Assembly: GCF_900112525.1 (NCBI RefSeq) | Contig: NZ_FOMD01000001.1 | Location: 1,240,001-1,304,000, forward strand | DNA from: Klenkia taihuensis | GTDB lineage: Bacteria; Actinomycetota; Actinomycetes; Mycobacteriales; Geodermatophilaceae | Reading direction: 5' to 3' | DNA: 64,000 nt | Shown: positions 1 through 64,000 of the stretch, one piece after another | Numbering within the stretch: the stretch's first letter is position 1 | Layout: every line of letters starts with the position of its first letter | Program-made: the position numbers and the translations under genes | The notes under the pieces: generated by a model | What the model was told of the DNA's origin: nothing | Database searches by the model: none | What the model saw: only the letters and a program-made list of their open reading frames with translations

Positions 1-146
1 GGCTGACCGTCACGCTGCCCGACGGCGCCTGGTTCAACCTGCGCGCCAGCAACACCGAGCCGCTGCTCCGGCTCAACGTCGAGGCCCCCGACGAGCAGCG
101 GATGGCCCAGATCCGCGACGACGTGCTGAGGATGGTGCGCGCATGA
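1..146 (+). CDS. manB: phosphomannomutase/phosphoglucomutase, C-terminal end (partial)
   Basis: Only the last ~47 codons lie in the window; the gene continues off the left edge. The reading frame ends in TGA at 144-146. The visible tail contains the phosphate-contacting segment of domain IV of the alpha-D-phosphohexomutase family (Arg-Ala-Ser-Asn-Thr-Glu-Pro followed by LRLNVEA), which grips the substrate phosphate. ManB interconverts mannose-6-P and mannose-1-P for GDP-mannose and cell-envelope mannosides. The stop overlaps the next start by 4 bp (ATGA), so the two are probably co-translated. The next two homologous neighbours (SIS protein, ManA) match the mycobacterial Rv3257c–Rv3255c order, which favours phosphomannomutase over phosphoglucosamine mutase. 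Confidence 0.85.
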   Translation, partial: LTVTLPDGAWFNLRASNTEPLLRLNVEAPDEQRMAQIRDDVLRMVRA

Positions 147-346
147 CGACCGACCCGTTCCCCGGGACCCTGGGCATCGACCCGGCCCTGCTGGCCATCC
201 TGGCCTGCCCGGACACCCACCACAGCCCGCTGACCCCCGACGCGGAGGCCGGCGAACTGCTGTGCTCCACCTGCGACCGGGCCTTCCCGGTCCGCGACGG
301 CATCCCCGTGCTGCTGCTGGACGAGGCCCGGCACCGGTCGTCATGA
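143..346 (+). CDS. Trm112-family small zinc-binding protein
   Basis: A 67-aa protein with the Trm112/YcaR pattern: a Cys-Pro after LLAILA near residue 20, then a Cys-Ser-Thr-Cys pair after a short loop, followed by the family ending RAFPVRDGIPVLL. The three cysteines would form part of a small zinc knuckle. Family members activate methyltransferases in eukaryotes and archaea; the bacterial role is unclear. It overlaps manB by 4 bp (ATGA) and the next gene by 4 bp (ATGA), so it sits inside the mannose operon. Identification of the family is firm; function is unknown. Confidence 0.85.
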   Translation: MTTDPFPGTLGIDPALLAILACPDTHHSPLTPDAEAGELLCSTCDRAFPVRDGIPVLLLDEARHRSS

Positions 347-1500
347 CCTCGCCGGAGCTGGCCGAGGAGGTCCTCGACGACCCGGAGCTGCTCCGCGCCC
401 GCGACCCGCGCGGCCTGCTGCCGGCGGTGGCCGGCGCCGGCGCGCAGGTCCGGGAGACCGCCGCGCTGACCCGGGAGGCGGGCCTGGAGCGCGTGACCGC
501 GGCCGGCCGGCCGCGCGGGCTGGTCGTGGTCGCCCGTCGGGAGGGTGCGGTCGCCGCGGCCGTGCTGCGTGCGCTGCTGGGCCCCGCCAGCCCGGTCACC
601 GTCGACGTCGTCCCCGGCCCGCAGCTGCCGGTGTGGATGGGGGCCTCCGACGTGGCCGTGGTGGCCACCCGGACCGGGGCCGGCACCTACGCCGTGACCC
701 CGGCGCACGAGGCCGCCCGGCGAGGGGTGGCGGTGGTCGGCATCGGCGCCGAGGGCGCCCCGCTGCACGCCACCTGCGCGGGCAGCCGCGCCCCCTACGT
801 CCCGCTGCCGCCCAGCCGGGTGCAGCACACCACGCTGTGGTCGCTGCTCACCCCGATGCTGCTGCTGGCCGCCGACCTCGGCCTGCTCGCGCCCGACCTG
901 GCCGACACCGGGGCCGTCGCCGACGCCCTGGACGCCGTCGCCGCCGACTGCGGGCCGGTCACGCCCACCTACGCCAACCCGGCCAAGACGCTCGCCCTGG
1001 ACCTGCTGGACGCACTGCCGGTGCTCGTCGCCGAGGGCCCGCTGGCCGCAGCCGCGGCCGGCCGGGTCGCCGACCAGCTGGCCACCCTGGCCGGCCTGCC
1101 CGCCCCCACCTTCCGGCTGCCCGACCAGCGGGTGGCCGCCTGCGCCGTGCTGGGCGGTCCGCTGGCGCCCGACGCCGCCGAGGACTTCTTCCGCGACCGC
1201 GCCGAGCACGACGCCCGGCGGCTGCGGCTGATCACCGTGCGCGACAGCGGCGCCCCCGAGGACGGCCGCGGCGAGCGCGACCCCCGGTCGGCGTCCGAGG
1301 CGCTGCAGCAGGTGCTGCGCACCGCCGCCGAGCGGACCGTGCCCGTCACCGGCCTCGCCGACCAGGGCGCCGCCGAGGGCGCCGGCCGGCTGGTCACCGT
1401 CGCCCGGCAGCTGGTCGCCGGCGACCTCGCCGCGGTCTACCTGGCCCTGGCCCTGGACGCCGAGCGGGCACGGGGAGGCGGGGGCAGACTCCTCCCGTGA
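343..1500 (+). CDS. SIS-domain protein (Rv3256c/TobH-like), sugar isomerase-related
   Basis: A 385-aa protein in the place held in mycobacteria by Rv3256c, between manB and manA. The first half resembles a sugar-isomerase (SIS) fold: an Asp-Val-Ala-Val-Val-Ala strand, Arg-Thr-Gly-Ala-Gly loop and an EAARRGVAVVGIG strand, as in bifunctional glucose/mannose-phosphate isomerases, but the usual Ser/Thr-rich phosphate loop is weak. ATG at 343 is preferred over an upstream in-frame start because it overlaps the previous stop by 4 bp. The operon suggests a role in mannose phosphate metabolism; catalytic activity cannot be asserted. Confidence 0.75.
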   Translation: MTSPELAEEVLDDPELLRARDPRGLLPAVAGAGAQVRETAALTREAGLERVTAAGRPRGLVVVARREGAVAAAVLRALLGPASPVTVDVVPGPQLPVWMGASDVAVVATRTGAGTYAVTPAHEAARRGVAVVGIGAEGAPLHATCAGSRAPYVPLPPSRVQHTTLWSLLTPMLLLAADLGLLAPDLADTGAVADALDAVAADCGPVTPTYANPAKTLALDLLDALPVLVAEGPLAAAAAGRVADQLATLAGLPAPTFRLPDQRVAACAVLGGPLAPDAAEDFFRDRAEHDARRLRLITVRDSGAPEDGRGERDPRSASEALQQVLRTAAERTVPVTGLADQGAAEGAGRLVTVARQLVAGDLAAVYLALALDAERARGGGGRLLP

Positions 1501-2501
1501 CGCAACCAGCACGGCCGGCCGCCGACGCACCCGAGGCGGAGGGCGGTGGCCACGGCGGGGGAGCCAAGGCCGTCGTCGCCGCGCTGCTGGCCAACCTCGG
1601 CATCGCCGTGGCGAAGTTCGTCGCCTTCCTGGTGACCGGCGCGTCGTCGATGCTCGCCGAGGCCATCCACTCGGTCGCCGACTCCGGCAACCAGGTGCTG
1701 CTGCTGGTCGGCGGTCGCACCTCGCGGCGGGCAGCCGACGCCGAGCACCCCTTCGGCTTCGGCCGGGACCGCTACGTCTACGGCTTCCTGGTCGCGGTGG
1801 TGCTGTTCAGCGTCGGTGGCTGCTTCGCCGTCTACGAGGGCGTGCACAAGATCATCGAACCCGAGGAGCTCACCAGCCCCGGCTGGGCGTTCGGCGTCCT
1901 CGGCGTGGCCATCGTGCTGGAGTCGTTCTCCCTGCGCACCGCCAAGAAGGAGACCGACGCGGTCAAGCAGCCGGGGGACAGCTACTGGGCCTTCATCCGC
2001 CGCGCCCGCGCACCGGAGCTCCCCGTGGTCCTGCTCGAGGACACCGCCGCGCTGTCGGGTCTGCTGCTCGCTCTGGCCGGGGTCGGACTCACCGCCGCGA
2101 CCGGCAACGGCGTCTGGGACGGCCTGGGCACCGTGGCCATCGGCCTGCTGCTGGTCGCGGTGGCTTCCGTGCTGGCCGTCGAGACCAAGAGCCTGCTGCT
2201 CGGCGAGGCCGCCACCCCCGACGTGCTGCGGCGCATCGAGCAGGCGCTCGTGGGCGGTGAGCACGTCGACTCGGTCATCCACCTGCGCACCCAGCACCTG
2301 GCGCCCGAGGAGCTGCTGGTCGCCGCCAAGATCGCCGTCCGGCACGACGACACCGCGCAGGCGGTGGCCCGGGCCATCGACGAGGCCGAGTCCCGGATCC
2401 GCGCCGAGGTCCCGATCGCCACGCTCATCTACCTCGAACCGGACATCCGCCGGGCCACGGGCTCAAGCCGGGAGCCGGGGGTGCCGACCACCCAGGGGTG
2501 A
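1497..2501 (+). CDS. cation diffusion facilitator (CDF) family transporter
   Basis: A 334-aa membrane protein with a GTG start overlapping the preceding TGA (GTGA). It has about six hydrophobic spans and the CDF metal-site motif His-Ser-Val-Ala-Asp in TM2, in the family context EAIHSVADSGNQ. In TM5 the usual HxxxD is replaced by Glu-Asp-Thr-Ala-Ala, seen in one bacterial CDF subgroup. A C-terminal cytoplasmic ferredoxin-like domain (residues ~235-320) follows. It would export a divalent cation (Zn, Mn, Fe or Co) in exchange for protons; the metal cannot be told from sequence. It is inserted between the SIS and manA genes, unlike in mycobacteria. Confidence 0.85.
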   Translation: MTQPARPAADAPEAEGGGHGGGAKAVVAALLANLGIAVAKFVAFLVTGASSMLAEAIHSVADSGNQVLLLVGGRTSRRAADAEHPFGFGRDRYVYGFLVAVVLFSVGGCFAVYEGVHKIIEPEELTSPGWAFGVLGVAIVLESFSLRTAKKETDAVKQPGDSYWAFIRRARAPELPVVLLEDTAALSGLLLALAGVGLTAATGNGVWDGLGTVAIGLLLVAVASVLAVETKSLLLGEAATPDVLRRIEQALVGGEHVDSVIHLRTQHLAPEELLVAAKIAVRHDDTAQAVARAIDEAESRIRAEVPIATLIYLEPDIRRATGSSREPGVPTTQG

Positions 2502-2513
2502 CCACGACCCCGG

Positions 2514-2528
2514 TAGCGTCCCCCGCGA
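2514..2528 (+). promoter_or_regulatory. putative -10 box for manA
   Basis: TAGCGT at 2514-2519 lies 9 bases before the ATG at 2528, the spacing of leaderless actinobacterial genes. It supports ATG 2528 over GTG 2498 as the manA start and suggests an internal promoter in the operon. Confidence 0.5.
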
Positions 2529-3700
2529 TGTGGCAGCTACGGAGCAGCGTCCGGCACTACGACTGGGGTCACGAGTCGATCATCCCCGAGCTGCTCGGGC
2601 TGGAGGCCGACGGCACGCCCTGGGCCGAGCTCTGGCTGGGCGCCCACCCCGACGAGCCCAGCCTGCTGCCCGACGGCCGCGGCCTGGACGCCGCCATCGC
2701 CGCCGACCCCGACGGCCTGCTCGGTGAGCCGGTGCGCCGCCGCTTCGGGGACCGGCTGCCCTTCCTCATGAAGGTGCTCGCCGCCGGGTCGCCGCTGTCG
2801 CTGCAGGCCCACCCCACCAAGGCGCAGGCCGAGGCCGGCTTCGCCGCCGAGGAGGAGGCGGGGGTGCCGCGGGAGGACCCCACCCGCACCTACAAGGACG
2901 CCAACCACAAGCCCGAGATCCTCTGCGCGCTCACCCCGGTCGAGGCGCTGTGCGGCTTCCGGCCGGTCGAGGAGTCGCTGCACTGCCTGGCCAAGCTGCA
3001 GCTGCCCGAGCTCAAGCCCACCATCGCCGCGCTCGCCCGGGGCGGGCTGAAGGTCGCCGTCCCCCAGCTGCTCGCGCTGTCCGGCCGGCGGCGCCAGTCC
3101 CTGGTGGCGGCCGTCGCCGAGCGCGCGGCCGCGTCGGTGGCCGCGAGCGACCCCGAGTTCATCAACACGTACCGGTGGGCCGCCCGGCTCGCGGAGAAGT
3201 ACCCGGGCGACCCCGGCGTCGTCATCTCGCTGATGTGCAACCACCTCACCCTGCAGCCGGGCGAGGCGGTGTTCCTGCCCGCCGGGAACCTGCACGCCTA
3301 CCTGGCCGGCAGCGGCGTCGAGCTGATGGCCAACTCCGACAACGTGCTGCGCGGCGGGCTCACGCCCAAGCACATCGACCTCGCCGCCCTGGTCGAGGTG
3401 CTCGACTTCACCGACGGCAAGGTCCCCGTGCTGCGGCCGGTCCTCGGCCCCGGCGGGCTGCGCTACCCCGTCCCGATCGACGACTTCGACCTGACCCGGG
3501 TGCAGCTGGACGCGCAGCCGGGGGAGCTCACCACCCCGGGCCCGCAGATCCTCCTCTGCGTCGAGCGGACCGCGGTCCTGGAGTCCGGCGGGGAACAGGT
3601 CACCCTGCAGCCGGGCGGTGCGGCGTTCGTCCCCGCGGGCCGGACCGTGCACGTCAGCGGCCCGGCCGTGCTCTTCCGGGCCACCACCGCCCTGCTCTGA
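2528..3700 (+). CDS. manA: mannose-6-phosphate isomerase, class I
   Basis: A 390-aa type I phosphomannose isomerase that interconverts fructose-6-P and mannose-6-P, feeding ManB and GDP-mannose. Zinc-site motifs are visible: Gln-Ala-His-Pro (in [12 protein letters not shown], ~residue 100), His-Lys-Pro-Glu (~130) and a downstream His in [11 protein letters not shown]. The N-terminus [14 protein letters not shown] matches family starts. An in-frame GTG at 2498 overlaps the transporter stop (GTGA) and would add ten residues; I chose ATG 2528 from the conserved N-terminus and the -10 box just before it. Order manB–Trm112–SIS–CDF–manA indicates one transcription unit. Confidence 0.92.
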
Positions 3701-3837
3701 GGTCCCGGCGCGGGCCGTGCCGAGGCGTTACCCTGGACCACGGCACGAGCCCCGCCGAAGCCTCGGCATGCTCGCTCACGAACAGATCCGACGCAGCCGC
3801 AGCCACCGGGCGCGGCCGGGACCCACTCTGGAGCGAC
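3701..3837 (+). promoter_or_regulatory. ahcY promoter and leader with inverted repeat
   Basis: TACCCT at 3729-3734 fits a -10 box (start near 3741), giving a ~97-nt leader with GGAG about five bases before the ahcY ATG. A perfect 7-bp inverted repeat CCGAGGC (3720-3726) / GCCTCGG (3760-3766) straddles the promoter, and a smaller GCCGA–TCGGC hairpin (3754-3767) would lie in the transcript. The repeat could be an operator. I see no convincing match to a SAM or SAH riboswitch. Confidence 0.35.
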
Positions 3838-5325
<1,488 letters not shown>

Positions 5326-5333
5326 CGCACCCC

Positions 5334-5373
5334 ACCGCACCCGCCCGGGTCACCCGACCCGGGCGGGTGCGGT
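5334..5373 (+). terminator. strong hairpin terminator after ahcY
   Basis: A perfect 17-bp stem, ACCGCACCCGCCCGGGT (5334-5350) against its reverse complement (5357-5373), with a 6-nt loop. No U-tract follows, as is common for actinobacterial terminators. Confidence 0.8.
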
Positions 5374-5393
5374 ACCCGCGGGGGCCGCACGCG

Positions 5394-5405
5394 CACAATG
5401 GGCCC

Positions 5406-5406
<1 letters not shown>
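5394..5406 (+). promoter_or_regulatory. mtrA -10 box, leaderless arrangement
   Basis: CACAAT (5394-5399) ends exactly 7 bases before the GTG start at 5406, so transcription probably begins at the start codon. It sits just after the ahcY terminator, giving mtrAB–lpqB its own promoter. Confidence 0.55.
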
Positions 5407-6110
<704 letters not shown>

Positions 6111-6117
6111 CCCGGCG

Positions 6118-7716
6118 GTGAACCGCCGCGCGGCGGTCGCCGCCGCCCTGCGCCGCTGGACGGCGGCCGGCTGGCGGGCCTGGCGCTCCTCGCTGCAGCT
6201 GCGCATCGGGGCCATCACGATGCTGGTGGCCGGCGTGGTCGTCGTCGTGGTCAGCGTGGTGCTGTTCAACCAGATCAAGGGCCAGCTGCTGCAGGTCAAG
6301 CGCAACGCCGCCATCGACCAGGCGCAGTCCGGCGTCGCCTACGCCCAGTCGCAGGTGTCGGGCATCGTCACCGGCGACGCGGCCAGCGTGCGGACGACGC
6401 TGGCGCGCACCGTACGCGAGCTGCAGAGCCGCAACGGCGAGGCCGGCAACTTCGACACGGTCCTGGTCTACCGCACCGGTGATGTCGCCCGCTCGGCCGG
6501 CAGCGAGCTCACCCTCTACCGCAACCTGCCGCCGGACCTCGTCGCCGCCGTCGACGCGGGCACCCAGGTCTGGCAGTACGCCACCGTGCCCGAGGGCAGC
6601 GGCCGGGTGCCGACCCTGCTCATCGGCGCTCCGGTGCCCATCGACGGCCCCGGCGGGGAGCAGGTCGACCTGTACTACGCGTTCCCGCTGGACCAGGAGC
6701 AGCAGACGCTGTCGCTGGTGCGCAGCACCGTCGCGATCAGCGGCATCGCGCTCACCCTGTTCGTGGTCGGCATCGGGGTGCTGGTCACCCGTCTGGTCGT
6801 CGGCCCGGTGCGCCGCGCCGCGCAGGGCGCGCAGCGGCTGGCCGAGGGCCGGCTGGAGGAACGCCTCGCCGTCAGCGGCAGCGACGACCTGGCCCGGCTG
6901 GCCAGCAGCTTCAACGCCATGGCCGACAGCCTGCAGCGCCAGATCACCCAGCTCGAGGCGCTGTCCATGCTGCAGCAACGGTTCACCTCCGACGTCTCCC
7001 ACGAGCTGCGCACCCCGCTGACCACGGTGCAGATGGCCGCCGAGGTGCTGCACGAGTCCCGCGGGGAGTTCGACCCGGCCCTGGCCCGCTCCGCGGAGCT
7101 GCTCTACGCCGAGGTCAACCGGTTCGAGGCGCTGCTGTCGGACCTGCTGGAGATCAGCCGCTACGACGCCGGCGCCGCCGAGCTGGAGGCCGAGCCCACC
7201 GACCTGGGCCCGCTGCTGCGCCGGGTCGCCGGCGACCTGTCCGGCCTGGCCGACCGGCACGGGTGCGAGCTGCAGGTGCGCACCCCCGACCGGCCGGTCA
7301 TCGCCGACGTCGACGCCCGGCGGGTGCAGCGGGTGCTGCGCAACCTGGTCGGCAACGCCGTCGAGCACGGCGCCGGCCACCCGGTCGAGCTCACCCTGGC
7401 CGCCAACCGGACGGCGGCCGCGGTCACCGTCCGCGACCACGGCATCGGCCTGAACTCCGAGCAGGCCCAGCACGTCTTCGACCGCTTCTGGCGCGCCGAC
7501 CCGGCGCGGGTGCGCACCGTCGGCGGCTCGGGGCTGGGGCTGTCGATCAGCCTGGAGGACGCCCGGCTGCACGGCGGCTGGCTGCAGGTGTGGGGCCAGC
7601 CCGGGCAGGGCGCCCAGTTCCGGCTGACCCTGCCGCTGACCGCCGGCACCGAGCTCACCGGCTCGCCGCTGCCGCTGCGGCCGGTCGTCGTCCGCCGGGT
7701 CCGGAGCCCCCGGTGA
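6118..7716 (+). CDS. mtrB: two-component sensor histidine kinase MtrB
   Basis: A 532-aa membrane sensor: TM1 at ~residues 35-58, an extracytoplasmic domain, TM2 at ~200-225, a HAMP linker, a dimerisation helix with phospho-acceptor His295 in SDVSHELRTPL, and the ATPase domain with N-box (LVGNAVEHG), G1 (DHGIGL), F-box (FDRFWR) and G2 (GGSGLGLSI). It phosphorylates MtrA. The GTG start lies 7 bp after the mtrA stop. The stop overlaps lpqB by 4 bp (GTGA), consistent with LpqB modulating MtrB. Confidence 0.96.
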   Translation: MNRRAAVAAALRRWTAAGWRAWRSSLQLRIGAITMLVAGVVVVVVSVVLFNQIKGQLLQVKRNAAIDQAQSGVAYAQSQVSGIVTGDAASVRTTLARTVRELQSRNGEAGNFDTVLVYRTGDVARSAGSELTLYRNLPPDLVAAVDAGTQVWQYATVPEGSGRVPTLLIGAPVPIDGPGGEQVDLYYAFPLDQEQQTLSLVRSTVAISGIALTLFVVGIGVLVTRLVVGPVRRAAQGAQRLAEGRLEERLAVSGSDDLARLASSFNAMADSLQRQITQLEALSMLQQRFTSDVSHELRTPLTTVQMAAEVLHESRGEFDPALARSAELLYAEVNRFEALLSDLLEISRYDAGAAELEAEPTDLGPLLRRVAGDLSGLADRHGCELQVRTPDRPVIADVDARRVQRVLRNLVGNAVEHGAGHPVELTLAANRTAAAVTVRDHGIGLNSEQAQHVFDRFWRADPARVRTVGGSGLGLSISLEDARLHGGWLQVWGQPGQGAQFRLTLPLTAGTELTGSPLPLRPVVVRRVRSPR

Positions 7717-9425
7717 GGGCCCGGGTCAGCGTGGCCCTGCTCGCGGGTCTGGTCGCGCTGACCGGCTGCGGCACCGTCCCCGCCTCCTCCTCGCCGGTGC
7801 AGATCACCCAGGTCGCCGAGCCGCCCGGCGACATCGGCATCGAGGCGCTGCCGCCGGTCGCCGGGGCCAGCGCGGAGGAGGTCGTCCGGGGCTTCGTCGA
7901 CGCGATGGCCAGCACCACCCGCAACCACCCGGTGGCCCGGCAGTACCTGACCCGCGAGGCCGCCGCCGGCTGGGACGACACCGACGGCATCGACGTGATC
8001 AGCGCCGACTACGCCCCGGTGGCCTCCGCCGACGGGTCGGTCACCGTCACCGCCGGCCTGGTCGGCAAGGTCGACGGCGCCGGGGTGTTCAGCGTCGGCG
8101 GCGGCCAGGCGTTCACCACCACGTTCAGCCTGGTCGAGCAGGACGGCGAGCTGCGGATCACCAACCCGCCCGACGGCCTGCTGCAGCTCGAGCCCGACTT
8201 CGCGCGCACCTACGACCAGGTCAACGCCTTCTTCCTCGACCCCACCGGCACCCGCGTCGTGCCCGACCCGCGGTTCCTGGTGTCCGGCGACTCGCAGGCC
8301 ACCGCGCTGGTCGACCGGCTGCTGGCCGGGCCCTCCACCGCGGTGGCCGCCGGGGTCACCAACCCCGCGGGCGGCGTCGAGCTGCGCAGCAACGTGGCCG
8401 TCGACCAGCAGGTGGCCACCGTCGACCTGACCGGCCTGCCCACCGGCGGCGCCGACGGGCTGAACGTGCTCTGCGCCCAGCTGGTCTGGTCGCTGGACCA
8501 GCTCGACGACGTCCGGGCGGTGCGGGTCACCGTGGACGGCCAGCTGGTCGACCTGCCCGGCGTCCCCGACGTGCAGACCGTCGACGACTGGGCGTCCTTC
8601 GACCCCGACGCCGTCCCCGCGGCCTCGGTGGGCCACTACGTCGCCGACGGCGCGCTGCGCACCGTCACCGCCGGCGAGGCGGCCCCCGGCCCCGCGGGCA
8701 CCGGCCAGTACGGGCTCGTGTCGGCCGCGGTGACCGCGGACGCCGGCACCAACGAGCTCGGCACCACCGTCGCGGTGTCCGTCGCCGGCGGCACGTCGTC
8801 GCTGCTGGTGGGGCCCTACGGCGGGGAGCTGGCGCCGGTGCTCACCGCCGCCAGCTTCACGGCGCCCACGGTGTCGGCCACCCGCGAGGAGGTGTGGACC
8901 GTCCGCGACGGCGCCGAGGTCATCCGGGTGCCGACCACCGGGTCGCCGCAGACGGTCAGCGCCACCACCCTGCCCGGCCTCGGCCCCGCCCGGGTGTTCC
9001 GGCTCTCGCCCGACGGCGTGCGGGCCGCGGTGGTGGTCGACGGCGCCGACGGCGGGCAGCTGCTGGTCGGGACGGTCGTGCGGGACGACGACCAGGTGGC
9101 CGTGCGCGACCTGCGCGCGGTCGCCCCGGACCTGTCCCAGGTGGTCGACGTCGCCTGGCGCACCGCGGCGTCGCTGGTGGTGCTGGCCGGGGCCGGCGAC
9201 GAGGACGGCACCGCGCCGTACGCCGTGGGCGTCGACGGGTGGGGCCTGGACCCGCTCAGCACCGCCGGGCTGCCCGCCCAGCCCACCGCGGTGGCCGCGG
9301 CGCCGTCCCGGGCGGTGCTCGTCGTGGCCGGCGGCACGCTGTGGCAGCTGGTGGCGGGCACCTGGTCGACGCTGGTCCGCGGGCAGGGCCCGGTGGCCGG
9401 CGGGAGCCCGTTCTACCCGCTCTGA
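7713..9425 (+). CDS. lpqB: lipoprotein LpqB, MtrAB accessory factor
   Basis: A 570-aa lipoprotein. The signal peptide is short and ends in the lipobox Leu-Thr-Gly-Cys (Cys ~residue 16). After a linker comes a GerMN domain (~residues 170-290; FFLDPTGTRVV and LVDRLLAGP regions) and a C-terminal region of repeated beta-propeller-like blades (VRVFRLSPDG, VVDVAWRTAASL). LpqB interacts with the MtrB sensor domain and tunes MtrA phosphorylation. The GTG start overlaps the mtrB stop by 4 bp, so the three proteins are translationally coupled. Confidence 0.95.
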   Translation: MRARVSVALLAGLVALTGCGTVPASSSPVQITQVAEPPGDIGIEALPPVAGASAEEVVRGFVDAMASTTRNHPVARQYLTREAAAGWDDTDGIDVISADYAPVASADGSVTVTAGLVGKVDGAGVFSVGGGQAFTTTFSLVEQDGELRITNPPDGLLQLEPDFARTYDQVNAFFLDPTGTRVVPDPRFLVSGDSQATALVDRLLAGPSTAVAAGVTNPAGGVELRSNVAVDQQVATVDLTGLPTGGADGLNVLCAQLVWSLDQLDDVRAVRVTVDGQLVDLPGVPDVQTVDDWASFDPDAVPAASVGHYVADGALRTVTAGEAAPGPAGTGQYGLVSAAVTADAGTNELGTTVAVSVAGGTSSLLVGPYGGELAPVLTAASFTAPTVSATREEVWTVRDGAEVIRVPTTGSPQTVSATTLPGLGPARVFRLSPDGVRAAVVVDGADGGQLLVGTVVRDDDQVAVRDLRAVAPDLSQVVDVAWRTAASLVVLAGAGDEDGTAPYAVGVDGWGLDPLSTAGLPAQPTAVAAAPSRAVLVVAGGTLWQLVAGTWSTLVRGQGPVAGGSPFYPL

Positions 9426-9478
9426 GCCCCGTCCACAGGCCTGCCCGCGCCGCCGCCGAGCGGGGCACGATCGGCGCG
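9426..9478 (+). promoter_or_regulatory. comF promoter, leaderless arrangement
   Basis: CACGAT (9466-9471) ends 7 bases before the GTG at 9478. A GTCCACAG octamer (9431-9438) lies 27 bases upstream of the -10; related octamers occur in other intergenic spaces of this window. Confidence 0.5.
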
Positions 9479-10203
9479 TGCTGCGCCCGCTGGTCGACTC
9501 CCTGGTCGACCTCGTGCTGCCCCGGGTGTGCGCCGGGTGCGGGCGCACCGGCCACCTGCTGTGCCCGCCGTGCGCCGCCCTGCTGGCGCGGCCCCGGCTC
9601 GCCGCGCCCCGTCGCCACCCCGACGGCTTCCCGCCCACCGTCGCCGCCGGGGCCTACGCCGGGCCGGTGCGGCCGGCCGTGGTGGCGTTCAAGGAACGCG
9701 GCCGGGCCGAGCTGGCCGGCCCGCTGGGCGCGGCGCTGGCGCTGGCGGTGACCGCCGTCCGGGCCGTCGCCGACCCGGGGGCACCCGTGGTCCTGGTGCC
9801 GCTGCCCAGCAGCCGGGCGGCGCTGCGGGAGCGGGGCCGCGACCACGTGGCCGAGCTGGCCGGCGCGGCGCGGCGTGAGCTGCGCCGCGCCGGCGTGCCC
9901 GCGACCGTCGGGCCCTGGCTGGGCCGCCGCGGCCGGGTGCGCGACTCCACGGGGCTGGACGCGGGCGGCCGGCGGGCCAACCTGGCGGGCACGTTCACCG
10001 CGAGCCCACCGGCCCGGCCCGCCGGGCTGGTGGTGCTGGTTGACGACGTCGTGACCACCGGCGCCACGCTCACCGAGGCGGCGGCCGTGCTCGGCCGGTC
10101 CGGCCTGCCGGTCGTCGCCGCGGTCGTCGCCGCCACCCCGCGTGGCGGGCCCGTCGGCGTGGCGGCGCCGGGACCTGGGGTGTTCACCGTGCGCAGCCCC
10201 TGA
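9478..10203 (+). CDS. comF: ComF family phosphoribosyltransferase-like protein
   Basis: A 241-aa protein. An N-terminal zinc ribbon has two CxxC pairs (VCAGCGRTGHLLCPPC, ~residues 17-32). The C-terminal type I phosphoribosyltransferase domain has the PRPP loop VVLVDDVVTTGATL (~residues 184-197). ComF proteins aid DNA uptake in competent bacteria, but most actinobacterial members have no proven role. Its position after lpqB and before hpf and secA matches mycobacteria. Confidence 0.9.
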   Translation: MLRPLVDSLVDLVLPRVCAGCGRTGHLLCPPCAALLARPRLAAPRRHPDGFPPTVAAGAYAGPVRPAVVAFKERGRAELAGPLGAALALAVTAVRAVADPGAPVVLVPLPSSRAALRERGRDHVAELAGAARRELRRAGVPATVGPWLGRRGRVRDSTGLDAGGRRANLAGTFTASPPARPAGLVVLVDDVVTTGATLTEAAAVLGRSGLPVVAAVVAATPRGGPVGVAAPGPGVFTVRSP

Positions 10204-10252
10204 ACACCCCGTGGAGGGACCTCCTGCACTGTCGCATCGGACCGGGCGGCGC

Positions 10253-10290
10253 TAGCGTCGGGCCGATCACACCCGAGTTCGGGAGGTCAC
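10253..10290 (+). promoter_or_regulatory. hpf promoter and ribosome binding site
   Basis: TAGCGT (10253-10258) predicts a start near 10265 and a ~26-nt leader. GGGAGG (10281-10286) is a good Shine-Dalgarno four bases before the ATG. The leader can form a small CCCG–AGTT–CGGG hairpin (10272-10283) that touches the ribosome binding site. Confidence 0.5.
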
Positions 10291-10941
10291 ATGGAGATCG
10301 TGGTCCGAGGTCGCAACGTCGAGGTGCCCGAGCACTTCCGGCAGCACGTCGAGGACAAGGTCGGCCAACTGGAGCGCTTCGACGCCAAGATCGAGCGCTT
10401 CGACGTGGAGCTGCTCCACGAGAAGAACCCGAGGCAGTCGTCGAACTGCCAGCGCGTGGAGATCACCCTGCGGGGCAAGGGTCCCGTGGTGCGGGCGGAG
10501 GCGTGCGCCGCGGACTTCCAGTCCGCCCTGGACGCCTCCGTCGCCAAGCTCGAGAACCGGCTCCGCCGGGCGGCCGACCGCCGCCGCGTGCACCACGGCC
10601 GGCGCACCCCTGCCAGCCTGCGCCTGGACGGGTCGGCCGCGGCCGCCGCCCTGGACGAGCTGGACCAGCAGCTGGCCGCAGCCGCGCCGGCCGAGCCCGA
10701 GGAGAACCTCCCGGGCCGGGTCGTCCGCGAGAAGCAGCACCCGGCGACCCCGATGACGGTGGACCAGGCGCTGCACGAGATGGAGCTCGTCGGCCACGAC
10801 TTCTTCCTCTTCGCCTGCGCCGACACCGGCCAGCCGACGGTGGTCTACCGCCGGCACGCCTACGACTACGGCCTGATCCGGCTCTCCGGCGGGACGGCGA
10901 CCGCTGCCGCCCCGGCGGCCGGGGAACCCGCGCGCGTCTGA
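10291..10941 (+). CDS. hpf: ribosome hibernation-promoting factor, long form
   Basis: A 216-aa long HPF. The N-terminal S30AE domain (residues 1-~105; starts MEIVVRGRNVEVPEHFRQHV) binds the decoding region of the 30S subunit, and the C-terminal domain (~residues 150-205; MTVDQALHEMELVGHDFFLF) dimerises and joins 70S ribosomes into 100S particles in stationary or stress conditions. A linker of ~45 residues separates them. The ATG has a clear Shine-Dalgarno. A strong terminator follows. Confidence 0.95.
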   Translation: MEIVVRGRNVEVPEHFRQHVEDKVGQLERFDAKIERFDVELLHEKNPRQSSNCQRVEITLRGKGPVVRAEACAADFQSALDASVAKLENRLRRAADRRRVHHGRRTPASLRLDGSAAAAALDELDQQLAAAAPAEPEENLPGRVVREKQHPATPMTVDQALHEMELVGHDFFLFACADTGQPTVVYRRHAYDYGLIRLSGGTATAAAPAAGEPARV

Positions 10942-10952
10942 ACCGCGGCACC

Positions 10953-10985
10953 GGTGGCCCGTCCCGCACCGCGGGGCGGGCCACC
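10953..10985. terminator. bidirectional terminator between hpf and a convergent gene
   Basis: A 15-bp stem (10953-10967 with 10971-10985, GGTGGCCCG... arm) with one G·T pair and a 3-nt loop, lying between two convergent genes. Confidence 0.75.
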
Positions 10986-10991
10986 GTCGTG

Positions 10992-11384
10992 TCAGAGGTT
11001 CCCCAGCACCCGGTCCACGGCGATCTCCAGGACCACCCGCGCCGGGTTCTCCCGCGGCTGGCGGTACCGCAGGGCGTAGCGGGCCACCGCGTCGGCCACC
11101 GACGCCGGGTCGTCGCGCAGGGTCGCCGTCCCCTCCAGGGTCACCCAGCGCCGGCCGTCCACCGAGCAGACCGCGACCCGCGCCGTGCCGTCGGCGTCGC
11201 GCACGTGCCGCGCCTTGACCGACGTCCCCGAGGTGATCACCCGGGCGGTCGCGGTGCCCGGGTCCAGGGTCACCCCGACCGGCACCACGTGCGGGCTGCC
11301 GTCGGCGCGCAGCGTGGTCAGCGTCGCGAGGTGCCGCTCGGTGAAGAAGGTGCGCAGGTCGTCGGAGAACTCGGGGCGGGTCAC
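10992..11384 (-). CDS. PPOX-class F420-dependent oxidoreductase-like protein
   Basis: A 130-aa split beta-barrel flavin/F420-binding protein. It begins with a GTG and shows the family pattern FFTERHLATLTTLRADGSPH, then a strand ending in a Lys-Ala-Arg-His (SVKARHVRDAD) that contacts the cofactor phosphate, and RWVTLEGTATL. Members use reduced F420 or FMN to reduce or bind small molecules such as biliverdin; the substrate here is unknown. It converges on hpf with a shared terminator and lies 75 bp from a divergent SDR. Confidence 0.85.
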   Translation of the reverse strand: MTRPEFSDDLRTFFTERHLATLTTLRADGSPHVVPVGVTLDPGTATARVITSGTSVKARHVRDADGTARVAVCSVDGRRWVTLEGTATLRDDPASVADAVARYALRYRQPRENPARVVLEIAVDRVLGNL

Positions 11385-11447
11385 CGGCGCAGCCTAGGAC
11401 CTGCCCCGGACCCACCGGTCCGACCTGCGCAAGCACCGCTGGCGCGG

Positions 11448-11460
11448 CAGGATCGGCCCG
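11448..11460 (+). promoter_or_regulatory. SDR gene -10 box, leaderless arrangement
   Basis: CAGGAT (11448-11453) ends 7 bases before the GTG at 11460. Confidence 0.45.
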
Positions 11461-12161
11461 TGGAGCTGCAGGGGTCGCGGGTGTGGGTGGTCGGGGCGAG
11501 CGGCGTGCTCGGGGGTGCGCTGGCACGCGGTCTGGCCGCGGCCGGGGCCCGGGTGGCGCTGGCCGGGCGGGACGCCGAGCGCACCGCGGCGCTGGCGCAG
11601 GAGCTGGGCGGGGCGCCCACCCAGGTGCTCGACGCCGTCGACGTGGAGTCCGGCCGGGCCGCGGCGCAGGCCGCCGCCGAGGCGCTCGGCGGGCTGGACG
11701 CCGTCGTGGTGGCCACCGGCGTGGTCGCGTTCGGGCCGGCGGCCGAGGCCGACGACGCCGTGGTCGAGGAGCTGTTCGCGGTGAACACCCTCGGCCCGAT
11801 GAGCCTGGTGCGCGCCGTGCTGCCGCAGCTGGCCGACGGCGGGGCGGTCGTGCTGCTGTCGGCGATCGTCGCCGACGCGCCGACGCTGCAGATGGCCGAG
11901 TACTCCGCCTCCAAGGCCGCGCTGTCGGCGTGGGCCTCGGTGCTGCGCCGCGAGCTGCGCTCGCGCAAGGTCGCGGTGCTGGACGTCAAGCCGCCGCACG
12001 TGGACACCGGCCTGGTCGACCGGGCGCTGGCCGGCACACCCCCGAAGCTGCCCGAGGGCTTCGACCAGCAGGCCGTCGTGGACGCCGTCCTCGCCGGGAT
12101 GCGGCAGGGCGCCAAGGAGGTCGCGCTGGACCCGCGGGCCGGCGAACTCGTCCTGCGCTGA
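11460..12161 (+). CDS. short-chain dehydrogenase/reductase
   Basis: A 233-aa Rossmann-fold oxidoreductase. The coenzyme loop is Gly-Ala-Ser-Gly-Val-Leu-Gly (~residues 12-18), followed by an Arg-Asp pair after the second strand (LAGRDAE) that favours NADP. The catalytic tetrad is readable as Asn (FAVNTLGP), Ser (LLSAIVADAP) and Tyr-x-x-x-Lys (YSASKAALSAW). The substrate cannot be inferred. GTG 11460 is chosen because it has a -10 box at the leaderless distance and gives an N-terminus that starts right at the first strand. Confidence 0.88.
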   Translation: MELQGSRVWVVGASGVLGGALARGLAAAGARVALAGRDAERTAALAQELGGAPTQVLDAVDVESGRAAAQAAAEALGGLDAVVVATGVVAFGPAAEADDAVVEELFAVNTLGPMSLVRAVLPQLADGGAVVLLSAIVADAPTLQMAEYSASKAALSAWASVLRRELRSRKVAVLDVKPPHVDTGLVDRALAGTPPKLPEGFDQQAVVDAVLAGMRQGAKEVALDPRAGELVLR

Positions 12162-12185
12162 GCCGGGGTGGTGGCGGGGCCGCAC

Positions 12186-12197
12186 TACATTGGTCGC

Positions 12198-12198
<1 letters not shown>
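12186..12198 (+). promoter_or_regulatory. secA -10 box, leaderless arrangement
   Basis: TACATT (12186-12191) ends exactly 7 bases before the GTG at 12198, so secA mRNA probably starts at its start codon. No Shine-Dalgarno precedes the gene. Confidence 0.6.
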
Positions 12199-15137
<2,939 letters not shown>

Positions 15138-15150
15138 TCGGCCGGCGCCG

Positions 15151-15672
15151 TCAGCCGACCTGGAGGGCGGTGCACTTCCAGCCGCCCTCCACGGCCTCCA
15201 ACCGGGCGGCCACCGCGTGCGCCCGGCCGTTGCGCCGGGCCACCGCGCACACCTCGGCGACCCCCTCCACCGGCTCGGCGACCCGCACCGCGCCGACCAG
15301 CAGCGGCCCGCTGCCCTCGACGCACCAGCGGGGACGCCGGCCCTGGCTGACCGCGCCGAAGACCGGCAGCGTGTAGGCCGACCGCAGCTGGGCGAAGGGC
15401 CGCCGTCCGCAGAAGGCCTCCAGGGTCATGGTGACCAGTCGGTGCGCGACCGGCCCCGGGTCGGGGAGCGTGCCCCGCCGGGTCGCCGGAGTCCGCGGGG
15501 CCCCGGGCCGCGGGCCGGGGACCAGCACCGGGCGCGGGGAGGGCACGCCGGGGCGCAGCAGCCGCGCGACCGGCGCCGGGTCGAGGGCCGGGCCGGGGGT
15601 GGGCACCAGGCGCAGCCGGACCTGCCGCCACGGGTCGGGCGCCGGTGCGGTCAGCGGGGCCGGGGTGGTCAT
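15151..15672 (-). CDS. Rv3235-family protein (DUF6459)
   Basis: A 173-aa protein. The first ~75 residues are Pro/Arg-rich and look disordered. The C-terminal ~95 residues form a compact domain with TLEAFCGRRPFAQLR and a terminal WKCTALQVG, as in the Rv3235 family found next to secA in many actinobacteria. Fold resembles small SH3/cystatin-like domains, but no function is known. It starts 29 bp downstream of the LysM gene stop on the same strand, so both are probably co-transcribed. Confidence 0.75.
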   Translation of the reverse strand: MTTPAPLTAPAPDPWRQVRLRLVPTPGPALDPAPVARLLRPGVPSPRPVLVPGPRPGAPRTPATRRGTLPDPGPVAHRLVTMTLEAFCGRRPFAQLRSAYTLPVFGAVSQGRRPRWCVEGSGPLLVGAVRVAEPVEGVAEVCAVARRNGRAHAVAARLEAVEGGWKCTALQVG

Positions 15673-15701
15673 GGGGGATCTCCTCGGGTGTGTGCGGGGG
15701 G

Positions 15702-16361
15702 TCAGGGGGCGTGCAGGACCTGGCCGGGCAGCAGCAGGTCGGGGTCCGGGCCGATCACCGCCGCGTTGGCCTGCCACCAGGCCGTGACGGCGTCGGACAC
15801 CGCTGCGGCGTCCGGGCGGCCGCCGTCCCGGTCGGCCAGCCAGGCCTCGGCGATGTCCCAGAGGCAGTCGCCCCGGACGACGACGTGGCCGCCGTCGGGC
15901 GCCGGGGCCGGCCAGTCGGGGACCGACGGCAGGTCGGCGGGCACCCCGGCCACCGGGCCGGCCGTCACCTGCTCCGCCGCGGCGGCCGCCAGCGCGGGCC
16001 CGGCGGGGACGGTGGTGAGGACCGGTGCGGTGACCAGGGAGAGGCCGACGGCCACGGCCGCGGCCCGGCGTGCGGCCGCCGGCAGCAGCAGCGGCAGCAG
16101 GGTCCGGGCCAGGCGGGCGACCGGCCGCGGCCCGGTGCTCGCGACGGTGAGCACGAGGCCGAGCGCGCCCCAGGCCCAGCAGGCCACGGCGAGCGCCCAC
16201 ACGACCGGGACCAGCAGCGCGTCCGGGCCCGCGGTGTCGACCACCCGCTGGGGGTCGGCGAGGACCGCGGCCCAGGTGGCCGGGGCGGGGGCCAGGGCGC
16301 GCAGCCCGGCACCCGCGGCCACCACCACGGCCGTGGTGGTGGCCCAGCGCCGTACCGACAT
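15702..16361 (-). CDS. LysM-domain membrane protein
   Basis: A 219-aa protein with a good Shine-Dalgarno (GAGGAGG) before the ATG at 16361. It has three hydrophobic spans within residues ~8-130, then a C-terminal LysM domain (~residues 160-217; VVVRGDCLWDIAEAWL and a terminal LLLPGQVLHAP). LysM binds the glycan of peptidoglycan, so the domain is presumably outside the membrane. The usual LysM Thr is here Cys in RGDCLW. It is adjacent to the Rv3235-family gene and divergent from the next gene. Confidence 0.85.
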   Translation of the reverse strand: MSVRRWATTTAVVVAAGAGLRALAPAPATWAAVLADPQRVVDTAGPDALLVPVVWALAVACWAWGALGLVLTVASTGPRPVARLARTLLPLLLPAAARRAAAVAVGLSLVTAPVLTTVPAGPALAAAAAEQVTAGPVAGVPADLPSVPDWPAPAPDGGHVVVRGDCLWDIAEAWLADRDGGRPDAAAVSDAVTAWWQANAAVIGPDPDLLLPGQVLHAP

Positions 16362-16452
16362 GTCGACCTCCTCGATTCGGACGACAGCGAACACGACCAT
16401 CGCAACCAAACGCAAGCAAACGCATCGATCTGTGGATGGGTAGGGTCCGGCC
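16362..16452. promoter_or_regulatory. divergent promoter region with 10-bp direct repeats
   Basis: This 91-bp spacer is unusually A-rich for the genome. It holds CGCAACCAAA (16401-16410), CGCAAGCAAA (16411-16420) and a third partial copy CGCATCG (16421-16427), a 10-bp period close to one helix turn. On the plus strand TAGGGT (16441-16446) ends 7 bases before the ATG at 16453. The repeats may be an operator for the divergent LysM and hypothetical genes. Confidence 0.45.
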
Positions 16453-17010
16453 ATGCGCTGGGAGCAGCTGTTCGCCGACCTCGAGGCCGCCTTCGCGGCC
16501 GAGCGGGCCGCGGTCGAGGACCTGGGTTCCCGCACCCGCGCGGAGGTGGGCGCGGTACGGCTGGCGGACCGGCTGCGCGGCGCCGTCGGCCACGACGTGC
16601 GACTGGACTGCCGCGGGGCCGGCCCGGTGGTCGGTCGGCTGGCCGACGTCGGCACCGACTGGCTGCTGCTGACCGGCGACCGCGGTCAGGACCTGCTGGT
16701 CGCCACCGGCTGCGTGCGCGCGGTCGGCGGTCTCGGCGCGGTCACCGCCCCGGCGGCGGAGCCGGGCGCGGTCGCCCGGGCGTGGGACCTGCGCCGCGCG
16801 GTGCGCGGCCTTGCGCGGGACCGCGCGGCGGTGCGCTGCGTGCTCGACGACGGGACCGTCCTCACCGGGACCGTCGACCGGGTCGGCGCGGACTTCCTCG
16901 AGCTGGCCGAGCACCAGCTGGACGAACCCCGGCGGCGGGGCGCGGTGCGCTCGGTGCGCGCCGTGGTGCTCGACGCGGTGGCCCTGCTGGCCTCGCCCGG
17001 TGGCGGGTGA
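16453..17010 (+). CDS. conserved hypothetical protein, RNA-binding Sm-like pattern possible
   Basis: A 185-aa soluble protein I do not recognise by name. It begins MRWEQLFADLEAAFAAE, a helix common to a family of uncharacterised actinobacterial proteins. Two similar beta-rich segments follow: DVRLDCRGAGPVVGRLADVGTDWLLL (residues ~55-80, shown in part as DVRLDCRGAGP) and VRCVLDDGTVLTGTVDRVG (~118-140). Both look like short barrel strands, reminiscent of Sm/LSm folds. The ATG is at the leaderless distance from TAGGGT. It converges on a small HTH gene 6 bp away. Confidence 0.6.
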   Translation: MRWEQLFADLEAAFAAERAAVEDLGSRTRAEVGAVRLADRLRGAVGHDVRLDCRGAGPVVGRLADVGTDWLLLTGDRGQDLLVATGCVRAVGGLGAVTAPAAEPGAVARAWDLRRAVRGLARDRAAVRCVLDDGTVLTGTVDRVGADFLELAEHQLDEPRRRGAVRSVRAVVLDAVALLASPGGG

Positions 17011-17016
17011 GGCGGG

Positions 17017-17271
17017 TCAGGCGTCCTGTGTGCGCCCCTCGACGCCGGCCTCGGCGCGGGAGGGCTCGGGCGGCGGGGTGGTGCCGCGGGCCTCGGCGTA
17101 CTTCTGCTGGATGAACCGCTCCAGTTCGTCGCGCTCGACGCGCCACTGACCGCGGCCGCCGATCTGGATGGCGATGAGCTCCTTGCGCCGCACCAGGGCG
17201 TAGGCCTGCGACCACGAGACGTTGAGCGTCTCGGCGACGTCGTCGAGGGTCAGGAAGCGGGGCGTGGCCAT
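17017..17271 (-). CDS. helix-turn-helix (MerR/excisionase-type) DNA-binding protein
   Basis: An 84-aa protein with a single winged HTH of the MerR/excisionase type: FLTLDDVAETLNVSWSQAY forms the HTH, ALVRRKELIAIQIGGRGQWR the wing, then a short helix and a disordered acidic tail. ATG 17271 gives the typical start. Such proteins act as small regulators or recombination-directionality factors; with no integrase nearby, a transcription role is likelier. It is divergent from the SAF/TadZ-like pair with 175 bp between. Confidence 0.82.
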   Translation of the reverse strand: MATPRFLTLDDVAETLNVSWSQAYALVRRKELIAIQIGGRGQWRVERDELERFIQQKYAEARGTTPPPEPSRAEAGVEGRTQDA

Positions 17272-17446
17272 CGGGATCGGGTGTCTCCCTCCAGAGATGG
17301 GCGCCAGTCTGGCACCTCCGGCCTGCCCCGGTCGGGTGGGTCCACAGGCCGATCCGTCCACAGGCACTGCACGCGGAGCGCACCGTCGGTCATCATCTGC
17401 ACCTGTCCGCGTCCGAACGGCCGCGACCGCGACGAACGGGGACCAG
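17272..17446. promoter_or_regulatory. intergenic region with paired GTCCACAG octamers
   Basis: A 175-bp divergent spacer. It contains two GTCCACAG copies (17340-17347 and 17356-17363) separated by 16 bp, resembling the core of DnaA boxes. No convincing -10/-35 pair is seen for either gene. GGGGACC before the ATG at 17447 is a weak Shine-Dalgarno. Confidence 0.35.
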
Positions 17447-18202
17447 ATGACGGGGAGTGCGCTGCTGGGCGTCGACGACCCCGGCGCTGCACCGGCTGGG
17501 CCCGTGCCGCGCCGGGTGCGGCCCCAGCGCTGGCTCGACCTGCGGCTCGTCCTCGGGGTCCTGCTGGTCCTGGGCTCGGTGCTGATCGGCGCGCGGGTCG
17601 TCACCGCGGCCGGCGCCACCATCCCGGTCTGGGCGGCCGCCGGTGACCTGGCCGCGGGCACGGTGCTCGAGCCCGACGACCTGGTCGCGGTGCAGGTGCG
17701 GCTGGACGACGTGGCCGCGGGCTACCTGGCCACCTCCACCGACCCCGCCGGGCAGGTGCTCGGTCGCGCGGTGCTGGCCGGTGAGCTGCTGCCGCGGGCG
17801 GCCCTGGACGCCGTCTCGGAGCAGGTGCAGCTGGCGCTGCCGGTGCAGGCCGGCTACGCCCCGCCCGGCCTCGCGCGGGGGCAGCGGGTCGACGTGTACG
17901 CCGTCGCCGACCCCGCCGCGGGGGCGACCGACACCTCCGGCGAGGTGTCGCTGGTGCTGGGCGGCGCGCCCGTGCAGGCGGTCTCCGGCCGGGGCGAGGG
18001 CGTGCTGTCGGCGGCCACCACGACGATCCAGGTGGTGGTGGGGCTCGACGCCGACGACGTCCCCGGGGTGCTGTTGGCCATCGGCGGCCGCGCGCTGGTG
18101 GTCGTCGTCCGCGACGGCGCCGCCGAGGGCGGTCCGTCCGCGGGCCCCACGACGACCACCGTCCCCACGCCGGCCCCCACCTCCGCGGGCCCGACCGGCT
18201 GA
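17447..18202 (+). CDS. SAF-domain membrane protein (CpaB/RcpC-like)
   Basis: A 251-aa protein with one TM (~residues 31-55), then a SAF domain (~60-125; VWAAAGDLAAGTVLEPDDLV, shown in part, and GQVLGRAVLAGELL), as in the CpaB/RcpC pilus-assembly family and antifreeze-like proteins. The remainder (LALPVQAGYAPPGLARGQRV) matches the RcpC/CpaB-type beta domain; the tail is Thr/Pro-rich. Its stop overlaps the start of the TadZ-like gene (TGATG). No Tad secretin, ATPase or pilin gene is present here, so the role is open. Confidence 0.78.
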   Translation: MTGSALLGVDDPGAAPAGPVPRRVRPQRWLDLRLVLGVLLVLGSVLIGARVVTAAGATIPVWAAAGDLAAGTVLEPDDLVAVQVRLDDVAAGYLATSTDPAGQVLGRAVLAGELLPRAALDAVSEQVQLALPVQAGYAPPGLARGQRVDVYAVADPAAGATDTSGEVSLVLGGAPVQAVSGRGEGVLSAATTTIQVVVGLDADDVPGVLLAIGGRALVVVVRDGAAEGGPSAGPTTTTVPTPAPTSAGPTG

Positions 18203-19482
18203 TGGCGCTGCAGGTCTTCACCGCCACGACCGGGGCGGCGTGGGAGTCCGAGCTGGTCGGTGCCCTGGACCGCGCCGACCACGGCGTGGTCGTCGTCCGC
18301 CGGTTCGTCGACCTGGCCGACCTGCTGGCCGCGGCCGGCACCGGCACCGGCCAGGCGGTGCTGCTCTCGGCGGAGCTGCGGCGGCTGGACGGCGACGCCG
18401 TCGCCCGGCTGGTCGCCGCCGGCGTGGCCGTGGTCGGGCTGGTCGAGCCCGGGGACGACGCGGCCGCCGACCGGCTGCGCCTGCTCGGGGTGGGGCGGGT
18501 GCTGCCGGCCGACACCGACGCGGCGGGCATCGCCGCCGCGCTGCGGGCCGCGGTGGCCGGGCCGGCCGCGACCGCCGGCGGGCACGACGTCGCCGACCCG
18601 CGGGCGGCGCTGCCCGCGCTGGGGGTGCCCGACGACCCGGCCGCCCGCCCCGCCAGCCGCGGCCGGGTGGTGGCCGTGTGGGGCCCGACCGGCGCCCCCG
18701 GCCGGACGACGGTGGCCGTCGGCCTGGCCGACGAGGCCGCCCGGCTCGGGGTCGCGACGCTGTTGCTGGACGCCGACGTCTACGGCGGGGTGGTGGCCCA
18801 GGTCCTCGGCCTGCTCGACGAGTCCCCGGGCATCGCCGCGGCCGCGCGCCAGGCGACCGCCGGCACCCTGGACGTGCCCCGGCTCGCCCGCCTGGCCTGG
18901 GCGGTGTCCCCGCAGCTGCGGGTGCTCACCGGCCTGGCCCGGGCCGACCGCTGGCCCGAGCTGCGCCCCGCGGCGGTGGGCACCGTGCTCGAGCAGGCGC
19001 GCGGGCTGACCGCGCTGACCGTCGTCGACTGCGCGTTCTGCGTCGAGGAGGACGAGGAGCTGTCCTTCGACACGGCGGCCCCGCGGCGCAACGGGGTGAC
19101 CACCACCGTGCTGGAGCAGGCCGACACCGTGCTGTGCGTCAGCGGCGCCGACCCGGTGGCCCTGCAGCGCACCATCCGCGCCCTCGGCCAGCTGCGCGAC
19201 GTGCTGCCCGGGGTCGAGCCGGTGGTCGTGGTGAACCAGCTGCGGCGCGGCCCGGTGCCCGGCGACCCGGAGCAGGAGATCGGCGCGGCGCTGACCCGGT
19301 TCACCGGTGCCCGGGTGGCCGGGTTCCTGCCCGCCGACCGGCGGGGGACCGACACCGCGCTCGCGGCCGGCCGCACGCTGGCGGAGGTCGCCGACCGCTC
19401 GCCGCTGCGCCTCGCGCTGCGGTCGCTGGCCGCCGAGCTCGCCGGGGTCCCGGCTCCCGGGCGCCCGCGTCGCCGTCGGTGA
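18202..19482 (+). CDS. MinD/ParA-superfamily ATPase, TadZ/CpaE-like
   Basis: A 426-aa protein. Residues 1-~115 form a receiver-like (CheY-type) domain lacking a clear phospho-acceptor motif. From ~155 a SIMIBI/ParA-like domain follows: VAVWGPTGAPGRTTVAVGLA, in which the Walker A lysine is Arg168, then LLLDADVYGG. TadZ/CpaE proteins localise the Tad pilus machine and often have such atypical P-loops. It is coupled to the SAF gene by a TGATG overlap. No other pilus genes are nearby, so this is an orphan pair. Confidence 0.78.
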   Translation: MALQVFTATTGAAWESELVGALDRADHGVVVVRRFVDLADLLAAAGTGTGQAVLLSAELRRLDGDAVARLVAAGVAVVGLVEPGDDAAADRLRLLGVGRVLPADTDAAGIAAALRAAVAGPAATAGGHDVADPRAALPALGVPDDPAARPASRGRVVAVWGPTGAPGRTTVAVGLADEAARLGVATLLLDADVYGGVVAQVLGLLDESPGIAAAARQATAGTLDVPRLARLAWAVSPQLRVLTGLARADRWPELRPAAVGTVLEQARGLTALTVVDCAFCVEEDEELSFDTAAPRRNGVTTTVLEQADTVLCVSGADPVALQRTIRALGQLRDVLPGVEPVVVVNQLRRGPVPGDPEQEIGAALTRFTGARVAGFLPADRRGTDTALAAGRTLAEVADRSPLRLALRSLAAELAGVPAPGRPRRRR

Positions 19483-19492
19483 CGGTGGTGGC

Positions 19493-19522
19493 TAGGTTGG
19501 GGCCCCCGACGGAGGGAGCACC
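19493..19522 (+). promoter_or_regulatory. promoter and RBS of the WS/DGAT-type gene
   Basis: TAGGTT (19493-19498) predicts a start near 19505. GGAGGGA (19511-19517) is a good Shine-Dalgarno before the GTG at 19523. Confidence 0.5.
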
Positions 19523-21010
19523 GTGGTCGACCGGCTGACCTCGCTGGATGCGTCGTTCCTCTACCTGGAGGACCCCGACACCCCGATGCACGTGGCCGGG
19601 TTCCTGGTGCTGGAGTCCCCCCGCGGCGGCCTGGACCACGAGGACCTCGTCGAGCTGGTCAGCTCCCGCCTGCCGTTGGTGCCCCGGTTCCGGCAGAAGG
19701 TCGTGGAGGTGCCCGGCCACCTGGCCAACCCGGCCTGGGTCGACGACCCGGACTTCGACGTGACCTACCACGTCCGGCGCTCCGCGCTGCCCCGGCCGGG
19801 GACCGAGGAGCAGCTGCTGGACCTCGTCGCCCGGCTGACCGCGCGACCGCTGGACCACCACCGGCCGCTGTGGGAGATGTACCTGGTCGAGGGCCTGGCC
19901 GACGACCGCATCGCGGTGGTCACCAAGACCCACCCGGCGCTGGTCGACGGGCTGACCGCCATCGACATCGGCCAGGTCATCCTGGACGACGCCCCCGTGC
20001 CCGCCGACCGGCCGGCGCCGGCCGACGACTGGCGGCCGCGGCGCCCGCCGGGTCCGGTCGCCCTGGTGTGGGAGGCCGTCGAGGAGGCGGTGCAGCGCCC
20101 GACCGCGGTGCTGGACACCGTCCGGACCGCCACCGGGGACCTGCGGGCCACCGCCGGCCGGCTGCTCGGCACGGCCGGGTCGGTCCTCACCGCGCTGGCC
20201 CGCACCACCGTGCGGCCGGCCCCGACCAGCCCGCTCAACGGCCCCATCGGCCGGCAGCGCCGGGTGGCGGTCGCCCGCGCGGACCTCGAGCAGCTCAAGG
20301 GGGTGCGCCGCGTCCTCGGCGGCACCGTCAACGACGTCCTGCTCGCCACCGTCACCGGTGCCCTGCGGGAGTGGCTGCTCTCCCGCGGCGAGCCGGTGGT
20401 CGGCTCCACCTCGGTCCGGGCGCTGGTGCCGGTGTCGGTGCGCCCCGACGACACCGACCTCGACGACCCGACCGGCGGCGTGGTGTCCTCGCTGCTGCTG
20501 GACCTGCCGGTCGGCGAGCCCAACCCGCGGGTGCGGGTGGCACGGATCGGCTACGCCATGCGCGGGGCGGCCCAGGGCGGCCAGTCCGTGGGGGCGGGCA
20601 CCCTGGTAGCGCTGTCGGGCTTCGCGCCGCCGACCCTGCACGCCCTCGGGGCCCGTGCCGCCAGCGGGCTGTCCCGGCGCCTGTTCAACCTGGTCGTGAC
20701 CAACGTCCCGGGGCCGCAGCAGCCGCTGTACGCCTCGGGGGCGCGGATGCTCGAGGTCTTCCCGGTCGTGCCCCTGGCCCGCGGCCAGGGCCTGGCCATC
20801 GGCCTGACCAGCTACGACGGCACCGTCTACTTCGGCCTCAACGCCGACCGCGACTCGGTGTCCGACGTCGACGTGCTGGCCGACCTCATCGAGCAGGAGG
20901 TGGCCGACCTGGTCGAGACCACCACCCAGGGGCCGCCGGCGCCGCAGCCGCCCCCGGCCCGGCGGGCCCCGACCCGCCGGACCCGCGGGGGCGCGGCCGG
21001 GGGAGACTGA
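19523..21010 (+). CDS. WS/DGAT-family acyltransferase-like protein with altered HHxxxDG motif
   Basis: A 495-aa protein of the wax ester synthase/diacylglycerol acyltransferase family. The start VDRLTSLDASFLYLEDPDTPMHV, mid-region PLWEMYLVEGL and C-terminal NLVVTNVPGPQQPLY are typical. The motif usually read HHxxxDG is His137-Pro138-Ala-Leu-Val-Asp-Gly, so the second histidine, thought to be the catalytic base, is proline. The protein could be inactive, have another reaction, or belong to a recognised divergent subgroup. It normally would esterify acyl-CoA to alcohols or diacylglycerol. A small conserved gene follows after 4 bp. Confidence 0.85.
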   Translation: MVDRLTSLDASFLYLEDPDTPMHVAGFLVLESPRGGLDHEDLVELVSSRLPLVPRFRQKVVEVPGHLANPAWVDDPDFDVTYHVRRSALPRPGTEEQLLDLVARLTARPLDHHRPLWEMYLVEGLADDRIAVVTKTHPALVDGLTAIDIGQVILDDAPVPADRPAPADDWRPRRPPGPVALVWEAVEEAVQRPTAVLDTVRTATGDLRATAGRLLGTAGSVLTALARTTVRPAPTSPLNGPIGRQRRVAVARADLEQLKGVRRVLGGTVNDVLLATVTGALREWLLSRGEPVVGSTSVRALVPVSVRPDDTDLDDPTGGVVSSLLLDLPVGEPNPRVRVARIGYAMRGAAQGGQSVGAGTLVALSGFAPPTLHALGARAASGLSRRLFNLVVTNVPGPQQPLYASGARMLEVFPVVPLARGQGLAIGLTSYDGTVYFGLNADRDSVSDVDVLADLIEQEVADLVETTTQGPPAPQPPPARRAPTRRTRGGAAGGD

Positions 21011-21014
21011 CCGG

Positions 21015-21521
21015 GTGCGCGTGTACCTGCCGGCCACCACGACCGTCCTGCACCAGCTGCTCGACGAGGGCCGGGTGCCGGGCCCGCTGACGGTCTTCGC
21101 GGTGACCCCGGAGCTGCGGGGGTTCTACGAGCTCTCCGACAGCGACGAGGAGGAGCTGGAGTACGCCGCGCTGCTGGGCGCGGCCCGCGCCAGCCTCCGG
21201 CTGCTGGACGTCGACCCCGCCGCCGCGCGCCGCCGGGTGGTGCTGGCGGCGGACCTGCCCGACGACGCAGTGGCCCCCCTCTCCGACCCGGACACCGACC
21301 GCGGTGCGGCCCGGGCCTCGGCCGACCTCACCCTGGCCGAGGTCGCCAGCGCGCACATCGACACCGCCGAGGCCGAGCCCGACGTCGCCGCCGCGGTCGC
21401 CGTGGTGCTGGAGGCCGACCTCGGCAGCGAGGACTCCCAGTTCGTGGTGGACCAGGCCGAGGGCCACGAGCTGGCCTGGTACGCCACCCAGGAGCTCGGG
21501 CCGGTGCTCGACCTGCTCTGA
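21015..21521 (+). CDS. DUF6912-family hypothetical protein
   Basis: A 168-aa acidic soluble protein. The start MRVYLPATTTVLHQLLDEG and the middle VTPELRGFYELSDSDEEELEY (shown in part) match a widespread actinobacterial family annotated DUF6912; function unknown. GTG 21015 lies 4 bp after the acyltransferase stop, so it is probably co-transcribed. It converges on the EssC-like gene with 3 bp between stops. Confidence 0.7.
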   Translation: MRVYLPATTTVLHQLLDEGRVPGPLTVFAVTPELRGFYELSDSDEEELEYAALLGAARASLRLLDVDPAAARRRVVLAADLPDDAVAPLSDPDTDRGAARASADLTLAEVASAHIDTAEAEPDVAAAVAVVLEADLGSEDSQFVVDQAEGHELAWYATQELGPVLDLL

Positions 21522-21524
21522 GCC

Positions 21525-24500
21525 TCACCGACGCGCCACCTGCACCCGGGTGGTCGTCCCGCCGGTGACCAGCCAGCCCGCGCCGGGCCGCGCCGGCAAG
21601 GGCGCCCGCGGCAGCCGCAGGCCCAGCAGCTCGCCGTCGCCGCGGGCCGGCTGCAGCAGCAGTGCCGTGCGGGTGCGGCGCAGCGCGGGCAGCGGCCCGC
21701 GGTAGGCGCCGGCGACGTCCCCGGGAGCCGCGGCGGCGACCAGCACCGCGGCGCACCCGGGCCCGGTGACCGCGGCCAGCGCGTCGAGCAGGGCGTCGGG
21801 CAGCTGGCCCAGGTCGTCGGCGACGACCACCCCGCCGGCGGTGTCGTCCAGGCCGTCGGCCCACGCCTGCAGGACCGCCGGGTCGTCGACGGGGACCCCG
21901 GCCGGGCCCTGGACCGCGCCCACGCCGGACGGGACGGTGCCGGACGGGACGGTGCCGGAGGGGACGGTGGCGGTGCGGCGCCGGGGCGGGCCGACCAGCA
22001 GGACCGGGGTGCCGCGGCCGGCCAGCCGGGAGGCCACCGCCGCGAGGGCCGAGCTGCGCCCGCTGCCGGGCGGGCCGGTGACGAGCAGCCCGGCGGCCCG
22101 CCGCAGGTCCACCACGACCGGGTCACCTCCGTCGCCACCGGGGCCGAGCACCACCGTCCCCGGTTCCAGGCCGGGGGCGGTGGGCGCGGCCGGGTCGGCG
22201 GGCAGCTCGACCACCTCCACCCGGCCCGGCACCACCGCCCCGGCCGGGCCCGGCCGCACGGTGCGGGGCAGGGCGAGCTGGACCTCCGTGGCGTCGTCGT
22301 CGAGCAGGGCACGCCCCGGTGGGCGGTGGGCAGGGAGCCGCGCGGCGGGTACCCCGGCGACGGCGTAGTCGGCCGCGTCGGCCAGGGGCAGGACCAGCCG
22401 GTGGCCGGCCGCGCTCGCCAGCCGGCTGCCCGGCAGTGCCCGGTCGGCGGTGAGGACCGCGGTGAGCCCCACCGCGCCGCCCTCCCGCACCAGGCGCAGC
22501 AGCGCCGCCCCGCCGGACCCGGGTGCCAGCTCCTCGAGCTCGGCGGTCACCGGGTCGACGCCGTCGACGAGCAGCAGCAGGCGCGGGTGCGGACCGGGGA
22601 CGGAGCGCCGCCGGTCGACCTCCTCCTGCAGCCGGACGACCAGCCGCTGCGACCGGTGCGCCGCACCCCGCCCGACGACGGTGCCGCAGTGCGGCAGGCC
22701 GGCCACCGCGCGGGCCAGCTCCCCGCCGGCCTGGTCGACGGCGTGCACGTGCAGCTCCGCCGGGGACAGGGCGCCCACGGCCTCGGCGAGCAGGGTGCGC
22801 AACGCGGTGGTCCGCCCGCTGCGGGGACCGCCGACCACCAGCCAGGACCCGCCGGCGTCGAGGTCGACCACGAGTGGCTCCTGCGCCTGCACGTCGGGCC
22901 GGTCCACCAGACCCCACCGCACGCGGGCGGGGTGGTCCGCGCCCCCGGGTGCGGGGAGGGGGTCGACCCGGTCGGGGAGCGCGGGCAGCCAGGGCCGCGG
23001 TGGTGGCGGGAGCCCTGCGGCGCGGGCGCGCAGCGCGTGCACCTCGGCCGCCAGGTCGCTGGTCCGCGGCGGCGCGGCGGTGACGGGGACCGGGCCCGGC
23101 GGGGCGGGCCAGCGCCGGACCACCACCTCCTCGCCCGGCCCGTCCGCCGGGACGCCCACCCGGGCCACCTGCAGCACGACCGGGGGCTCCGCCCCGACCC
23201 GGAGCAGGGCGCGGCCGGGTCGGTCGACCGGGAGCCAGGCCGCGTCGGGGACCCCGAGCACGTCCCGCGAGCCGGTCTCGTCGGTGGTGCGCAGGCACAG
23301 CCGCACGGTGCAGTTGGCCCGGATCTCCGGGCTGACCGACCCCGAGGGGCGCTGCGTGGCCAGCACCAGGTGCACGCCCAGGGACCGGCCGCGCTGGGCG
23401 ATGGAGACCAGGCCGGGGACGAAACCGGGCAGCTCCTCCCCGAGGGTGGCGAACTCGTCCACGACGATGACCAGGCGCGGCAGGAGCACGTCGTCCGGCC
23501 CGTCGGCGGATCCCGGCAGGTCGGCCAGGTCGCGGGCGCCGTGCTCGGCCAGCACCCGCTCGCGGCGGGTGAGCTCGGCGGCCAGCGAGCGCAGTGCCCG
23601 GGCCGTGGAGGCGCCGTCGAGGTCGGTGAGCAGGCCGACCGTGTGGGGGAGCTCGGCGGCCTCACCGAACGCCGCCCCGCCCTTGTAGTCGACCAGCAGG
23701 AAGCTGCAGCGGTCCGGCGGGTGGGCTGCGGCCAGCCCCAGCACCAGGGTGCGCAGCAGCTCGGACTTCCCGGCCCCGGTCGTGCCGGCCACCAGCGCGT
23801 GCGGCCCGGCCGCGCACAGGTCGAGGGTGACCGGGCCGGTGCTGCCGGCGCCCAGGACGGCGCTCAGGTGGGCGCGCGACCGGGACCACACGGCGGGCAC
23901 GGCGCCGGGCAGGTCACGCCGCCGGACGTCGTCGGGCAGGTCGCCCGGACCGCGCGGCACGGTCAGCGGGGCCAGGTCGGCGGCCACCTGCTCGGCCAGC
24001 TCCGGTGCCAGGAGGTCCAGGACGAGGTCCTGGTCGGGGTGGCCGCTGCGCCGCAGCCGGGCGCGGTCACCGGTCTCGCCGACCACCTCCAGCAGCGCGG
24101 TGGCGCCGCCCCCCGGCACCTGGCCCACGACGACCGCCCCGGCCCGTCGCGCCCGGTGCAGGTGCTCGACCGCGGCGTCGTCGAGGGCGCCGTCCACCAC
24201 GACGAGGTGGGCCCCGCCCGGGTCGGCGCCACCGGCGGCCGGGCGCAGGTGCGGCAGCCAGCGTGCCCACCGCCAGTCGGGGGTCTCCGCCGGCCCGGTC
24301 AGCACGGTCAGCGCGACGGCGTCGGGCGGGTGCAGGACGGCGACCTGGCACACCAGCGCCCGCAGCGCGCCCAGCCGTGCCGGCCGGGGGCCGCGGACCT
24401 CGAGCCCGCCCTCCCGCAGGTCGCACCGAACCGGCAGCCGGTCCGCCTCGACCGGTGCCGGCGCGCCGTCGGCTCGGCGGCGGGACACCCCGGTCGGGCC

Positions 24501-25598
24501 GGGTCCGGTGCCCAGCCGGACCACCAGCAGGTCGGGGTCGGTCGCGGGCCGCTCCCACAGCGGGGCGCTGCGCCGCCGCGCCGCCGAGACCAGGCCCGCC
24601 GGGTCGGGGGCCAGCTGCTCCCGGAGGCCGACCTCCGCGGCCACCGCCGCCGCCACCTCGGCGTCGGCGCGGGCGAGGTCGGCGGCGTGCTCGGCCGTGC
24701 GGCGGCGGTGGCCGCGGCGGCCCGACCACCGGTCCGAGGCCCAGCCGCCCAGGGCGACGACCGGGCCGAGCAGGGCGAAGAACAGGAACGTGGGCGTGCC
24801 CAGGACCCACGCCAGCACGCCACCGGCCAGCGCCGGCAGCAGGACGGCGATCCAGGCCAGCGCCCGGCGGGCCGGCGGTTCGGGTGCGCCGGGGACGGTG
24901 ACCACGACGGCTGGGACGGCGGGGGGCGCAGGCCGGGCCGGGGGAGCGGTCAGCCAGCGGCCGCCCGGTGCGGGCCCGACGGGCAGCGTGCTGCCACCGG
25001 GGGCGACCAGCCGCAGGGTGCTGGCGCCGGCGCGGACCGCGGCGCCCAGCGGCCACGGGACCGGGTCCGGGCCCAGCTCCCGGTCCCCACCACCGGCCGC
25101 GGCGCTGCGGGCGAGCCGGCTGCCGTTGGCCGAGCCGAGGTCGCGGACCACCACGCCGGTGCCGGTGACCGCGACCTCCAGGTGCGCCCGGGAGACCGCC
25201 GGGTCGGGCAGCAGGACCCGGGGCGCGCCGGCCCCGTGACCCCGCCCGACCACCAGCGCGCCCTGCGCGAGCGGGTGGCAGGCACCTGCCCCGGGGCCGC
25301 CGGTGACCTGCAGCTCCAGCGCGCCGCCGGCCGGCGTGCCGCGGGGCCCGGGCCGGTCCACGCCGAGCTGGGCGCCGTGCCGCAGCCGGGGGTCCGAGAG
25401 CGGGGTGCGGTCGTCGAGCCGGTCCGAGCCGGACCACAGGGCAGCCGACGGCAGGCCGCACCCGGCCAGCCCGTCGCGGACCGCGCCCAGCTCGGTCTCC
25501 GCAGCGGCGCGCACCTCGACGTCGGCCGGGCCCGCGGCGCCGTGCAGGCTCCACCGCCGGGGCGACCGGTCGGGCGGGGCGGTGCGGGCTGCGGGCAT
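21525..25598 (-). CDS. EssC-like FtsK/SpoIIIE ATPase with FHA domain (type VII secretion-like)
   Basis: A 1357-aa membrane ATPase. The N-terminus (~1-85) looks ubiquitin-like; an FHA domain follows (~100-160; VVGRGHG, SRAHLEV, GSANGSRL), then two TM spans (~245-290) and three FtsK-type ATPase domains. Domain 1 has an intact Walker A GTTGAGKS (Lys611) and Walker B VIVVDEF. Domains 2 (GGPRSGRTT, ~928) and 3 (GPPGSGRSS, ~1181) carry Arg in place of the catalytic Lys. This layout resembles EssC of type VIIb systems more than EccC. ATG 25598 is preceded by CACCCT exactly 7 bases upstream; a GTG at 25658 is less likely. A WXG100-like gene is divergent. A 15-bp triple repeat (21928-21972) encodes SGTVP units. 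Confidence 0.85.
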   Translation of the reverse strand: MPAARTAPPDRSPRRWSLHGAAGPADVEVRAAAETELGAVRDGLAGCGLPSAALWSGSDRLDDRTPLSDPRLRHGAQLGVDRPGPRGTPAGGALELQVTGGPGAGACHPLAQGALVVGRGHGAGAPRVLLPDPAVSRAHLEVAVTGTGVVVRDLGSANGSRLARSAAAGGGDRELGPDPVPWPLGAAVRAGASTLRLVAPGGSTLPVGPAPGGRWLTAPPARPAPPAVPAVVVTVPGAPEPPARRALAWIAVLLPALAGGVLAWVLGTPTFLFFALLGPVVALGGWASDRWSGRRGHRRRTAEHAADLARADAEVAAAVAAEVGLREQLAPDPAGLVSAARRRSAPLWERPATDPDLLVVRLGTGPGPTGVSRRRADGAPAPVEADRLPVRCDLREGGLEVRGPRPARLGALRALVCQVAVLHPPDAVALTVLTGPAETPDWRWARWLPHLRPAAGGADPGGAHLVVVDGALDDAAVEHLHRARRAGAVVVGQVPGGGATALLEVVGETGDRARLRRSGHPDQDLVLDLLAPELAEQVAADLAPLTVPRGPGDLPDDVRRRDLPGAVPAVWSRSRAHLSAVLGAGSTGPVTLDLCAAGPHALVAGTTGAGKSELLRTLVLGLAAAHPPDRCSFLLVDYKGGAAFGEAAELPHTVGLLTDLDGASTARALRSLAAELTRRERVLAEHGARDLADLPGSADGPDDVLLPRLVIVVDEFATLGEELPGFVPGLVSIAQRGRSLGVHLVLATQRPSGSVSPEIRANCTVRLCLRTTDETGSRDVLGVPDAAWLPVDRPGRALLRVGAEPPVVLQVARVGVPADGPGEEVVVRRWPAPPGPVPVTAAPPRTSDLAAEVHALRARAAGLPPPPRPWLPALPDRVDPLPAPGGADHPARVRWGLVDRPDVQAQEPLVVDLDAGGSWLVVGGPRSGRTTALRTLLAEAVGALSPAELHVHAVDQAGGELARAVAGLPHCGTVVGRGAAHRSQRLVVRLQEEVDRRRSVPGPHPRLLLLVDGVDPVTAELEELAPGSGGAALLRLVREGGAVGLTAVLTADRALPGSRLASAAGHRLVLPLADAADYAVAGVPAARLPAHRPPGRALLDDDATEVQLALPRTVRPGPAGAVVPGRVEVVELPADPAAPTAPGLEPGTVVLGPGGDGGDPVVVDLRRAAGLLVTGPPGSGRSSALAAVASRLAGRGTPVLLVGPPRRRTATVPSGTVPSGTVPSGVGAVQGPAGVPVDDPAVLQAWADGLDDTAGGVVVADDLGQLPDALLDALAAVTGPGCAAVLVAAAAPGDVAGAYRGPLPALRRTRTALLLQPARGDGELLGLRLPRAPLPARPGAGWLVTGGTTTRVQVARR

Positions 25599-25752
25599 GC
25601 GCGCAGGGTGCCCCCGGTCGCGGGCGGACGACAGCCACCCCGACGGATCTGTGGACACCGCCCCGGGCTGTGGACGACCGCGCCGGTCAGGGGGGCGGGG
25701 GCCCTACCGTCCCCGCTCGACCGGGACAGCCCCGGCACCCGAGGAGGACACC
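25599..25752. promoter_or_regulatory. divergent promoters of EssC-like and WXG100-like genes
   Basis: On the minus strand CACCCT (25610-25605) ends 7 bases before the ATG at 25598. On the plus strand TACCGT (25705-25710) predicts a ~36-nt leader with GAGGAGG before GTG 25753. Two CTGTGGAC octamers (25649-25656, 25668-25675) sit between the two promoters, 19 bp apart, and could bind a shared regulator. Confidence 0.5.
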
Positions 25753-26046
25753 GTGAAGGTCGACATCGCCACCCTGCAGGCCATGGCCGCCCAGTGCCGC
25801 GGGGAGGCCGGCGAGCAGTCCGCCCGCCTGGCCACCCTCTCCGCCGGCATCGGCACCGGCGTCACCGACGGCTGGACCGACAGCTCCGCTGCCGTGCAGT
25901 TCACCCACCTGTACGAGCAGTGGCGGCTCTCCAGCCAGAACATCAGCACCGCGCTGTCGGGGATGGGCGACCTGCTCACCGACGTCGGCAACGCCTACCA
26001 GCAGCACGAGGCGCAGATGGCCGCCCGCATCGGGGCGATGGTCTAG
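25753..26046 (+). CDS. WXG100-family-like protein with altered W-x-G motif
   Basis: A 97-aa helical-hairpin protein of the size and pattern of ESAT-6-like WXG100 secreted proteins. The turn holds Gly40-Trp41-Thr-Asp, so the motif glycine is replaced by Asp43. Two amphipathic helices flank it (residues ~5-32 and ~48-90). GTG 25753 has a strong GAGGAGG. The divergent EssC-like ATPase is its obvious export partner. There is no C-terminal YxxxD/E signal. Secretion is an inference. Confidence 0.75.
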   Translation: MKVDIATLQAMAAQCRGEAGEQSARLATLSAGIGTGVTDGWTDSSAAVQFTHLYEQWRLSSQNISTALSGMGDLLTDVGNAYQQHEAQMAARIGAMV

Positions 26047-26052
26047 CGCGGC

Positions 26053-26964
26053 TCAGCCCGGTGGGTCGCCGTCCCGGGCCGGGGCGGCGACCGCCGGCTC
26101 CGCGGTCCGGGCGCGGTCCCGGCGCAGCCGTTCCCACGGCAGGATCGACAGGATCGCGATGCAGTGCGGCAGGAAGATGATGCCGACCCCGGCGTAGACC
26201 ATGACGTGGAAGCCGAGCAGGAACACCACCAGGCCGATGCGTGCTCGGTCGCTGCGCACCAGCAGCACCACGGGTGAGGCGAACTCGAAGACGAGCATCA
26301 CCCACTGCGCGGCCGGCAGCAGCCAGGCCACGTCCAGCGTCCACAGCGACAGGTCGGTGCCCCGGCGGACCACGGCGCGGGTCAGGGTGGAGCCCGTCGC
26401 CCAGTCCCAGCCGCCGAAGCGCATCTTGGCCCAGGCGGCCAGGAAGTAGGTCAGCATGACCGTGACCAGGATCGCCGCCGAGGCGAAGCCAGCGGCCTGG
26501 GAGGACCGGCGGTCGCGCCAGCGGGCCACGCCCACGGTGGGCAGCACGGCCAGGGCGACGAGGTAGGCGATGCGGTCGTGGTCGACCTTGCCGTAGCTCA
26601 TCGCGATGACCATCCACTCCGCGTACAGGAGGAAGACGGCCCAGCCCAGCAGCCGGGGTGCCCGGCCGGTGGCGGCGGCCACCGCGGCGACGACCAGGGC
26701 CCACTGCACGACCAGCACCACGGTGTGGGTGGGCGTGGGCAGGTGCAGCAACCGGCCGACCAGCAGCGGTTGGTAGAACTCGGTGGGGACGTCGGCGTGC
26801 GCCTTGACCCACGCGGTGGTGAGGAAGACGTCGACCGGGACGAACAGGTACGCGATCGCCCGGAACACCGCGATGCGGGCCAGCGGGACCGGCCGGAACC
26901 ACCACCGCGGGGTCAGCGGGACCGCGGGGGCGGTCTCCGGGCGCACCGGTGCGGCGGCGCTCAC
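26053..26964 (-). CDS. HTTM-domain (SdpB/vitamin K-carboxylase-like) membrane protein
   Basis: A 303-aa protein with about six to eight hydrophobic spans in the HTTM arrangement; RWWFRPVPLARIAVFRAIAYL starts the domain (shown in part), and MSYGKVDHDRIAY and FEFASPVVLL are recognisable. HTTM proteins include SdpB, which matures the Bacillus SDP toxin, and gamma-carboxylase relatives. GTG 26964 overlaps the upstream stop by 4 bp. Paired with the 162-aa gene before it, sizes and order recall SdpA–SdpB, though no SdpC-like toxin follows; the next gene is convergent. Confidence 0.75.
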   Translation of the reverse strand: MSAAAPVRPETAPAVPLTPRWWFRPVPLARIAVFRAIAYLFVPVDVFLTTAWVKAHADVPTEFYQPLLVGRLLHLPTPTHTVVLVVQWALVVAAVAAATGRAPRLLGWAVFLLYAEWMVIAMSYGKVDHDRIAYLVALAVLPTVGVARWRDRRSSQAAGFASAAILVTVMLTYFLAAWAKMRFGGWDWATGSTLTRAVVRRGTDLSLWTLDVAWLLPAAQWVMLVFEFASPVVLLVRSDRARIGLVVFLLGFHVMVYAGVGIIFLPHCIAILSILPWERLRRDRARTAEPAVAAPARDGDPPG

Positions 26965-27449
26965 GAGCCGGCCGCCAGGTCGTAGGAGACCAGCACGTCG
27001 TCGCTGAAGGCGCCGGTCTGCTGGCCGTCGACGAGCTCGAAGCGGCGCTGCACGACCTCCACCCGCACGAGGTCGGGGCCCGACGGGTGCCGTTCCTCGT
27101 AGGACTGCGCGACCAGGCCGAGCAGGGCCGGGTCGTCGACCAGGCGGGGCAGCTGGCCCTCGAACTCCGCCCGGCGCAGGCCGACCTCGCCGCCGGACAG
27201 GCGCACCTCCTCGCCGGCCGCGGTCACCCCGATCACCCGGGTGGAGACCACCGGGGTGTTGGGGTCGGCGCGGGTGGAGTACATCCGGAACGGGCCGAAG
27301 GGGAACTCCGAGTCGTCGCCCCAAGCGCTGCCGGCCAGCAGCAGGACCAGGACCACCGCGGCCGCGGCCAGCCGGGCCGTCCGGCCGCCGCGGCCGAGCT
27401 CCACGACATCGGGCTCGGCCCGCACGTCGGGCTCGGTCTGCAGGGGCAC
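26961..27449 (-). CDS. single-pass membrane protein paired with the HTTM gene (SdpA-like?)
   Basis: A 162-aa protein: a short cytoplasmic start, one TM (~residues 27-45), then an external domain with the segment FPFGPFRMYS, commonly seen in partners of HTTM proteins. I cannot assign a function. The GTG start at 27449 lies exactly 7 bases after TACGAT (27461-27456), and its stop overlaps the HTTM gene start. The comparison with SdpA (158 aa, same position) is by size and order only. Confidence 0.6.
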   Translation of the reverse strand: MPLQTEPDVRAEPDVVELGRGGRTARLAAAAVVLVLLLAGSAWGDDSEFPFGPFRMYSTRADPNTPVVSTRVIGVTAAGEEVRLSGGEVGLRRAEFEGQLPRLVDDPALLGLVAQSYEERHPSGPDLVRVEVVQRRFELVDGQQTGAFSDDVLVSYDLAAGS

Positions 27450-27557
27450 CGGCCCATCGTAGGATCGCCGCGCCCCCGCGTCCGGTCACCGGGCGGGGAA
27501 CACCCAGTTCAGCACCCAGCAGGCACCCAGGTCGACGACGACACCAGGAGCGCACCC
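27450..27557. promoter_or_regulatory. divergent spacer with three CACCCAG repeats
   Basis: CACCCAG occurs at 27501-27507, 27513-27519 and 27524-27530, spaced 12 and 11 bp, close to one helix turn each. This suggests an operator ahead of the MaoC gene. AGGAG at 27546-27550 is its Shine-Dalgarno. The minus-strand -10 TACGAT is at 27461-27456. Confidence 0.45.
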
Positions 27558-28064
27558 GTGCAGTTCGGTCGGTACTACGAGGAGTTCGAGGTCGGGGCGG
27601 TCTACAAGCACTGGCCCGGGAAGACGGTCACCGAGTACGACGACCACCTGTTCTGCCTCATCACGATGAACCACCACCCGCTGCACATGGACGCCCACTA
27701 CGCCGGCGAGACCACCGACTTCGGCAAGAACGTGGTGGTCGGCAACTACGTGTACTCGCTGCTGCTGGGCATGAGCGTCGCCGACGTCAGCGGCAAGGCG
27801 ATCGCCAACCTCGAGGTCGAGTCGCTCAAGCACGTGGCGCCCACCTTCCACGGCGACACGGTCTACGGCGAGACCACCGTGCTGGACAAGACCGAGTCGC
27901 GGTCCAAGGACGACCGCGGCGTCGTGCACGTGGAGACCATCGGCTACAAGCAGGACGGCACCGTCGTGTGCGTCTTCCGGCGCAAGGTCATGGTGCCCAA
28001 GCGCTCCTACGGCGAGGCCCGCGGCGGCGAGCAGCCCGGCCGCCCCGAGCCCGTCCGCCGGTAG
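27558..28064 (+). CDS. MaoC-family dehydratase
   Basis: A 168-aa hot-dog-fold protein of the MaoC/R-hydratase group (itaconyl- or mesaconyl-CoA hydratase-like). Conserved features: a start FGRYYEEFEVGAVYKHWPG, then the hydratase signature ITMNHHPLHMDAHYA with catalytic Asp and His, and VVVGNYVYSLLLGM. The likely reaction is hydration or dehydration of a branched or dicarboxylic acyl-CoA; exact substrate unknown. GTG 27558 has an AGGAG upstream. It converges on the Nudix gene with 1 bp between stops. Confidence 0.85.
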   Translation: MQFGRYYEEFEVGAVYKHWPGKTVTEYDDHLFCLITMNHHPLHMDAHYAGETTDFGKNVVVGNYVYSLLLGMSVADVSGKAIANLEVESLKHVAPTFHGDTVYGETTVLDKTESRSKDDRGVVHVETIGYKQDGTVVCVFRRKVMVPKRSYGEARGGEQPGRPEPVRR

Positions 28065-28065
28065 G

Positions 28066-28473
28066 TCAGCAGCGGGGGAGCAGCCCCCAGCCGCCCAGGG
28101 TCTCCACCAACCCGGGCGTGCAGCGCAGCCGGGCCAGCCCGGCCGCGTCGACGAACGCGGCGTCCGCGGCGTCGTCCCCCGCCACGGGGACGGCGCCGGG
28201 GTCGACCAGCGTGCAGACCAGGTCGACCACCTCGTAGACCGGCGACGCGGCGGGCACCCGCACCCGGCCGGCCTCGGCGCCGGGGCGCACCCGCAGCCCG
28301 GTCTCCTCCAGCACCTCGCGGACCACCGCGGTGGCGTCGTCCTCACCGGGCTCGACCCGCCCGCCGGGCACCGACCACGCGCCCCGGTCGGGGTCGTGCG
28401 CGCGCTGCACGAGCAGCAGCCGGCCCGCGGCGTCGTGCACCACCGCGCCGACGCAGGGCACCAGTCCGTCCAC
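28066..28473 (-). CDS. Nudix hydrolase
   Basis: A 135-aa Nudix protein with a full motif G-x5-E-x7-REVLEETGL (residues ~38-60) that binds Mg2+ and hydrolyses nucleoside-diphosphate-linked substrates. The family fits ADP-ribose or MutT-type enzymes; the substrate is unknown. GTG 28473 is 8 bases after TAGCGT on the minus strand. Confidence 0.88.
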   Translation of the reverse strand: MDGLVPCVGAVVHDAAGRLLLVQRAHDPDRGAWSVPGGRVEPGEDDATAVVREVLEETGLRVRPGAEAGRVRVPAASPVYEVVDLVCTLVDPGAVPVAGDDAADAAFVDAAGLARLRCTPGLVETLGGWGLLPRC

Positions 28474-28526
28474 GCCGAGGACGCTAGCGTTGACAGGGAG
28501 CGGGGTCGCCCGCGACGGTGGGCGGG

Positions 28527-29159
28527 ATGACGAGCGGGACGAGCACCGGCCCGGTCTGCCCCCGCTGCGGGGAGGACCTCGTGGTGCGGCCGGGGTCGGA
28601 CGAGGCGTGGTGCCACCTGCACGCCGCGGTGACCCCGCTGCACCACAGCGTCGTGCTGTCCCACGACACGCTGTCGGCGGTCTGCGTGGACGCCCGGGTG
28701 CCCGCCTGGGTGCCCGACCCCATGCCCGCGGGGTGGGCGGTCACCGGCATCGCCTGGGGCGGGGAGCCCGGCGCCCGGGGCATCGTCGTCGACTGCGCGG
28801 GTCCGGCGCCGCTGGGCGGGTCCGCCGAGCTGGTGCTGGTCGCCGAGGAGCCCGGCACCGGCTTGGGGGCGGGGTACGCCGGGCTGCCGTGGCTGGACCC
28901 CGGCGAGCTCGTCGGCGGGCCGTCCGCGGCTGCGGTGCAGGCGGCGGGTCAGCGGGCGCCGCTGTGGTCGGTGCCCACCAGCGACGACCGTTGGGCCTTC
29001 GTCGGCGAGGCCTACGGCGTGTGGCTGTGGCTGGTGGCGTGGCCGGCGACCGCGGCCTGGTTGCTGGCCGAGGACCTGGTGCTGCTGGACCTGCGCGACC
29101 GGGTGCCCGCCGACCTGCCCCTGGGGCCGCCCGGCGAGCACCTGCTGCCCGGTACCTGA
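28527..29159 (+). CDS. DUF6758-type protein with N-terminal zinc ribbon
   Basis: A 210-aa protein. It opens with a zinc-ribbon pair (CPRCGEDL, then WCHLH ~20 residues on), and the rest is a soluble alpha/beta domain with repeated Trp-rich stretches. It resembles the actinobacterial family DUF6758; function unknown. ATG 28527 is chosen; a GTG at 28518 would add three residues. Confidence 0.65.
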   Translation: MTSGTSTGPVCPRCGEDLVVRPGSDEAWCHLHAAVTPLHHSVVLSHDTLSAVCVDARVPAWVPDPMPAGWAVTGIAWGGEPGARGIVVDCAGPAPLGGSAELVLVAEEPGTGLGAGYAGLPWLDPGELVGGPSAAAVQAAGQRAPLWSVPTSDDRWAFVGEAYGVWLWLVAWPATAAWLLAEDLVLLDLRDRVPADLPLGPPGEHLLPGT

Positions 29160-29285
29160 CCGCGCGCCGCGCGGGCGTGTCGCCGTCGTGACGGGTGCGG
29201 CCTGTGTTACCCATGTGACCGCGGTCCTCCCCGGCCGCGCGGGCCCGCGTGGTCTCGACCCCAGGTCCCGAGGAGGGGCGAGGAC

Positions 29286-29444
29286 ATGAACCTCAAGAAG
29301 CTGCTGAGCTTCCTCGTGATCGCGTTCGTGCTGTTCTACGTGATCTCGCAGCCCGAGCGCTCCGCCGACCTCGTCCGCGACGCCGGCACCGCGCTCGGCA
29401 GCGCGGCGTCCTCGCTCGCGACCTTCGTCGGCGAGCTGTTCTGA
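29286..29444 (+). CDS. small membrane protein (52 aa)
   Basis: A short ORF with ATG at 29286, stop at 29442-29444. The sequence starts MNLKKLLSFLVIAFVLFYVI, one TM helix with positively charged N-terminus, then a small Ala/Ser-rich amphipathic tail with Asp-Leu-Val-Arg-Asp. A GGAGGGG (29271-29280 region) precedes it. It lies 10 bp upstream of the PH-domain gene, on the same strand, suggesting a two-gene unit. No known family. Confidence 0.65.
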   Translation: MNLKKLLSFLVIAFVLFYVISQPERSADLVRDAGTALGSAASSLATFVGELF

Positions 29445-29454
29445 CCCTGCTGCC

Positions 29455-30096
29455 GTGACCCGTCCCCGGGGTGCGTCCGCAGCGCTCGGGCGCGACGCCA
29501 GCCGCTACCTCCTGCCCGACGAGGAGGCGGTGGTCAACCAGCGCCGGCACTGGGCGGTGCTGGTGCGGCCCGGCGTGCGCGGGGTGCCGGTGCTCGTGGC
29601 GGGCGTCTGGCTGCTGCAGGTCGACCCCGGCAACCGGTTCAGCACCCTGCTCGGGCTGGCGGTCGCCCTGGGCGCGCTGGGCTTCCTGGGCTTCGCCGTC
29701 GCCGAGTGGTGGATCCGGCACTTCCTGGTCACCCGGCGCCGCGTGCTGCTCACCTCGGGTGTCGTCGTGCGCAAGGTCGCGGTCATGCCGCTGCGCCGCA
29801 TCACCGACCTGACCTACCAGGAGACCCTGGTCGGGCAGCTGCTCGGCTACGGCGGCTTCCGCTTCGAGTCGGCCGGCCAGGACCAGGCGCTGTCCCAGAT
29901 CACCTACCTGCCCGACGCGAAGACCATCTACGACGAGATCAGCGGGCTGCTGTTCCCCAGCGACGGGTCGCGACGCACCGACGACGAGGACGGCGGCGGA
30001 CCGGACCCGTCGGCGGCCGGTCCCCGCCCGGCCCGGGGGCAGCACAGCACCGGCCCCATCCCGGGCTTCCGCAGCCGGTACCCGCGCACCCGCTGA
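29455..30096 (+). CDS. PH (bPH2) domain-containing membrane protein
   Basis: A 213-aa protein with two TM segments (~residues 39-80) followed by a bacterial PH-like domain (~85-165): FLVTRRRVLLTSGVVVRKVAVMPL (shown in part) and RITDLTYQETLVGQLLGYG. A Gly/Arg-rich disordered tail follows. Such bPH2 proteins may bind membranes or partner proteins; role unknown. GTG 29455 follows the small membrane protein by 10 bp. Confidence 0.82.
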   Translation: MTRPRGASAALGRDASRYLLPDEEAVVNQRRHWAVLVRPGVRGVPVLVAGVWLLQVDPGNRFSTLLGLAVALGALGFLGFAVAEWWIRHFLVTRRRVLLTSGVVVRKVAVMPLRRITDLTYQETLVGQLLGYGGFRFESAGQDQALSQITYLPDAKTIYDEISGLLFPSDGSRRTDDEDGGGPDPSAAGPRPARGQHSTGPIPGFRSRYPRTR

Positions 30097-30120
30097 GCGG
30101 GCACGGCAGGCTGGGCACCG

Positions 30121-30978
30121 ATGCGCATCGACCTGCACACCCACTCCTCGGTCTCCGACGGCACCGACACCCCCGCCGAGCTCGTCGCCGCGGCCGCCGC
30201 GGCGGGGCTCTCCGTCCTCGCGCTGACCGACCACGACACCACCGACGGCTGGGACGCCGCCCGCGCGGCCTGCCCGCCGGGCCTGACCCTGGTCCCCGGC
30301 ATGGAGCTGTCCTGCCGCTGGTTCCCGGCCGACGACCGGCCGATCAGCGTGCACCTGCTGGCCTACCTGTTCGACCCCTCGGCCCCCGAGCTCGCCGCCG
30401 AGCGGGCCCGGCTGCGGGCCGAGCGGCTGACCCGCGGGGAGCGGATGGTGACCGCGCTGGCCGCCGACGGCTTCCCGGTGTCCTGGGAGCAGGTCGTGGC
30501 GCGCAGCGCCGGCGGGGTCGTCGGCCGCCCGCACGTGGCCCGCGCGCTGGTCGAGGCCGGCGTGGTCGGCTCGGTCGACGAGGCCTTCGCCGGCCCGCTG
30601 CACCACACCAGCCCGTACTACGTGGCCAAGGCCGACACCGACGTCCTCGACGGCATCGCGCTGGTCCGCGCCGCCGGCGGCGTGCCGGTCTTCGCGCACG
30701 GTCTGGCCCGCTCCCGCGGCCGGGTGGTCGGCGACGACGCGATGGCGGCCATGGCCGCGGCCGGGCTGCTCGGCCTCGAGGTCGACCACCCCGACCACGT
30801 CGACGCCGACCGGGCCCACCTGCGGTCGCTCGCCGCCGACCTCGGACTGCTGACCACCGGCTCCAGCGACTACCACGGCACCAACAAGCGGACCCCGATC
30901 GCGGCCTGCACCACCGCCCCCGAGCAGTACGAGCGGCTGCTCGCCGCCGGCACCGGGAGCGCGCCGTCCGCCGGGTGA
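30121..30978 (+). CDS. PHP-domain phosphoesterase
   Basis: A 285-aa PHP protein like YciV/RNase AM: MRIDLHTHSSVSDGTDTPAEL with HxH metal ligands, LTDHDTTDGWDAA, VPGMELSC, and the downstream GSSDYHG. The family hydrolyses phosphate esters, including 3',5'-nucleotides and 5' ends of short RNAs, using a trinuclear metal site. ATG 30121 lies 9 bases after CAGGCT. It is probably in a unit with the next gene. Confidence 0.88.
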   Translation: MRIDLHTHSSVSDGTDTPAELVAAAAAAGLSVLALTDHDTTDGWDAARAACPPGLTLVPGMELSCRWFPADDRPISVHLLAYLFDPSAPELAAERARLRAERLTRGERMVTALAADGFPVSWEQVVARSAGGVVGRPHVARALVEAGVVGSVDEAFAGPLHHTSPYYVAKADTDVLDGIALVRAAGGVPVFAHGLARSRGRVVGDDAMAAMAAAGLLGLEVDHPDHVDADRAHLRSLAADLGLLTTGSSDYHGTNKRTPIAACTTAPEQYERLLAAGTGSAPSAG

Positions 30979-31012
30979 GGCCGTGTCGGACCCCCGGGCT
31001 ACGGTGCCGGGC

Positions 31013-31858
31013 ATGACCGCGGGTGGGCAGCTGGAGATGCCGGGCATGCCCCGTCGGCTCTTCCCGGCCACCCCCAGCAAGCTGGCCACGTTCTCCGACT
31101 GCCCGCGCCGCTACCGGATGGCCTACCTCGACCGGCCCACCCCGCCCAAGGGCCCGCCGTGGGCGCACAACACGGTCGGCTCGGCGGTGCACGCGGCGCT
31201 CCGGTCGTGGTGGGAGCTGCCGGTGCCCGAGCGCACCCCGCGGGCGGCCCGGCAGCTGCTGTACGGCCACTGGTCGGACACCGGCTTCGCCGACGCCGAG
31301 CAGTCGGCGACCTGGCGGGCGCGGGCCGCGGGCTGGCTCGACGAGTACGTGCCCACCCTCGATCCCACCGACGAGCCGGTCGGCACCGAGCGGCAGGTGG
31401 CGGCGACCACCGAGAGGCTGGCGGTCAGCGGCCGGGTGGACCGCATCGACGCCCGCGGCGACGAGCTGGTGGTGGTGGACTACAAGACCGGCCGGGTCCC
31501 CAGCACCGAGGATGAGGCCCGCGGGTCACCGGCGCTGGCGCTGTACGTCCTCGGCGTCCGGCGCACGCTGCGCCGGCCCTGCACCCGGGTCGAGCTGCAC
31601 CACCTGCCCAGCGGCACGGTGGCCGCCTTCGAGCACACCGACCGGTCGCTGGCCAACCACGTCCGCCGCGCCGAGGACGTCGCCGAGGACATCACCACGG
31701 CCACCGCGGCCCGCGATGCCGGGGCCGGGGACGACGAGGCGTTCCCGCCGGTGCCGGGCCAGCAGTGCAGCTGGTGCGACTTCCGGCGGTCCTGCCCCAC
31801 CGGCCAGGCGGCCGCCCCGCCCCGGGAGACCTGGAGCTTCCTGCCCGTCGAGCCCTGA
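31013..31858 (+). CDS. RecB-type (PD-(D/E)XK) exonuclease with Fe-S cysteines
   Basis: A 281-aa single-domain nuclease. The catalytic motif is LVVVDYKTGRVP (~residues 152-163), after an Arg-Val-Asp strand. Four cysteines at the ends (DCPRRY near residue 28; CSWCDFRRSC near 256-265) match the Fe-S cluster of AddB/Cas4-type nucleases. ATG 31013 lies 8 bases after TACGGT; a GTG at 30983 is in frame but less likely. Probably a DNA-repair nuclease. Confidence 0.87.
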   Translation: MTAGGQLEMPGMPRRLFPATPSKLATFSDCPRRYRMAYLDRPTPPKGPPWAHNTVGSAVHAALRSWWELPVPERTPRAARQLLYGHWSDTGFADAEQSATWRARAAGWLDEYVPTLDPTDEPVGTERQVAATTERLAVSGRVDRIDARGDELVVVDYKTGRVPSTEDEARGSPALALYVLGVRRTLRRPCTRVELHHLPSGTVAAFEHTDRSLANHVRRAEDVAEDITTATAARDAGAGDDEAFPPVPGQQCSWCDFRRSCPTGQAAAPPRETWSFLPVEP

Positions 31859-31869
31859 GCGGTCCTCCC

Positions 31870-32694
31870 TCAGGCGACCCGGACGCGGGCGGAGCGCAGC
31901 GTCGGGTTGTCCCGGATGCGCGAGGGCACGGCCAGCGTGGTGGCCCGGAACGCGCGGACGGCGGCCGTGGTCGCCGGCTCGGTCAACGCCAGCCCGGGCA
32001 GGCCGTACATCGACCGGGCCCAGCGCGGCAGCGTGGCCAGCCCCAGCGACGCCAACCCGGTCCAGGCCGGGCGGGCGGGGGTCAGCAGCTGCACCCAGCC
32101 GGGCATCGGCGGCACCACGACGAAGCGCGCGGCGTGGCGGGCCGGGTCGGTGAGCGCCAGCTGCGGGCGCACCCGGCGGAAGTAGCCGGCCAGCTCGGCG
32201 ACGGTCGAGGGCACCTCGCCCGGGGTGCAGCCCACCAGCTCGGCGGCGACCACCTGCTCGCGGACGTAGCGGTCGGCGTCCTCGTCGTCCAGCGGCACCC
32301 CGGCCCGCCGGGCCACCGACAGCAGGGAGTCGACCTCGCAGGCGTGCACCCACAGCAGCAGGTCGGGGTCGTCGACGGAGTAGGCGCGCCCGGTGGTCTC
32401 CTCGGTGTCGGACTTGCCGCGGTGGGCGCCGCGCACCCGCCGGACCGCGCGCAGCGCCTCCTTGCGGGTGCCGAAGGTCAGCGTCGCGACGTACTCGGCG
32501 GTGCGGGTCAGCCGCGCCCACGGCTCGTCGCGGAACCCGTCGGAGAACCGGTGCACCCCGGCCATGGCGACCGGGTGCAGCGCCTGCAGCAGCAGGGCGC
32601 GGATCCCGCCGACGGAGAAGCTGGGGTCGGCGTGGATGCGCCAGGTGATCGAGTCCGGCCCGAAGAAGCCGGCCCGGTCCTCCTCGGGGGTCAT
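31870..32694 (-). CDS. oxygenase MpaB family protein (DUF2236)
   Basis: A 274-aa all-helical protein of the MpaB/latex-clearing (DUF2236) family. Signature motifs: ALLLQALHPVAMAGVHRFSD with a heme-ligand His candidate, and a LLWVHACEVDSLL helix. Family members bind heme b and may act as oxygenases; substrates here unknown. ATG 32694 overlaps the hydrolase stop by 4 bp, so the two are translationally coupled. Confidence 0.85.
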   Translation of the reverse strand: MTPEEDRAGFFGPDSITWRIHADPSFSVGGIRALLLQALHPVAMAGVHRFSDGFRDEPWARLTRTAEYVATLTFGTRKEALRAVRRVRGAHRGKSDTEETTGRAYSVDDPDLLLWVHACEVDSLLSVARRAGVPLDDEDADRYVREQVVAAELVGCTPGEVPSTVAELAGYFRRVRPQLALTDPARHAARFVVVPPMPGWVQLLTPARPAWTGLASLGLATLPRWARSMYGLPGLALTEPATTAAVRAFRATTLAVPSRIRDNPTLRSARVRVA

Positions 32695-33590
32695 GCGCGG
32701 ACCTCCGCGGGCACCGACGACCAGAAGGAGGTCAGGACGGCGACGGTGGCGGCCGGCTGCTCGATGGCGGGGGAGTGCACCGCGCCGGCGAGGACCTCGT
32801 GCCGGGCACCCAGCCGGTGGGCCATGTCCTCCTGCGCGGCGGGGGTCCAGGCGTCGTCGTCGGCGCCGTGCGCGACCAGCACGGGGACACCGGTCGCGGC
32901 GAGCTCGGCCACCCGGTCGGGCTCGTCGGTCATCGCCGCGGCCATGCCGGACAGCCCGGCGGCTGCGTTGGCGAGGAACCGGCGGGCCAGGAAGTCGCGC
33001 ACCGCCGGGGGTACGGCCTGCGCCCGCGGGTCGGCGACCGCGAGCTGCTCGAGGGTGTGGTGCACCAGCGGCACGCCACCGGCGTCCAGCAGGGGGGCCA
33101 GGTGGGCCAGCAGGTCCGCGCGCGGACCGGTCAGCCCGACCGGGCCGCTGCCCAGCAGCGTCAGGGACGCGAAGCGGCCGGGGTCGGCGAGGACCGCGGC
33201 GCGGGCGACCAGGCCGCCGAAGCTGTGCCCGAGCAGGTGCACCGGGCTGGTGAGCTCCGCGGCCACCCGCAGCAGGTCGGCGGCGAGCTCGTCGACGGAG
33301 TAGGCGGCCGGGTCGTCGGGGCCCGGGGACGCCAGCTGGCCGCGCTGGTCGATGGCGACGACGCGCCAGCCGGCGTCGGCCAGCGGGTCCAGCAGGGGCG
33401 CGAAGTCCTCCTTGGACCCGGTGTAGCCGGGGACCAGCAGCACGCTGCCGCGCGGGCCGGGCCCGCTGTCCAGGGCGGCGAGCGGGCCGGTGCCGCCGGC
33501 GAAGGTCGTCGCCGCTGCCCCGTGCGGGGTCAGCTGGCGCAGGTCGTCGGGAGCGCTGTGCTCGGAGCCTCCGGGGAGCATGGGGCCCAT
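32691..33590 (-). CDS. alpha/beta hydrolase
   Basis: A 299-aa serine hydrolase: oxyanion loop VPGYTGSKEDF, nucleophile elbow GHSFGG, acid VAHGADDDAW and a catalytic His near AGAVHSPA. Substrate unknown. Possible starts are ATG 33590 and ATG 33581; I chose 33590, with a weak TTCAAT overlapping it. A further upstream GTG (33629) looks too long. Coupled to the MpaB gene by an ATGA overlap. Confidence 0.85.
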   Translation of the reverse strand: MGPMLPGGSEHSAPDDLRQLTPHGAAATTFAGGTGPLAALDSGPGPRGSVLLVPGYTGSKEDFAPLLDPLADAGWRVVAIDQRGQLASPGPDDPAAYSVDELAADLLRVAAELTSPVHLLGHSFGGLVARAAVLADPGRFASLTLLGSGPVGLTGPRADLLAHLAPLLDAGGVPLVHHTLEQLAVADPRAQAVPPAVRDFLARRFLANAAAGLSGMAAAMTDEPDRVAELAATGVPVLVAHGADDDAWTPAAQEDMAHRLGARHEVLAGAVHSPAIEQPAATVAVLTSFWSSVPAEVRA

Positions 33591-33632
33591 TGAACGCCCG
33601 GTGCGCGGGGTAGCGCTGCCGGGGACCACCCG

Positions 33633-34763
33633 TCAGGAGAAGGCGGTGCGTCCCTCCGCGGTGCCGACGACCACCACGGGACCCACGACGGCGGTGCGGC
33701 CGCCGGTCGGGATCGCCGGCGCCGAGGACCGGGCGAGCTCGACCCCGGTGGTCAGGTCGCGGGTGACGAACGCGCCGTCCTCGGGCACGAGGACGTCGGT
33801 CGCGGCCTCCTTGCCGGCGGCGGTCGCGGGCAGCCCGGCGGCCGGCACCGTCCAGGCGACCGCACCGGTGCCGGTGGCCAGCGCGGTGAGGGTGCCGCGG
33901 GCCCAGACCAGCGCCGTGGTGCCCACCGAGGTCTGCAGGGGCGCGCTGCCGTCGGCGGCCGGCAGGGCGAGGGCCTGCAGCACGCCGCCGTCGGCGGGGG
34001 ACAGTGCGCGCAGCTGGTCGTCGACCACCACGCCGACCACGCCGTCGGCGCCGGCCAGCGCGGCGTCCCCGGCGCCGAGGTCGGCGGTCCACCGCGGGGT
34101 GCCGTCGAAGCCGTCCAGCAGCTGTGCCTGCCACGCGCCGTCGGTGCACCGCTGCAGCAGGGCGACACCGGTGGTGCCGGCCGCGGCGTCGGCGATGCGG
34201 CAGCCGGCGTCGGCGGCGTGGTGCCAGCGGATGTTGTTGCCCTGCGGGTCGACGGTGGCCAGCCCGGTCGGGCTGGTGGCCAGCACGATGCGGTCGGTGC
34301 TGGACAGCGTGGCGTCCGCGCGGAACCCGACGCTGCGGTACCAGACCCGTTCACCGGTCGAGGCCCGCAGCGCGGTCAGCTCGTTGCACCGGCCGCCGGT
34401 GGAGAACAGCACGACGACGACGCCGTCCACCGCGGTGGACCCGCACAGCCGGGCGCCGGCCCGGGTGTAGTGCCAGGCCTCCGTGCCGGTGGCGGGGTCG
34501 ACCACCGCGACGCCGTCGGCCGCGGGGACCAGCACCCGGCCGGACTCCACCACCGACGCGGTCGGCGGCCCGTCGACGGTGCCCGACCAGGCGGTGGACA
34601 GCGTCGCCGCGGGGGAGCCGGACGGGGCGGCCGCGGGCTCGGCCGTGCTGCTCGAGGTGGCCGCGGCGTCGGACCCGCGCCAGGCCAGCACGGCGACGGC
34701 GACCACCACGAGGGTGGCCGCCGTCCACACCCAGACCCGCAGGGGCGGACGAAGCCGGTTCAC
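33633..34763 (-). CDS. PQQ-like beta-propeller membrane protein (Rv3212-like)
   Basis: A 376-aa protein with an N-terminal TM anchor (~residues 10-30), an Ala/Ser-rich linker and an extracytoplasmic eight-bladed propeller; blades end in Trp-containing strands such as GTEAWHYTRAG, GERVWYRSV and GTPRWTADLG. In mycobacteria Rv3212 occupies the same spot beside the DEAD-box helicase; its role is unknown. GTG 34763 is exactly 7 bases after CACGAT (34775-34770). Confidence 0.82.
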   Translation of the reverse strand: MNRLRPPLRVWVWTAATLVVVAVAVLAWRGSDAAATSSSTAEPAAAPSGSPAATLSTAWSGTVDGPPTASVVESGRVLVPAADGVAVVDPATGTEAWHYTRAGARLCGSTAVDGVVVVLFSTGGRCNELTALRASTGERVWYRSVGFRADATLSSTDRIVLATSPTGLATVDPQGNNIRWHHAADAGCRIADAAAGTTGVALLQRCTDGAWQAQLLDGFDGTPRWTADLGAGDAALAGADGVVGVVVDDQLRALSPADGGVLQALALPAADGSAPLQTSVGTTALVWARGTLTALATGTGAVAWTVPAAGLPATAAGKEAATDVLVPEDGAFVTRDLTTGVELARSSAPAIPTGGRTAVVGPVVVVGTAEGRTAFS

Positions 34764-34795
34764 CGCTGCATCGTGCCCGACGGGCGGGGAGCCGT

Positions 34796-36481
34796 TCAGG
34801 AGGTGGCGGGCTCGCCGCCGCCGGATCGGCCGGCACCGCCGCGACGGCGACGACGGCGGGGGCGCTTGGGGCCGTCGCCGGCCGGGGCGCCCTCGCCGGC
34901 GGAGGCCTGCGGGGCGGCGGGGCCGTCGGCGGCGGCCGCGGCACCGGCCGCGGCTTCGCCGTTGCCGCGGGTGCGCCGGCGGGGACGGCTCTTGCGGGGG
35001 CCGACCACCGGGGCCTCGTCGGCCGCGGCGTCGCGGCCGGGGCCCGACCCGCCCGACCGGCCGCCGCGGTCGCCGCCGCGCTGGCGCTTGCCGGTCTCGC
35101 CGAGGTCCTCGAGCACCTCGGCGTCCAGGCCCTCGCGGGTGCGCTGCGCGCGCGGCAGGCGACCGGTGGCGGTCTCGGGCACGTCGAGGTCGGTGTAGAC
35201 CCACGGCGAGGTGGAGTAGGTCTCCGGCGGGTCGGTGAAGTCCAGGTCGAGCGCCTTGTTGATCAGCTGCCAGCGCGGGATGTCGTCCCAGTCGACCAAG
35301 GTCACCGCGACGCCGGTGCTGCCCGCGCGGCCGGTGCGGCCGATCCGGTGCACGTAGGTCTTCTCGTCCTCGGGGCACTGGTAGTTCACGACGTGGCTGA
35401 CGCCGGTGACGTCGATGCCGCGGGCGGCGACGTCGGTGGCGACCAGGACGTCGACCTTGCCCGAGCGGAACGCGCGCAGCGCCTGCTCGCGGGCGCCCTG
35501 GCCCAGGTCGCCGTGCACGGCCGCGGCGGCGAACCCGCGGTCGACGAGCTCGTCGGCGACCTTCTGCGCGGTGCGCTTGGTGCGGCAGAAGACCATCACC
35601 AGGCCGCGGTCGCGGGCCTGCAGCACCCGGGACAGCAGCTCGGGCTTGTCCAGGTTGTGCGCCCGGTAGATGAACTGGGTGGTCTGCGGGACCGTCGAGC
35701 CCTCGTCGTTGCCGTGCGCCCGGATGTGGGTCGGCTGGGTCATGAACGACCGCGACAGGGTGACGATCGGCCCGGGCATGGTGGCCGAGAACAGCATCGT
35801 CTGGCGCTTGTCGGGGACCATCGCCAGGATCCGCTCGATGTCGGGCAGGAAGCCCAGGTCGAGCATCTCGTCGGCCTCGTCGAGGACCAGGCCGTTGACC
35901 TTGCCCAGCACGAGGTCGCCGCGCTGGGCCAGGTCCAGCAGGCGGCCCGGGGTGCCGACGACGACCTCGACACCGGCCTGCAGCGCGCTGACCTGCGGCT
36001 CGAACGCGCGACCGCCGTAGATGGCCTGCACGCGGATGCCGCGGCGGGCACCGGCGGCGGCCAGGTCACGGGAGACCTGCACGCACAGCTCGCGGGTGGG
36101 GACGACGACCAGGGCCTGCGGGACGCCGTCCCCGCCCTCGGACGGCGGGGTGACTCGCTGCAGCAGCGGGACGCCGAACCCCAGCGTCTTGCCGGTGCCG
36201 GTGCGGGCCTGCCCGATCAGGTCGTTGCCGGCCAGGGCCAGGGGCAGGGTCAGCTCCTGGATGGCGAACGTGCGGGTGATGCCGACGTCGGCCAGCGCCG
36301 CGACGATGTCCGGGTGGACGTCGAAGTCGCTGAACAGCGGGGCGTCGGGGGTGACCGGGGCGCCGCCCAGGTCGTCGATGTGCTGCTCGAGCTGCTCGGG
36401 GTCCGGCGCGCCGGTCTCGGCGTGGTCGACCTCGGCGGTCTGCTCGGTGTGGTCGTCGTGCGGCTGGTTCAGGGTGGTCAG
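34796..36481 (-). CDS. DEAD-box RNA helicase
   Basis: A ~561-aa helicase with all core motifs: Q motif, I (ARTGTGKT), Ia (PTRELC), II (DEAD in VLDEADEML), III (SAT), and VI (HRIGRTGRAG). The tail (~440-561) is Arg/Gly-rich, RNA-binding. It matches Rv3211 (rhlE) in position. The start is unclear: no ATG is available. A CTG at 36481 with GAGG eight bases upstream gives a natural N-terminus (TTLNQPHDD); a GTG at 36595 would add 38 Arg/Pro-rich residues. A promoter (TAGGAT, 36706-36701) predicts a ~210-nt leader, like other cold-induced helicase mRNAs. Confidence 0.9.
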   Translation of the reverse strand: MTTLNQPHDDHTEQTAEVDHAETGAPDPEQLEQHIDDLGGAPVTPDAPLFSDFDVHPDIVAALADVGITRTFAIQELTLPLALAGNDLIGQARTGTGKTLGFGVPLLQRVTPPSEGGDGVPQALVVVPTRELCVQVSRDLAAAGARRGIRVQAIYGGRAFEPQVSALQAGVEVVVGTPGRLLDLAQRGDLVLGKVNGLVLDEADEMLDLGFLPDIERILAMVPDKRQTMLFSATMPGPIVTLSRSFMTQPTHIRAHGNDEGSTVPQTTQFIYRAHNLDKPELLSRVLQARDRGLVMVFCRTKRTAQKVADELVDRGFAAAAVHGDLGQGAREQALRAFRSGKVDVLVATDVAARGIDVTGVSHVVNYQCPEDEKTYVHRIGRTGRAGSTGVAVTLVDWDDIPRWQLINKALDLDFTDPPETYSTSPWVYTDLDVPETATGRLPRAQRTREGLDAEVLEDLGETGKRQRGGDRGGRSGGSGPGRDAAADEAPVVGPRKSRPRRRTRGNGEAAAGAAAAADGPAAPQASAGEGAPAGDGPKRPRRRRRRGGAGRSGGGEPATS

Positions 36482-36799
36482 TGCTCTCGCCTCGGTCCGG
36501 AGGGGGCCGCGCTGCGTGTGGCGCGCTGCGGCCCGGTCGTCTCTTCGATCCAGCGCCGACGCGGCCAGCGGACCGGGCGTCGTGGGGCGTCCCACCCGGG
36601 GGACCGGCCGGGGGGAACCTGCGGTCAGGCGGGCCCGGCGGTCGTCGTCCAGCGGTCATCAGCGCACACGGAGAGCGAGCCGTGCGGCTCGCCGCGGGCC
36701 ATCCTACCTCGGGATACGGTCCGCACAGGTCCCGCGGCAGGTGGCGGGCGTGCCCGCCCCCGTCGGGGGCGGGTCCGGCGGCGTGGAGGGAGTGCCCGG
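36482..36799. promoter_or_regulatory. long divergent leader region of the DEAD-box helicase and ferritin-like genes
   Basis: This 318-bp gap has no convincing gene. Minus-strand TAGGAT (36706-36701) predicts a start near 36694. The resulting helicase leader has a hairpin at its 5' end (GCGAGCC/GGCTCGC, 36675-36692) and another near the ribosome binding site (GGGCCGC/GCGGCCC, 36504-36534). Plus-strand TACGGT (36715-36720) predicts a start near 36727 for the ferritin-like gene and a ~73-nt leader with GGAGGG. Confidence 0.5.
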
Positions 36800-37492
36800 G
36801 TGAGCTCGACGGACGCGGTGGACGGCGGTCCCGGCGGCGGCGTGGACGCCTCGCTGGAGCCGGCGGTCGTGGACCTGCTGGGGGTGCTGGCCTACGCGGA
36901 GCTGACCGCCTTCGACCGCCTCGCCGAGGACGCCCGGCTGGCCCCGACCCTGGCCGGCCGCGCCGCGCTGGCCCGCATGGCGGCCGCCGAGATGGGCCAC
37001 CACCAGCGGGTGTGCGACCGGCTGGCCGAGCTCGGCCGGGACCCCGCCGCGGCGATGGCCCCCTTCACCGGGCCGCTGGACGCCTTCCACGACGGCACCC
37101 GCGCGGGCACCTGGCTCGAGGGCCTGGTCAAGGCCTACGTCGGCGACGGGCTCGCCCGCGACTTCTACCGCGAGGTGGCGGCCTTCCTGCCCGAGCCCGA
37201 CCGCGGCCTGGTGCTCGAGGTGCTGGCCGACACCGGCCACGCCGACTTCGCCGTCCGCGAGGTGCGGGCGGCCATCGCGGAGGACCCGCGGCTGTCCGGC
37301 CGGCTGGCGCTGTGGGCCCGGCGCCTCGTGGGGGAGGCGCTGACCCAGTCCCAGGCGGTCATCGCCGACCGCGACGACCTGGCCGACCTGCTCATCAGCG
37401 GCACCGGTGACCTCAACGGGGTCGCCGACCTGCTGCAGCGGCTGATGGACGCCCACAGCGAGAGGATGCGGTCGCTGGGGCTGAACGGGTGA
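36800..37492 (+). CDS. ferritin-like fold protein (MiaE-like/Rv3210c-like)
   Basis: A 230-aa four-helix-bundle protein. The helices contain carboxylate/His positions fitting a di-iron site: AYAELTAFDRLAEDARL, AAAEMGHHQRV, then DGLARDFYREVA and LADTGHADFAV. The family is described as ferritin-like or tRNA-hydroxylase-like; enzyme role unproven. GTG 36800 has GGAGGGAG upstream. Position matches Rv3210c. A strong terminator follows. Confidence 0.82.
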   Translation: MSSTDAVDGGPGGGVDASLEPAVVDLLGVLAYAELTAFDRLAEDARLAPTLAGRAALARMAAAEMGHHQRVCDRLAELGRDPAAAMAPFTGPLDAFHDGTRAGTWLEGLVKAYVGDGLARDFYREVAAFLPEPDRGLVLEVLADTGHADFAVREVRAAIAEDPRLSGRLALWARRLVGEALTQSQAVIADRDDLADLLISGTGDLNGVADLLQRLMDAHSERMRSLGLNG

Positions 37493-37525
37493 GGTCCGCC
37501 GGGGCCACGTGGGCCCCGGCGGACC
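37493..37525. terminator. bidirectional terminator between convergent genes
   Basis: Perfect 14-bp stem GGTCCGCCGGGGCC (37493-37506) with 37512-37525, 5-nt loop. Confidence 0.78.
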
Positions 37526-37531
37526 CGGCGC

Positions 37532-37768
37532 TCAGGCGCCGCCGGCGATGAAGCCGACCCGGCGGACGTCGGCCTCGGCGATCTCGACGTAGGCGATCCG
37601 GTCGGTCGGGACGACGACGCGGCGGCCGCGCTCGTCGACCAGGGTCAGCAGCCCGTCCTTGGACCCGGTCATGGCCTTGGAGACCTCGTCCGCGATCTCG
37701 TCGGGGGTCTTCGGGCTGTCGATGACCAGCTCGCGGGGGGAGTGTTGGACACCGATCTTGACTTCCAC
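37532..37768 (-). CDS. DUF3107 family protein (TB9.4-like)
   Basis: A 78-aa protein: MEVKIGVQHSPRELVIDSPKTPDEI start (shown in part), VDERGRRVVVPTDRIAYVEI and VGFIAGGA end, as in Rv3208A/TB9.4. A small beta-rich protein of unknown function. GTG 37768 has AGGAGG about 10 bases upstream and a TAGCGT -10 further up (37821-37816). Confidence 0.9.
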   Translation of the reverse strand: MEVKIGVQHSPRELVIDSPKTPDEIADEVSKAMTGSKDGLLTLVDERGRRVVVPTDRIAYVEIAEADVRRVGFIAGGA

Positions 37769-37890
37769 GCTGGAGATGCCTCCTCAGGTCTGGCGGCCGG
37801 TGCCGCTACCCGATCGACGCTAGCCGAGCCCCGGGGCGCGTGCGGCGCCGCGGGCTGCGCTGTCGGCGAACGCCGGGCCGGCGGAGGGGG

Positions 37891-38553
37891 TCAGCCGCGG
37901 GTGGGGTGGTCGGCGTCGCCGAGCCGGGGGAACCCGGAGATGCCCCGCCAGGCCAGCGAGCTCATCAGCGCCACCGCCTCGTCGCGGGACACGGTGCCCT
38001 TGCGCGGCAGCCACCAGCGGGCGCTGGTCTCGGCCAGCCCGGTCATGCCCGAGGCGAGCAGCAGCGCCCGCTCCTGGTCGACGCCGGTGTCGGCGGCGAT
38101 GACCTCGGCGATGGCCTCCACGCACCCGCGGGTGCCGGCGTCGACGATCCGGCGCACCTCGTCGTCGTTGCGCAGGTCGGACTCGAAGACCAGCCGGAAC
38201 GCCTCGCCGTCGGCGTCGATGAAGTCGAAGAAGGCCCCGACCGCGCCGTCGACGCGGGTGCGGTTGTCGTCGGTGCCGCTCATCGCCTCGCGCATCCGCT
38301 CGGTCAGCTCCCCGACCTGCTGCTCGAGCAGGGCCAGGTAGAGCTCCCGCTTGCCGGGGAAGTGCTGGTAGAGCACGGGCTTGCTCACCCCGGCGGCCAC
38401 CGCGATGTCGTCCATGGCCGCGGCGTGGAAGCCCTGGGCGACGAAGACCTCCTGCGCGGCCCGCAGCAGCTGCAGCCGGCGGGCGCCGCGGGGCAGCCGC
38501 CCGGTGCGGCGCACGGGGTCGTCGGCGGGTGCGGACGGTCGGGAGGGCTGCAT
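37891..38553 (-). CDS. TetR family transcriptional regulator
   Basis: A 220-aa regulator with an N-terminal HTH: LLRAAQEVFVAQGFHAAAMDDIA, AAGVSKPVLYQHFPGKRELY (shown in part). The C-terminal ligand domain is typical. It matches Rv3208 in position. TAACAT lies just upstream on the minus strand (38574-38569), giving a short leader. Its target may be itself or the divergent hydrolase 71 bp away. Confidence 0.92.
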   Translation of the reverse strand: MQPSRPSAPADDPVRRTGRLPRGARRLQLLRAAQEVFVAQGFHAAAMDDIAVAAGVSKPVLYQHFPGKRELYLALLEQQVGELTERMREAMSGTDDNRTRVDGAVGAFFDFIDADGEAFRLVFESDLRNDDEVRRIVDAGTRGCVEAIAEVIAADTGVDQERALLLASGMTGLAETSARWWLPRKGTVSRDEAVALMSSLAWRGISGFPRLGDADHPTRG

Positions 38554-38624
38554 GGCGCGGCCGATGTTACCGGCGGGTTCGGTCGCCCGTGCCCGGGCCA
38601 GGAGGGTGGTCTACCGTCCCGCGG

Positions 38625-39656
38625 GTGCCCGACGTGCGTCCCGCCCCGGTGACCGCCCCTCCCCGCGCTGCGCCCGGGGTGCCGCGGGCGGCCGGGCGGT
38701 CGGGCGCGACGCTGCCGGTGTACGAGGGGTGGCGCCCGCCGTGGCCGGGGGAGGAGCTGCCCGCCGACGGCGGCACCGTGTTCCTGCGGCACACCCCCTA
38801 CGCCGGACCCGACGGCGGCCCCCGCGGGCGTGCGCTCTACGTCCACGGCCTGGGCGGGGCCTCGACCAACTGGACGGACCTGGCCGGGCTGCTGTCGGGC
38901 CGGGTGGAGGGGTTCGCGCTGGACTTGCCCGGCTTCGGCCGGTCCGCCCCGCCTGCCGACGGCGGCTACGCGGTGGCCCGGCACGTGCAGGCGGTGGAGG
39001 CCGTGCTCGCCGACGTCTCCGCCCGGCCCGGCCCCGGTGCCGGCGACCCCGTGCACCTGGTCGGCAACTCCCTCGGCGGGCTGGTCAGCCTGCTCGTCGC
39101 CGCCCGGCGGCCCGACCTGGTCGCCACCCTGACGCTGATCTCCCCGGCGATGCCGGTCTACCGCGTGCCGGCCGCCTTCGACCGGGCGATCGCGCTCCTG
39201 CTGCTGCCCGGCATCCCCGCGCTGGCCGAGAAGCGGGTCCGCCTGGGGGCACCGGAGGACCGGGTCCGGATGACGCTGGAGATGTGCTTCGGCGACCCGT
39301 CCCGGGTGCCCGAGGTGCGGCTGCGCGAGGCGGTGGAGGAGGCCCGGCTCCGCGACGAGCAGGCGTGGGCCGGGCGGGCGCTGACCCGGACGATGCGCGG
39401 CCTGATGACCTCCTACCTCCGGGTCGGCCGCGCCAACGCCTGGCGCGCCGCCCGCGGGGTCTCCGCCCCGGCGCTGGTGGTCTGGGGCGACCGGGACAAG
39501 CTGGTCGACCCGCGGCTGGCGCCCCGGCTGGCCACGACGCTGCCCGACGCCCGGCTGCAGGTGCAGCCCGGGGTGGGGCACGTGGCGATGATGGAGGCCC
39601 CCGAGGACACCGCCCGGGCCGTCCTCGCGCTCCTCGAGGAGGGCGGCGGCGCCTGA
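38625..39656 (+). CDS. alpha/beta hydrolase
   Basis: A 343-aa hydrolase: oxyanion loop YVHGLGGASTNW, nucleophile elbow GNSLGG, acid in VVWGDRDKLVD, His in QPGVGHVAMMEAP. Substrate unknown. GTG 38625 is 8 bases after TACCGT (38612-38617). It is divergent from the TetR gene, a common target arrangement. Confidence 0.85.
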   Translation: MPDVRPAPVTAPPRAAPGVPRAAGRSGATLPVYEGWRPPWPGEELPADGGTVFLRHTPYAGPDGGPRGRALYVHGLGGASTNWTDLAGLLSGRVEGFALDLPGFGRSAPPADGGYAVARHVQAVEAVLADVSARPGPGAGDPVHLVGNSLGGLVSLLVAARRPDLVATLTLISPAMPVYRVPAAFDRAIALLLLPGIPALAEKRVRLGAPEDRVRMTLEMCFGDPSRVPEVRLREAVEEARLRDEQAWAGRALTRTMRGLMTSYLRVGRANAWRAARGVSAPALVVWGDRDKLVDPRLAPRLATTLPDARLQVQPGVGHVAMMEAPEDTARAVLALLEEGGGA

Positions 39657-39755
39657 CCGGCCGGCCGTGGGACGGGTGCGACGGGACGGACGGACACGCA
39701 CCGGGCAGGCCCGTACGGACCGGTCCGCGACGGCGGTCGTGAGAACCTGGCCGGC

Positions 39756-40859
39756 GTGACCCCGCCGGACCGCGCCGCCGACCTGGGCCCCGGCCCCGGC
39801 CCGGGTCGCGGTCCCGCTGCCGGTGGTCCCCGGGATCCCCGGGGCCGGCCGGTGGTGCCCCCGCCGCTGGTGGGACCGCGTCCCCGTGGTCGGTCCCGGT
39901 CCACCTTCCCGCCCGCGCCGGACCCGCTGCCCCGCCCGGTGGCCGGCACCGGGCTGCGCACCACGGCCGGCCCGCTGGTGGCCCGGCGCGACCCGGTCGG
40001 CCGGCGCGGGCCGCGCTCGGCGCAGGCCGGCGGCCGCTTCACCCGGTTCGTCGCCCGCTGGGGCTGGCGCGCCTACGCCGTCCCGCTGCTGTCGGTGCTC
40101 ACCGTGCTGGCGCTGGTCGACGTGGCGGTCACCGCCACCGACCCTGCCTCGGCCACCGGGGCCCCGCCGTCGTCGTCCACCCCGTCGTCGTCCGCCCCGT
40201 CGTCCCCGGCGGGGACGCCGGCGTCGAGCCCGCCGGCCGCCGTGCCGGCCGAGCCGTCGGCGCCCGCCGAGGGCGACGCCAACCCGACCGACCTGGCCGC
40301 CACGACCGGCCCCGCCAGCTACGTCGAGGTCGGCGCCGGGACCGTCAGCGTCGTGGACGGCAGCTCGGCGGTCTACGGCACCGGCCCGCTGCAGCGCTTC
40401 GTCGTCGAGGTCGAGGACGGCATCGGCATGGACGGCCCGACCTTCGCCGCCGCCGTCGAGGCCACCCTCGGCGACCCCCGCTCCTGGGGCCACGACGGCG
40501 CGATGAGCTTCCAGCGGGTCGGTGCCGCCGAGGCCGCCGCGGGCGACTACGACTTCCGCGTGAGCCTGGTCAGCCCGGGCAGCATGGAGACCTACTGCCC
40601 CGGCGTGGGCACCGGCGGCTACACCTCCTGCCGGTACGGGGAGCGTGCCGTCATCAACCTCGCCCGGTGGGAGACCGCCGTCCCCGACTACGCCGGGGAC
40701 ATCGCCACCTACCGGCAGTACGTGGTCAACCACGAGGTCGGCCACGCCTTGGGCAACGGCCACCAGCCCTGCCCGGGCCCCGGTCAGCTCGCGCCGGTGA
40801 TGCAGCAGCAGACGCTGGGCCTGCAGGGCTGCGCGAAGAACGCCTGGCCCTACCCCTAG
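39756..40859 (+). CDS. DUF3152 membrane-anchored zinc-protease-like protein
   Basis: A 367-aa protein with a Pro/Arg-rich cytoplasmic start (~1-100), one TM (~108-128), a Ser/Pro linker and an external DUF3152 domain (~185-367). It carries the metalloprotease signature HEVGHALGNGH: two His and a Glu as in HExxH, plus a third His. Position equals Rv3207c. GTG 39756 lies 8 bases after GAACCT. A 12-bp palindrome CGGACCGGTCCG (39716-39727) lies at the -35 region. Confidence 0.88.
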   Translation: MTPPDRAADLGPGPGPGRGPAAGGPRDPRGRPVVPPPLVGPRPRGRSRSTFPPAPDPLPRPVAGTGLRTTAGPLVARRDPVGRRGPRSAQAGGRFTRFVARWGWRAYAVPLLSVLTVLALVDVAVTATDPASATGAPPSSSTPSSSAPSSPAGTPASSPPAAVPAEPSAPAEGDANPTDLAATTGPASYVEVGAGTVSVVDGSSAVYGTGPLQRFVVEVEDGIGMDGPTFAAAVEATLGDPRSWGHDGAMSFQRVGAAEAAAGDYDFRVSLVSPGSMETYCPGVGTGGYTSCRYGERAVINLARWETAVPDYAGDIATYRQYVVNHEVGHALGNGHQPCPGPGQLAPVMQQQTLGLQGCAKNAWPYP

Positions 40860-40931
40860 CCGCGGGAAGAGCGGCGGCTGGCACGCTGTTGGCGCTCTCG
40901 GAGGACGAAACCGCAACGCTAGGAGCCCGAC

Positions 40932-42092
40932 GTGTCGCTGCCACCCCTGGTGGAGCCCGCCGCCGACCTGTCGATCGACGAGGTCCGCCGCTACAGCCGC
41001 CACCTGATCATCCCCGACGTCGGGATGGACGGGCAGAAGCGCCTGAAGAACGCGAAGGTGCTGGCCGTCGGCGCCGGCGGCCTCGGCTCGCCGACCCTGA
41101 TGTACCTGGCCGCCGCCGGCGTGGGCACCCTCGGCATCGTCGAGTTCGACGTCGTCGACGAGTCCAACCTGCAGCGCCAGATCATCCACGGCCAGTCCGA
41201 CGTGGGCCGGTCCAAGGCCGAGAGCGCCCGCGACTCGATCAAGGAGATCAACCCGCTGGTCGACGTCCGGCTGCACGAGGTGCGCCTGGACTCCTCCAAC
41301 GTCGAGGAGATCTTCAGCCAGTACGACCTGGTCGTCGACGGCACCGACAACTTCGCGACCCGCTACCTGGTCAACGACGCGTGCGTGCTGCTCGGCAAGC
41401 CCTACGTGTGGGGCTCGATCTACCGCTTCGACGGCCAGGTGTCGGTGTTCTGGGACGAGCACGGCCCCAACTACCGCGACCTGTACCCGGTGCCGCCGCC
41501 GCCCGGCATGGTCCCCTCCTGCGCCGAGGGCGGCGTGCTCGGCGTGCTGTGCGCGACGATCGGTGCCATCCAGGCCACCGAGGCGGTCAAGCTGATCACC
41601 GGGATCGGCGAGACGCTGCTGGGCCGGCTGATGGTCTACGACGCCCTGGAGATGACCTTCCGGACCATCAAGATCCGCAAGGACCCCGAGGCGGAGCCCA
41701 TCACCGGGCTCATCGACTACGAGGCCTTCTGCGGCGTGGTCAGCGAGGAGGCCCAGGAGGCCGCCGCCGGCTCGACGATCACCGTCGACGAGCTCAAGGA
41801 CATGATGGACGCCGGCAAGGACTTCGAGCTGATCGACGTCCGGGAGCCCAACGAGTACGAGATCGTGTCGATCCCGGGCGCCAAGCTGGTCCCCAAGGAC
41901 GAGATCCTCTCCGGGCGCGCGCTGTCCTCGCTGCCGCAGGACAAGCCGATCGTGCTGCACTGCAAGACCGGCGTCCGCTCGGCCGAGGCGCTGGCCGCGG
42001 TCAAGGCCGCCGGCTTCAGGGACGCCGTCCACGTCCAGGGCGGCGTGACCGCCTGGGCGACCCGCATCGACAAGGCGCTGCCCACCTACTGA
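40932..42092 (+). CDS. moeZ: adenylyltransferase/sulfurtransferase MoeZ
   Basis: A 386-aa two-domain enzyme. The N-terminal E1/MoeB-like domain has the nucleotide loop GAGGLGSP (~residues 48-55), and activates C-termini of ubiquitin-like sulfur carriers. The C-terminal rhodanese domain (~285-386) has catalytic Cys in LHCKTGVRS. It lacks the two CxxC zinc pairs of E. coli MoeB. The enzyme serves molybdopterin, thiamine or cysteine synthesis. GTG 40932 has an AGGAG upstream. Position matches Rv3206c. A terminator follows. Confidence 0.93.
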   Translation: MSLPPLVEPAADLSIDEVRRYSRHLIIPDVGMDGQKRLKNAKVLAVGAGGLGSPTLMYLAAAGVGTLGIVEFDVVDESNLQRQIIHGQSDVGRSKAESARDSIKEINPLVDVRLHEVRLDSSNVEEIFSQYDLVVDGTDNFATRYLVNDACVLLGKPYVWGSIYRFDGQVSVFWDEHGPNYRDLYPVPPPPGMVPSCAEGGVLGVLCATIGAIQATEAVKLITGIGETLLGRLMVYDALEMTFRTIKIRKDPEAEPITGLIDYEAFCGVVSEEAQEAAAGSTITVDELKDMMDAGKDFELIDVREPNEYEIVSIPGAKLVPKDEILSGRALSSLPQDKPIVLHCKTGVRSAEALAAVKAAGFRDAVHVQGGVTAWATRIDKALPTY

Positions 42093-42105
42093 CGCGCCGC
42101 GCGAC

Positions 42106-42137
42106 GACGGGGCCGGACCTGCGGGTCCGGCCCCGTC
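42106..42137 (+). terminator. terminator after moeZ
   Basis: Perfect 14-bp stem GACGGGGCCGGACC (42106-42119) with 42124-42137, TGCG loop; followed by TGCGTTTG, a weak T-tract. Confidence 0.8.
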
Positions 42138-42154
42138 TGCGTTTGACTGAGCAG

Positions 42155-42724
42155 GTGGACGCCGAGCACGCCCGGCTGCTGGAGCTCTTCCAGCGGGCCC
42201 AGGCCCAGGTCACCGACCTCGTCGACGCCGTCGAGCGCGAGCAGTGGGACGCCGCGGCGCTGCCCGGCCGGGACGTCGCCGACCTGGTGGCCCACCTGGT
42301 CGCCGGACAGCGCCGGCTGTCGTCGCTGCTGCACGGCGGTGCGCCGGACGACGTGCCCACCGGCACCGAGGAGCTGATCGCGGGCGACCCGCTGGGGTCC
42401 TGGGAGGACGCCGGTGACGCGGCGCTGACCGCGCTGGCCCAGCCGGGCGCGCTGGAGCGGGTGGTGGACCTGCCCACCGGCTCCGTGCCGGTCGCCGACC
42501 AGGTCGCCGCGGTGACCACCGAGCTGACCGTGCACGCCTGGGACCTCGCGCGCGCCACCGGCGGGGACCCCCGGCTGGACACCGAGCTGGTCGACGCCGG
42601 CCTGGCCGTCGTCCGGCGGGCGGGCCCGGGTGCCGTGCCGGCCGCCGTGGGGCCACCGGTCGACGTCGCGGGGGACGCCGCGCCGTGGGTGCGGCTGCTG
42701 GCCGCCACCGGCCGGCGCGCCTGA
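42155..42724 (+). CDS. maleylpyruvate isomerase/DinB-like family protein
   Basis: A 189-aa four-helix protein of the mycothiol-dependent maleylpyruvate isomerase/DinB superfamily: VAHLVAGQRRL with a metal-ligand His, and TVHAWDLARATG with another, as in TIGR03086-type proteins. Possible mycothiol-dependent transferase; substrate unknown. Start: GTG 42155 is preferred; TTG 42143 in frame is an alternative. It lies just after the moeZ terminator. Confidence 0.78.
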   Translation: MDAEHARLLELFQRAQAQVTDLVDAVEREQWDAAALPGRDVADLVAHLVAGQRRLSSLLHGGAPDDVPTGTEELIAGDPLGSWEDAGDAALTALAQPGALERVVDLPTGSVPVADQVAAVTTELTVHAWDLARATGGDPRLDTELVDAGLAVVRRAGPGAVPAAVGPPVDVAGDAAPWVRLLAATGRRA

Positions 42725-42824
42725 TCCGCCCGTGACGGACTCGTGATCATCCCGCTCAGCCGATGTCGTTGCCCGGCCCTACGATCCGGTTCGGCAGAGT
42801 CCGCACGACGTGGAGGTCCTCCCC

Positions 42825-43943
42825 ATGAGCCAGCCGCCCCAGGGCCAGCCGCCCTACGGGAACCCGTCCCAGGGCGGGCAGCCGCCGTACGGCCAGCAGC
42901 CCGGCGGTGAGCAGCCGACCGAGGTCCTCGGCCAGCAGGGCTCCTCGGGCGCCGGGCAGCAGGGTCCGGGTCAGCCCGGGCAGGGGGGCTGGGGCAGCCA
43001 GCAGCCCACCCAGCAGTTCGGGCAGCCCGGCCCCGGTCAGCCCGGTCCCGGCCAGCCGGGGTTCGGTCAGCAGGGCCCGGGTCAGCAGGGCCCCGGTCAG
43101 GGCGGGTGGGGCGGTCAGCAGCCGCCGACCCAGCAGTTCGGCCAGCCCGGCTACGGGCAGCAAGGTCCGGGTCAGCCGGGTCCGGGCGGTCCCGGCTACG
43201 GCGGACCCGGCTACGGCGGCCCCGGTGGCCCGGGCGGTCCCGGCGGGCCCGGGGGGCCCTACGGCGGTCCTCCGTCGGGTCAGGGCGGGAACAAGAAGGG
43301 CCTGATCATCGGTGGCGTCGCGGCCCTGGTGATCATCATCGCCGTCGTCCTCGTCGTGGTGCTCACCAACGGCGGCGACGACACCGACAACACCGCGACC
43401 ACGACCACCGCGACCACGACCACCTCGTCGTCGTCGGAGTCCTCCTCCAGCGAGGGGACGACGTCCTCGAGCGGGGGGACGACGTCCTCGAGCTCGGGCA
43501 GCGACAGCCAGGACGAGCTGCTGTCGATCCTGCCGGTCGACTTCTCCGACTGCGGCCCGATCGAGGTGCCCGGCGACGGCGCCACCGCTGCCGTCGAGTG
43601 CGGCGCGGCAGCCACCCAGCCGGGGCCGGAGGCGGCGCGCTTCTACCTCTACGACAGCCAGTCGACGCTGGACTCGGTCTTCGAGGCCGACGCCACCACG
43701 GCCGGCGTGACCCCCATCGCCGACGGCCAGGACTGCTCCACGGCGGTCGGCAGCGGCACCTGGACCGCCGGCGGCGTGCCCGGTGGTCAGGTCGGCTGCG
43801 GCATCTCGCCCGAGGGCTACGTGTTCATCCTGTGGACCGACGACGAGTACCTGACCGAGGGCATCGTCCGGCTCCCCGGCTCGACGCAGGCCGAGGTGGC
43901 CACCCTCTACGACTGGTGGCTGACCAACAGCAACTACAACTGA
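42825..43943 (+). CDS. Gly/Gln/Pro-rich single-pass membrane protein with external four-Cys domain
   Basis: A 372-aa protein. Residues 1-~160 are low-complexity repeats of QPG and GYGGPG. A TM follows (~165-187; [20 protein letters not shown]), then a Ser/Thr-rich linker and an external domain (~235-372). This domain has four cysteines and aligns with the external part of the kinase at 53311-54960 (C...PGDGA...CG...W...C...WTDD/WDD...WW). ATG 42825 has GGAGGT upstream; TACGAT at 42780-42785 is the -10. Function unknown. Confidence 0.75.
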
Positions 43944-43960
43944 CCGGCGACACCGACCGG

Positions 43961-44290
43961 GTGCGGGCCGACCACCTGACCGGGTCGGTCCGGCCCGGCC
44001 GGGACCCCGGCGACGTCGACGAGGCCGTCCTCGACGTCGTGGAGTCCATCCCGGCCGGGCGGGTCAGCACGTACGGCGCGGTCGGGCGGCTCGTCGGGGT
44101 GGGTCCCCGGCGGGTCGCCCGTGCGCTGTCCCAGGGCGGAGCCGCGGTGCCGTGGCACCGGGTCGTGCGGGCCGACGGCAGCGCCGCCGAGCCGGTGCGC
44201 GCCCGCCAGCTGGCGCTGCTGGCCGCCGAGGGGGTCCCCGTCCGCCGGCAGCGGGTGGACCTCGCGGCGGTGCTCTGGCCCGACGACTGA
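43961..44290 (+). CDS. alkyltransferase-like (ATL) DNA-repair protein
   Basis: A 109-aa protein of the MGMT/Ogt C-terminal fold. The active-site PCHR of methyltransferases is Pro64-Trp65-His-Arg, the hallmark of ATL proteins, which bind O6-alkylguanine and flag it to nucleotide-excision repair without transferring the alkyl group. Conserved segments GRVSTYGAVGRLVG and ARALSQG are present. GTG 43961 is the likely start. It lies upstream of adnAB, as Rv3204 does. Confidence 0.9.
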   Translation: MRADHLTGSVRPGRDPGDVDEAVLDVVESIPAGRVSTYGAVGRLVGVGPRRVARALSQGGAAVPWHRVVRADGSAAEPVRARQLALLAAEGVPVRRQRVDLAAVLWPDD

Positions 44291-44322
44291 GCGCCGCCGG
44301 CGATCCTGTCGTACCCCCGTGG

Positions 44323-44335
44323 TGCCATAGCGGCA
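44323..44335 (+). promoter_or_regulatory. possible adnA -10 box
   Basis: TGCCAT (44323-44328) ends 7 bases before the ATG at 44335. Confidence 0.35.
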
Positions 44336-47300
44336 TGAGCGCAGCAGGCACGAGCGCCACGGGCACCGCCGAACCGGAGTACCGGCTCGTCCTGCCCTCG
44401 GGCGCCCACCCGGCGCCGCCGGTCCTCGACCCCGCCCAGCGCGCCGTCGTCGACCACCGCGGCGGGCCGCTGCTGGTGCTCGCCGGCCCGGGCACCGGCA
44501 AGACCACCACCCTCGTCGAGGCGGTCGCCGCCCGCATCGAGGCCGGCCACGACCCCGAGCAGGTCCTGGTGCTCACCTTCAGCCGCAAGGCGGCCGCCGA
44601 GCTGCGCACCCGCATCACCGCCCGGGTGGGCCGCACCATCCGCGAGCCGGTGGCGCGCACCTTCCACTCCTACGCCTTCGGCGTGCTGCACCGCGCGGCC
44701 GCCCTGCGCGGCGACCCGCCGCCGCGGCTGCTCACCTCCGCCGAGCAGGACCTCACGGTCAGCCGGCTGCTCGCCGGCGACGCCGAGGACGACGGCGTCC
44801 GGTGGCCCGCCGACCTGCACCCGGCCCTGGGCACCGCCGGGTTCCGCCGCGAGCTGCGCGAGCTGCTGCTGCGCGCCACCGAACGGGGCCTGCCGCCGCA
44901 GCGGCTGGCCGAGCTCGGGCGGGCGCACGACCGGCCGCACTGGGTGGCCGCGGCACGCTTCGCCCGGCAGTACGCCGAGGTCACCGCGTTCGAGACCCTG
45001 TTCGGCGGGTCCGGCAGCGGTTTCGACCCCGCCGAGCTGGTCCGCGAGGCCATCGAGGAGCTGCGCGCCGACGACGCACTGCTGCGCGCCGAGCAGGCGC
45101 GCGCCGGGTGGCTGTTCGTCGACGAGTACCAGGACACCGACCCTGCACAGGTGGAGCTGCTCGAACTGCTGGCCGGGGGAGGCCGCGACCTGGTCGTGGT
45201 CGGCGACCCCGACCAGGCCATCTACGCCTTCCGCGGCTCCGAGCCGCGCGGGCTGCTGGAGTTCCCGCAGCGCTTCCGGCACGTCGACGGCCGGCCGGCC
45301 GGCACCGTCGCGCTCGGGGTCTGCCGGCGGTCCGGCGCCGAGCTGCTGCGGGTCAGCCGCCGGGTCGCCGAGGGCCTGCCCGGCCCGTGGGAGCACCGCC
45401 GGCTCACCCCGGCCGAGGGCACCCCGGCCGGCGAGGTCGAGGTGCACGTGTTCGACACCCCCGCCGTCGAGGCCGCGCACGTCGCCGACGTGCTGCGCCG
45501 CGCGCACCTGCTCGACCGCGTGCCCTGGTCCCGGATGGCCGTGGTGGTCCGCGGGTCGGCGGCGCTGGGGCCGGTGCGCCGTGCCCTGGCCCAGTCGGGG
45601 GTGCCGGTCGCGGTGTCCTCCGACGACCTGGCGCTGGCCCAGCAGCCGGCCGTCGAGCCGCTGCTGGCGGCGTTGCGGGCGCTGCTGCCCGACCGCCGCA
45701 CCGATCCGCCCGGCGAGCTCGCGACCGACTCCCCGGACCCGGCCGGCGCCGGCCCCGCCGGGACGGTGCCGGCCGGGACGGGCCTCACGGAGTCCGGCGC
45801 GGAGGCCCTGCTCGCCTCGCCGCTGGGCGGGGCCACCGTGCTCGACCTGCGCCGGCTGCGCCGTGCCGCACGCCGGGCCCTCGTCGAGCGCGGCGTCGAC
45901 CCCGCCGAGCGCGGCACCCCGCTGGCCGACCTGCTCGCCGACGCGACCCTGCTCGACGAGGTCCCCCAGCCGGTGGCCCGGCCGGCCACCCGCGTGGCCG
46001 GGGTGCTGGCCGCCGGGCGGGTCGCGCTGCTGCGGGGCGGGTCCGCCGAGGACGTGCTCTGGGCCATGTGGCAGGCCAGCGGGCTGTCCCCGAGGTGGGC
46101 GGCGGCCAGCGCCGCCGGCGGTGCCGCCGGTGCGGTGGCCGACCGCGATCTGGACGCCGTCGTGGCCCTGTTCGACGCCGCGGCCCGCTTCGTCGACCGG
46201 CTGCCCGGCGCCCAGGTGGCCGACTTCGTCGACCACTTCGGCGCCCAGGAGCTCCCCGGCGACGGCGGGGCCGCGCGGGCACCGGCGGGGGAGACCGTCC
46301 GGGTGCTCACCGCGCACGCGTCCAAGGGCCTGGAGTGGGACCTGGTCTGCGTGGCCGGGGTGCAGGAGGGCGTGTGGCCCGACCTGCGCACCCGGGCCAG
46401 CCTGCTGGGCGCCGAGGACCTCGTCGACGTCGCGGCCGGCGCCGACACCTCCACCCTGGACCGGCGCACCCTGGCGCTGGCCGAGGAGCGGCGGCTGTTC
46501 TACGTGGCGGCCACCCGGGCCCGCCGGCGCCTGGTCGTCACCGCGGTCGACGCCGGCCTCGACGGCGGCGACGTCGGCGCCAACGCCTCCCGCTTCCTCG
46601 ACCTCGTCGCGCCCCCGCCGGCCGACGGCGACGGCGTCCGCCCGCACACCCCGCTGCCGCGGGCGTTGACCCTGCCCGCGCTGGTCGCCGACCTCCGCCG
46701 CGCGCTCACCGACCCGCACACCCCGGCGGCCCGGCGGTCCAGCGCGGCCGCCGTGCTGCGCCGGCTGGCCGAGGAACGCGTCCCGGGCGCCGACCCGGCC
46801 GGCTGGTGGGGTCTGCCCGAGCTGTCCGACGACGCCCCGCTGGCCGCCCCCGACGCCGTCGTGCGGGTCCGGCCCTCGGCGATCGACACCTTCCAGCGCT
46901 GCCCGCTGCGCTGGGTGCTCGGGTCGGTCGGCGCCGAGGCCTCGCCCGAGACCACCCGCACCGTCGGGTCGGCGGTGCACGACGTGGCCCAGCAGGTCGC
47001 CGAGGGCCTGCCCGCCGACCGCGCGCCCGAGGTGCTCGCCGCCGAGCTCGACCTGCTCGACCTCGGCCCCGGCTGGTTCGACCAGCGCCAGCGCGACCGG
47101 GCCCAGGAGATGCTCGCCAAGTTCCTCGCCTGGCACGCCGGGACCCGCCGCGAGCTCGTCGCGGCCGAGGAGGACTTCGACGTCGTGGTCGGCCGCGCCC
47201 GGCTGCGCGGCCAGGTCGACCGGCTCGAGCGCGACGACGAGGGCCGGCTGGTGGTCGTCGACCTCAAGACCGGCAAGACCCCGCCGCGCACGGTCGAGGA

Positions 47301-47607
47301 GCACGGCCAGCTCGCCGCCTACCAGGTCGCCGTCGCCGAGGGCGCCTTCGCCGAGCACGGCACCGTGCCCGGCGGAGCGGCCCTGCTGCAGGTCGGCGGC
47401 ACGCAGAAGGCGGCCAAGGAGCACACCCAGCCGCCGCTGCCCGGCGACGTCCCGGCCACGACCACCTGGGCGGGGGCGCTGGTCGCCGAGGTCGGCGAGG
47501 GCATGGGTGCGGCCACCTTCGAGGTGCGCACCGACACCGACTGCGACCGCTGCTCCTTCCGCCGCAGCTGCCCGCTGCAGGAGGCCGGCCGGCAGGTGAC
47601 CCGGTGA
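44335..47607 (+). CDS. adnA: AdnA, helicase-nuclease subunit of AdnAB
   Basis: A 1090-aa UvrD-like motor fused to a RecB-type nuclease. Motor motifs: Walker A GPGTGKTTTL (~residue 50), VDEYQDTDP, and late motif AHASKGLEWD. The nuclease end has LVVVDLKTGKT (~residues 970-980). Four cysteines (RCPLRW; CDRCSFRRSC) can hold an Fe-S cluster, absent from AdnB. AdnAB resects double-strand breaks. Its stop overlaps adnB by 4 bp (GTGA). It matches Rv3202c. Confidence 0.95.
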   Translation: MSAAGTSATGTAEPEYRLVLPSGAHPAPPVLDPAQRAVVDHRGGPLLVLAGPGTGKTTTLVEAVAARIEAGHDPEQVLVLTFSRKAAAELRTRITARVGRTIREPVARTFHSYAFGVLHRAAALRGDPPPRLLTSAEQDLTVSRLLAGDAEDDGVRWPADLHPALGTAGFRRELRELLLRATERGLPPQRLAELGRAHDRPHWVAAARFARQYAEVTAFETLFGGSGSGFDPAELVREAIEELRADDALLRAEQARAGWLFVDEYQDTDPAQVELLELLAGGGRDLVVVGDPDQAIYAFRGSEPRGLLEFPQRFRHVDGRPAGTVALGVCRRSGAELLRVSRRVAEGLPGPWEHRRLTPAEGTPAGEVEVHVFDTPAVEAAHVADVLRRAHLLDRVPWSRMAVVVRGSAALGPVRRALAQSGVPVAVSSDDLALAQQPAVEPLLAALRALLPDRRTDPPGELATDSPDPAGAGPAGTVPAGTGLTESGAEALLASPLGGATVLDLRRLRRAARRALVERGVDPAERGTPLADLLADATLLDEVPQPVARPATRVAGVLAAGRVALLRGGSAEDVLWAMWQASGLSPRWAAASAAGGAAGAVADRDLDAVVALFDAAARFVDRLPGAQVADFVDHFGAQELPGDGGAARAPAGETVRVLTAHASKGLEWDLVCVAGVQEGVWPDLRTRASLLGAEDLVDVAAGADTSTLDRRTLALAEERRLFYVAATRARRRLVVTAVDAGLDGGDVGANASRFLDLVAPPPADGDGVRPHTPLPRALTLPALVADLRRALTDPHTPAARRSSAAAVLRRLAEERVPGADPAGWWGLPELSDDAPLAAPDAVVRVRPSAIDTFQRCPLRWVLGSVGAEASPETTRTVGSAVHDVAQQVAEGLPADRAPEVLAAELDLLDLGPGWFDQRQRDRAQEMLAKFLAWHAGTRRELVAAEEDFDVVVGRARLRGQVDRLERDDEGRLVVVDLKTGKTPPRTVEEHGQLAAYQVAVAEGAFAEHGTVPGGAALLQVGGTQKAAKEHTQPPLPGDVPATTTWAGALVAEVGEGMGAATFEVRTDTDCDRCSFRRSCPLQEAGRQVTR

Positions 47608-50600
47608 CCCGCCGGGCACCGGCCGAGGGCCAGCTCGCCCTCGAGCTGCCGGGCTTCGTCGCGCCCGCCCCGACCGCGCTGCCGGAGCTGCTCGACCCGG
47701 CCGAGGTCGCCCGGCGGTGCGGGCTGTCCTACGCCCCGTCGCCGGAGCAGGCCGCGGTGGTGCAGGCCCCCGTCGACCGGCCGATGGTCGTGGTCGCCGG
47801 GGCCGGGTCGGGCAAGACCGAGACCATGGCCGCCCGCGTCGCCTGGTTGGTGGCCAACCAGCTCGTCGCGCCCGAGGCCGTCCTCGGCCTGACCTTCACC
47901 CGCAAGGCGGCGAGCGAGCTCGGCGCCCGCATCCGGCTGCGGCTCACCGCGCTGGCCGCGCACCCCGACACCGACCCCGACCTGCGCGCCCGTCTCGAGG
48001 TGGCCACCCCCACGGTGGCCACCTACCACGGCTACGCCGCCGGGATCGTGGCCGAGCACGGCCTGCGGATCGGGGTCGAGCCCGGCGCGGGCGTGCTGGG
48101 CCCGGCCATGTGCTGGGGCCAGGCCGCCACGGTCGTCGCCGCGCACACCGGCGACATGGCCGACGTCGCGCTCGGCCTGGTGAGCACCACCGAGGACGTG
48201 CTGCAGCTGGCCGCCGAGCTGGGCGAGCACGACGTCACCCCCGACCAGCTGCGCACCTGGACAGACCGGCTGCAGGCGCAGGTGCACGCCTACCCGGTCA
48301 CCGGCCGCACCAAGGGCCCCTACGCCGAGGTGCTGAAGATGCTGGGCCGGCAGCGGGCCCGGGTCGCGCTGCTGCCGATGGTCGAGGCCTTCGAGGCCCG
48401 CAAGCGCGCCGCGGGCGCCATCGACTACGCCGACCAGGTCGCGTCCGCCGCGCGGGTCGCCACCACCTCGCCCGACGTCGGCCGCCGCGAGCGGGCGCGC
48501 TGGCGGGTGGTGCTGCTCGACGAGTACCAGGACACCTCCGTCGGCCAGCTGCGCATGCTCGAGGCCCTCTTCGGCGGGGCCAGCCACCACCCGGTCCTGG
48601 CGGTCGGCGACCCCCGGCAGTCGATCTACGGCTGGCGCGGTGCCTCCTCGGGCACCATCGAGCGGTTCCCGCGCACCTTCCCGGGCGCACCCGACCGCCC
48701 CGCGGCCCGGCTGACCCTGTCCACCAGCTGGCGCAACGACCACGCCGTGCTGGCCGTCGCCAACCGGGTGGCCGCCGACCTGCCGCAGCCCGCCGGCGCC
48801 GCACCGCTGCCCGACCTCACCGCCGCGCCCACCGCGGGCCCCGGCGAGGTCCGGGTAGCGCTGCACCCGACGGTGGCCGAGGAGACCGTGGCGCTGGCCG
48901 ACCGGCTGGCCGCCGAGTGGCACGGCGCCGGCCGGGCACCGGGGGCGCCCCGCCCCACGGTGGCGGTCCTGGCCCGCCGGCGCGCCCAGCTCCCCGGCAT
49001 CGCGGCGGCGCTGCGCGAGCGCGGGCTGCCGGTCGAGGTCGTCGGCCTGGGCGGGCTGCTCAACGTCCCCGAGGTGTCCGACGTGGTGGCCACCCTGACC
49101 GTCCTGGTCGACCCCACGGCCGGGGACGCCCTGGGCCGGCTGCTCACCGGGGCCCGGTGGCGCATCGGCCCGCGCGACCTCGCCGCCCTGGAGGCCCGCG
49201 CCCGCCACCTGGTGCGTGAGCGCCGGCCGGGCCCCGAGCCGACCGCACCGGCCGGGGCCACGGCGGGCGGGGAGGTGGCCGCTCCCGTGCTGCCGGCCGA
49301 GCGCGGGAGCATCGTCGAGGCGCTGGACGACCTCGGCGCCCCGGCGGCCTACTCGGCCGAGGGCCATCGGCGGCTGCGCCGGCTGGGCGGGGAGCTCGCC
49401 GTGCTGCGCGGCCGGCTCGGGGAGCCGCTGCCCGACCTGGTCGACGAGGTGGTCCGGGTGCTGGGCCTGGAGACCGAGCTGGCCAGCCACCCCGACGCCA
49501 GCCCCGGCGGTGCCCGCACCCACCTCGACGCGCTGCACACCGTCGCCGCGGAGTTCGCCGACCTGGCCGAGCTGCCCTCGCTGCCGGCGTTCCTGGGCTA
49601 CCTGTCCGACGCCGAGGTGCGCGAGCGCGGGCTGGAGCCCGGGGAGGTCGCGGTCAACCCCGAGGCGGTGCAGCTGCTCACCGCGCACTCGGCCAAGGGC
49701 CTGGAGTGGGACGTCGTGGGCGTGCCGGGCATGACGGTCGGCCAGTTCCCCAGCCGCACCGACACCGCCGACTCCTGGATCAACGACCCCGGTGCAGTGC
49801 CGGTCGACCTGCGGCGCACCGACCGCGCCGAGCTGCCGCAGCTGCGGCTCCCGGTGCCCGGGTCCGGCGACCAGGCGCAGGTCCGCGACGCCCTGGGCGA
49901 CTACGTCGCCGAGTGGAAGGCCTTCGGCGCCGACGAGGAGGTCCGGCTGGGCTACGTCGCGGTCACCCGGGCCCGCCGGCTGCTGCTGTGCTCGGGCAGC
50001 TGGTGGCGCGACGGCGTCAAGCCCAACGGGCCGTCCAGCCTGCTGCTCGCCGTGCGCGAGGCCGTCGAGGCGGTCGGGCCCGAGCTGGGCGGGGTCGACA
50101 CCTGGGCCGACCCGCCGCCCGACGGCGCGACCAACCCCGCGCTGGCCGAGTGGCCGGTCGGCGTCTGGCCGGCCGACCCGCTGTCGGCCGGTCGGCGGCG
50201 GGCACTGTCCGCGGCCGCCGAGCTGGTCGGCGCGACCCGGCCGCACCCGTTGCGCGAGCCGGGGTTCGGTGCCGCCGAGGACCCGGTGGTCGACGAGTGG
50301 GTCCGCGACGCCCAGCTGCTGCTGCGGGAGCGGGCGGAGTCCGGTCGCAGCGCCACCGAGGTGGCCCTGCCCGGGCACCTGTCGGTGTCCGCGCTGGTCG
50401 CGCTGCGACGTGACCCGGCGGCCCTGGCCCGCAGGCTGCGCCGGCCGCTGCCGGCCGCGCCCGCGCCGCTGGCCCGCCGGGGCACCGCCTTCCACCTCTG
50501 GCTGGAGCAGCGGTTCGGGGCCTCCCGGCTCATCGACCTCGACGAGCTCCCCGGCTCCGGCGACGCTGCGGCGGCCCCCGACGAGGCGCTGACCGCGCTG

Positions 50601-50966
50601 CAGGAGGCGTTCCTGGCCAGCGAGTGGGCCCACCGCCAGCCGGTCGACGTCGAGGCCCCGTTCGAGACCCCGCTGGGCCCGCTGACCCTCCGCGGGCGCA
50701 TCGACGCGGTCTACGGCACCGACGGCGAGGGCGACGGCACCCGGTACGAGGTGGTCGACTGGAAGACCGGCCCGGTCCCCGGTGCGGCCGAGCTGGCCGC
50801 GGTGGGGGTGCAGCTGGCCGCCTACCGGCTGGGCTGGTCCCGGCTGGTCGGGGTGCCGGTGGAGCAGGTCAGCGCCGGCTTCCACCACGTCCTGGCGGGG
50901 GTCACCCTGCGGCCGGTGGACCTGCTCGACGAGGACGGCCTGGTCGCCCTGGTCACGGGCGGGTGA
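47604..50966 (+). CDS. adnB: AdnB, helicase-nuclease subunit of AdnAB
   Basis: A 1120-aa partner of AdnA with the same layout: Walker A GAGSGKTETM (~residue 70), LLDEYQDTSVGQ, AHSAKGLEWDVV, and a nuclease motif YEVVDWKTGP (~residue 1052). It lacks the Fe-S cysteines of AdnA. The GTG start overlaps the adnA stop, giving equal amounts of both subunits. It matches Rv3201c. It converges on an epoxide-hydrolase-like gene 19 bp away, where a small CCCCG–CGGGG hairpin (50967-50980) lies. Confidence 0.95.
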   Translation: MTRRAPAEGQLALELPGFVAPAPTALPELLDPAEVARRCGLSYAPSPEQAAVVQAPVDRPMVVVAGAGSGKTETMAARVAWLVANQLVAPEAVLGLTFTRKAASELGARIRLRLTALAAHPDTDPDLRARLEVATPTVATYHGYAAGIVAEHGLRIGVEPGAGVLGPAMCWGQAATVVAAHTGDMADVALGLVSTTEDVLQLAAELGEHDVTPDQLRTWTDRLQAQVHAYPVTGRTKGPYAEVLKMLGRQRARVALLPMVEAFEARKRAAGAIDYADQVASAARVATTSPDVGRRERARWRVVLLDEYQDTSVGQLRMLEALFGGASHHPVLAVGDPRQSIYGWRGASSGTIERFPRTFPGAPDRPAARLTLSTSWRNDHAVLAVANRVAADLPQPAGAAPLPDLTAAPTAGPGEVRVALHPTVAEETVALADRLAAEWHGAGRAPGAPRPTVAVLARRRAQLPGIAAALRERGLPVEVVGLGGLLNVPEVSDVVATLTVLVDPTAGDALGRLLTGARWRIGPRDLAALEARARHLVRERRPGPEPTAPAGATAGGEVAAPVLPAERGSIVEALDDLGAPAAYSAEGHRRLRRLGGELAVLRGRLGEPLPDLVDEVVRVLGLETELASHPDASPGGARTHLDALHTVAAEFADLAELPSLPAFLGYLSDAEVRERGLEPGEVAVNPEAVQLLTAHSAKGLEWDVVGVPGMTVGQFPSRTDTADSWINDPGAVPVDLRRTDRAELPQLRLPVPGSGDQAQVRDALGDYVAEWKAFGADEEVRLGYVAVTRARRLLLCSGSWWRDGVKPNGPSSLLLAVREAVEAVGPELGGVDTWADPPPDGATNPALAEWPVGVWPADPLSAGRRRALSAAAELVGATRPHPLREPGFGAAEDPVVDEWVRDAQLLLRERAESGRSATEVALPGHLSVSALVALRRDPAALARRLRRPLPAAPAPLARRGTAFHLWLEQRFGASRLIDLDELPGSGDAAAAPDEALTALQEAFLASEWAHRQPVDVEAPFETPLGPLTLRGRIDAVYGTDGEGDGTRYEVVDWKTGPVPGAAELAAVGVQLAAYRLGWSRLVGVPVEQVSAGFHHVLAGVTLRPVDLLDEDGLVALVTGG

Positions 50967-50985
50967 CCCCGTGGACGGGGCGGGC

Positions 50986-51819
50986 TCAGCCGCGCGCGAC
51001 CCGGTCGAGCACGGCCGCGGCCAGCTCCCGCGGGGCGGTCTCGGGGATCCAGTGCGAGACGCCGGTCAGCTCGACGAACCGGTAGTCCCCGGTCACCTGG
51101 TCCGCGCACGCCTGCGCCGCGGTGCGGCCCACGGCCATGTCCTGGTCGCTCCACACGTAGGTCGTCGGCACGTCCACCGGGTCCAGCGGCGTCGAGGAGC
51201 TCATCGCCCGGTACCAGTCCAGCGCCGCGGTCAGCGCGCCCGGCGCGGACAGGTGCGCCACGTACTCCTCGATCGCCTCCGGCGGGACGTCGCCCAGGAT
51301 CCGGTGCAGCCGGCGGGCGTCGTCCTCCAGCAGCACGCGCTCGGCCTTGTCCCGCTGCCAGAACAGCTTGATGTAGGCCGAGCGCTCCTTCTGCTCGGGG
51401 TCGGCCCGGTAGGCCAGCGTGTAGGCCGTCGGGTGCGGCACCGAGACCGCGGTCAGCGTGCGCACCCGGTCGGGGTGCCACCCGGCCAGCGCCCAGGCCA
51501 CGTTGGCGCCCCAGTCGTGCCCCACCACGTCGGCGGTGGGCAGGTCCAGCGCGGTCATCAGGTCCGCGGTCACCGCCGCCAGCGCCGGCAGGGCGTAGGC
51601 GTCGGTCTCGCCGGGCCGGGCGCCGGGGGAGTAGCCCAGCTGGTCGGGGGCGTACGTGCGCAGCCCGGCCTCGGCCAGCAGCGGCGTCACCGCCGACCAC
51701 GACAGCGAGGTCTCGGGGAACCCGTGCAGCAGCAGCACGGGGCGGCCGTCTTCGGGTCCGTCGGTCCGCACGTCGAAGACCAGGTCGCCGACGTCCACCT
51801 GCAGCAGGCCCGCGCTCAT
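50986..51819 (-). CDS. epoxide hydrolase-like alpha/beta hydrolase
   Basis: A 277-aa hydrolase with the epoxide hydrolase/haloalkane dehalogenase pattern: oxyanion motif LLLHGFPETSLSW and nucleophile elbow GHDWGA, where the nucleophile is Asp; the His is in GVSHWIPE. It probably opens epoxides; substrate unknown. ATG 51819 is 8 bases after TACGTT (51832-51827) on the minus strand. Confidence 0.87.
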   Translation of the reverse strand: MSAGLLQVDVGDLVFDVRTDGPEDGRPVLLLHGFPETSLSWSAVTPLLAEAGLRTYAPDQLGYSPGARPGETDAYALPALAAVTADLMTALDLPTADVVGHDWGANVAWALAGWHPDRVRTLTAVSVPHPTAYTLAYRADPEQKERSAYIKLFWQRDKAERVLLEDDARRLHRILGDVPPEAIEEYVAHLSAPGALTAALDWYRAMSSSTPLDPVDVPTTYVWSDQDMAVGRTAAQACADQVTGDYRFVELTGVSHWIPETAPRELAAAVLDRVARG

Positions 51820-51870
51820 GCCCGCGAACGTAGCCCGGCCCGGCCCGGCGGGCGCGTTACGGTCGCCGGT
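51820..51870. promoter_or_regulatory. compact divergent leaderless promoters
   Basis: A 51-bp spacer holding two back-to-back -10 boxes: TACGTT on the minus strand (51832-51827) and TACGGT on the plus strand (51858-51863), each 8 bases from its start codon. There is no room for separate long leaders. Confidence 0.5.
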
Positions 51871-53301
51871 GTGAGCACCAGCGTGAGCAGCAACCCCGAA
51901 CGCGACTTCGTCACCGGCCACCTCGACGACCTGCACGCCGACCTGGACGCCTGGCTGCGCATCCCGTCGATCTCCGCGGACCCGGCGCACGCCCCCGACG
52001 TCGAGGCCAGCGCGCAGTGGCTGGCCGGTGCGCTGCGCGGGGTCGGGTTCCCCGTCGTCGAGGTCTGGCCCACCGCCGGGGCCCCCGCCGTCTACGCCGA
52101 GTGGCCCTCCGCCGACGCCGGCGCCCCCGTCGCCCTGGTCTACGGCCACCACGACGTGCAGCCGGTCACCCCCGAGGACGCCTGGACCCACCCGCCGTTC
52201 GAGCCCACCGTCGTGCAGACCGACCTCGGCCCGGAGCTGCACGCCCGCGGCGCCATCGACGACAAGGGCAACGTCGCCTTCCACCTGCTGGGCATGCGCG
52301 CCCACCTGGCCGCCACCGGCCGCGACACCCCCGCCGTCACGGTCAAGCTGCTGGTCGAGGGCGAGGAGGAGTCCGGCTCGCCGCACTTCCGTGCCCTGCT
52401 CGAGGAGCGCCGCGACCGGCTGGCCTGCGACGTGGTGGTGGTCAGCGACACCGGCATGGCCGCCCCCGACGTCCCCAGCGCGGTGACCGCGATGCGCGGC
52501 CTGGCCGACGCCGAGATCACCCTCCGGGGCCCCGGGGTCGACCTGCACTCGGGCTCCTTCGGCGGCGCGGTGCCCAACCCGCTGCACGCGATGGCGTCGC
52601 TGCTGGCCGCGCTGCACGACGAGACGGGCCGGGTGACGCTGCCCGGCTTCTACGACAAGGTCCGCCCGCTCACCGACCGCGAGCGCGAGCTCATGGGCCG
52701 GGTGCCCTTCGACGAGGCCGCGTGGCTGGCCGGCCCGGCCGCCTCCCGCACCGCCGCCGGCGAGGCCGGGTTCAGCACCCTGGAGCGGATCGGGGCCCGG
52801 CCGACCGCCGAGGTCAACGGCATGTGGGGCGGCTACACCGGCCCCGGCCACAAGACGATCGTGCCGGCCGAGGCGCACGCCAAGGTCACCTTCCGGCTGG
52901 TCGCCGACCAGGTGCCCGCCGACCTCGCCGACCAGGTCCGGGCCTGGGTGGCGGCGCACGTCCCCGACGGCATCGAGGCCGAGGTGCACGTGCCGCCGGG
53001 CGGGGTCAGCCCCTGCGCCAGCGACCTCGACCACCCGGCGATGGCGGCCCTGCTGACCTCCATCGGGCAGGCCTTCGACCGCGACGCCGAGGACGTGCTG
53101 TTCACCCGCGAGGGCGGCAGCGGTCCCGAGGCCGACCTGGTCGACGTGCTCGGCGCCCCGCTGCTGTTCCTCGGCGTCGGGCTGCCCACCGACCGCATCC
53201 ACGCCCCGAACGAGCGGGTGCTGCTGCCGATGCTGCACCGCGGCGCCGAGGCGGCCGCTCACCTGTGGCGCGAGCTGGCCGCCGTGCCGTTCGCCCGCTG
53301 A
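51871..53301 (+). CDS. M20-family dipeptidase/peptidase
   Basis: A 476-aa zinc peptidase of the M20 family. Zinc ligands: His in VYGHHDVQPV, Asp in GAIDDKGNVAF, Glu-Glu in VEGEEESGS, plus a dimerisation domain (~residues 200-330) and later His in PTDRIHAPNE. It likely cleaves dipeptides or acylated amino acids in the cytoplasm. GTG 51871 is 8 bases after TACGGT. Confidence 0.92.
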   Translation: MSTSVSSNPERDFVTGHLDDLHADLDAWLRIPSISADPAHAPDVEASAQWLAGALRGVGFPVVEVWPTAGAPAVYAEWPSADAGAPVALVYGHHDVQPVTPEDAWTHPPFEPTVVQTDLGPELHARGAIDDKGNVAFHLLGMRAHLAATGRDTPAVTVKLLVEGEEESGSPHFRALLEERRDRLACDVVVVSDTGMAAPDVPSAVTAMRGLADAEITLRGPGVDLHSGSFGGAVPNPLHAMASLLAALHDETGRVTLPGFYDKVRPLTDRERELMGRVPFDEAAWLAGPAASRTAAGEAGFSTLERIGARPTAEVNGMWGGYTGPGHKTIVPAEAHAKVTFRLVADQVPADLADQVRAWVAAHVPDGIEAEVHVPPGGVSPCASDLDHPAMAALLTSIGQAFDRDAEDVLFTREGGSGPEADLVDVLGAPLLFLGVGLPTDRIHAPNERVLLPMLHRGAEAAAHLWRELAAVPFAR

Positions 53302-53310
53302 GGGGCCGGC

Positions 53311-54960
53311 GTGGACGCGGGTGACACCTTCGGCCCCTACCGGGTGCTCGGCGTGCTCGGCCGGGGCGGTATGGGCGAGGTCGTGCGCGCCCTGGACGAC
53401 GAGCACGAGCGCGAGGTGGCGCTGAAGGTCCTGCACCCGCAGTGGGCCGACGACGAGTCCTACCGGGAGCGGTTCCGCCGCGAGGCCAAGGTGGTGGCCC
53501 GGCTGCGCGAGCCGCACGTGGTGCCCATCCACCGCTACGGCGAGGTCGACGGCCGGCTGTTCCTGGACATGCGCCTGGTCGAGGGGGAGGACCTGGCCAC
53601 GCTGCTGCGCCGCACCGGCCCGCTGGACCCCGCCCGGGCCGTCGACGTCGTCGGCCAGGTCGCCCGCGCGCTGGACGCCGCGCACGCCGACGGCCTGGTG
53701 CACCGCGACGTCAAGCCCTCCAACGTGCTGCTGGTGGCCCGCGCCGACGGCGGCGACCTGGCCACCTCCGTCGCGGGGGACGACTTCGTCTACCTGGTCG
53801 ACTTCGGCATCGCCCGGCCCGTCGGCGAGCAGACCGGGCCCTCGCTGACCGGCACCGGGCTGACCATCGGCAGCACCGAGTACATGGCGCCCGAGCGGTT
53901 CCACGGCAGGGAGCTGTCGCCGGCGACCGACGTCTACTCGCTGGCCTGCGTGCTGTTCGAGGCCCTCACCGGCCACCGGCCCTTCCCGCCCGGCGACGCG
54001 GTCGCCCAGATGTACTCCCACGTCAACGCCACCCCGCCGCCGCCGAGCCAGCTGCGCTCCGGCCTGCCGCAGGTGCTCGACGGCGTGGTGCTGCGCGGCC
54101 TGGCCAAGGACCCCGCGCAGCGCTGGACGTCGGCCGGCGGCATGGCCGCGGCCGCCCGCGCGGCGCTCGGCGTCAGCGGGATCGAGGTGCCCCGCCCCGC
54201 CGAGCGGCCGCCGGGCCCGCGCGGCACCGCCCCGACGGTCGTCGGCGGGGGTGCCGACGACGGCCGCCCGGCCACCGCGCTGGGGCCGGCACCCGCCCGC
54301 ACCAGCGTGCAGCCGCCCGCCTTCCCCGGGCCGCCGCCGTGGGCCCCGCAGGCGGCGGTCGCCGCGGGTGGGGCGCCCCGGCGGCGCGGGCTGCAGGTCG
54401 CCGTCGCCGCACTGGCCGTGCTCGCGGTCGGGCTCGGGACGTGGGCGGCGATCGCCACCGTCCGCGGCGGGCAGGCCCGCGCCGACCTCGCCGACGCCCG
54501 GCAGGCGCTGCTCGCCGTCGACCTGCCCGGCGACGTCGACCCCGCGGCCTGCACCCGCACCGACCCCGGCGACGGGGCGGTCACCGGTCTGGACTGCGGC
54601 GTCAGCCCGTCCGCCGACGGGCCCAGCAGCCAGTCCTACGCCCTGTTCGGCTCCCCCGAGGAGGCCGCGGCCGCCTTCGACGACCTCGTCGCCCGGGACG
54701 GGCTGGCCCAGCTGGACGGCGACAGCTCCTCGGACTGCTCGAGCTCCGACGGCGACCAGGGCTGGGTCCGGCTCGCCGACTTCGACGACCAGCCCCTCGG
54801 CCGGCTGTCCTGCTCGGTCGATGCCGGCGGTGCGCCCCGGCTGACCTGGACCTGGGACGACCGCTCGGGCTACGCCACGGTCACCGGCCGCGGCGGTCAG
54901 CAGGGCCTGTCCGAGCTGCTGGGCTGGTGGCGCGACGAGGCCGAGCGGGACGACCTGTGA
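53311..54960 (+). CDS. transmembrane Ser/Thr protein kinase (PknB-like)
   Basis: A 549-aa kinase. The cytoplasmic kinase domain (~10-280) is complete: glycine loop LGRGGMGEV, Lys39, HRDVKPSN (Asp133) and DFG (Asp164). A Pro/Ala-rich linker (~290-360) leads to one TM (~365-387). The external domain (~390-549) has four cysteines and matches the tail of the 42825-43943 protein. GTG 53311 lies 10 bp after the peptidase stop. Its stop overlaps the DUF2510 gene by 4 bp. Confidence 0.92.
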   Translation: MDAGDTFGPYRVLGVLGRGGMGEVVRALDDEHEREVALKVLHPQWADDESYRERFRREAKVVARLREPHVVPIHRYGEVDGRLFLDMRLVEGEDLATLLRRTGPLDPARAVDVVGQVARALDAAHADGLVHRDVKPSNVLLVARADGGDLATSVAGDDFVYLVDFGIARPVGEQTGPSLTGTGLTIGSTEYMAPERFHGRELSPATDVYSLACVLFEALTGHRPFPPGDAVAQMYSHVNATPPPPSQLRSGLPQVLDGVVLRGLAKDPAQRWTSAGGMAAAARAALGVSGIEVPRPAERPPGPRGTAPTVVGGGADDGRPATALGPAPARTSVQPPAFPGPPPWAPQAAVAAGGAPRRRGLQVAVAALAVLAVGLGTWAAIATVRGGQARADLADARQALLAVDLPGDVDPAACTRTDPGDGAVTGLDCGVSPSADGPSSQSYALFGSPEEAAAAFDDLVARDGLAQLDGDSSSDCSSSDGDQGWVRLADFDDQPLGRLSCSVDAGGAPRLTWTWDDRSGYATVTGRGGQQGLSELLGWWRDEAERDDL

Positions 54961-55823
54961 GCGGGCCCGGGCCGGCCCCCGCCGGCTACTACCCCGACCC
55001 GGACGGCGCGCCCGGGATGGTCCGCTGGTGGAACGGCGTCACCTGGTCCGACGTCACCACCCCGGCCGGCCCCGGCGTCACCACCGGGCTGGGGGAGACC
55101 ACCTCCCGGCCACCCGCCCCGGCCTGGCAGCCCCCGCCGGCCCCGCGCGGTCCCGGGCGGGCCGTCGGCATCGCGGTGGCCGCCGTCGTGGCGGTCGTGG
55201 TGGTCGCGGCCGTGGTCGTCGTCGCGGTGGTCGCCGGGCGGCCGACCGCCGACCCCCGGCCGACCGGCGTCGCCGGGCCGGTCCCCACCGGCCCCACCTT
55301 CGCGCCGGGCACCGTGCAGATCGTCGACGAGGCCGCCGGCATCGCCTACCCCTTCCTCGGCGACGGCTGGTACGAGTACGTGCTCCTCCCGCCGCTGGAG
55401 ACCACCTCGGTGCGCGGCCAGTACTTCGTCACCCAGGACGCCGTCCCCGACGGCGGCGAGTTCATCGCCCAGATCACCTCCGGCCCGGTCGCCGAGGGGT
55501 ACGGCTGGACCGGCCCCGGCAGCGAGCAGGCCACCGTGGAGACCCTCGCCGAGAGCGTGCGGGCGAACTACTACCCCGGGCCCAACGAGCGCGAGGAGCT
55601 GCGCGACGAGGCGGTGACCGTCGACGGCGCCCCGGGCTGGCTCTACGAGTTCACCCTCAGCTGGGACGCGGAGGGCTACGACGCCACCGGCGAGCGGGCC
55701 GCACTGCTGCTGGTCGACACCGGCCTCGCGGCCCCGGCGCTGCTCTACCTGTCCATCCCCAACACCCACGCCGAGCTCTACGGCGTCATCGACCGGGTCG
55801 TCGAGGCCGTCGACGTGCTGTGA
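54957..55823 (+). CDS. DUF2510 membrane protein
   Basis: A 288-aa protein beginning with a DUF2510 motif (AGYYPDPDGAPGMVRWWNGVTW, shown in part as YYPDP...RWWNG). One Val-rich TM (~residues 70-98) follows, then an external domain (~120-288). Coupled to the kinase by a GTGA overlap, so it may be its substrate or partner; this is inference. Function unknown. Confidence 0.78.
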   Translation: MSGPGPAPAGYYPDPDGAPGMVRWWNGVTWSDVTTPAGPGVTTGLGETTSRPPAPAWQPPPAPRGPGRAVGIAVAAVVAVVVVAAVVVVAVVAGRPTADPRPTGVAGPVPTGPTFAPGTVQIVDEAAGIAYPFLGDGWYEYVLLPPLETTSVRGQYFVTQDAVPDGGEFIAQITSGPVAEGYGWTGPGSEQATVETLAESVRANYYPGPNEREELRDEAVTVDGAPGWLYEFTLSWDAEGYDATGERAALLLVDTGLAAPALLYLSIPNTHAELYGVIDRVVEAVDVL

Positions 55824-55834
55824 CGACCTGCGCC

Positions 55835-55847
55835 TAGGCTCGGGCGG
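55835..55847 (+). promoter_or_regulatory. M16 peptidase -10 box, leaderless arrangement
   Basis: TAGGCT (55835-55840) ends exactly 7 bases before the GTG at 55847. Confidence 0.5.
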
Positions 55848-57157
55848 TGAGCTCTCCTCCTGCGGAACTGACCCTGCGGCACCCGGTGGAGAGGTTCACC
55901 CTCGACAACGGCCTGCGGGTCGTGCTCGCCCCCGACACCAGCGTCCCGGTGGTCGCCGTCAGCGTCTTCTACGACGTCGGCATGCGCTCCGAGCCCGAAG
56001 GCCGCACCGGGTTCGCGCACCTGTTCGAGCACGTCATGTTCCAGGGGTCGGCGCACGTGCCGAAGATGGAGCACGCCCGCCTCGTCCAGGCCGCCGGCGG
56101 CAGCTTCAACGGCTCCACCCACCAGGACTACACCAACTACTACGAGGCGCTGCCGGCCGAGGCGCTGGAGCGCGCGCTGTTCCTCGAGGCCGACCGGATG
56201 GCCGCCCCGGCCATCACCGAGGAGAACCTCCGCAACCAGATCGACGTGGTCAAGGAGGAGATCCGGGTCAACGTCCTGAACCGGCCCTACGGCGCCTTCC
56301 CCTGGCTGCAGCTGCCGCAGATCGCCTTCGGGTCCTTCGCCAACACCCACGACGGGTACGGCTCCTTCGTCGACCTCGAGTCCTCCACCGTTGACGACGC
56401 GCAGGACTTCTTCGACCGCTACTACGCACCGGCCAACGCCGTGCTGTGCATCGGCGGCGACCTGGACGTCGCGCAGACCGAGCGGCTGGTCCGCCGGCAC
56501 TTCGACGCCGTCCCGCACCGCCCCGCCCCGGCCACGCCCTACACCGGCGAGCCCTCGCCCACCGGCCCCCGGCACGGCGTGGTCGTCGACGCCCTGGCCC
56601 CCGCCCCGGCGGTGGCGATCGGCTGGCGGGTGCCCGACCCGGTCGGCGACCTGGACACCTACCTCGGCACCGTCCTGCTGTCGGAGCTGCTCAGCGAGGG
56701 CGACGCCTCCCGGCTGGAGCTGCGGCTGGTGCACCGCGACCACCTCGCCGTCGCCCAGTCCTCCTACGTCGGGCTGTTCGGCGACCCCTTCGACGTCCGC
56801 GACGCCACGCTGCTCACCACCCAGGTGCACCACCCCGCCGACGTCACCCCCCAGCAGGTGCTCGACGCCGTGCACGAGGAGGTCGACAAGGTCGCCCAGG
56901 ACGGCGTCGGCGCCGACGAGCTGACCCGCGTGCAGGCCCGCACCAGCACCCAGCTGCTGCGCGGCGCGGACTCCGTGCTCGGCCGCACCCTGGGCTTCGC
57001 CTCCGCCGAGCTGGTCCACGGCCGCGCCGAGCTGGCCGGCGAGCTCGCCGCCCGGCTGGCCGCCGTCACCCCCGAGCAGGTGCAGCACGCCGCCCGCGGG
57101 CTGGCCCGCGACACCGCCGCCGTCCTCGAGCTGCACACCGCCGGAGGCACCGCATGA
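55847..57157 (+). CDS. M16-family metallopeptidase, catalytic subunit
   Basis: A 436-aa zinc peptidase with the inverted motif HxxEH: His58, Glu61, His62 in FAHLFEHVMF. A distal Glu zinc ligand lies in NQIDVVKEEIRVN. Together with the next gene it resembles the two-chain M16 (PMPCA/PqqL-type) peptidases, where one chain is active. GTG 55847 is preceded by a -10 box. The stop overlaps the next start by 4 bp (ATGA). Confidence 0.9.
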   Translation: MSSPPAELTLRHPVERFTLDNGLRVVLAPDTSVPVVAVSVFYDVGMRSEPEGRTGFAHLFEHVMFQGSAHVPKMEHARLVQAAGGSFNGSTHQDYTNYYEALPAEALERALFLEADRMAAPAITEENLRNQIDVVKEEIRVNVLNRPYGAFPWLQLPQIAFGSFANTHDGYGSFVDLESSTVDDAQDFFDRYYAPANAVLCIGGDLDVAQTERLVRRHFDAVPHRPAPATPYTGEPSPTGPRHGVVVDALAPAPAVAIGWRVPDPVGDLDTYLGTVLLSELLSEGDASRLELRLVHRDHLAVAQSSYVGLFGDPFDVRDATLLTTQVHHPADVTPQQVLDAVHEEVDKVAQDGVGADELTRVQARTSTQLLRGADSVLGRTLGFASAELVHGRAELAGELAARLAAVTPEQVQHAARGLARDTAAVLELHTAGGTA

Positions 57158-58500
57158 GCGCGCCCGTCCTCGACCTCTCCCTGGTCCCGCCGCTGGGCGA
57201 CCCCCGCCCGCAGCCGGTCCCCGACGTCCACCTGACCACCCTGGACTCCGGCCTGCGGGTGGCCGTCGTGCCCCGCGCCGGCGTCCCGCTGGTCGAGCTC
57301 CGCCTGCGGGTGCCCTTCGCCGCCGCGTCGGCCCGCACCGCGGCCGCCCACGTGGCGCGCACCTCGGTGCTCACCGGCGCGGTGCTGCTGGGCACCCGGT
57401 CCCACGACCAGGTGCAGATCGCCCAGCTGCTGCAGGCGGAGGGCGCGGAGATGTCGGTCTCGGCCGACCCCGACCGGCTGCTGCTGGGCACCACGATGCT
57501 GCCCGCGGGCCTGCCCGCCGTCCTCGGCGTGCTCGCCGAGCTGCTCACCGCGCCCACCTACCCGGCCGCCCCCGTCGCGGCCGAGAAGGCCCGGGTCGCC
57601 GAGCGCATCGCCATCGCCCGCTCCCAGCCCGGCGTCGTGGCCCGCACCGCGCTGGCCACCCGCCGCCACGGCACCCACCCCTACGCCGTCCAGCTGCCCG
57701 AACCTGCGCAGGTGCAGGCGACCACCCCGGCGGCGCTGCGCAAGCTGCACCGCGAGCGGGTGCTGCCCGCCGGCAGCACGCTGGTGCTGGTCGGGGACGT
57801 CGACCCCGCCGCGGCGCTGGACGCCGTCGCCACCGCCCTCGGCGGGTGGACCGGCAGCGGCGCCGCCGTCGACGCCCCGCCGCTGCCGGTCACCCCGCCC
57901 GGCCCGCTGCAGCTGGTCGACCGGCCCGGCGCCGTGCAGTCCAACCTGCGCATCGGCGGCCCGGCACCCGGTCGCCGCGACCCGCAGCTGCCCGCGGTGC
58001 GGCTGGCCAGCACGGTCTACGGCGGCTACTTCTCCTCCCGGCTGGTGGAGAACATCCGCGAGCGCCGCGGCTACACCTACAGCCCGCGCAGCTCGGTGGA
58101 CCACCTGCAGGCCGGGTCGTCCTTCCTGGTCGAGGCCGACGTCGCCACCGAGGTCACCGGGCCGGCCCTGCTGGAGACGCAGTACGAGCTGGGCCGGATC
58201 GCGCTGCTGCCGGTCACCGAGGCCGAGCTCGAGGCCGCGCGGCGCTACCTGCTGGGCACGACCGCGCTGGCCACCGCCACGCACGCCGGGCTGGCCAGCA
58301 CGCTGTCGGCGCTGATCGGGTCCGGGCTGCCCGCCGAGTGGCTCACCGAGCACCAGGCCGCGCTGGCCGCCGTCACCCTCGACGAGGTCACCGCGGCCGC
58401 CCGCCGCTGGCTGCACCCGGCCGGGCTGACCACCGTGGTCGTCGGCGACGCCGAGCGCGTCGCCGGCCAGCTCGAGGCACTGGGCCCGGTGCAGCGGTGA
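57154..58500 (+). CDS. M16-family peptidase-like, non-catalytic subunit
   Basis: A 448-aa M16 fold protein. The HxxEH motif is absent: the corresponding stretch reads TAAAHVARTS. The substrate-binding Arg/Tyr motif (RERRGYTYSPRSS) near residue 305 is kept. It would pair with the upstream active chain, as in MPP alpha/beta. ATG 57154 overlaps the upstream stop; its own stop overlaps nudC (GTGA). Confidence 0.87.
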   Translation: MSAPVLDLSLVPPLGDPRPQPVPDVHLTTLDSGLRVAVVPRAGVPLVELRLRVPFAAASARTAAAHVARTSVLTGAVLLGTRSHDQVQIAQLLQAEGAEMSVSADPDRLLLGTTMLPAGLPAVLGVLAELLTAPTYPAAPVAAEKARVAERIAIARSQPGVVARTALATRRHGTHPYAVQLPEPAQVQATTPAALRKLHRERVLPAGSTLVLVGDVDPAAALDAVATALGGWTGSGAAVDAPPLPVTPPGPLQLVDRPGAVQSNLRIGGPAPGRRDPQLPAVRLASTVYGGYFSSRLVENIRERRGYTYSPRSSVDHLQAGSSFLVEADVATEVTGPALLETQYELGRIALLPVTEAELEAARRYLLGTTALATATHAGLASTLSALIGSGLPAEWLTEHQAALAAVTLDEVTAAARRWLHPAGLTTVVVGDAERVAGQLEALGPVQR

Positions 58501-59471
58501 GCGTCCCGCCCGGGGGCAGCACCCCCGCGGACGTCCCGCCGCCGAACGAGCTCCCGGTCGACGTCGCGGTCTGGCCCGAGCACACGTCGGCGACCACCGA
58601 CGACGTCCCGGTGCTCTCCCGGGTCGGGCACGACCGCGGCCACCTCGACCGCTCCCTCGACGACCCCGCCCGCGGCCGCCCGGTCCGGGTGCTGGTCATG
58701 GACGAGCGGCGGCAGGTGCCGGTGCGCGAGGGCGCCGCGGGCCCCGAGCTGCTGTGGGACCAGCGGCCGGGGTTCCCGGCCGGCGGCATCTACCTGGGCC
58801 ACGCCGACGACGTCGCCTACGCCGCGCTGCGCGGCGAGCGCACGCTGAGCATCGGCGGGACGCCGGTCGACGCCTGGGCCGGGCTGCGCGAGGTCGGGTC
58901 CGACCTCGGTGACCGGGACGCCGGCCTGCTCGCCCAGGCCACCGGCATCGTGGAGTGGCACGAGCGCAACCGGTTCAGCCCCTACACCGGTGCGGCCACG
59001 GTCGTGGAGAAGGCGGGCTGGACCCAGCGCGACCCCACCACCGGCCAGGAGGTCTTCCCGCGCACCGACCCCGCCGTGATCATGCTCGTGCACGACGGCG
59101 ACCGGGTGCTCCTGGGCCGGCAGGCGGTCTGGCCGCCCGGCCGGTTCTCCATCCTGGCCGGGTTCGTCGAGCCGGGGGAGTCCGCCGAGGCAGCGGTCGC
59201 CCGGGAGGTCGCCGAGGAGGTGGGCGTCGAGGTCACCGACGTCCGCTACGTCGGCAGCCAGCCCTGGCCCTTCCCGCAGTCGCTGATGCTCGGGTTCACC
59301 GCCCGGGCGGTGAGCACCGAGCTGCACGTCGACCACGACGAGATCGAGGAGGCGCGCTGGTTCACCCGCGAGGAGCTGCGCAGCGGCGCCGGCCCGGCCG
59401 CGCTGCCGCCGCCGGTCTCCATCGCGCGGCACATCATCGACGGGTGGCTGGCCGAGGGCCCTCAGGCGTAG
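58497..59471 (+). CDS. nudC: NAD(+) diphosphatase NudC
   Basis: A 324-aa NudC that hydrolyses NAD(H) and decaps NAD-RNA. Nudix box: G-x5-E-x7-REVAEEVGV (~residues 223-245); the NudC signature SQPWPFPQSLM follows. The zinc ribbon expected before FPRTDPAVI has no Cys: the segment reads RFSPYTGAATV. I recall the mycobacterial NudC also lacking it. GTG 58497 overlaps the M16 stop (GTGA). It matches Rv3199c. It overlaps the convergent next gene by 10 bp. Confidence 0.92.
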   Translation: MSVPPGGSTPADVPPPNELPVDVAVWPEHTSATTDDVPVLSRVGHDRGHLDRSLDDPARGRPVRVLVMDERRQVPVREGAAGPELLWDQRPGFPAGGIYLGHADDVAYAALRGERTLSIGGTPVDAWAGLREVGSDLGDRDAGLLAQATGIVEWHERNRFSPYTGAATVVEKAGWTQRDPTTGQEVFPRTDPAVIMLVHDGDRVLLGRQAVWPPGRFSILAGFVEPGESAEAAVAREVAEEVGVEVTDVRYVGSQPWPFPQSLMLGFTARAVSTELHVDHDEIEEARWFTREELRSGAGPAALPPPVSIARHIIDGWLAEGPQA

Positions 59472-60106
59472 CGGCCCTGCAGGACCAGCGCCGGCCGGTC
59501 GGCGTGGTCGGCCAGCACCACCGCGTCGGCCAGGCCGGCCGGGTCGACCTCGTCGTCGTAGCGGTCGAACGCGGGCAGCTCCCACTGCTGGTCGGCGGGG
59601 GTCCGCCGGCGGCGGGCCGCGGCGGACACCCGCAGGTGGACGACGACGTCGAAGGCCAGGCCCACGCCCTGCAGCAGGGCGCCGGGGACCAGCAGCACGC
59701 CGGTCACCGGCACCCGCGCAGCACGGGTGGCCCGGTCGCGGACGACGTCCCACAGCTCGGGCAGCACGTCGCCCGGTCCACCGGGGCCCACCCGGTCGAG
59801 CACCTCGCGGCCGAGCGCGGACACGTCCAGCCAGTCCGTGTAGCGGGCGTCGGGGTCGGTGCGGCCGTGCTCCAGGCGCACCGACGCCGGCCGCAGGAAC
59901 CCCGCGGCGGGGACGACGGCGGCCCGGCGGCCCCGTGCCGGCAGCAGCGCGGCCACGTCGGCGGCCAGCCGTCCCGGCGCGGCGACGTCGGGCCCGTCGA
60001 CGGCCACCCGCAGCGCCGCGGCACCGGGCTCGGGGTCGGTCGCGGCGAGCAGCCCGGCCAGGCGGTCGGCCAGCGCGGCGGGGGAGAGAGGTTCGGGGGT
60101 GCTCAG
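59462..60106 (-). CDS. uridine kinase-like protein with degenerate P-loop
   Basis: A ~214-aa protein of the uridine kinase-like P-loop family. The start region AVDGPDVAAPGRLAAD resembles AVDGxxGSGKT but lacks GK(S/T), so phosphate binding looks lost. Later parts (VTGVLLVPGALLQ, FDVVVHLRVSA) follow the family. A CTG at 60106 overlaps the ANTAR stop (CTGA), giving a natural N-terminus; GTG 60007 is the alternative. It is co-transcribed with the ANTAR gene. Confidence 0.65.
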   Translation of the reverse strand: MSTPEPLSPAALADRLAGLLAATDPEPGAAALRVAVDGPDVAAPGRLAADVAALLPARGRRAAVVPAAGFLRPASVRLEHGRTDPDARYTDWLDVSALGREVLDRVGPGGPGDVLPELWDVVRDRATRAARVPVTGVLLVPGALLQGVGLAFDVVVHLRVSAAARRRRTPADQQWELPAFDRYDDEVDPAGLADAVVLADHADRPALVLQGRYA

Positions 60107-60714
60107 CGCTCGCCCTCGACGAGGACGGCGTGCCGGGGACGGGTGCGCTCCACCCGGCGCCGGGTGGTCCGCTCGAGGACCGGCGGCGGCGCCGGGGCGG
60201 GCACCACCGGGGTCTCGACCAGCCCGTCCAGGACCTCGCGGGCCAGGTCGTGCACCGGCCGGCCGGACGCACGGGCCTCGCGGCGCAGCTGCTCGAAGGC
60301 CTGCCGCGGCGTCGTGCCGCCGCGCACGGCCAGCACACCGATGGCCCGCTCGGTGGAGACCCGGGTGGCCAGGGCGTGCTCGAGCTGACCGACGGTCCGG
60401 CGCAGCGCGGCGAGCTCGGCGTCGCGGGGGTCGGTGCCGGGCTCGCTGTCGGCGGCACCGCGGGCGGCCCGGCGGACGTCGCGGCCGGGTTCGGGGGAGG
60501 CGCCGAGGTCCTCGGCGACCAGGTCGGCCAGCACCATCGCCTCGACGAGGTCGCCGGCCCGCTCGGTGCCCGCCGGGGTCAGCACCGCCCAGCCGCGGGC
60601 GGTGCGGGTGACCACGAACGCGGGGTCCCCCGCCGCCGTCCGCACGACGTCGTCGGGCGCGAGGTCCTGCGGTGCGGTCCCGCCCACGGGGGTGCCGGCC
60701 ACCCGTTCGTCCAC
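60103..60714 (-). CDS. ANTAR-domain RNA-binding regulator
   Basis: A 203-aa protein. Residues ~110-170 form an ANTAR domain (LRRTVGQLEHALATRVSTE, ERAIGVLAVRGGTTPRQAF), which binds paired hairpins in target transcripts to prevent termination. The N-terminal ~75 residues are an unclassified small domain. No GAF/PAS domain is seen. GTG 60714 has GGAGGAGG upstream. Followed by the uridine kinase-like gene at a CTGA overlap. Confidence 0.82.
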   Translation of the reverse strand: MDERVAGTPVGGTAPQDLAPDDVVRTAAGDPAFVVTRTARGWAVLTPAGTERAGDLVEAMVLADLVAEDLGASPEPGRDVRRAARGAADSEPGTDPRDAELAALRRTVGQLEHALATRVSTERAIGVLAVRGGTTPRQAFEQLRREARASGRPVHDLAREVLDGLVETPVVPAPAPPPVLERTTRRRVERTRPRHAVLVEGER

Positions 60715-60818
60715 AGGGTCCTCCTCCGGTGCGCGCGACCGACCTGGTCGCGCGCCCACCCGCTCCCCACGGCCGGTGTCCGGGTGATCATGGCCCGAGG
60801 ACGACCGCGGGTGGGGGA

Positions 60819-61082
60819 TCACGCGCCGGTGGACCGCGACAACTGGCTCTTGACCTGCTCGATGCTGGGGTTGGTCAGCGCGGTGCCGTCGGCGAAGACC
60901 AGCGTCGGCACGGTCTGGTTGCCGCCGTTGGCCTGCATGACCAGCTGGGCGGCGGCCTCGTCGTGCTCGATGTTGACCTCGGCCCACTCGATGCCCTCGC
61001 GCTGCATGAGCTTCTTGAGGCGCACGCAGTACCCGCACCAGCTGGTGGTGTAAATCGTGACGGGCGCGGTGGCGGCGGTCAT
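60819..61082 (-). CDS. mrx1: mycoredoxin (glutaredoxin-like)
   Basis: An 87-aa glutaredoxin-fold protein: TIYTTSWCGYCVRLKKLM with Cys16/Cys19, then cis-Pro region TVPTLVFADG. The CGYC site matches mycoredoxin-1, which reduces protein–mycothiol disulfides. ATG 61082 has GGAGG upstream. It is divergent from uvrD2, as is Rv3198A–uvrD2 in mycobacteria. Confidence 0.92.
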   Translation of the reverse strand: MTAATAPVTIYTTSWCGYCVRLKKLMQREGIEWAEVNIEHDEAAAQLVMQANGGNQTVPTLVFADGTALTNPSIEQVKSQLSRSTGA

Positions 61083-61227
61083 GCTGTTGATCCTCCCTGT
61101 CGTGGGTGCCGGGGGCCTCTCGGGGTCCCCGGCTCGTGCTGGGGAGAACGCGGACGCCCTGGGGATGCTTCCCCGGACCGTCGTACCCGGCTGCCAGACT
61201 CGGGACGTGGCAGGAGGGGAGCGCGCG

Positions 61228-63222
61228 GTGACCGGGGCCGAGGCGGTGCTCGCCGGGCTCGATGACGAGCAGGGCACGGCGGCGGCCGCGGTGCGCGGGC
61301 CCGTCTGCATCCTGGCCGGCGCGGGCACCGGCAAGACCCGCACCATCACCCACCGGATCGCCTACGGCGTGCACACCGGCGTCTACGTGCCCGAGCAGGT
61401 CCTCGCGGTCACCTTCACCGCCCGCGCGGCGGGGGAGCTGCGCGGGCGGCTGTCCGGGCTCGGCGTGGGCGGGGTGCAGGCCCGCACCTTCCATGCCGCG
61501 GCGCTGCGCCAGCTGCGCTACTTCGCCCCCCGCGTGCTGGGCGGCCCGATGCCCGAGCTGGTGGAGAACAAGCTGCGGGTGGTCGCGGGCGCCGCGAGCC
61601 GGCACCGGCTGACCACCGACCGCACCTCCCTGCGCGACCTGGCCGGGGAGATCGAGTGGGCCAAGACCACCCTGGCCACCCCCGACGACTACCCCGCCCG
61701 GGCGCGGGCGGCCGGGCGCGAGACGCCTTTCGAGCCGGCCGCGGTCGCCGCGGTGTACGCCAGCTACGAGCAGGCCAAGCAGCGCGACGGCACGCTGGAC
61801 TTCGAGGACCTGCTGCTGGTCACCGCGTTCGCCCTCGAGGAGCACCGCGACGTCGCCACCGAGGTGCGCGGGCAGTACCGGCACTTCGTCGTCGACGAGT
61901 ACCAGGACGTCAACCCGCTGCAGCAGCGGCTGCTCGACGCGTGGCTCGGCGGCCGGGCCGAGCTGTGCGTGGTCGGCGACCCGCACCAGACCATCTACTC
62001 CTTCACCGGCGCCGACCCCGACTACCTGCTGGGCTTCCCCGACCGCTACCCCGACGCCGAGGTGGTGGCGCTGGAGCGCGACTACCGCTCCACCCCCGAG
62101 GTCGTCGGGCTGGCCAACCGCCTCATCGGCATGGCGCCGCGCCGGGCCGGCCTGCCCGGGCTGCGGCTGCGCGGCCAGCGGGCCGCCGGGCCCGAGCCGC
62201 GGTTCGTCGAGCACCCCGACGAGCCCACCGAGGCCGCCGCGGTCGCCGCCGCCTGCCGGGCGCTGGTCGACGCCGGGGTGCCCGCCGCCGAGATCGCCGT
62301 GCTGTTCCGGATCAACGCGCAGTCCCAGGTCTACGAGGCGGCGCTGACCGACGTCGGCGTCCCGTACGTGCTCAAGGGCGGGGAGCGGTTCTTCGAGCGG
62401 CCCGAGGTCCGCGAGGCGGTGCTGCTGCTGCGCGGGGCCGCCGCCGGCCGGGACGACGGCACCCCGCTGGTCACCGCCGTCCGCGACGTGCTGGCCTCCG
62501 TCGGGTGGGCCGAGCACCGGCCCCCGCCGGGCGGGGCCGCCCGCGACCGGTGGCAGTCCCTGTCGGCACTGGTCGACCTGGCCGTCGACCTGGTCGCCGA
62601 GCGGCCCGACCTGACCCTCGCCGGGTTCGTCGGCCACCTGGCCGAGCGCGCCGGCGCCCAGCACGCCCCGACCGTGCAGGGCGTGACCCTGGCCTCGATG
62701 CACGCCGCCAAGGGCCTGGAGTGGGACGCGGTCTTCGTCGTCGGGCTGGTCGACGGCGTCGTCCCCATCGCGCAGTCGCTGGCCCGGCCCGACGCCGTGG
62801 AGGAGGAGCGGCGGCTGCTGTACGTGGCCGTCACCCGCGCCCGCGAGCAGCTGACCCTGTCCTGGTCGCTGTCCCGCCAGCCCGGCGGCAAGCGACCGCG
62901 CTCCCGCAGCCGGTTCCTCGAGGGCCTGGCCCCCGACACCGGCACCCGGGTGCGCAGGCCGTCCGCGCGGCGCGCCGAGGTGGTCCTGGACGGCGCCGCG
63001 GGGGAGCTGTTCGACCGGCTGCGGGCCTGGCGCTCGGCCACCGCTGAGGCCGCGTCCGTGCCGGCCTACGTGGTGCTCAACGACGCCACGCTGCAGGCCA
63101 TCGCCGAGACCCGGCCGGGGTCGCTCTCCGAGCTGTCCGCACTCCCCGGGATCGGCGCCCGGAAGCTGGAGATGTACGGCGCCGACGTGCTCGCGACGGT
63201 CGGCGCCGACTCCTCCGCTTAA
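61228..63222 (+). CDS. uvrD2: DNA helicase UvrD2
   Basis: A 664-aa SF1A helicase with an HRDC domain at the end. Motifs: Walker A GAGTGKTRTI, VDEYQDVNPLQ, SMHAAKGLEWDAV, and HRDC (~590-660; LPGIGARKLEMYG). The tetra-cysteine module seen in mycobacterial UvrD2 before HRDC is absent. GTG 61228 is chosen: AGGAGGGGA (61212-61220) lies 7 bases upstream and it matches family starts. CAGACT (61195-61200) is the -10, predicting a start near 61207, where another GTG sits. The stop is TAA, the only one used by genes called here. Confidence 0.93.
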   Translation: MTGAEAVLAGLDDEQGTAAAAVRGPVCILAGAGTGKTRTITHRIAYGVHTGVYVPEQVLAVTFTARAAGELRGRLSGLGVGGVQARTFHAAALRQLRYFAPRVLGGPMPELVENKLRVVAGAASRHRLTTDRTSLRDLAGEIEWAKTTLATPDDYPARARAAGRETPFEPAAVAAVYASYEQAKQRDGTLDFEDLLLVTAFALEEHRDVATEVRGQYRHFVVDEYQDVNPLQQRLLDAWLGGRAELCVVGDPHQTIYSFTGADPDYLLGFPDRYPDAEVVALERDYRSTPEVVGLANRLIGMAPRRAGLPGLRLRGQRAAGPEPRFVEHPDEPTEAAAVAAACRALVDAGVPAAEIAVLFRINAQSQVYEAALTDVGVPYVLKGGERFFERPEVREAVLLLRGAAAGRDDGTPLVTAVRDVLASVGWAEHRPPPGGAARDRWQSLSALVDLAVDLVAERPDLTLAGFVGHLAERAGAQHAPTVQGVTLASMHAAKGLEWDAVFVVGLVDGVVPIAQSLARPDAVEEERRLLYVAVTRAREQLTLSWSLSRQPGGKRPRSRSRFLEGLAPDTGTRVRRPSARRAEVVLDGAAGELFDRLRAWRSATAEAASVPAYVVLNDATLQAIAETRPGSLSELSALPGIGARKLEMYGADVLATVGADSSA

Positions 63223-63264
63223 TTGCGTTGACCGCCTCCGACGGGGTCCCCTAACCTCACCTGC
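63219..63264 (+). promoter_or_regulatory. whiB7 promoter with AT-rich element
   Basis: TTGACC (63228-63233), an 18-bp spacer and TAACCT (63252-63257) make the clearest -35/-10 pair in the window; start near 63264. An AT tract TTAATT (63219-63224) lies 3 bp upstream of the -35, as required for WhiB7 AT-hook autoregulation. It overlaps the uvrD2 stop codon. Confidence 0.75.
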
Positions 63265-63327
63265 ACGCACCCACCGCGGGTAGCAGCCCACCGGCTGCAC
63301 CGCTCGGCCCCGGAAGGAGGGGTTCCC

Positions 63328-63552
63328 GTGATCGGCATCGACATCACCACGACCCCGTCCTGCACCGGGGTCGTCGTCGTGCGCGGCACCGGTCTGCCCG
63401 CTGCCCCGTTCGGCGCCACCGGTCTGCCGACCGGCACCGCCGTCCGGCTCCGCGTCGACGGGATGGCCGAGAAGGCCTACGGCGGCCGCACCGCCGTCCA
63501 GCTGAACAGCGACACCCCGGGTGACCTGCCACCGGGAGACCCACCGAGCTAG
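63328..63552 (+). CDS. whiB7 leader ORF (74 codons), probable attenuator peptide
   Basis: An ORF in the whiB7 5' leader with an excellent Shine-Dalgarno (AAGGAGG 63314-63320, 7 bases before GTG 63328). The peptide begins MIGIDITTTPSC and ends DLPPGDPPS; the Pro-Pro-Gly and Pro-Pro stretches are ribosome-pausing motifs, and use CCA and GGA codons that are rare in this genome. The stop codon TAG (63550-63552) lies inside a hairpin just before the terminator. It fits the upstream ORF of WhiB7/WblC attenuation; it could also encode a small functional protein. Confidence 0.6.
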   Translation: MIGIDITTTPSCTGVVVVRGTGLPAAPFGATGLPTGTAVRLRVDGMAEKAYGGRTAVQLNSDTPGDLPPGDPPS

Positions 63553-63562
63553 GCAGCTCGGT
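63543..63562 (+). promoter_or_regulatory. hairpin over the leader ORF stop codon
   Basis: Perfect 8-bp stem ACCGAGCT (63543-63550) / AGCTCGGT (63555-63562) with an AGGC loop. It includes the leader ORF TAG, so a ribosome there would keep it open. Confidence 0.65.
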
Positions 63563-63574
63563 CGGTCCCTCTCG

Positions 63575-63616
63575 AGGCCGCGGAACCCGGACAACCGGGA
63601 TCCGCGGCCTTCTTCG
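63575..63616 (+). terminator. whiB7 leader terminator (attenuator)
   Basis: A 10-bp outer stem AGGCCGCGGA (63575-63584)/(63601-63610), an A·A mismatch, and a 5-bp inner stem CCCGG/CCGGG with ACAA loop, followed by TCTTCG. It lies between the leader ORF and the whiB7 start and would end transcription before whiB7 unless prevented. Confidence 0.75.
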
Positions 63617-63692
63617 TGCCGTCGATCCCACCGACCTGACCGGTCGGCGGGACCTCCGCCGACCGGAGCACGACGAGGAGAGAGGTACGACC

Positions 63693-63986
63693 GTGCAGCA
63701 CACGATCGAGCGACCGGTGTCCGTCCCGCGCGCCGAGCTCGAGCGGGCGGAGCGGACGGCGTTGCCCTGCCGGGTGCAGGACCCGGACCTGTGGTTCGCC
63801 GAGGCGCCGGCGCAGCTGGAGCAGGCCAAGGAGTTCTGCGGGTCCTGCCCGCTGCAGGCCTCCTGCCTGGCCGGGGCGCTGGACCGCGGCGAGCCCTGGG
63901 GCGTCTGGGGCGGGCAGATCTTCGACCACGGGGTCGTGATCGCCCGCAAGCGCCCCCGCGGCCGCCCGCGCAAGGTCGCGGCATGA
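63693..63986 (+). CDS. whiB7: transcriptional regulator WhiB7 (WblC)
   Basis: A 97-aa WhiB protein. Four Fe-S cysteines: Cys26, Cys49, Cys52, Cys58 (CxxCx5C). GVWGG turn (residues 70-74) and a C-terminal AT-hook RPRGRPRK (87-94) are the marks of WhiB7, which binds sigma-A and turns on intrinsic drug-resistance genes. GTG 63693 has a GAGGAG-type Shine-Dalgarno. It is separated from its promoter by a ~430-nt leader with attenuator. Position after uvrD2 matches Rv3197A. Confidence 0.95.
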   Translation: MQHTIERPVSVPRAELERAERTALPCRVQDPDLWFAEAPAQLEQAKEFCGSCPLQASCLAGALDRGEPWGVWGGQIFDHGVVIARKRPRGRPRKVAA

Positions 63987-64000
63987 CCCACCCACCGACC

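Follow-up and report, generated by a model that had tools for sequence, protein, structure and literature searches.

WhiB7 sets intrinsic resistance to ribosome-targeting drugs in actinobacteria, and the whiB7 gene of Klenkia taihuensis raises the question of how the leader in front of it decides whether the gene is transcribed. Passages of four reports describe an attenuation mechanism for whiB7/wblC (PMC10727445, PMC9618640, PMC11550727, PMC13393426). An earlier note on the DNA analyzed here, a window of 64,000 nucleotides, had proposed that the leader is a ribosome-sensing attenuator, that its upstream open reading frame (uORF) ends in Pro-Pro-Gly (PPG), and that a pause at this ending may set the default state.

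Anatomy of the whiB7 leader

The elements that the note had named (promoter, Shine-Dalgarno [SD] sequence, 74-codon uORF, stop codon within an 8-bp hairpin, terminator, and whiB7) were all confirmed in the sequence and in its fold. All structures given here are predictions. The features, with positions in the window, are as follows:

63219..63257, + strand: promoter, with an AT-rich box TTAATT (63219-63224), a -35 element TTGACC (63228-63233), and a -10 element TAACCT (63252-63257)
63314..63320, + strand: SD sequence AAGGAGG of the uORF
63328..63552, + strand: uORF of 74 codons, from GTG at 63328 to TAG at 63550-63552
63517..63549, + strand: predicted antiterminator 5' strand, the last 11 uORF codons
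63529..63546, + strand: Pro-Pro motifs at codons 68-69 (63529-63534, CCA CCG, followed by GGA) and 72-73 (63541-63546, CCA CCG)
63533..63574, + strand: stop hairpin, with an inner 8 bp (63543-63550/63555-63562) and an outer helix, the stop codon lying at the tip
63575..63610, + strand: intrinsic terminator stem-loop of 10+5 bp with one A.A mismatch
63640..63666, + strand: second hairpin, 11 bp, between the terminator and whiB7
63693..63986, + strand: whiB7, 97 amino acids, with a WhiB domain, four Cys residues, GVWGG, and an AT-hook-like RGRPRK

In the promoter, 3 bp separate the AT-rich box from the -35 element and an 18-nt spacer separates the -35 and -10 elements. The box shares bases with the stop codon of the helicase ORF upstream. 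The C-terminal tail of the uORF reads ...NSDTPGDLPPGDPPS, and the uORF showed no Pfam match up to an E value of 1; the whiB7 product matched WhiB (9.5e-16), with an AT-hook match of 14.5 bits, under the cut-off of 17.4. As the earlier note had stated, CCA and GGA are rare: in 29 window ORFs picked by GC3, the 1161 Pro codons include 29 CCA and the 1502 Gly codons 34 GGA.

The predicted fold had a minimum free energy of -58.7, versus -35.7 ± 3.5 for shuffled sequences, and none of 200 shuffles was equally stable. The stop hairpin, whose perfect inner 8 bp include the first base of the uORF stop codon, was predicted at -24.4 kcal/mol, and the terminator stem-loop, with a T-rich tail reaching ∼63617, at -32.1 kcal/mol. 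A short RNA with its end near 63616 would fit this terminator. A consensus scanner listed 0 promoters and 0 terminators; our guess is that the A.A mismatch caused it to overlook the terminator. Rfam 15 gave no match in the window at the gathering score, and in a low-score search the best-scoring weak match to the leader reached 18.8 bits, where the cut-off is 52.

Conservation in the Geodermatophilaceae

We searched 112 genomes of the family and obtained 108 whiB7 matches in 107 of them. Four matches at contig edges (G010, G075, G076, and G080) were left out; no leader lay within the stretch retrieved for G035 (a truncated match) or for a second whiB-like gene in G048. Among the 104 matches, 98 tails were found directly and 4 of the 6 misses were assigned by hand, giving 102 leaders. 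These include G096, counted even though a 1-nt deletion shifts its listed tail out of frame with the upstream uORF. There were 97 distinct leaders, 78 of which entered the covariation alignment.

An SD-led start was present in 101 of the 102 uORFs, 79 of these 101 had a TTGAC-n-TA...T promoter upstream, and in 78 of the 79 promoters the 8 nt from -11 to -4 relative to the -35 element included 5 or more A/T. The uORFs ranged from 63 to 134 codons, with an upstream portion that was variable as judged by eye. To the picture of the known attenuator the comparison adds a predicted pairing, in all 102 leaders, between the 5' arm of the terminator and the last ∼11 codons of the uORF (>3 expected pairs each; mean, 10.8); the predicted fold has a single hairpin loop in 101 of them. 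In the window leader, CCGGGU at 63517-63522 would pair with ACCCGG at 63585-63590. The uORF strand is a copy of the terminator's own 3' arm.

The real tails had a mean of -41.5 kcal/mol, versus -28.8 kcal/mol for synonymous recodings. Recodings as stable as the real tail amounted to 256 of 4080 overall and 0 of 40 for the window leader; as a point against the attenuator reading, 491 of 4080 reached the real number of tail-arm pairs. In the alignment, 65 cells had changed on both sides, versus 18.9 in shuffles that ignore the relatedness of the sequences, and none of 500 shuffles reached this value. In contrast, further pair types did not exceed the shuffles (25 versus 27.8; 490 of 500 shuffles as high). 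The pair formed by base -3 was A-U in 90 and G-C in 8 of the 102 leaders, and the stop hairpin showed compensatory changes in relatives. The terminator stem was paired in 99.1% of cells (78 sequences), and no covariation could be demonstrated there because 9 of the 13 counted pairs never vary.

Between the Klenkia/Modestobacter and the Blastococcus/Geodermatophilus groups, the antiterminator strand lies 1 nt out of frame and the encoded amino acids differ. Much of the uORF tail is fixed by RNA pairing, which would largely explain its conserved end. Together, our results demonstrate the anatomy, conservation, and covariation of the attenuator: tail and hairpins are conserved among relatives, so the lack of conservation that the earlier note had named as a refutation did not materialize, and SD and promoter recur with them. 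The same cannot be said of PPG, which the note had named as the ending of the ORF. Only 13 of the 102 family tails contain PPG (5 of 33 TPG-type tails and 8 of 69 others), and we rejected it as a conserved arrest motif.

Ribosome position and the predicted choice between hairpins

The leader is very probably a transcription attenuator of whiB7 of the known whiB7/wblC uORF type. In the Streptomyces/Mycobacterium system (Lee et al. 2022, Mol Microbiol 117:179), as presented in parts of PMC10727445, PMC9618640, and PMC11550727, a uORF and a Rho-independent terminator likewise precede whiB7, and the antiterminator is formed from overlapping uORF and terminator sequence, as predicted here. Passages of PMC13236596 on the ilvB1 leader of Mycobacterium tuberculosis describe a uORF with mutually exclusive terminator and antiterminator, where a ribosome at the stop codon masks the antiterminator, as in our model; ilvB1 senses named codons (LVVI), of which we noticed no conserved counterpart in the whiB7 uORFs.

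In this organism, we infer transcription start, termination, induction, and autoregulation as follows. RNA polymerase would start the leader at ∼63263 and ribosomes would translate the 74-codon uORF. A ribosome translating to the end would cover the last codons, which are the antiterminator 5' strand; the terminator arm at 63575-63590 would then be free, the terminator would form, and whiB7 would stay off. If a ribosome-targeting drug or scarce charged tRNA held the ribosome before about codon 59, one long hairpin would form from the tail, the stop hairpin, and the terminator 5' arm ahead of synthesis of the terminator 3' arm, and the polymerase would read through into whiB7. WhiB7, which binds AT-rich boxes just upstream of a -35 element (autoregulation), may then boost its own promoter through this one. 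Since a stall before about codon 59 would switch the gene on, the sensor would be most of the uORF and not one codon. At equilibrium, the terminator plus stop hairpin (-64.7) is predicted to outcompete the antiterminator (-44.7), so the switch would have to be kinetic.

We modeled the fold at each ribosome position. With the ribosome masking its footprint and no pairs allowed across it, predicted tail-arm pairing was 0.99 to 1.00 at the listed codons 37 to 58, 0.67 at codon 59, and at most 0.03 at codons 60 to 74, except 0.52 at codon 63. The means of 244 leaders placed the switch edge at the same point, -17 to -14 codons from the stop. For listed stalls at codons 13, 25, 29, and 33, still with no crossing pairs, the arm was paired with other upstream parts of the uORF and not with the tail. 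When pairs across the ribosome were allowed, the arm was 0.6 to 0.8 paired with upstream RNA at the listed positions, also past the edge; in the family, mean sequestration of the arm past the edge was 0.15 to 0.45, not zero. The model thus predicts stall positions that would turn the switch on or off. In it, both Pro-Pro pairs come after the switch point, in the part of the tail at which a ribosome disrupts tail-arm pairing, so that a pause there should favor termination. Their position fits a default off state and argues against a role of Pro-Pro in sensing the drug.

Reach of the element and possible meaning of the proline pairs

A covariance model of the leader was searched against 298 genomes of the order and 296 of the class, and it matched 174 and 161, respectively (124 and 135 were without a match). 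In the Klenkia genome itself, the single strong match was this leader (2.5e-18), the others scoring 0.29 and 0.60. Among the loci read, whiB7 followed the match in 60 of 60. In an enlarged set of 158 loci of other families, hand-picked and not random from the model matches listed, this was the case for 156, the two exceptions being truncated loci that the 60-locus reading had placed beside whiB7. Two duplicates of earlier loci (L359 and L360) were left out. Without the 13 of the 158 that lacked a confident uORF, 145 remained for analysis, and 142 entered the masking means. Just 1 of 44 Nocardia/Rhodococcus-type whiB7 loci matched the model at E < 0.01; of 12 loci read among the 44 named loci from outside the family, 5 keep the same plan in different letters. 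In 21 of 50 model-unmatched class genomes examined, whiB7 itself was not matched. The comparison yields a strand-by-strand model of the switch for much of the class.

In the family, Pro-Pro occurs in 38 of 102 tails and is absent from 64. Outside the family, 100 of the 145 uORFs carried it in frame among their last 12 codons, versus 16 and 22 in the shifted frames and 0, 1, and 1 in three 12-codon segments farther upstream. In 29 of 39 other families sampled, half or more of the tails had it. Its start positions cluster at -7 and -3 codons from the stop. In the type-2 group (15 families; 40 leaders for pairing means, 41 for codon counts), the first two bases of the Pro codon at -3 had mean predicted pairing of 0.25 and 0.43, yet each was C in 39 of 41 leaders, with deviation in 1 of 15 families versus 11 of 15 at the wobble base; in this group Pro looks selected at the amino-acid level. 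Pro-Pro was absent from the Streptomyces-like family f33 (0 of 12), from f31 (0 of 10), and from 10 of the 11 f8 leaders whose ORF has an SD sequence. Among 24 loci with leaders that the model missed, 16 had an SD-led ORF and 2 of these carried Pro-Pro; in a second set of missed leaders, it occurred in 4 of 15 confident ones (25 of 30 fetched loci examined). Compared with the published Streptomyces/Mycobacterium system, Klenkia belongs to another bacterial family and has the Pro-Pro tail. Pro-Pro is missing from the Streptomyces-like leaders and from most Mycobacteriaceae-like ones, and it is in these groups that the attenuator was studied.

Two readings that assign the sensing to particular residues appear very improbable. 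The uORF might encode an arrest peptide of the ErmCL or TnaC type that depends on the drug, its C-terminal residues acting as the antibiotic sensor; this would suit the conservation of the tail within the family and of Pro at the codon level in one group. But tail residues differ strongly among families, and a ribosome modeled at the tail breaks the antiterminator and should turn the gene off, not on. Equally hard to credit is an attenuator that, like those of his and trp, responds to one amino acid. Passages of PMC11550727 report induction of whiB7/wblC by starvation as well, and the uORF contains Thr-Thr-Thr and Val-Val-Val-Val, but upstream residues (by eye) and lengths vary among relatives, so that we see no fixed sensing codon.

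The Pro-Pro pairs themselves may be a by-product, in that a C-rich strand pairing with the G-rich terminator arm happens to read Pro in this frame; we regard this as an evenly balanced proposition. Base pairing places demands on the tail that go beyond those of the peptide, and CCUC(G)AGG-like elements stand in differing frames among families, giving PPRG, AWS, or SAASG. A/U is also seen at unpaired wobble bases next to a Pro codon (-10), so slow decoding does not necessarily follow from the rare CCA; because such wobble bases are A/U-rich anyway, we rejected rare CCA/GGA as independent proof of it. Against a by-product, codon -3 keeps its mostly unpaired CC while similarly unpaired neighbors vary, and the two sites of Pro-Pro derive from different RNA segments. 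The same CC, with its variable wobble base, together with the in-frame excess near the stop and the clustering at -7 and -3, favors instead a built-in brake, by which slow peptide bond formation or release at Pro-Pro would keep the antiterminator strand covered by a ribosome long enough for the terminator to be made, leaving whiB7 less leaky. We consider this possible but somewhat doubtful. Parts of PMC8129111 call CCA the slow tuning codon in E. coli Pro pairs, and parts of PMC5021804 report increased termination, in the absence of EF-P, at an intrinsic terminator preceded by polyproline. However, PPG is scarce in the family, whole groups lack Pro-Pro, and in E. coli, according to passages of PMC4140641, the majority of PPX motifs cause no strong pause. 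The covariance model that gathered the 145 uORFs may favor C here; Pro-Pro is absent from most leaders that it missed. The tail is 23% Pro, and independent Pro residues predict Pro-Pro in ∼0.45 of windows, against 0.69 seen; the sequences are related, so the counts are not independent.

Only tentatively, then, do we suggest a class-wide covarying RNA element without an Rfam 15 match, preceding one gene wherever read, with a selected Pro-Pro hold-off brake (mostly at -3/-7) in many Actinomycetes whiB7 uORFs, at which each normal round of translation would linger and so prevent antitermination. The interpretation in the earlier note is, as a whole, partly supported. A Pro-Pro pause setting the default fits the off state of the masking model and the recurrence of Pro-Pro near the stop, but PPG is not conserved and Pro-Pro is not required. 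Nor is built-in stalling, the design that the note proposed, novel in kind, since passages of PMC5021804 describe a proline-rich leader, Salmonella mgtL, whose Pro codons influence downstream transcription. In mgtL a stall favors read-through and Rho is involved, whereas in the whiB7 leader a Pro-Pro pause should favor the intrinsic terminator.

Extra model matches in Micromonospora-like genomes (30 genomes) were considered as new targets and rejected, 14 of the 15 being the opposite strand of the same site. The remaining one is a weak separate site in G173 (0.003).

Anatomy and conservation of the whiB7 leader

The whiB7 leader of the window is clearly a well-conserved member of the already known whiB7/wblC attenuator kind. 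Sequence, ORFs and local folding bore out the anatomy described in the earlier note:

61057-63222, UvrD-type helicase ORF with HRDC, upstream of the leader
63219-63224, AT-rich box TTAATT, overlapping the TAA of the helicase ORF
63228-63233, promoter element TTGACC, 18 nt before TAACCT
63252-63257, promoter element TAACCT
63314-63320, Shine-Dalgarno (SD) sequence AAGGAGG
63328-63552, upstream ORF (uORF)
63575-63610, terminator
63693, start of whiB7

Local folding predicted an 8-bp hairpin at the uORF stop and a 15-bp terminator, and the minimum free energy of the leader was -58.7 kcal/mol, versus -35.7 ± 3.5 in 200 shuffles, none of which was as stable. A simple consensus scanner run on the window missed both promoter and terminator, and Rfam 15 gave no match within the window at gathering score. 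Between the terminator and the whiB7 SD lies a perfect 11-bp hairpin without a T tail (CCGGUCGGCGG/CCGCCGACCGG, 63640-63666), identical in a Klenkia relative (G006) and changed in seven others compared. Beside the helicase, the end of a minus-strand ORF (60819-61349) resembles, by eye, mycoredoxin/glutaredoxin (WCGYC); in mycobacteria, the gene order is mycoredoxin-uvrD2-whiB7.

We found a whiB7 match in 107 of 112 Geodermatophilaceae genomes and compared 104 upstream regions. The earlier note had called for a comparison of the ORF end and hairpins among relatives, and both proved conserved: 98 of the 104 regions carry the ORF end T-x-G-x6-P-x-[S/G] or a near variant, and the paired structures occur across the family. 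Four further tails (the last uORF codons) were assigned by hand, giving 102; the remaining two regions are a truncated contig and a paralogue. The usual tail is TPGDLPP(G/R/E)DP(L/P)S in Klenkia and Modestobacter and TLGIHSPGRPQS in Blastococcus and Geodermatophilus. Family uORFs span 63 to 134 codons, with a part upstream of the tail that is variable by eye; an SD-led start is present in 101 of 102, and the promoter pattern accompanies 79 of those 101. In one draft genome (G096, leader L101), a 1-nt deletion in the tail, possibly a sequencing error, alters frame and stop while the RNA hairpin is retained. Many Blastococcus/Geodermatophilus leaders (among L114-L187) share a conserved CCGCGGCACCCGG just 3' of the T-rich tail, which could pair with the terminator 3' arm and may underlie weak opposite-strand model matches there.

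RNA pairing of the uORF tail and the predicted switch

We folded each leader from 14 codons before the stop through the end of the terminator 5' arm. Pairing between tail and arm, the antiterminator, was predicted in all 102 family leaders (more than 3 expected pairs each, mean 10.8), as a single-hairpin-loop fold in 101. The tail duplicates the terminator 3' arm: in most Geodermatophilus and Blastococcus leaders, CGGGAUCC occurs at both places. Between clades, the copy is shifted by one nucleotide relative to the reading frame, so that the amino acids differ and the pairing is the same. Synonymous recodings averaged -28.8, versus -41.5 for the real sequences; 256 of 4080 were as stable, and 491 of 4080 matched the real count of tail-arm pairs. 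Across 78 aligned leaders, 84.1% of antiterminator cells were paired, falling to 23-51% when the partner was slid by 1 to 3 columns, and 65 cells were double-changed, versus 18.9 in shuffles (0 of 500 as high). Further pair types, one of five covariation measures, did not exceed shuffles in these leaders. For terminator plus stop hairpin, 90.3% were paired, with 39 double-changed cells versus 9.7 in shuffles; all 39 fall in the stop hairpin, because the terminator stem hardly varies. Together, the pairing, recoding and covariation results argue that the tail is largely an RNA feature, probably conserved largely as such.

We then masked a ribosome at each codon, with an assumed footprint from -14 to +16 of the P site, and folded the remainder to the terminator 5' arm. 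Without cross-ribosome pairs, the window tail was predicted to hold the arm at 0.99-1.00 for printed codons 37-58 and 0.67 at codon 59, and at most 0.03 for codons 60-74, except 0.52 at codon 63; at earlier codons, the arm was occupied by the tail or by other uORF parts. Averaging 102 leaders of the family with 142 from elsewhere gave the same edge, 17 to 14 codons before the stop; past it, 0.15-0.45 of the arm was still paired with remaining upstream RNA (244-leader means). When cross-ribosome pairs were allowed in the window, the arm was 0.6-0.8 paired throughout and the edge was visible in tail pairing only. Since the terminator state is more stable at equilibrium (-64.7, versus -44.7 for the antiterminator, in the window), the decision must fall during transcription. 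Given the masking edge near the uORF end, a stall at most positions in the uORF would be expected to turn whiB7 on, and a ribosome near the end to keep it off. This modelled mechanism is the same as that in print: PMC10727445 describes the whiB7/wblC antiterminator as built from overlapping uORF and terminator sequence, and PMC9618640, PMC11550727 and PMC13393426 also treat the attenuation mechanism.

Distribution beyond the family

A covariance model built from family leaders gave one strong match in the source genome, the window leader (2.5e-18), and weak ones at 0.29 (same site, other strand) and 0.60. A match was present in 174 of the 298 genomes from the order and in 161 of the 296 from the class. 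whiB7 lay 3' of the match in all 60 loci read and in 156 of 158 loci of an enlarged set, the two exceptions being short loci that adjoin whiB7 in the 60-locus reading; the uORF stop fell 36 to 48 bases into the match in 141 of 145 loci. Leaders missed by the model partly share the plan with different letters: 5 of 12 loci in one set read (Rhodococcus L069 and L072, Prescottella L084 and L087, Antrihabitans L090), a set in which a terminator finder returned nothing for 6 loci, and about 11 of 15 missed leaders of family f8 (judged by eye), as well as some other class members. Streptomyces-like, Micromonospora-like and Mycobacteriaceae-like are putative group labels here, assigned from the size of the genome, kinship and the sequence of the tail. 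In several putatively Mycobacteriaceae-like leaders (L361-L384) the plan is retained, but the arm is another one (UCCGUG/CACGGA) and the uORF tails are rich in Ala/Thr, which may be relevant to the alanine-starvation response described in the literature. Terminator-like hairpins, some after a short ORF, lie 5' of whiB7 in small genomes of the class (L400-L406, family f40).

Pro-Pro pairs near the uORF stop

The earlier note had proposed pausing at Pro-Pro-Gly or Pro-Pro. Pro-Pro-Gly occurs in just 13 of 102 family tails and so is not a conserved signal; the point is better restated as a Pro-Pro pair common to many but not all relatives. Pro-Pro is present in 38 of 102 family tails (29 of 33 TPG-type, 9 of 69 others), versus 11 and 16 in the other frames of the same nucleotides. 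In other families it is present in 100 of 145, versus 16 and 22 in the other frames, and three windows further upstream hold it in 0, 1 and 1 of the 145. Among 29 ORFs of the window, it occurs in 780 of 13540 12-residue windows and at 1 of 29 ends. Within the last 12 codons it concentrates at -7 from the stop (PPRGxPV and Klenkia/Modestobacter tails) and -3 (WSPPV). For the 15 families of the -3 group, three structures tried leave the first Pro codon mostly unpaired (pairing 0.25-0.28 at base 1, 0.34-0.44 at base 2); even so, deviation at its first two bases is confined to 1 of the 15 families, versus 11 of 15 at its wobble base, which on sequence comparison is a pattern of apparent amino-acid selection.

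Against a general role, Pro-Pro is absent from families f33 (putatively Streptomyces-like, 0/12), f31 (0/10) and f15 (0/2), and of the 11 f8 leaders whose ORF is SD-led, 10 lack it too. Among model-missed leaders, one set of 24 loci gave 16 with an SD-led ORF, 2 of which have Pro-Pro, and a set of 25 loci gave 15 confident uORFs, 4 of which have it; in this second set, though, 3 of the 4 leaders that belong to the -3-group families f28 and f39 retain it. Moreover, the model may favour C at the Pro-Pro columns; Pro makes up 23% of the tail, and independent Pro alone predicts Pro-Pro in about 0.45 of tails; and the counts are not independent events, because the sequences are related. That Pro-Pro acts as a real brake seems less likely than not, with about one chance in three. 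Among the papers searched under the name whiB7, one, PMC9973355, also mentions polyproline, in two passages that do not concern the uORF; among those listed by a wider search, PMC10287673 has both whiB7 and EF-P. The common Pro-Pro positions lie beyond the modelled switch edge, so pausing at them would be expected to promote termination, and any effect should be that of holding whiB7 off.
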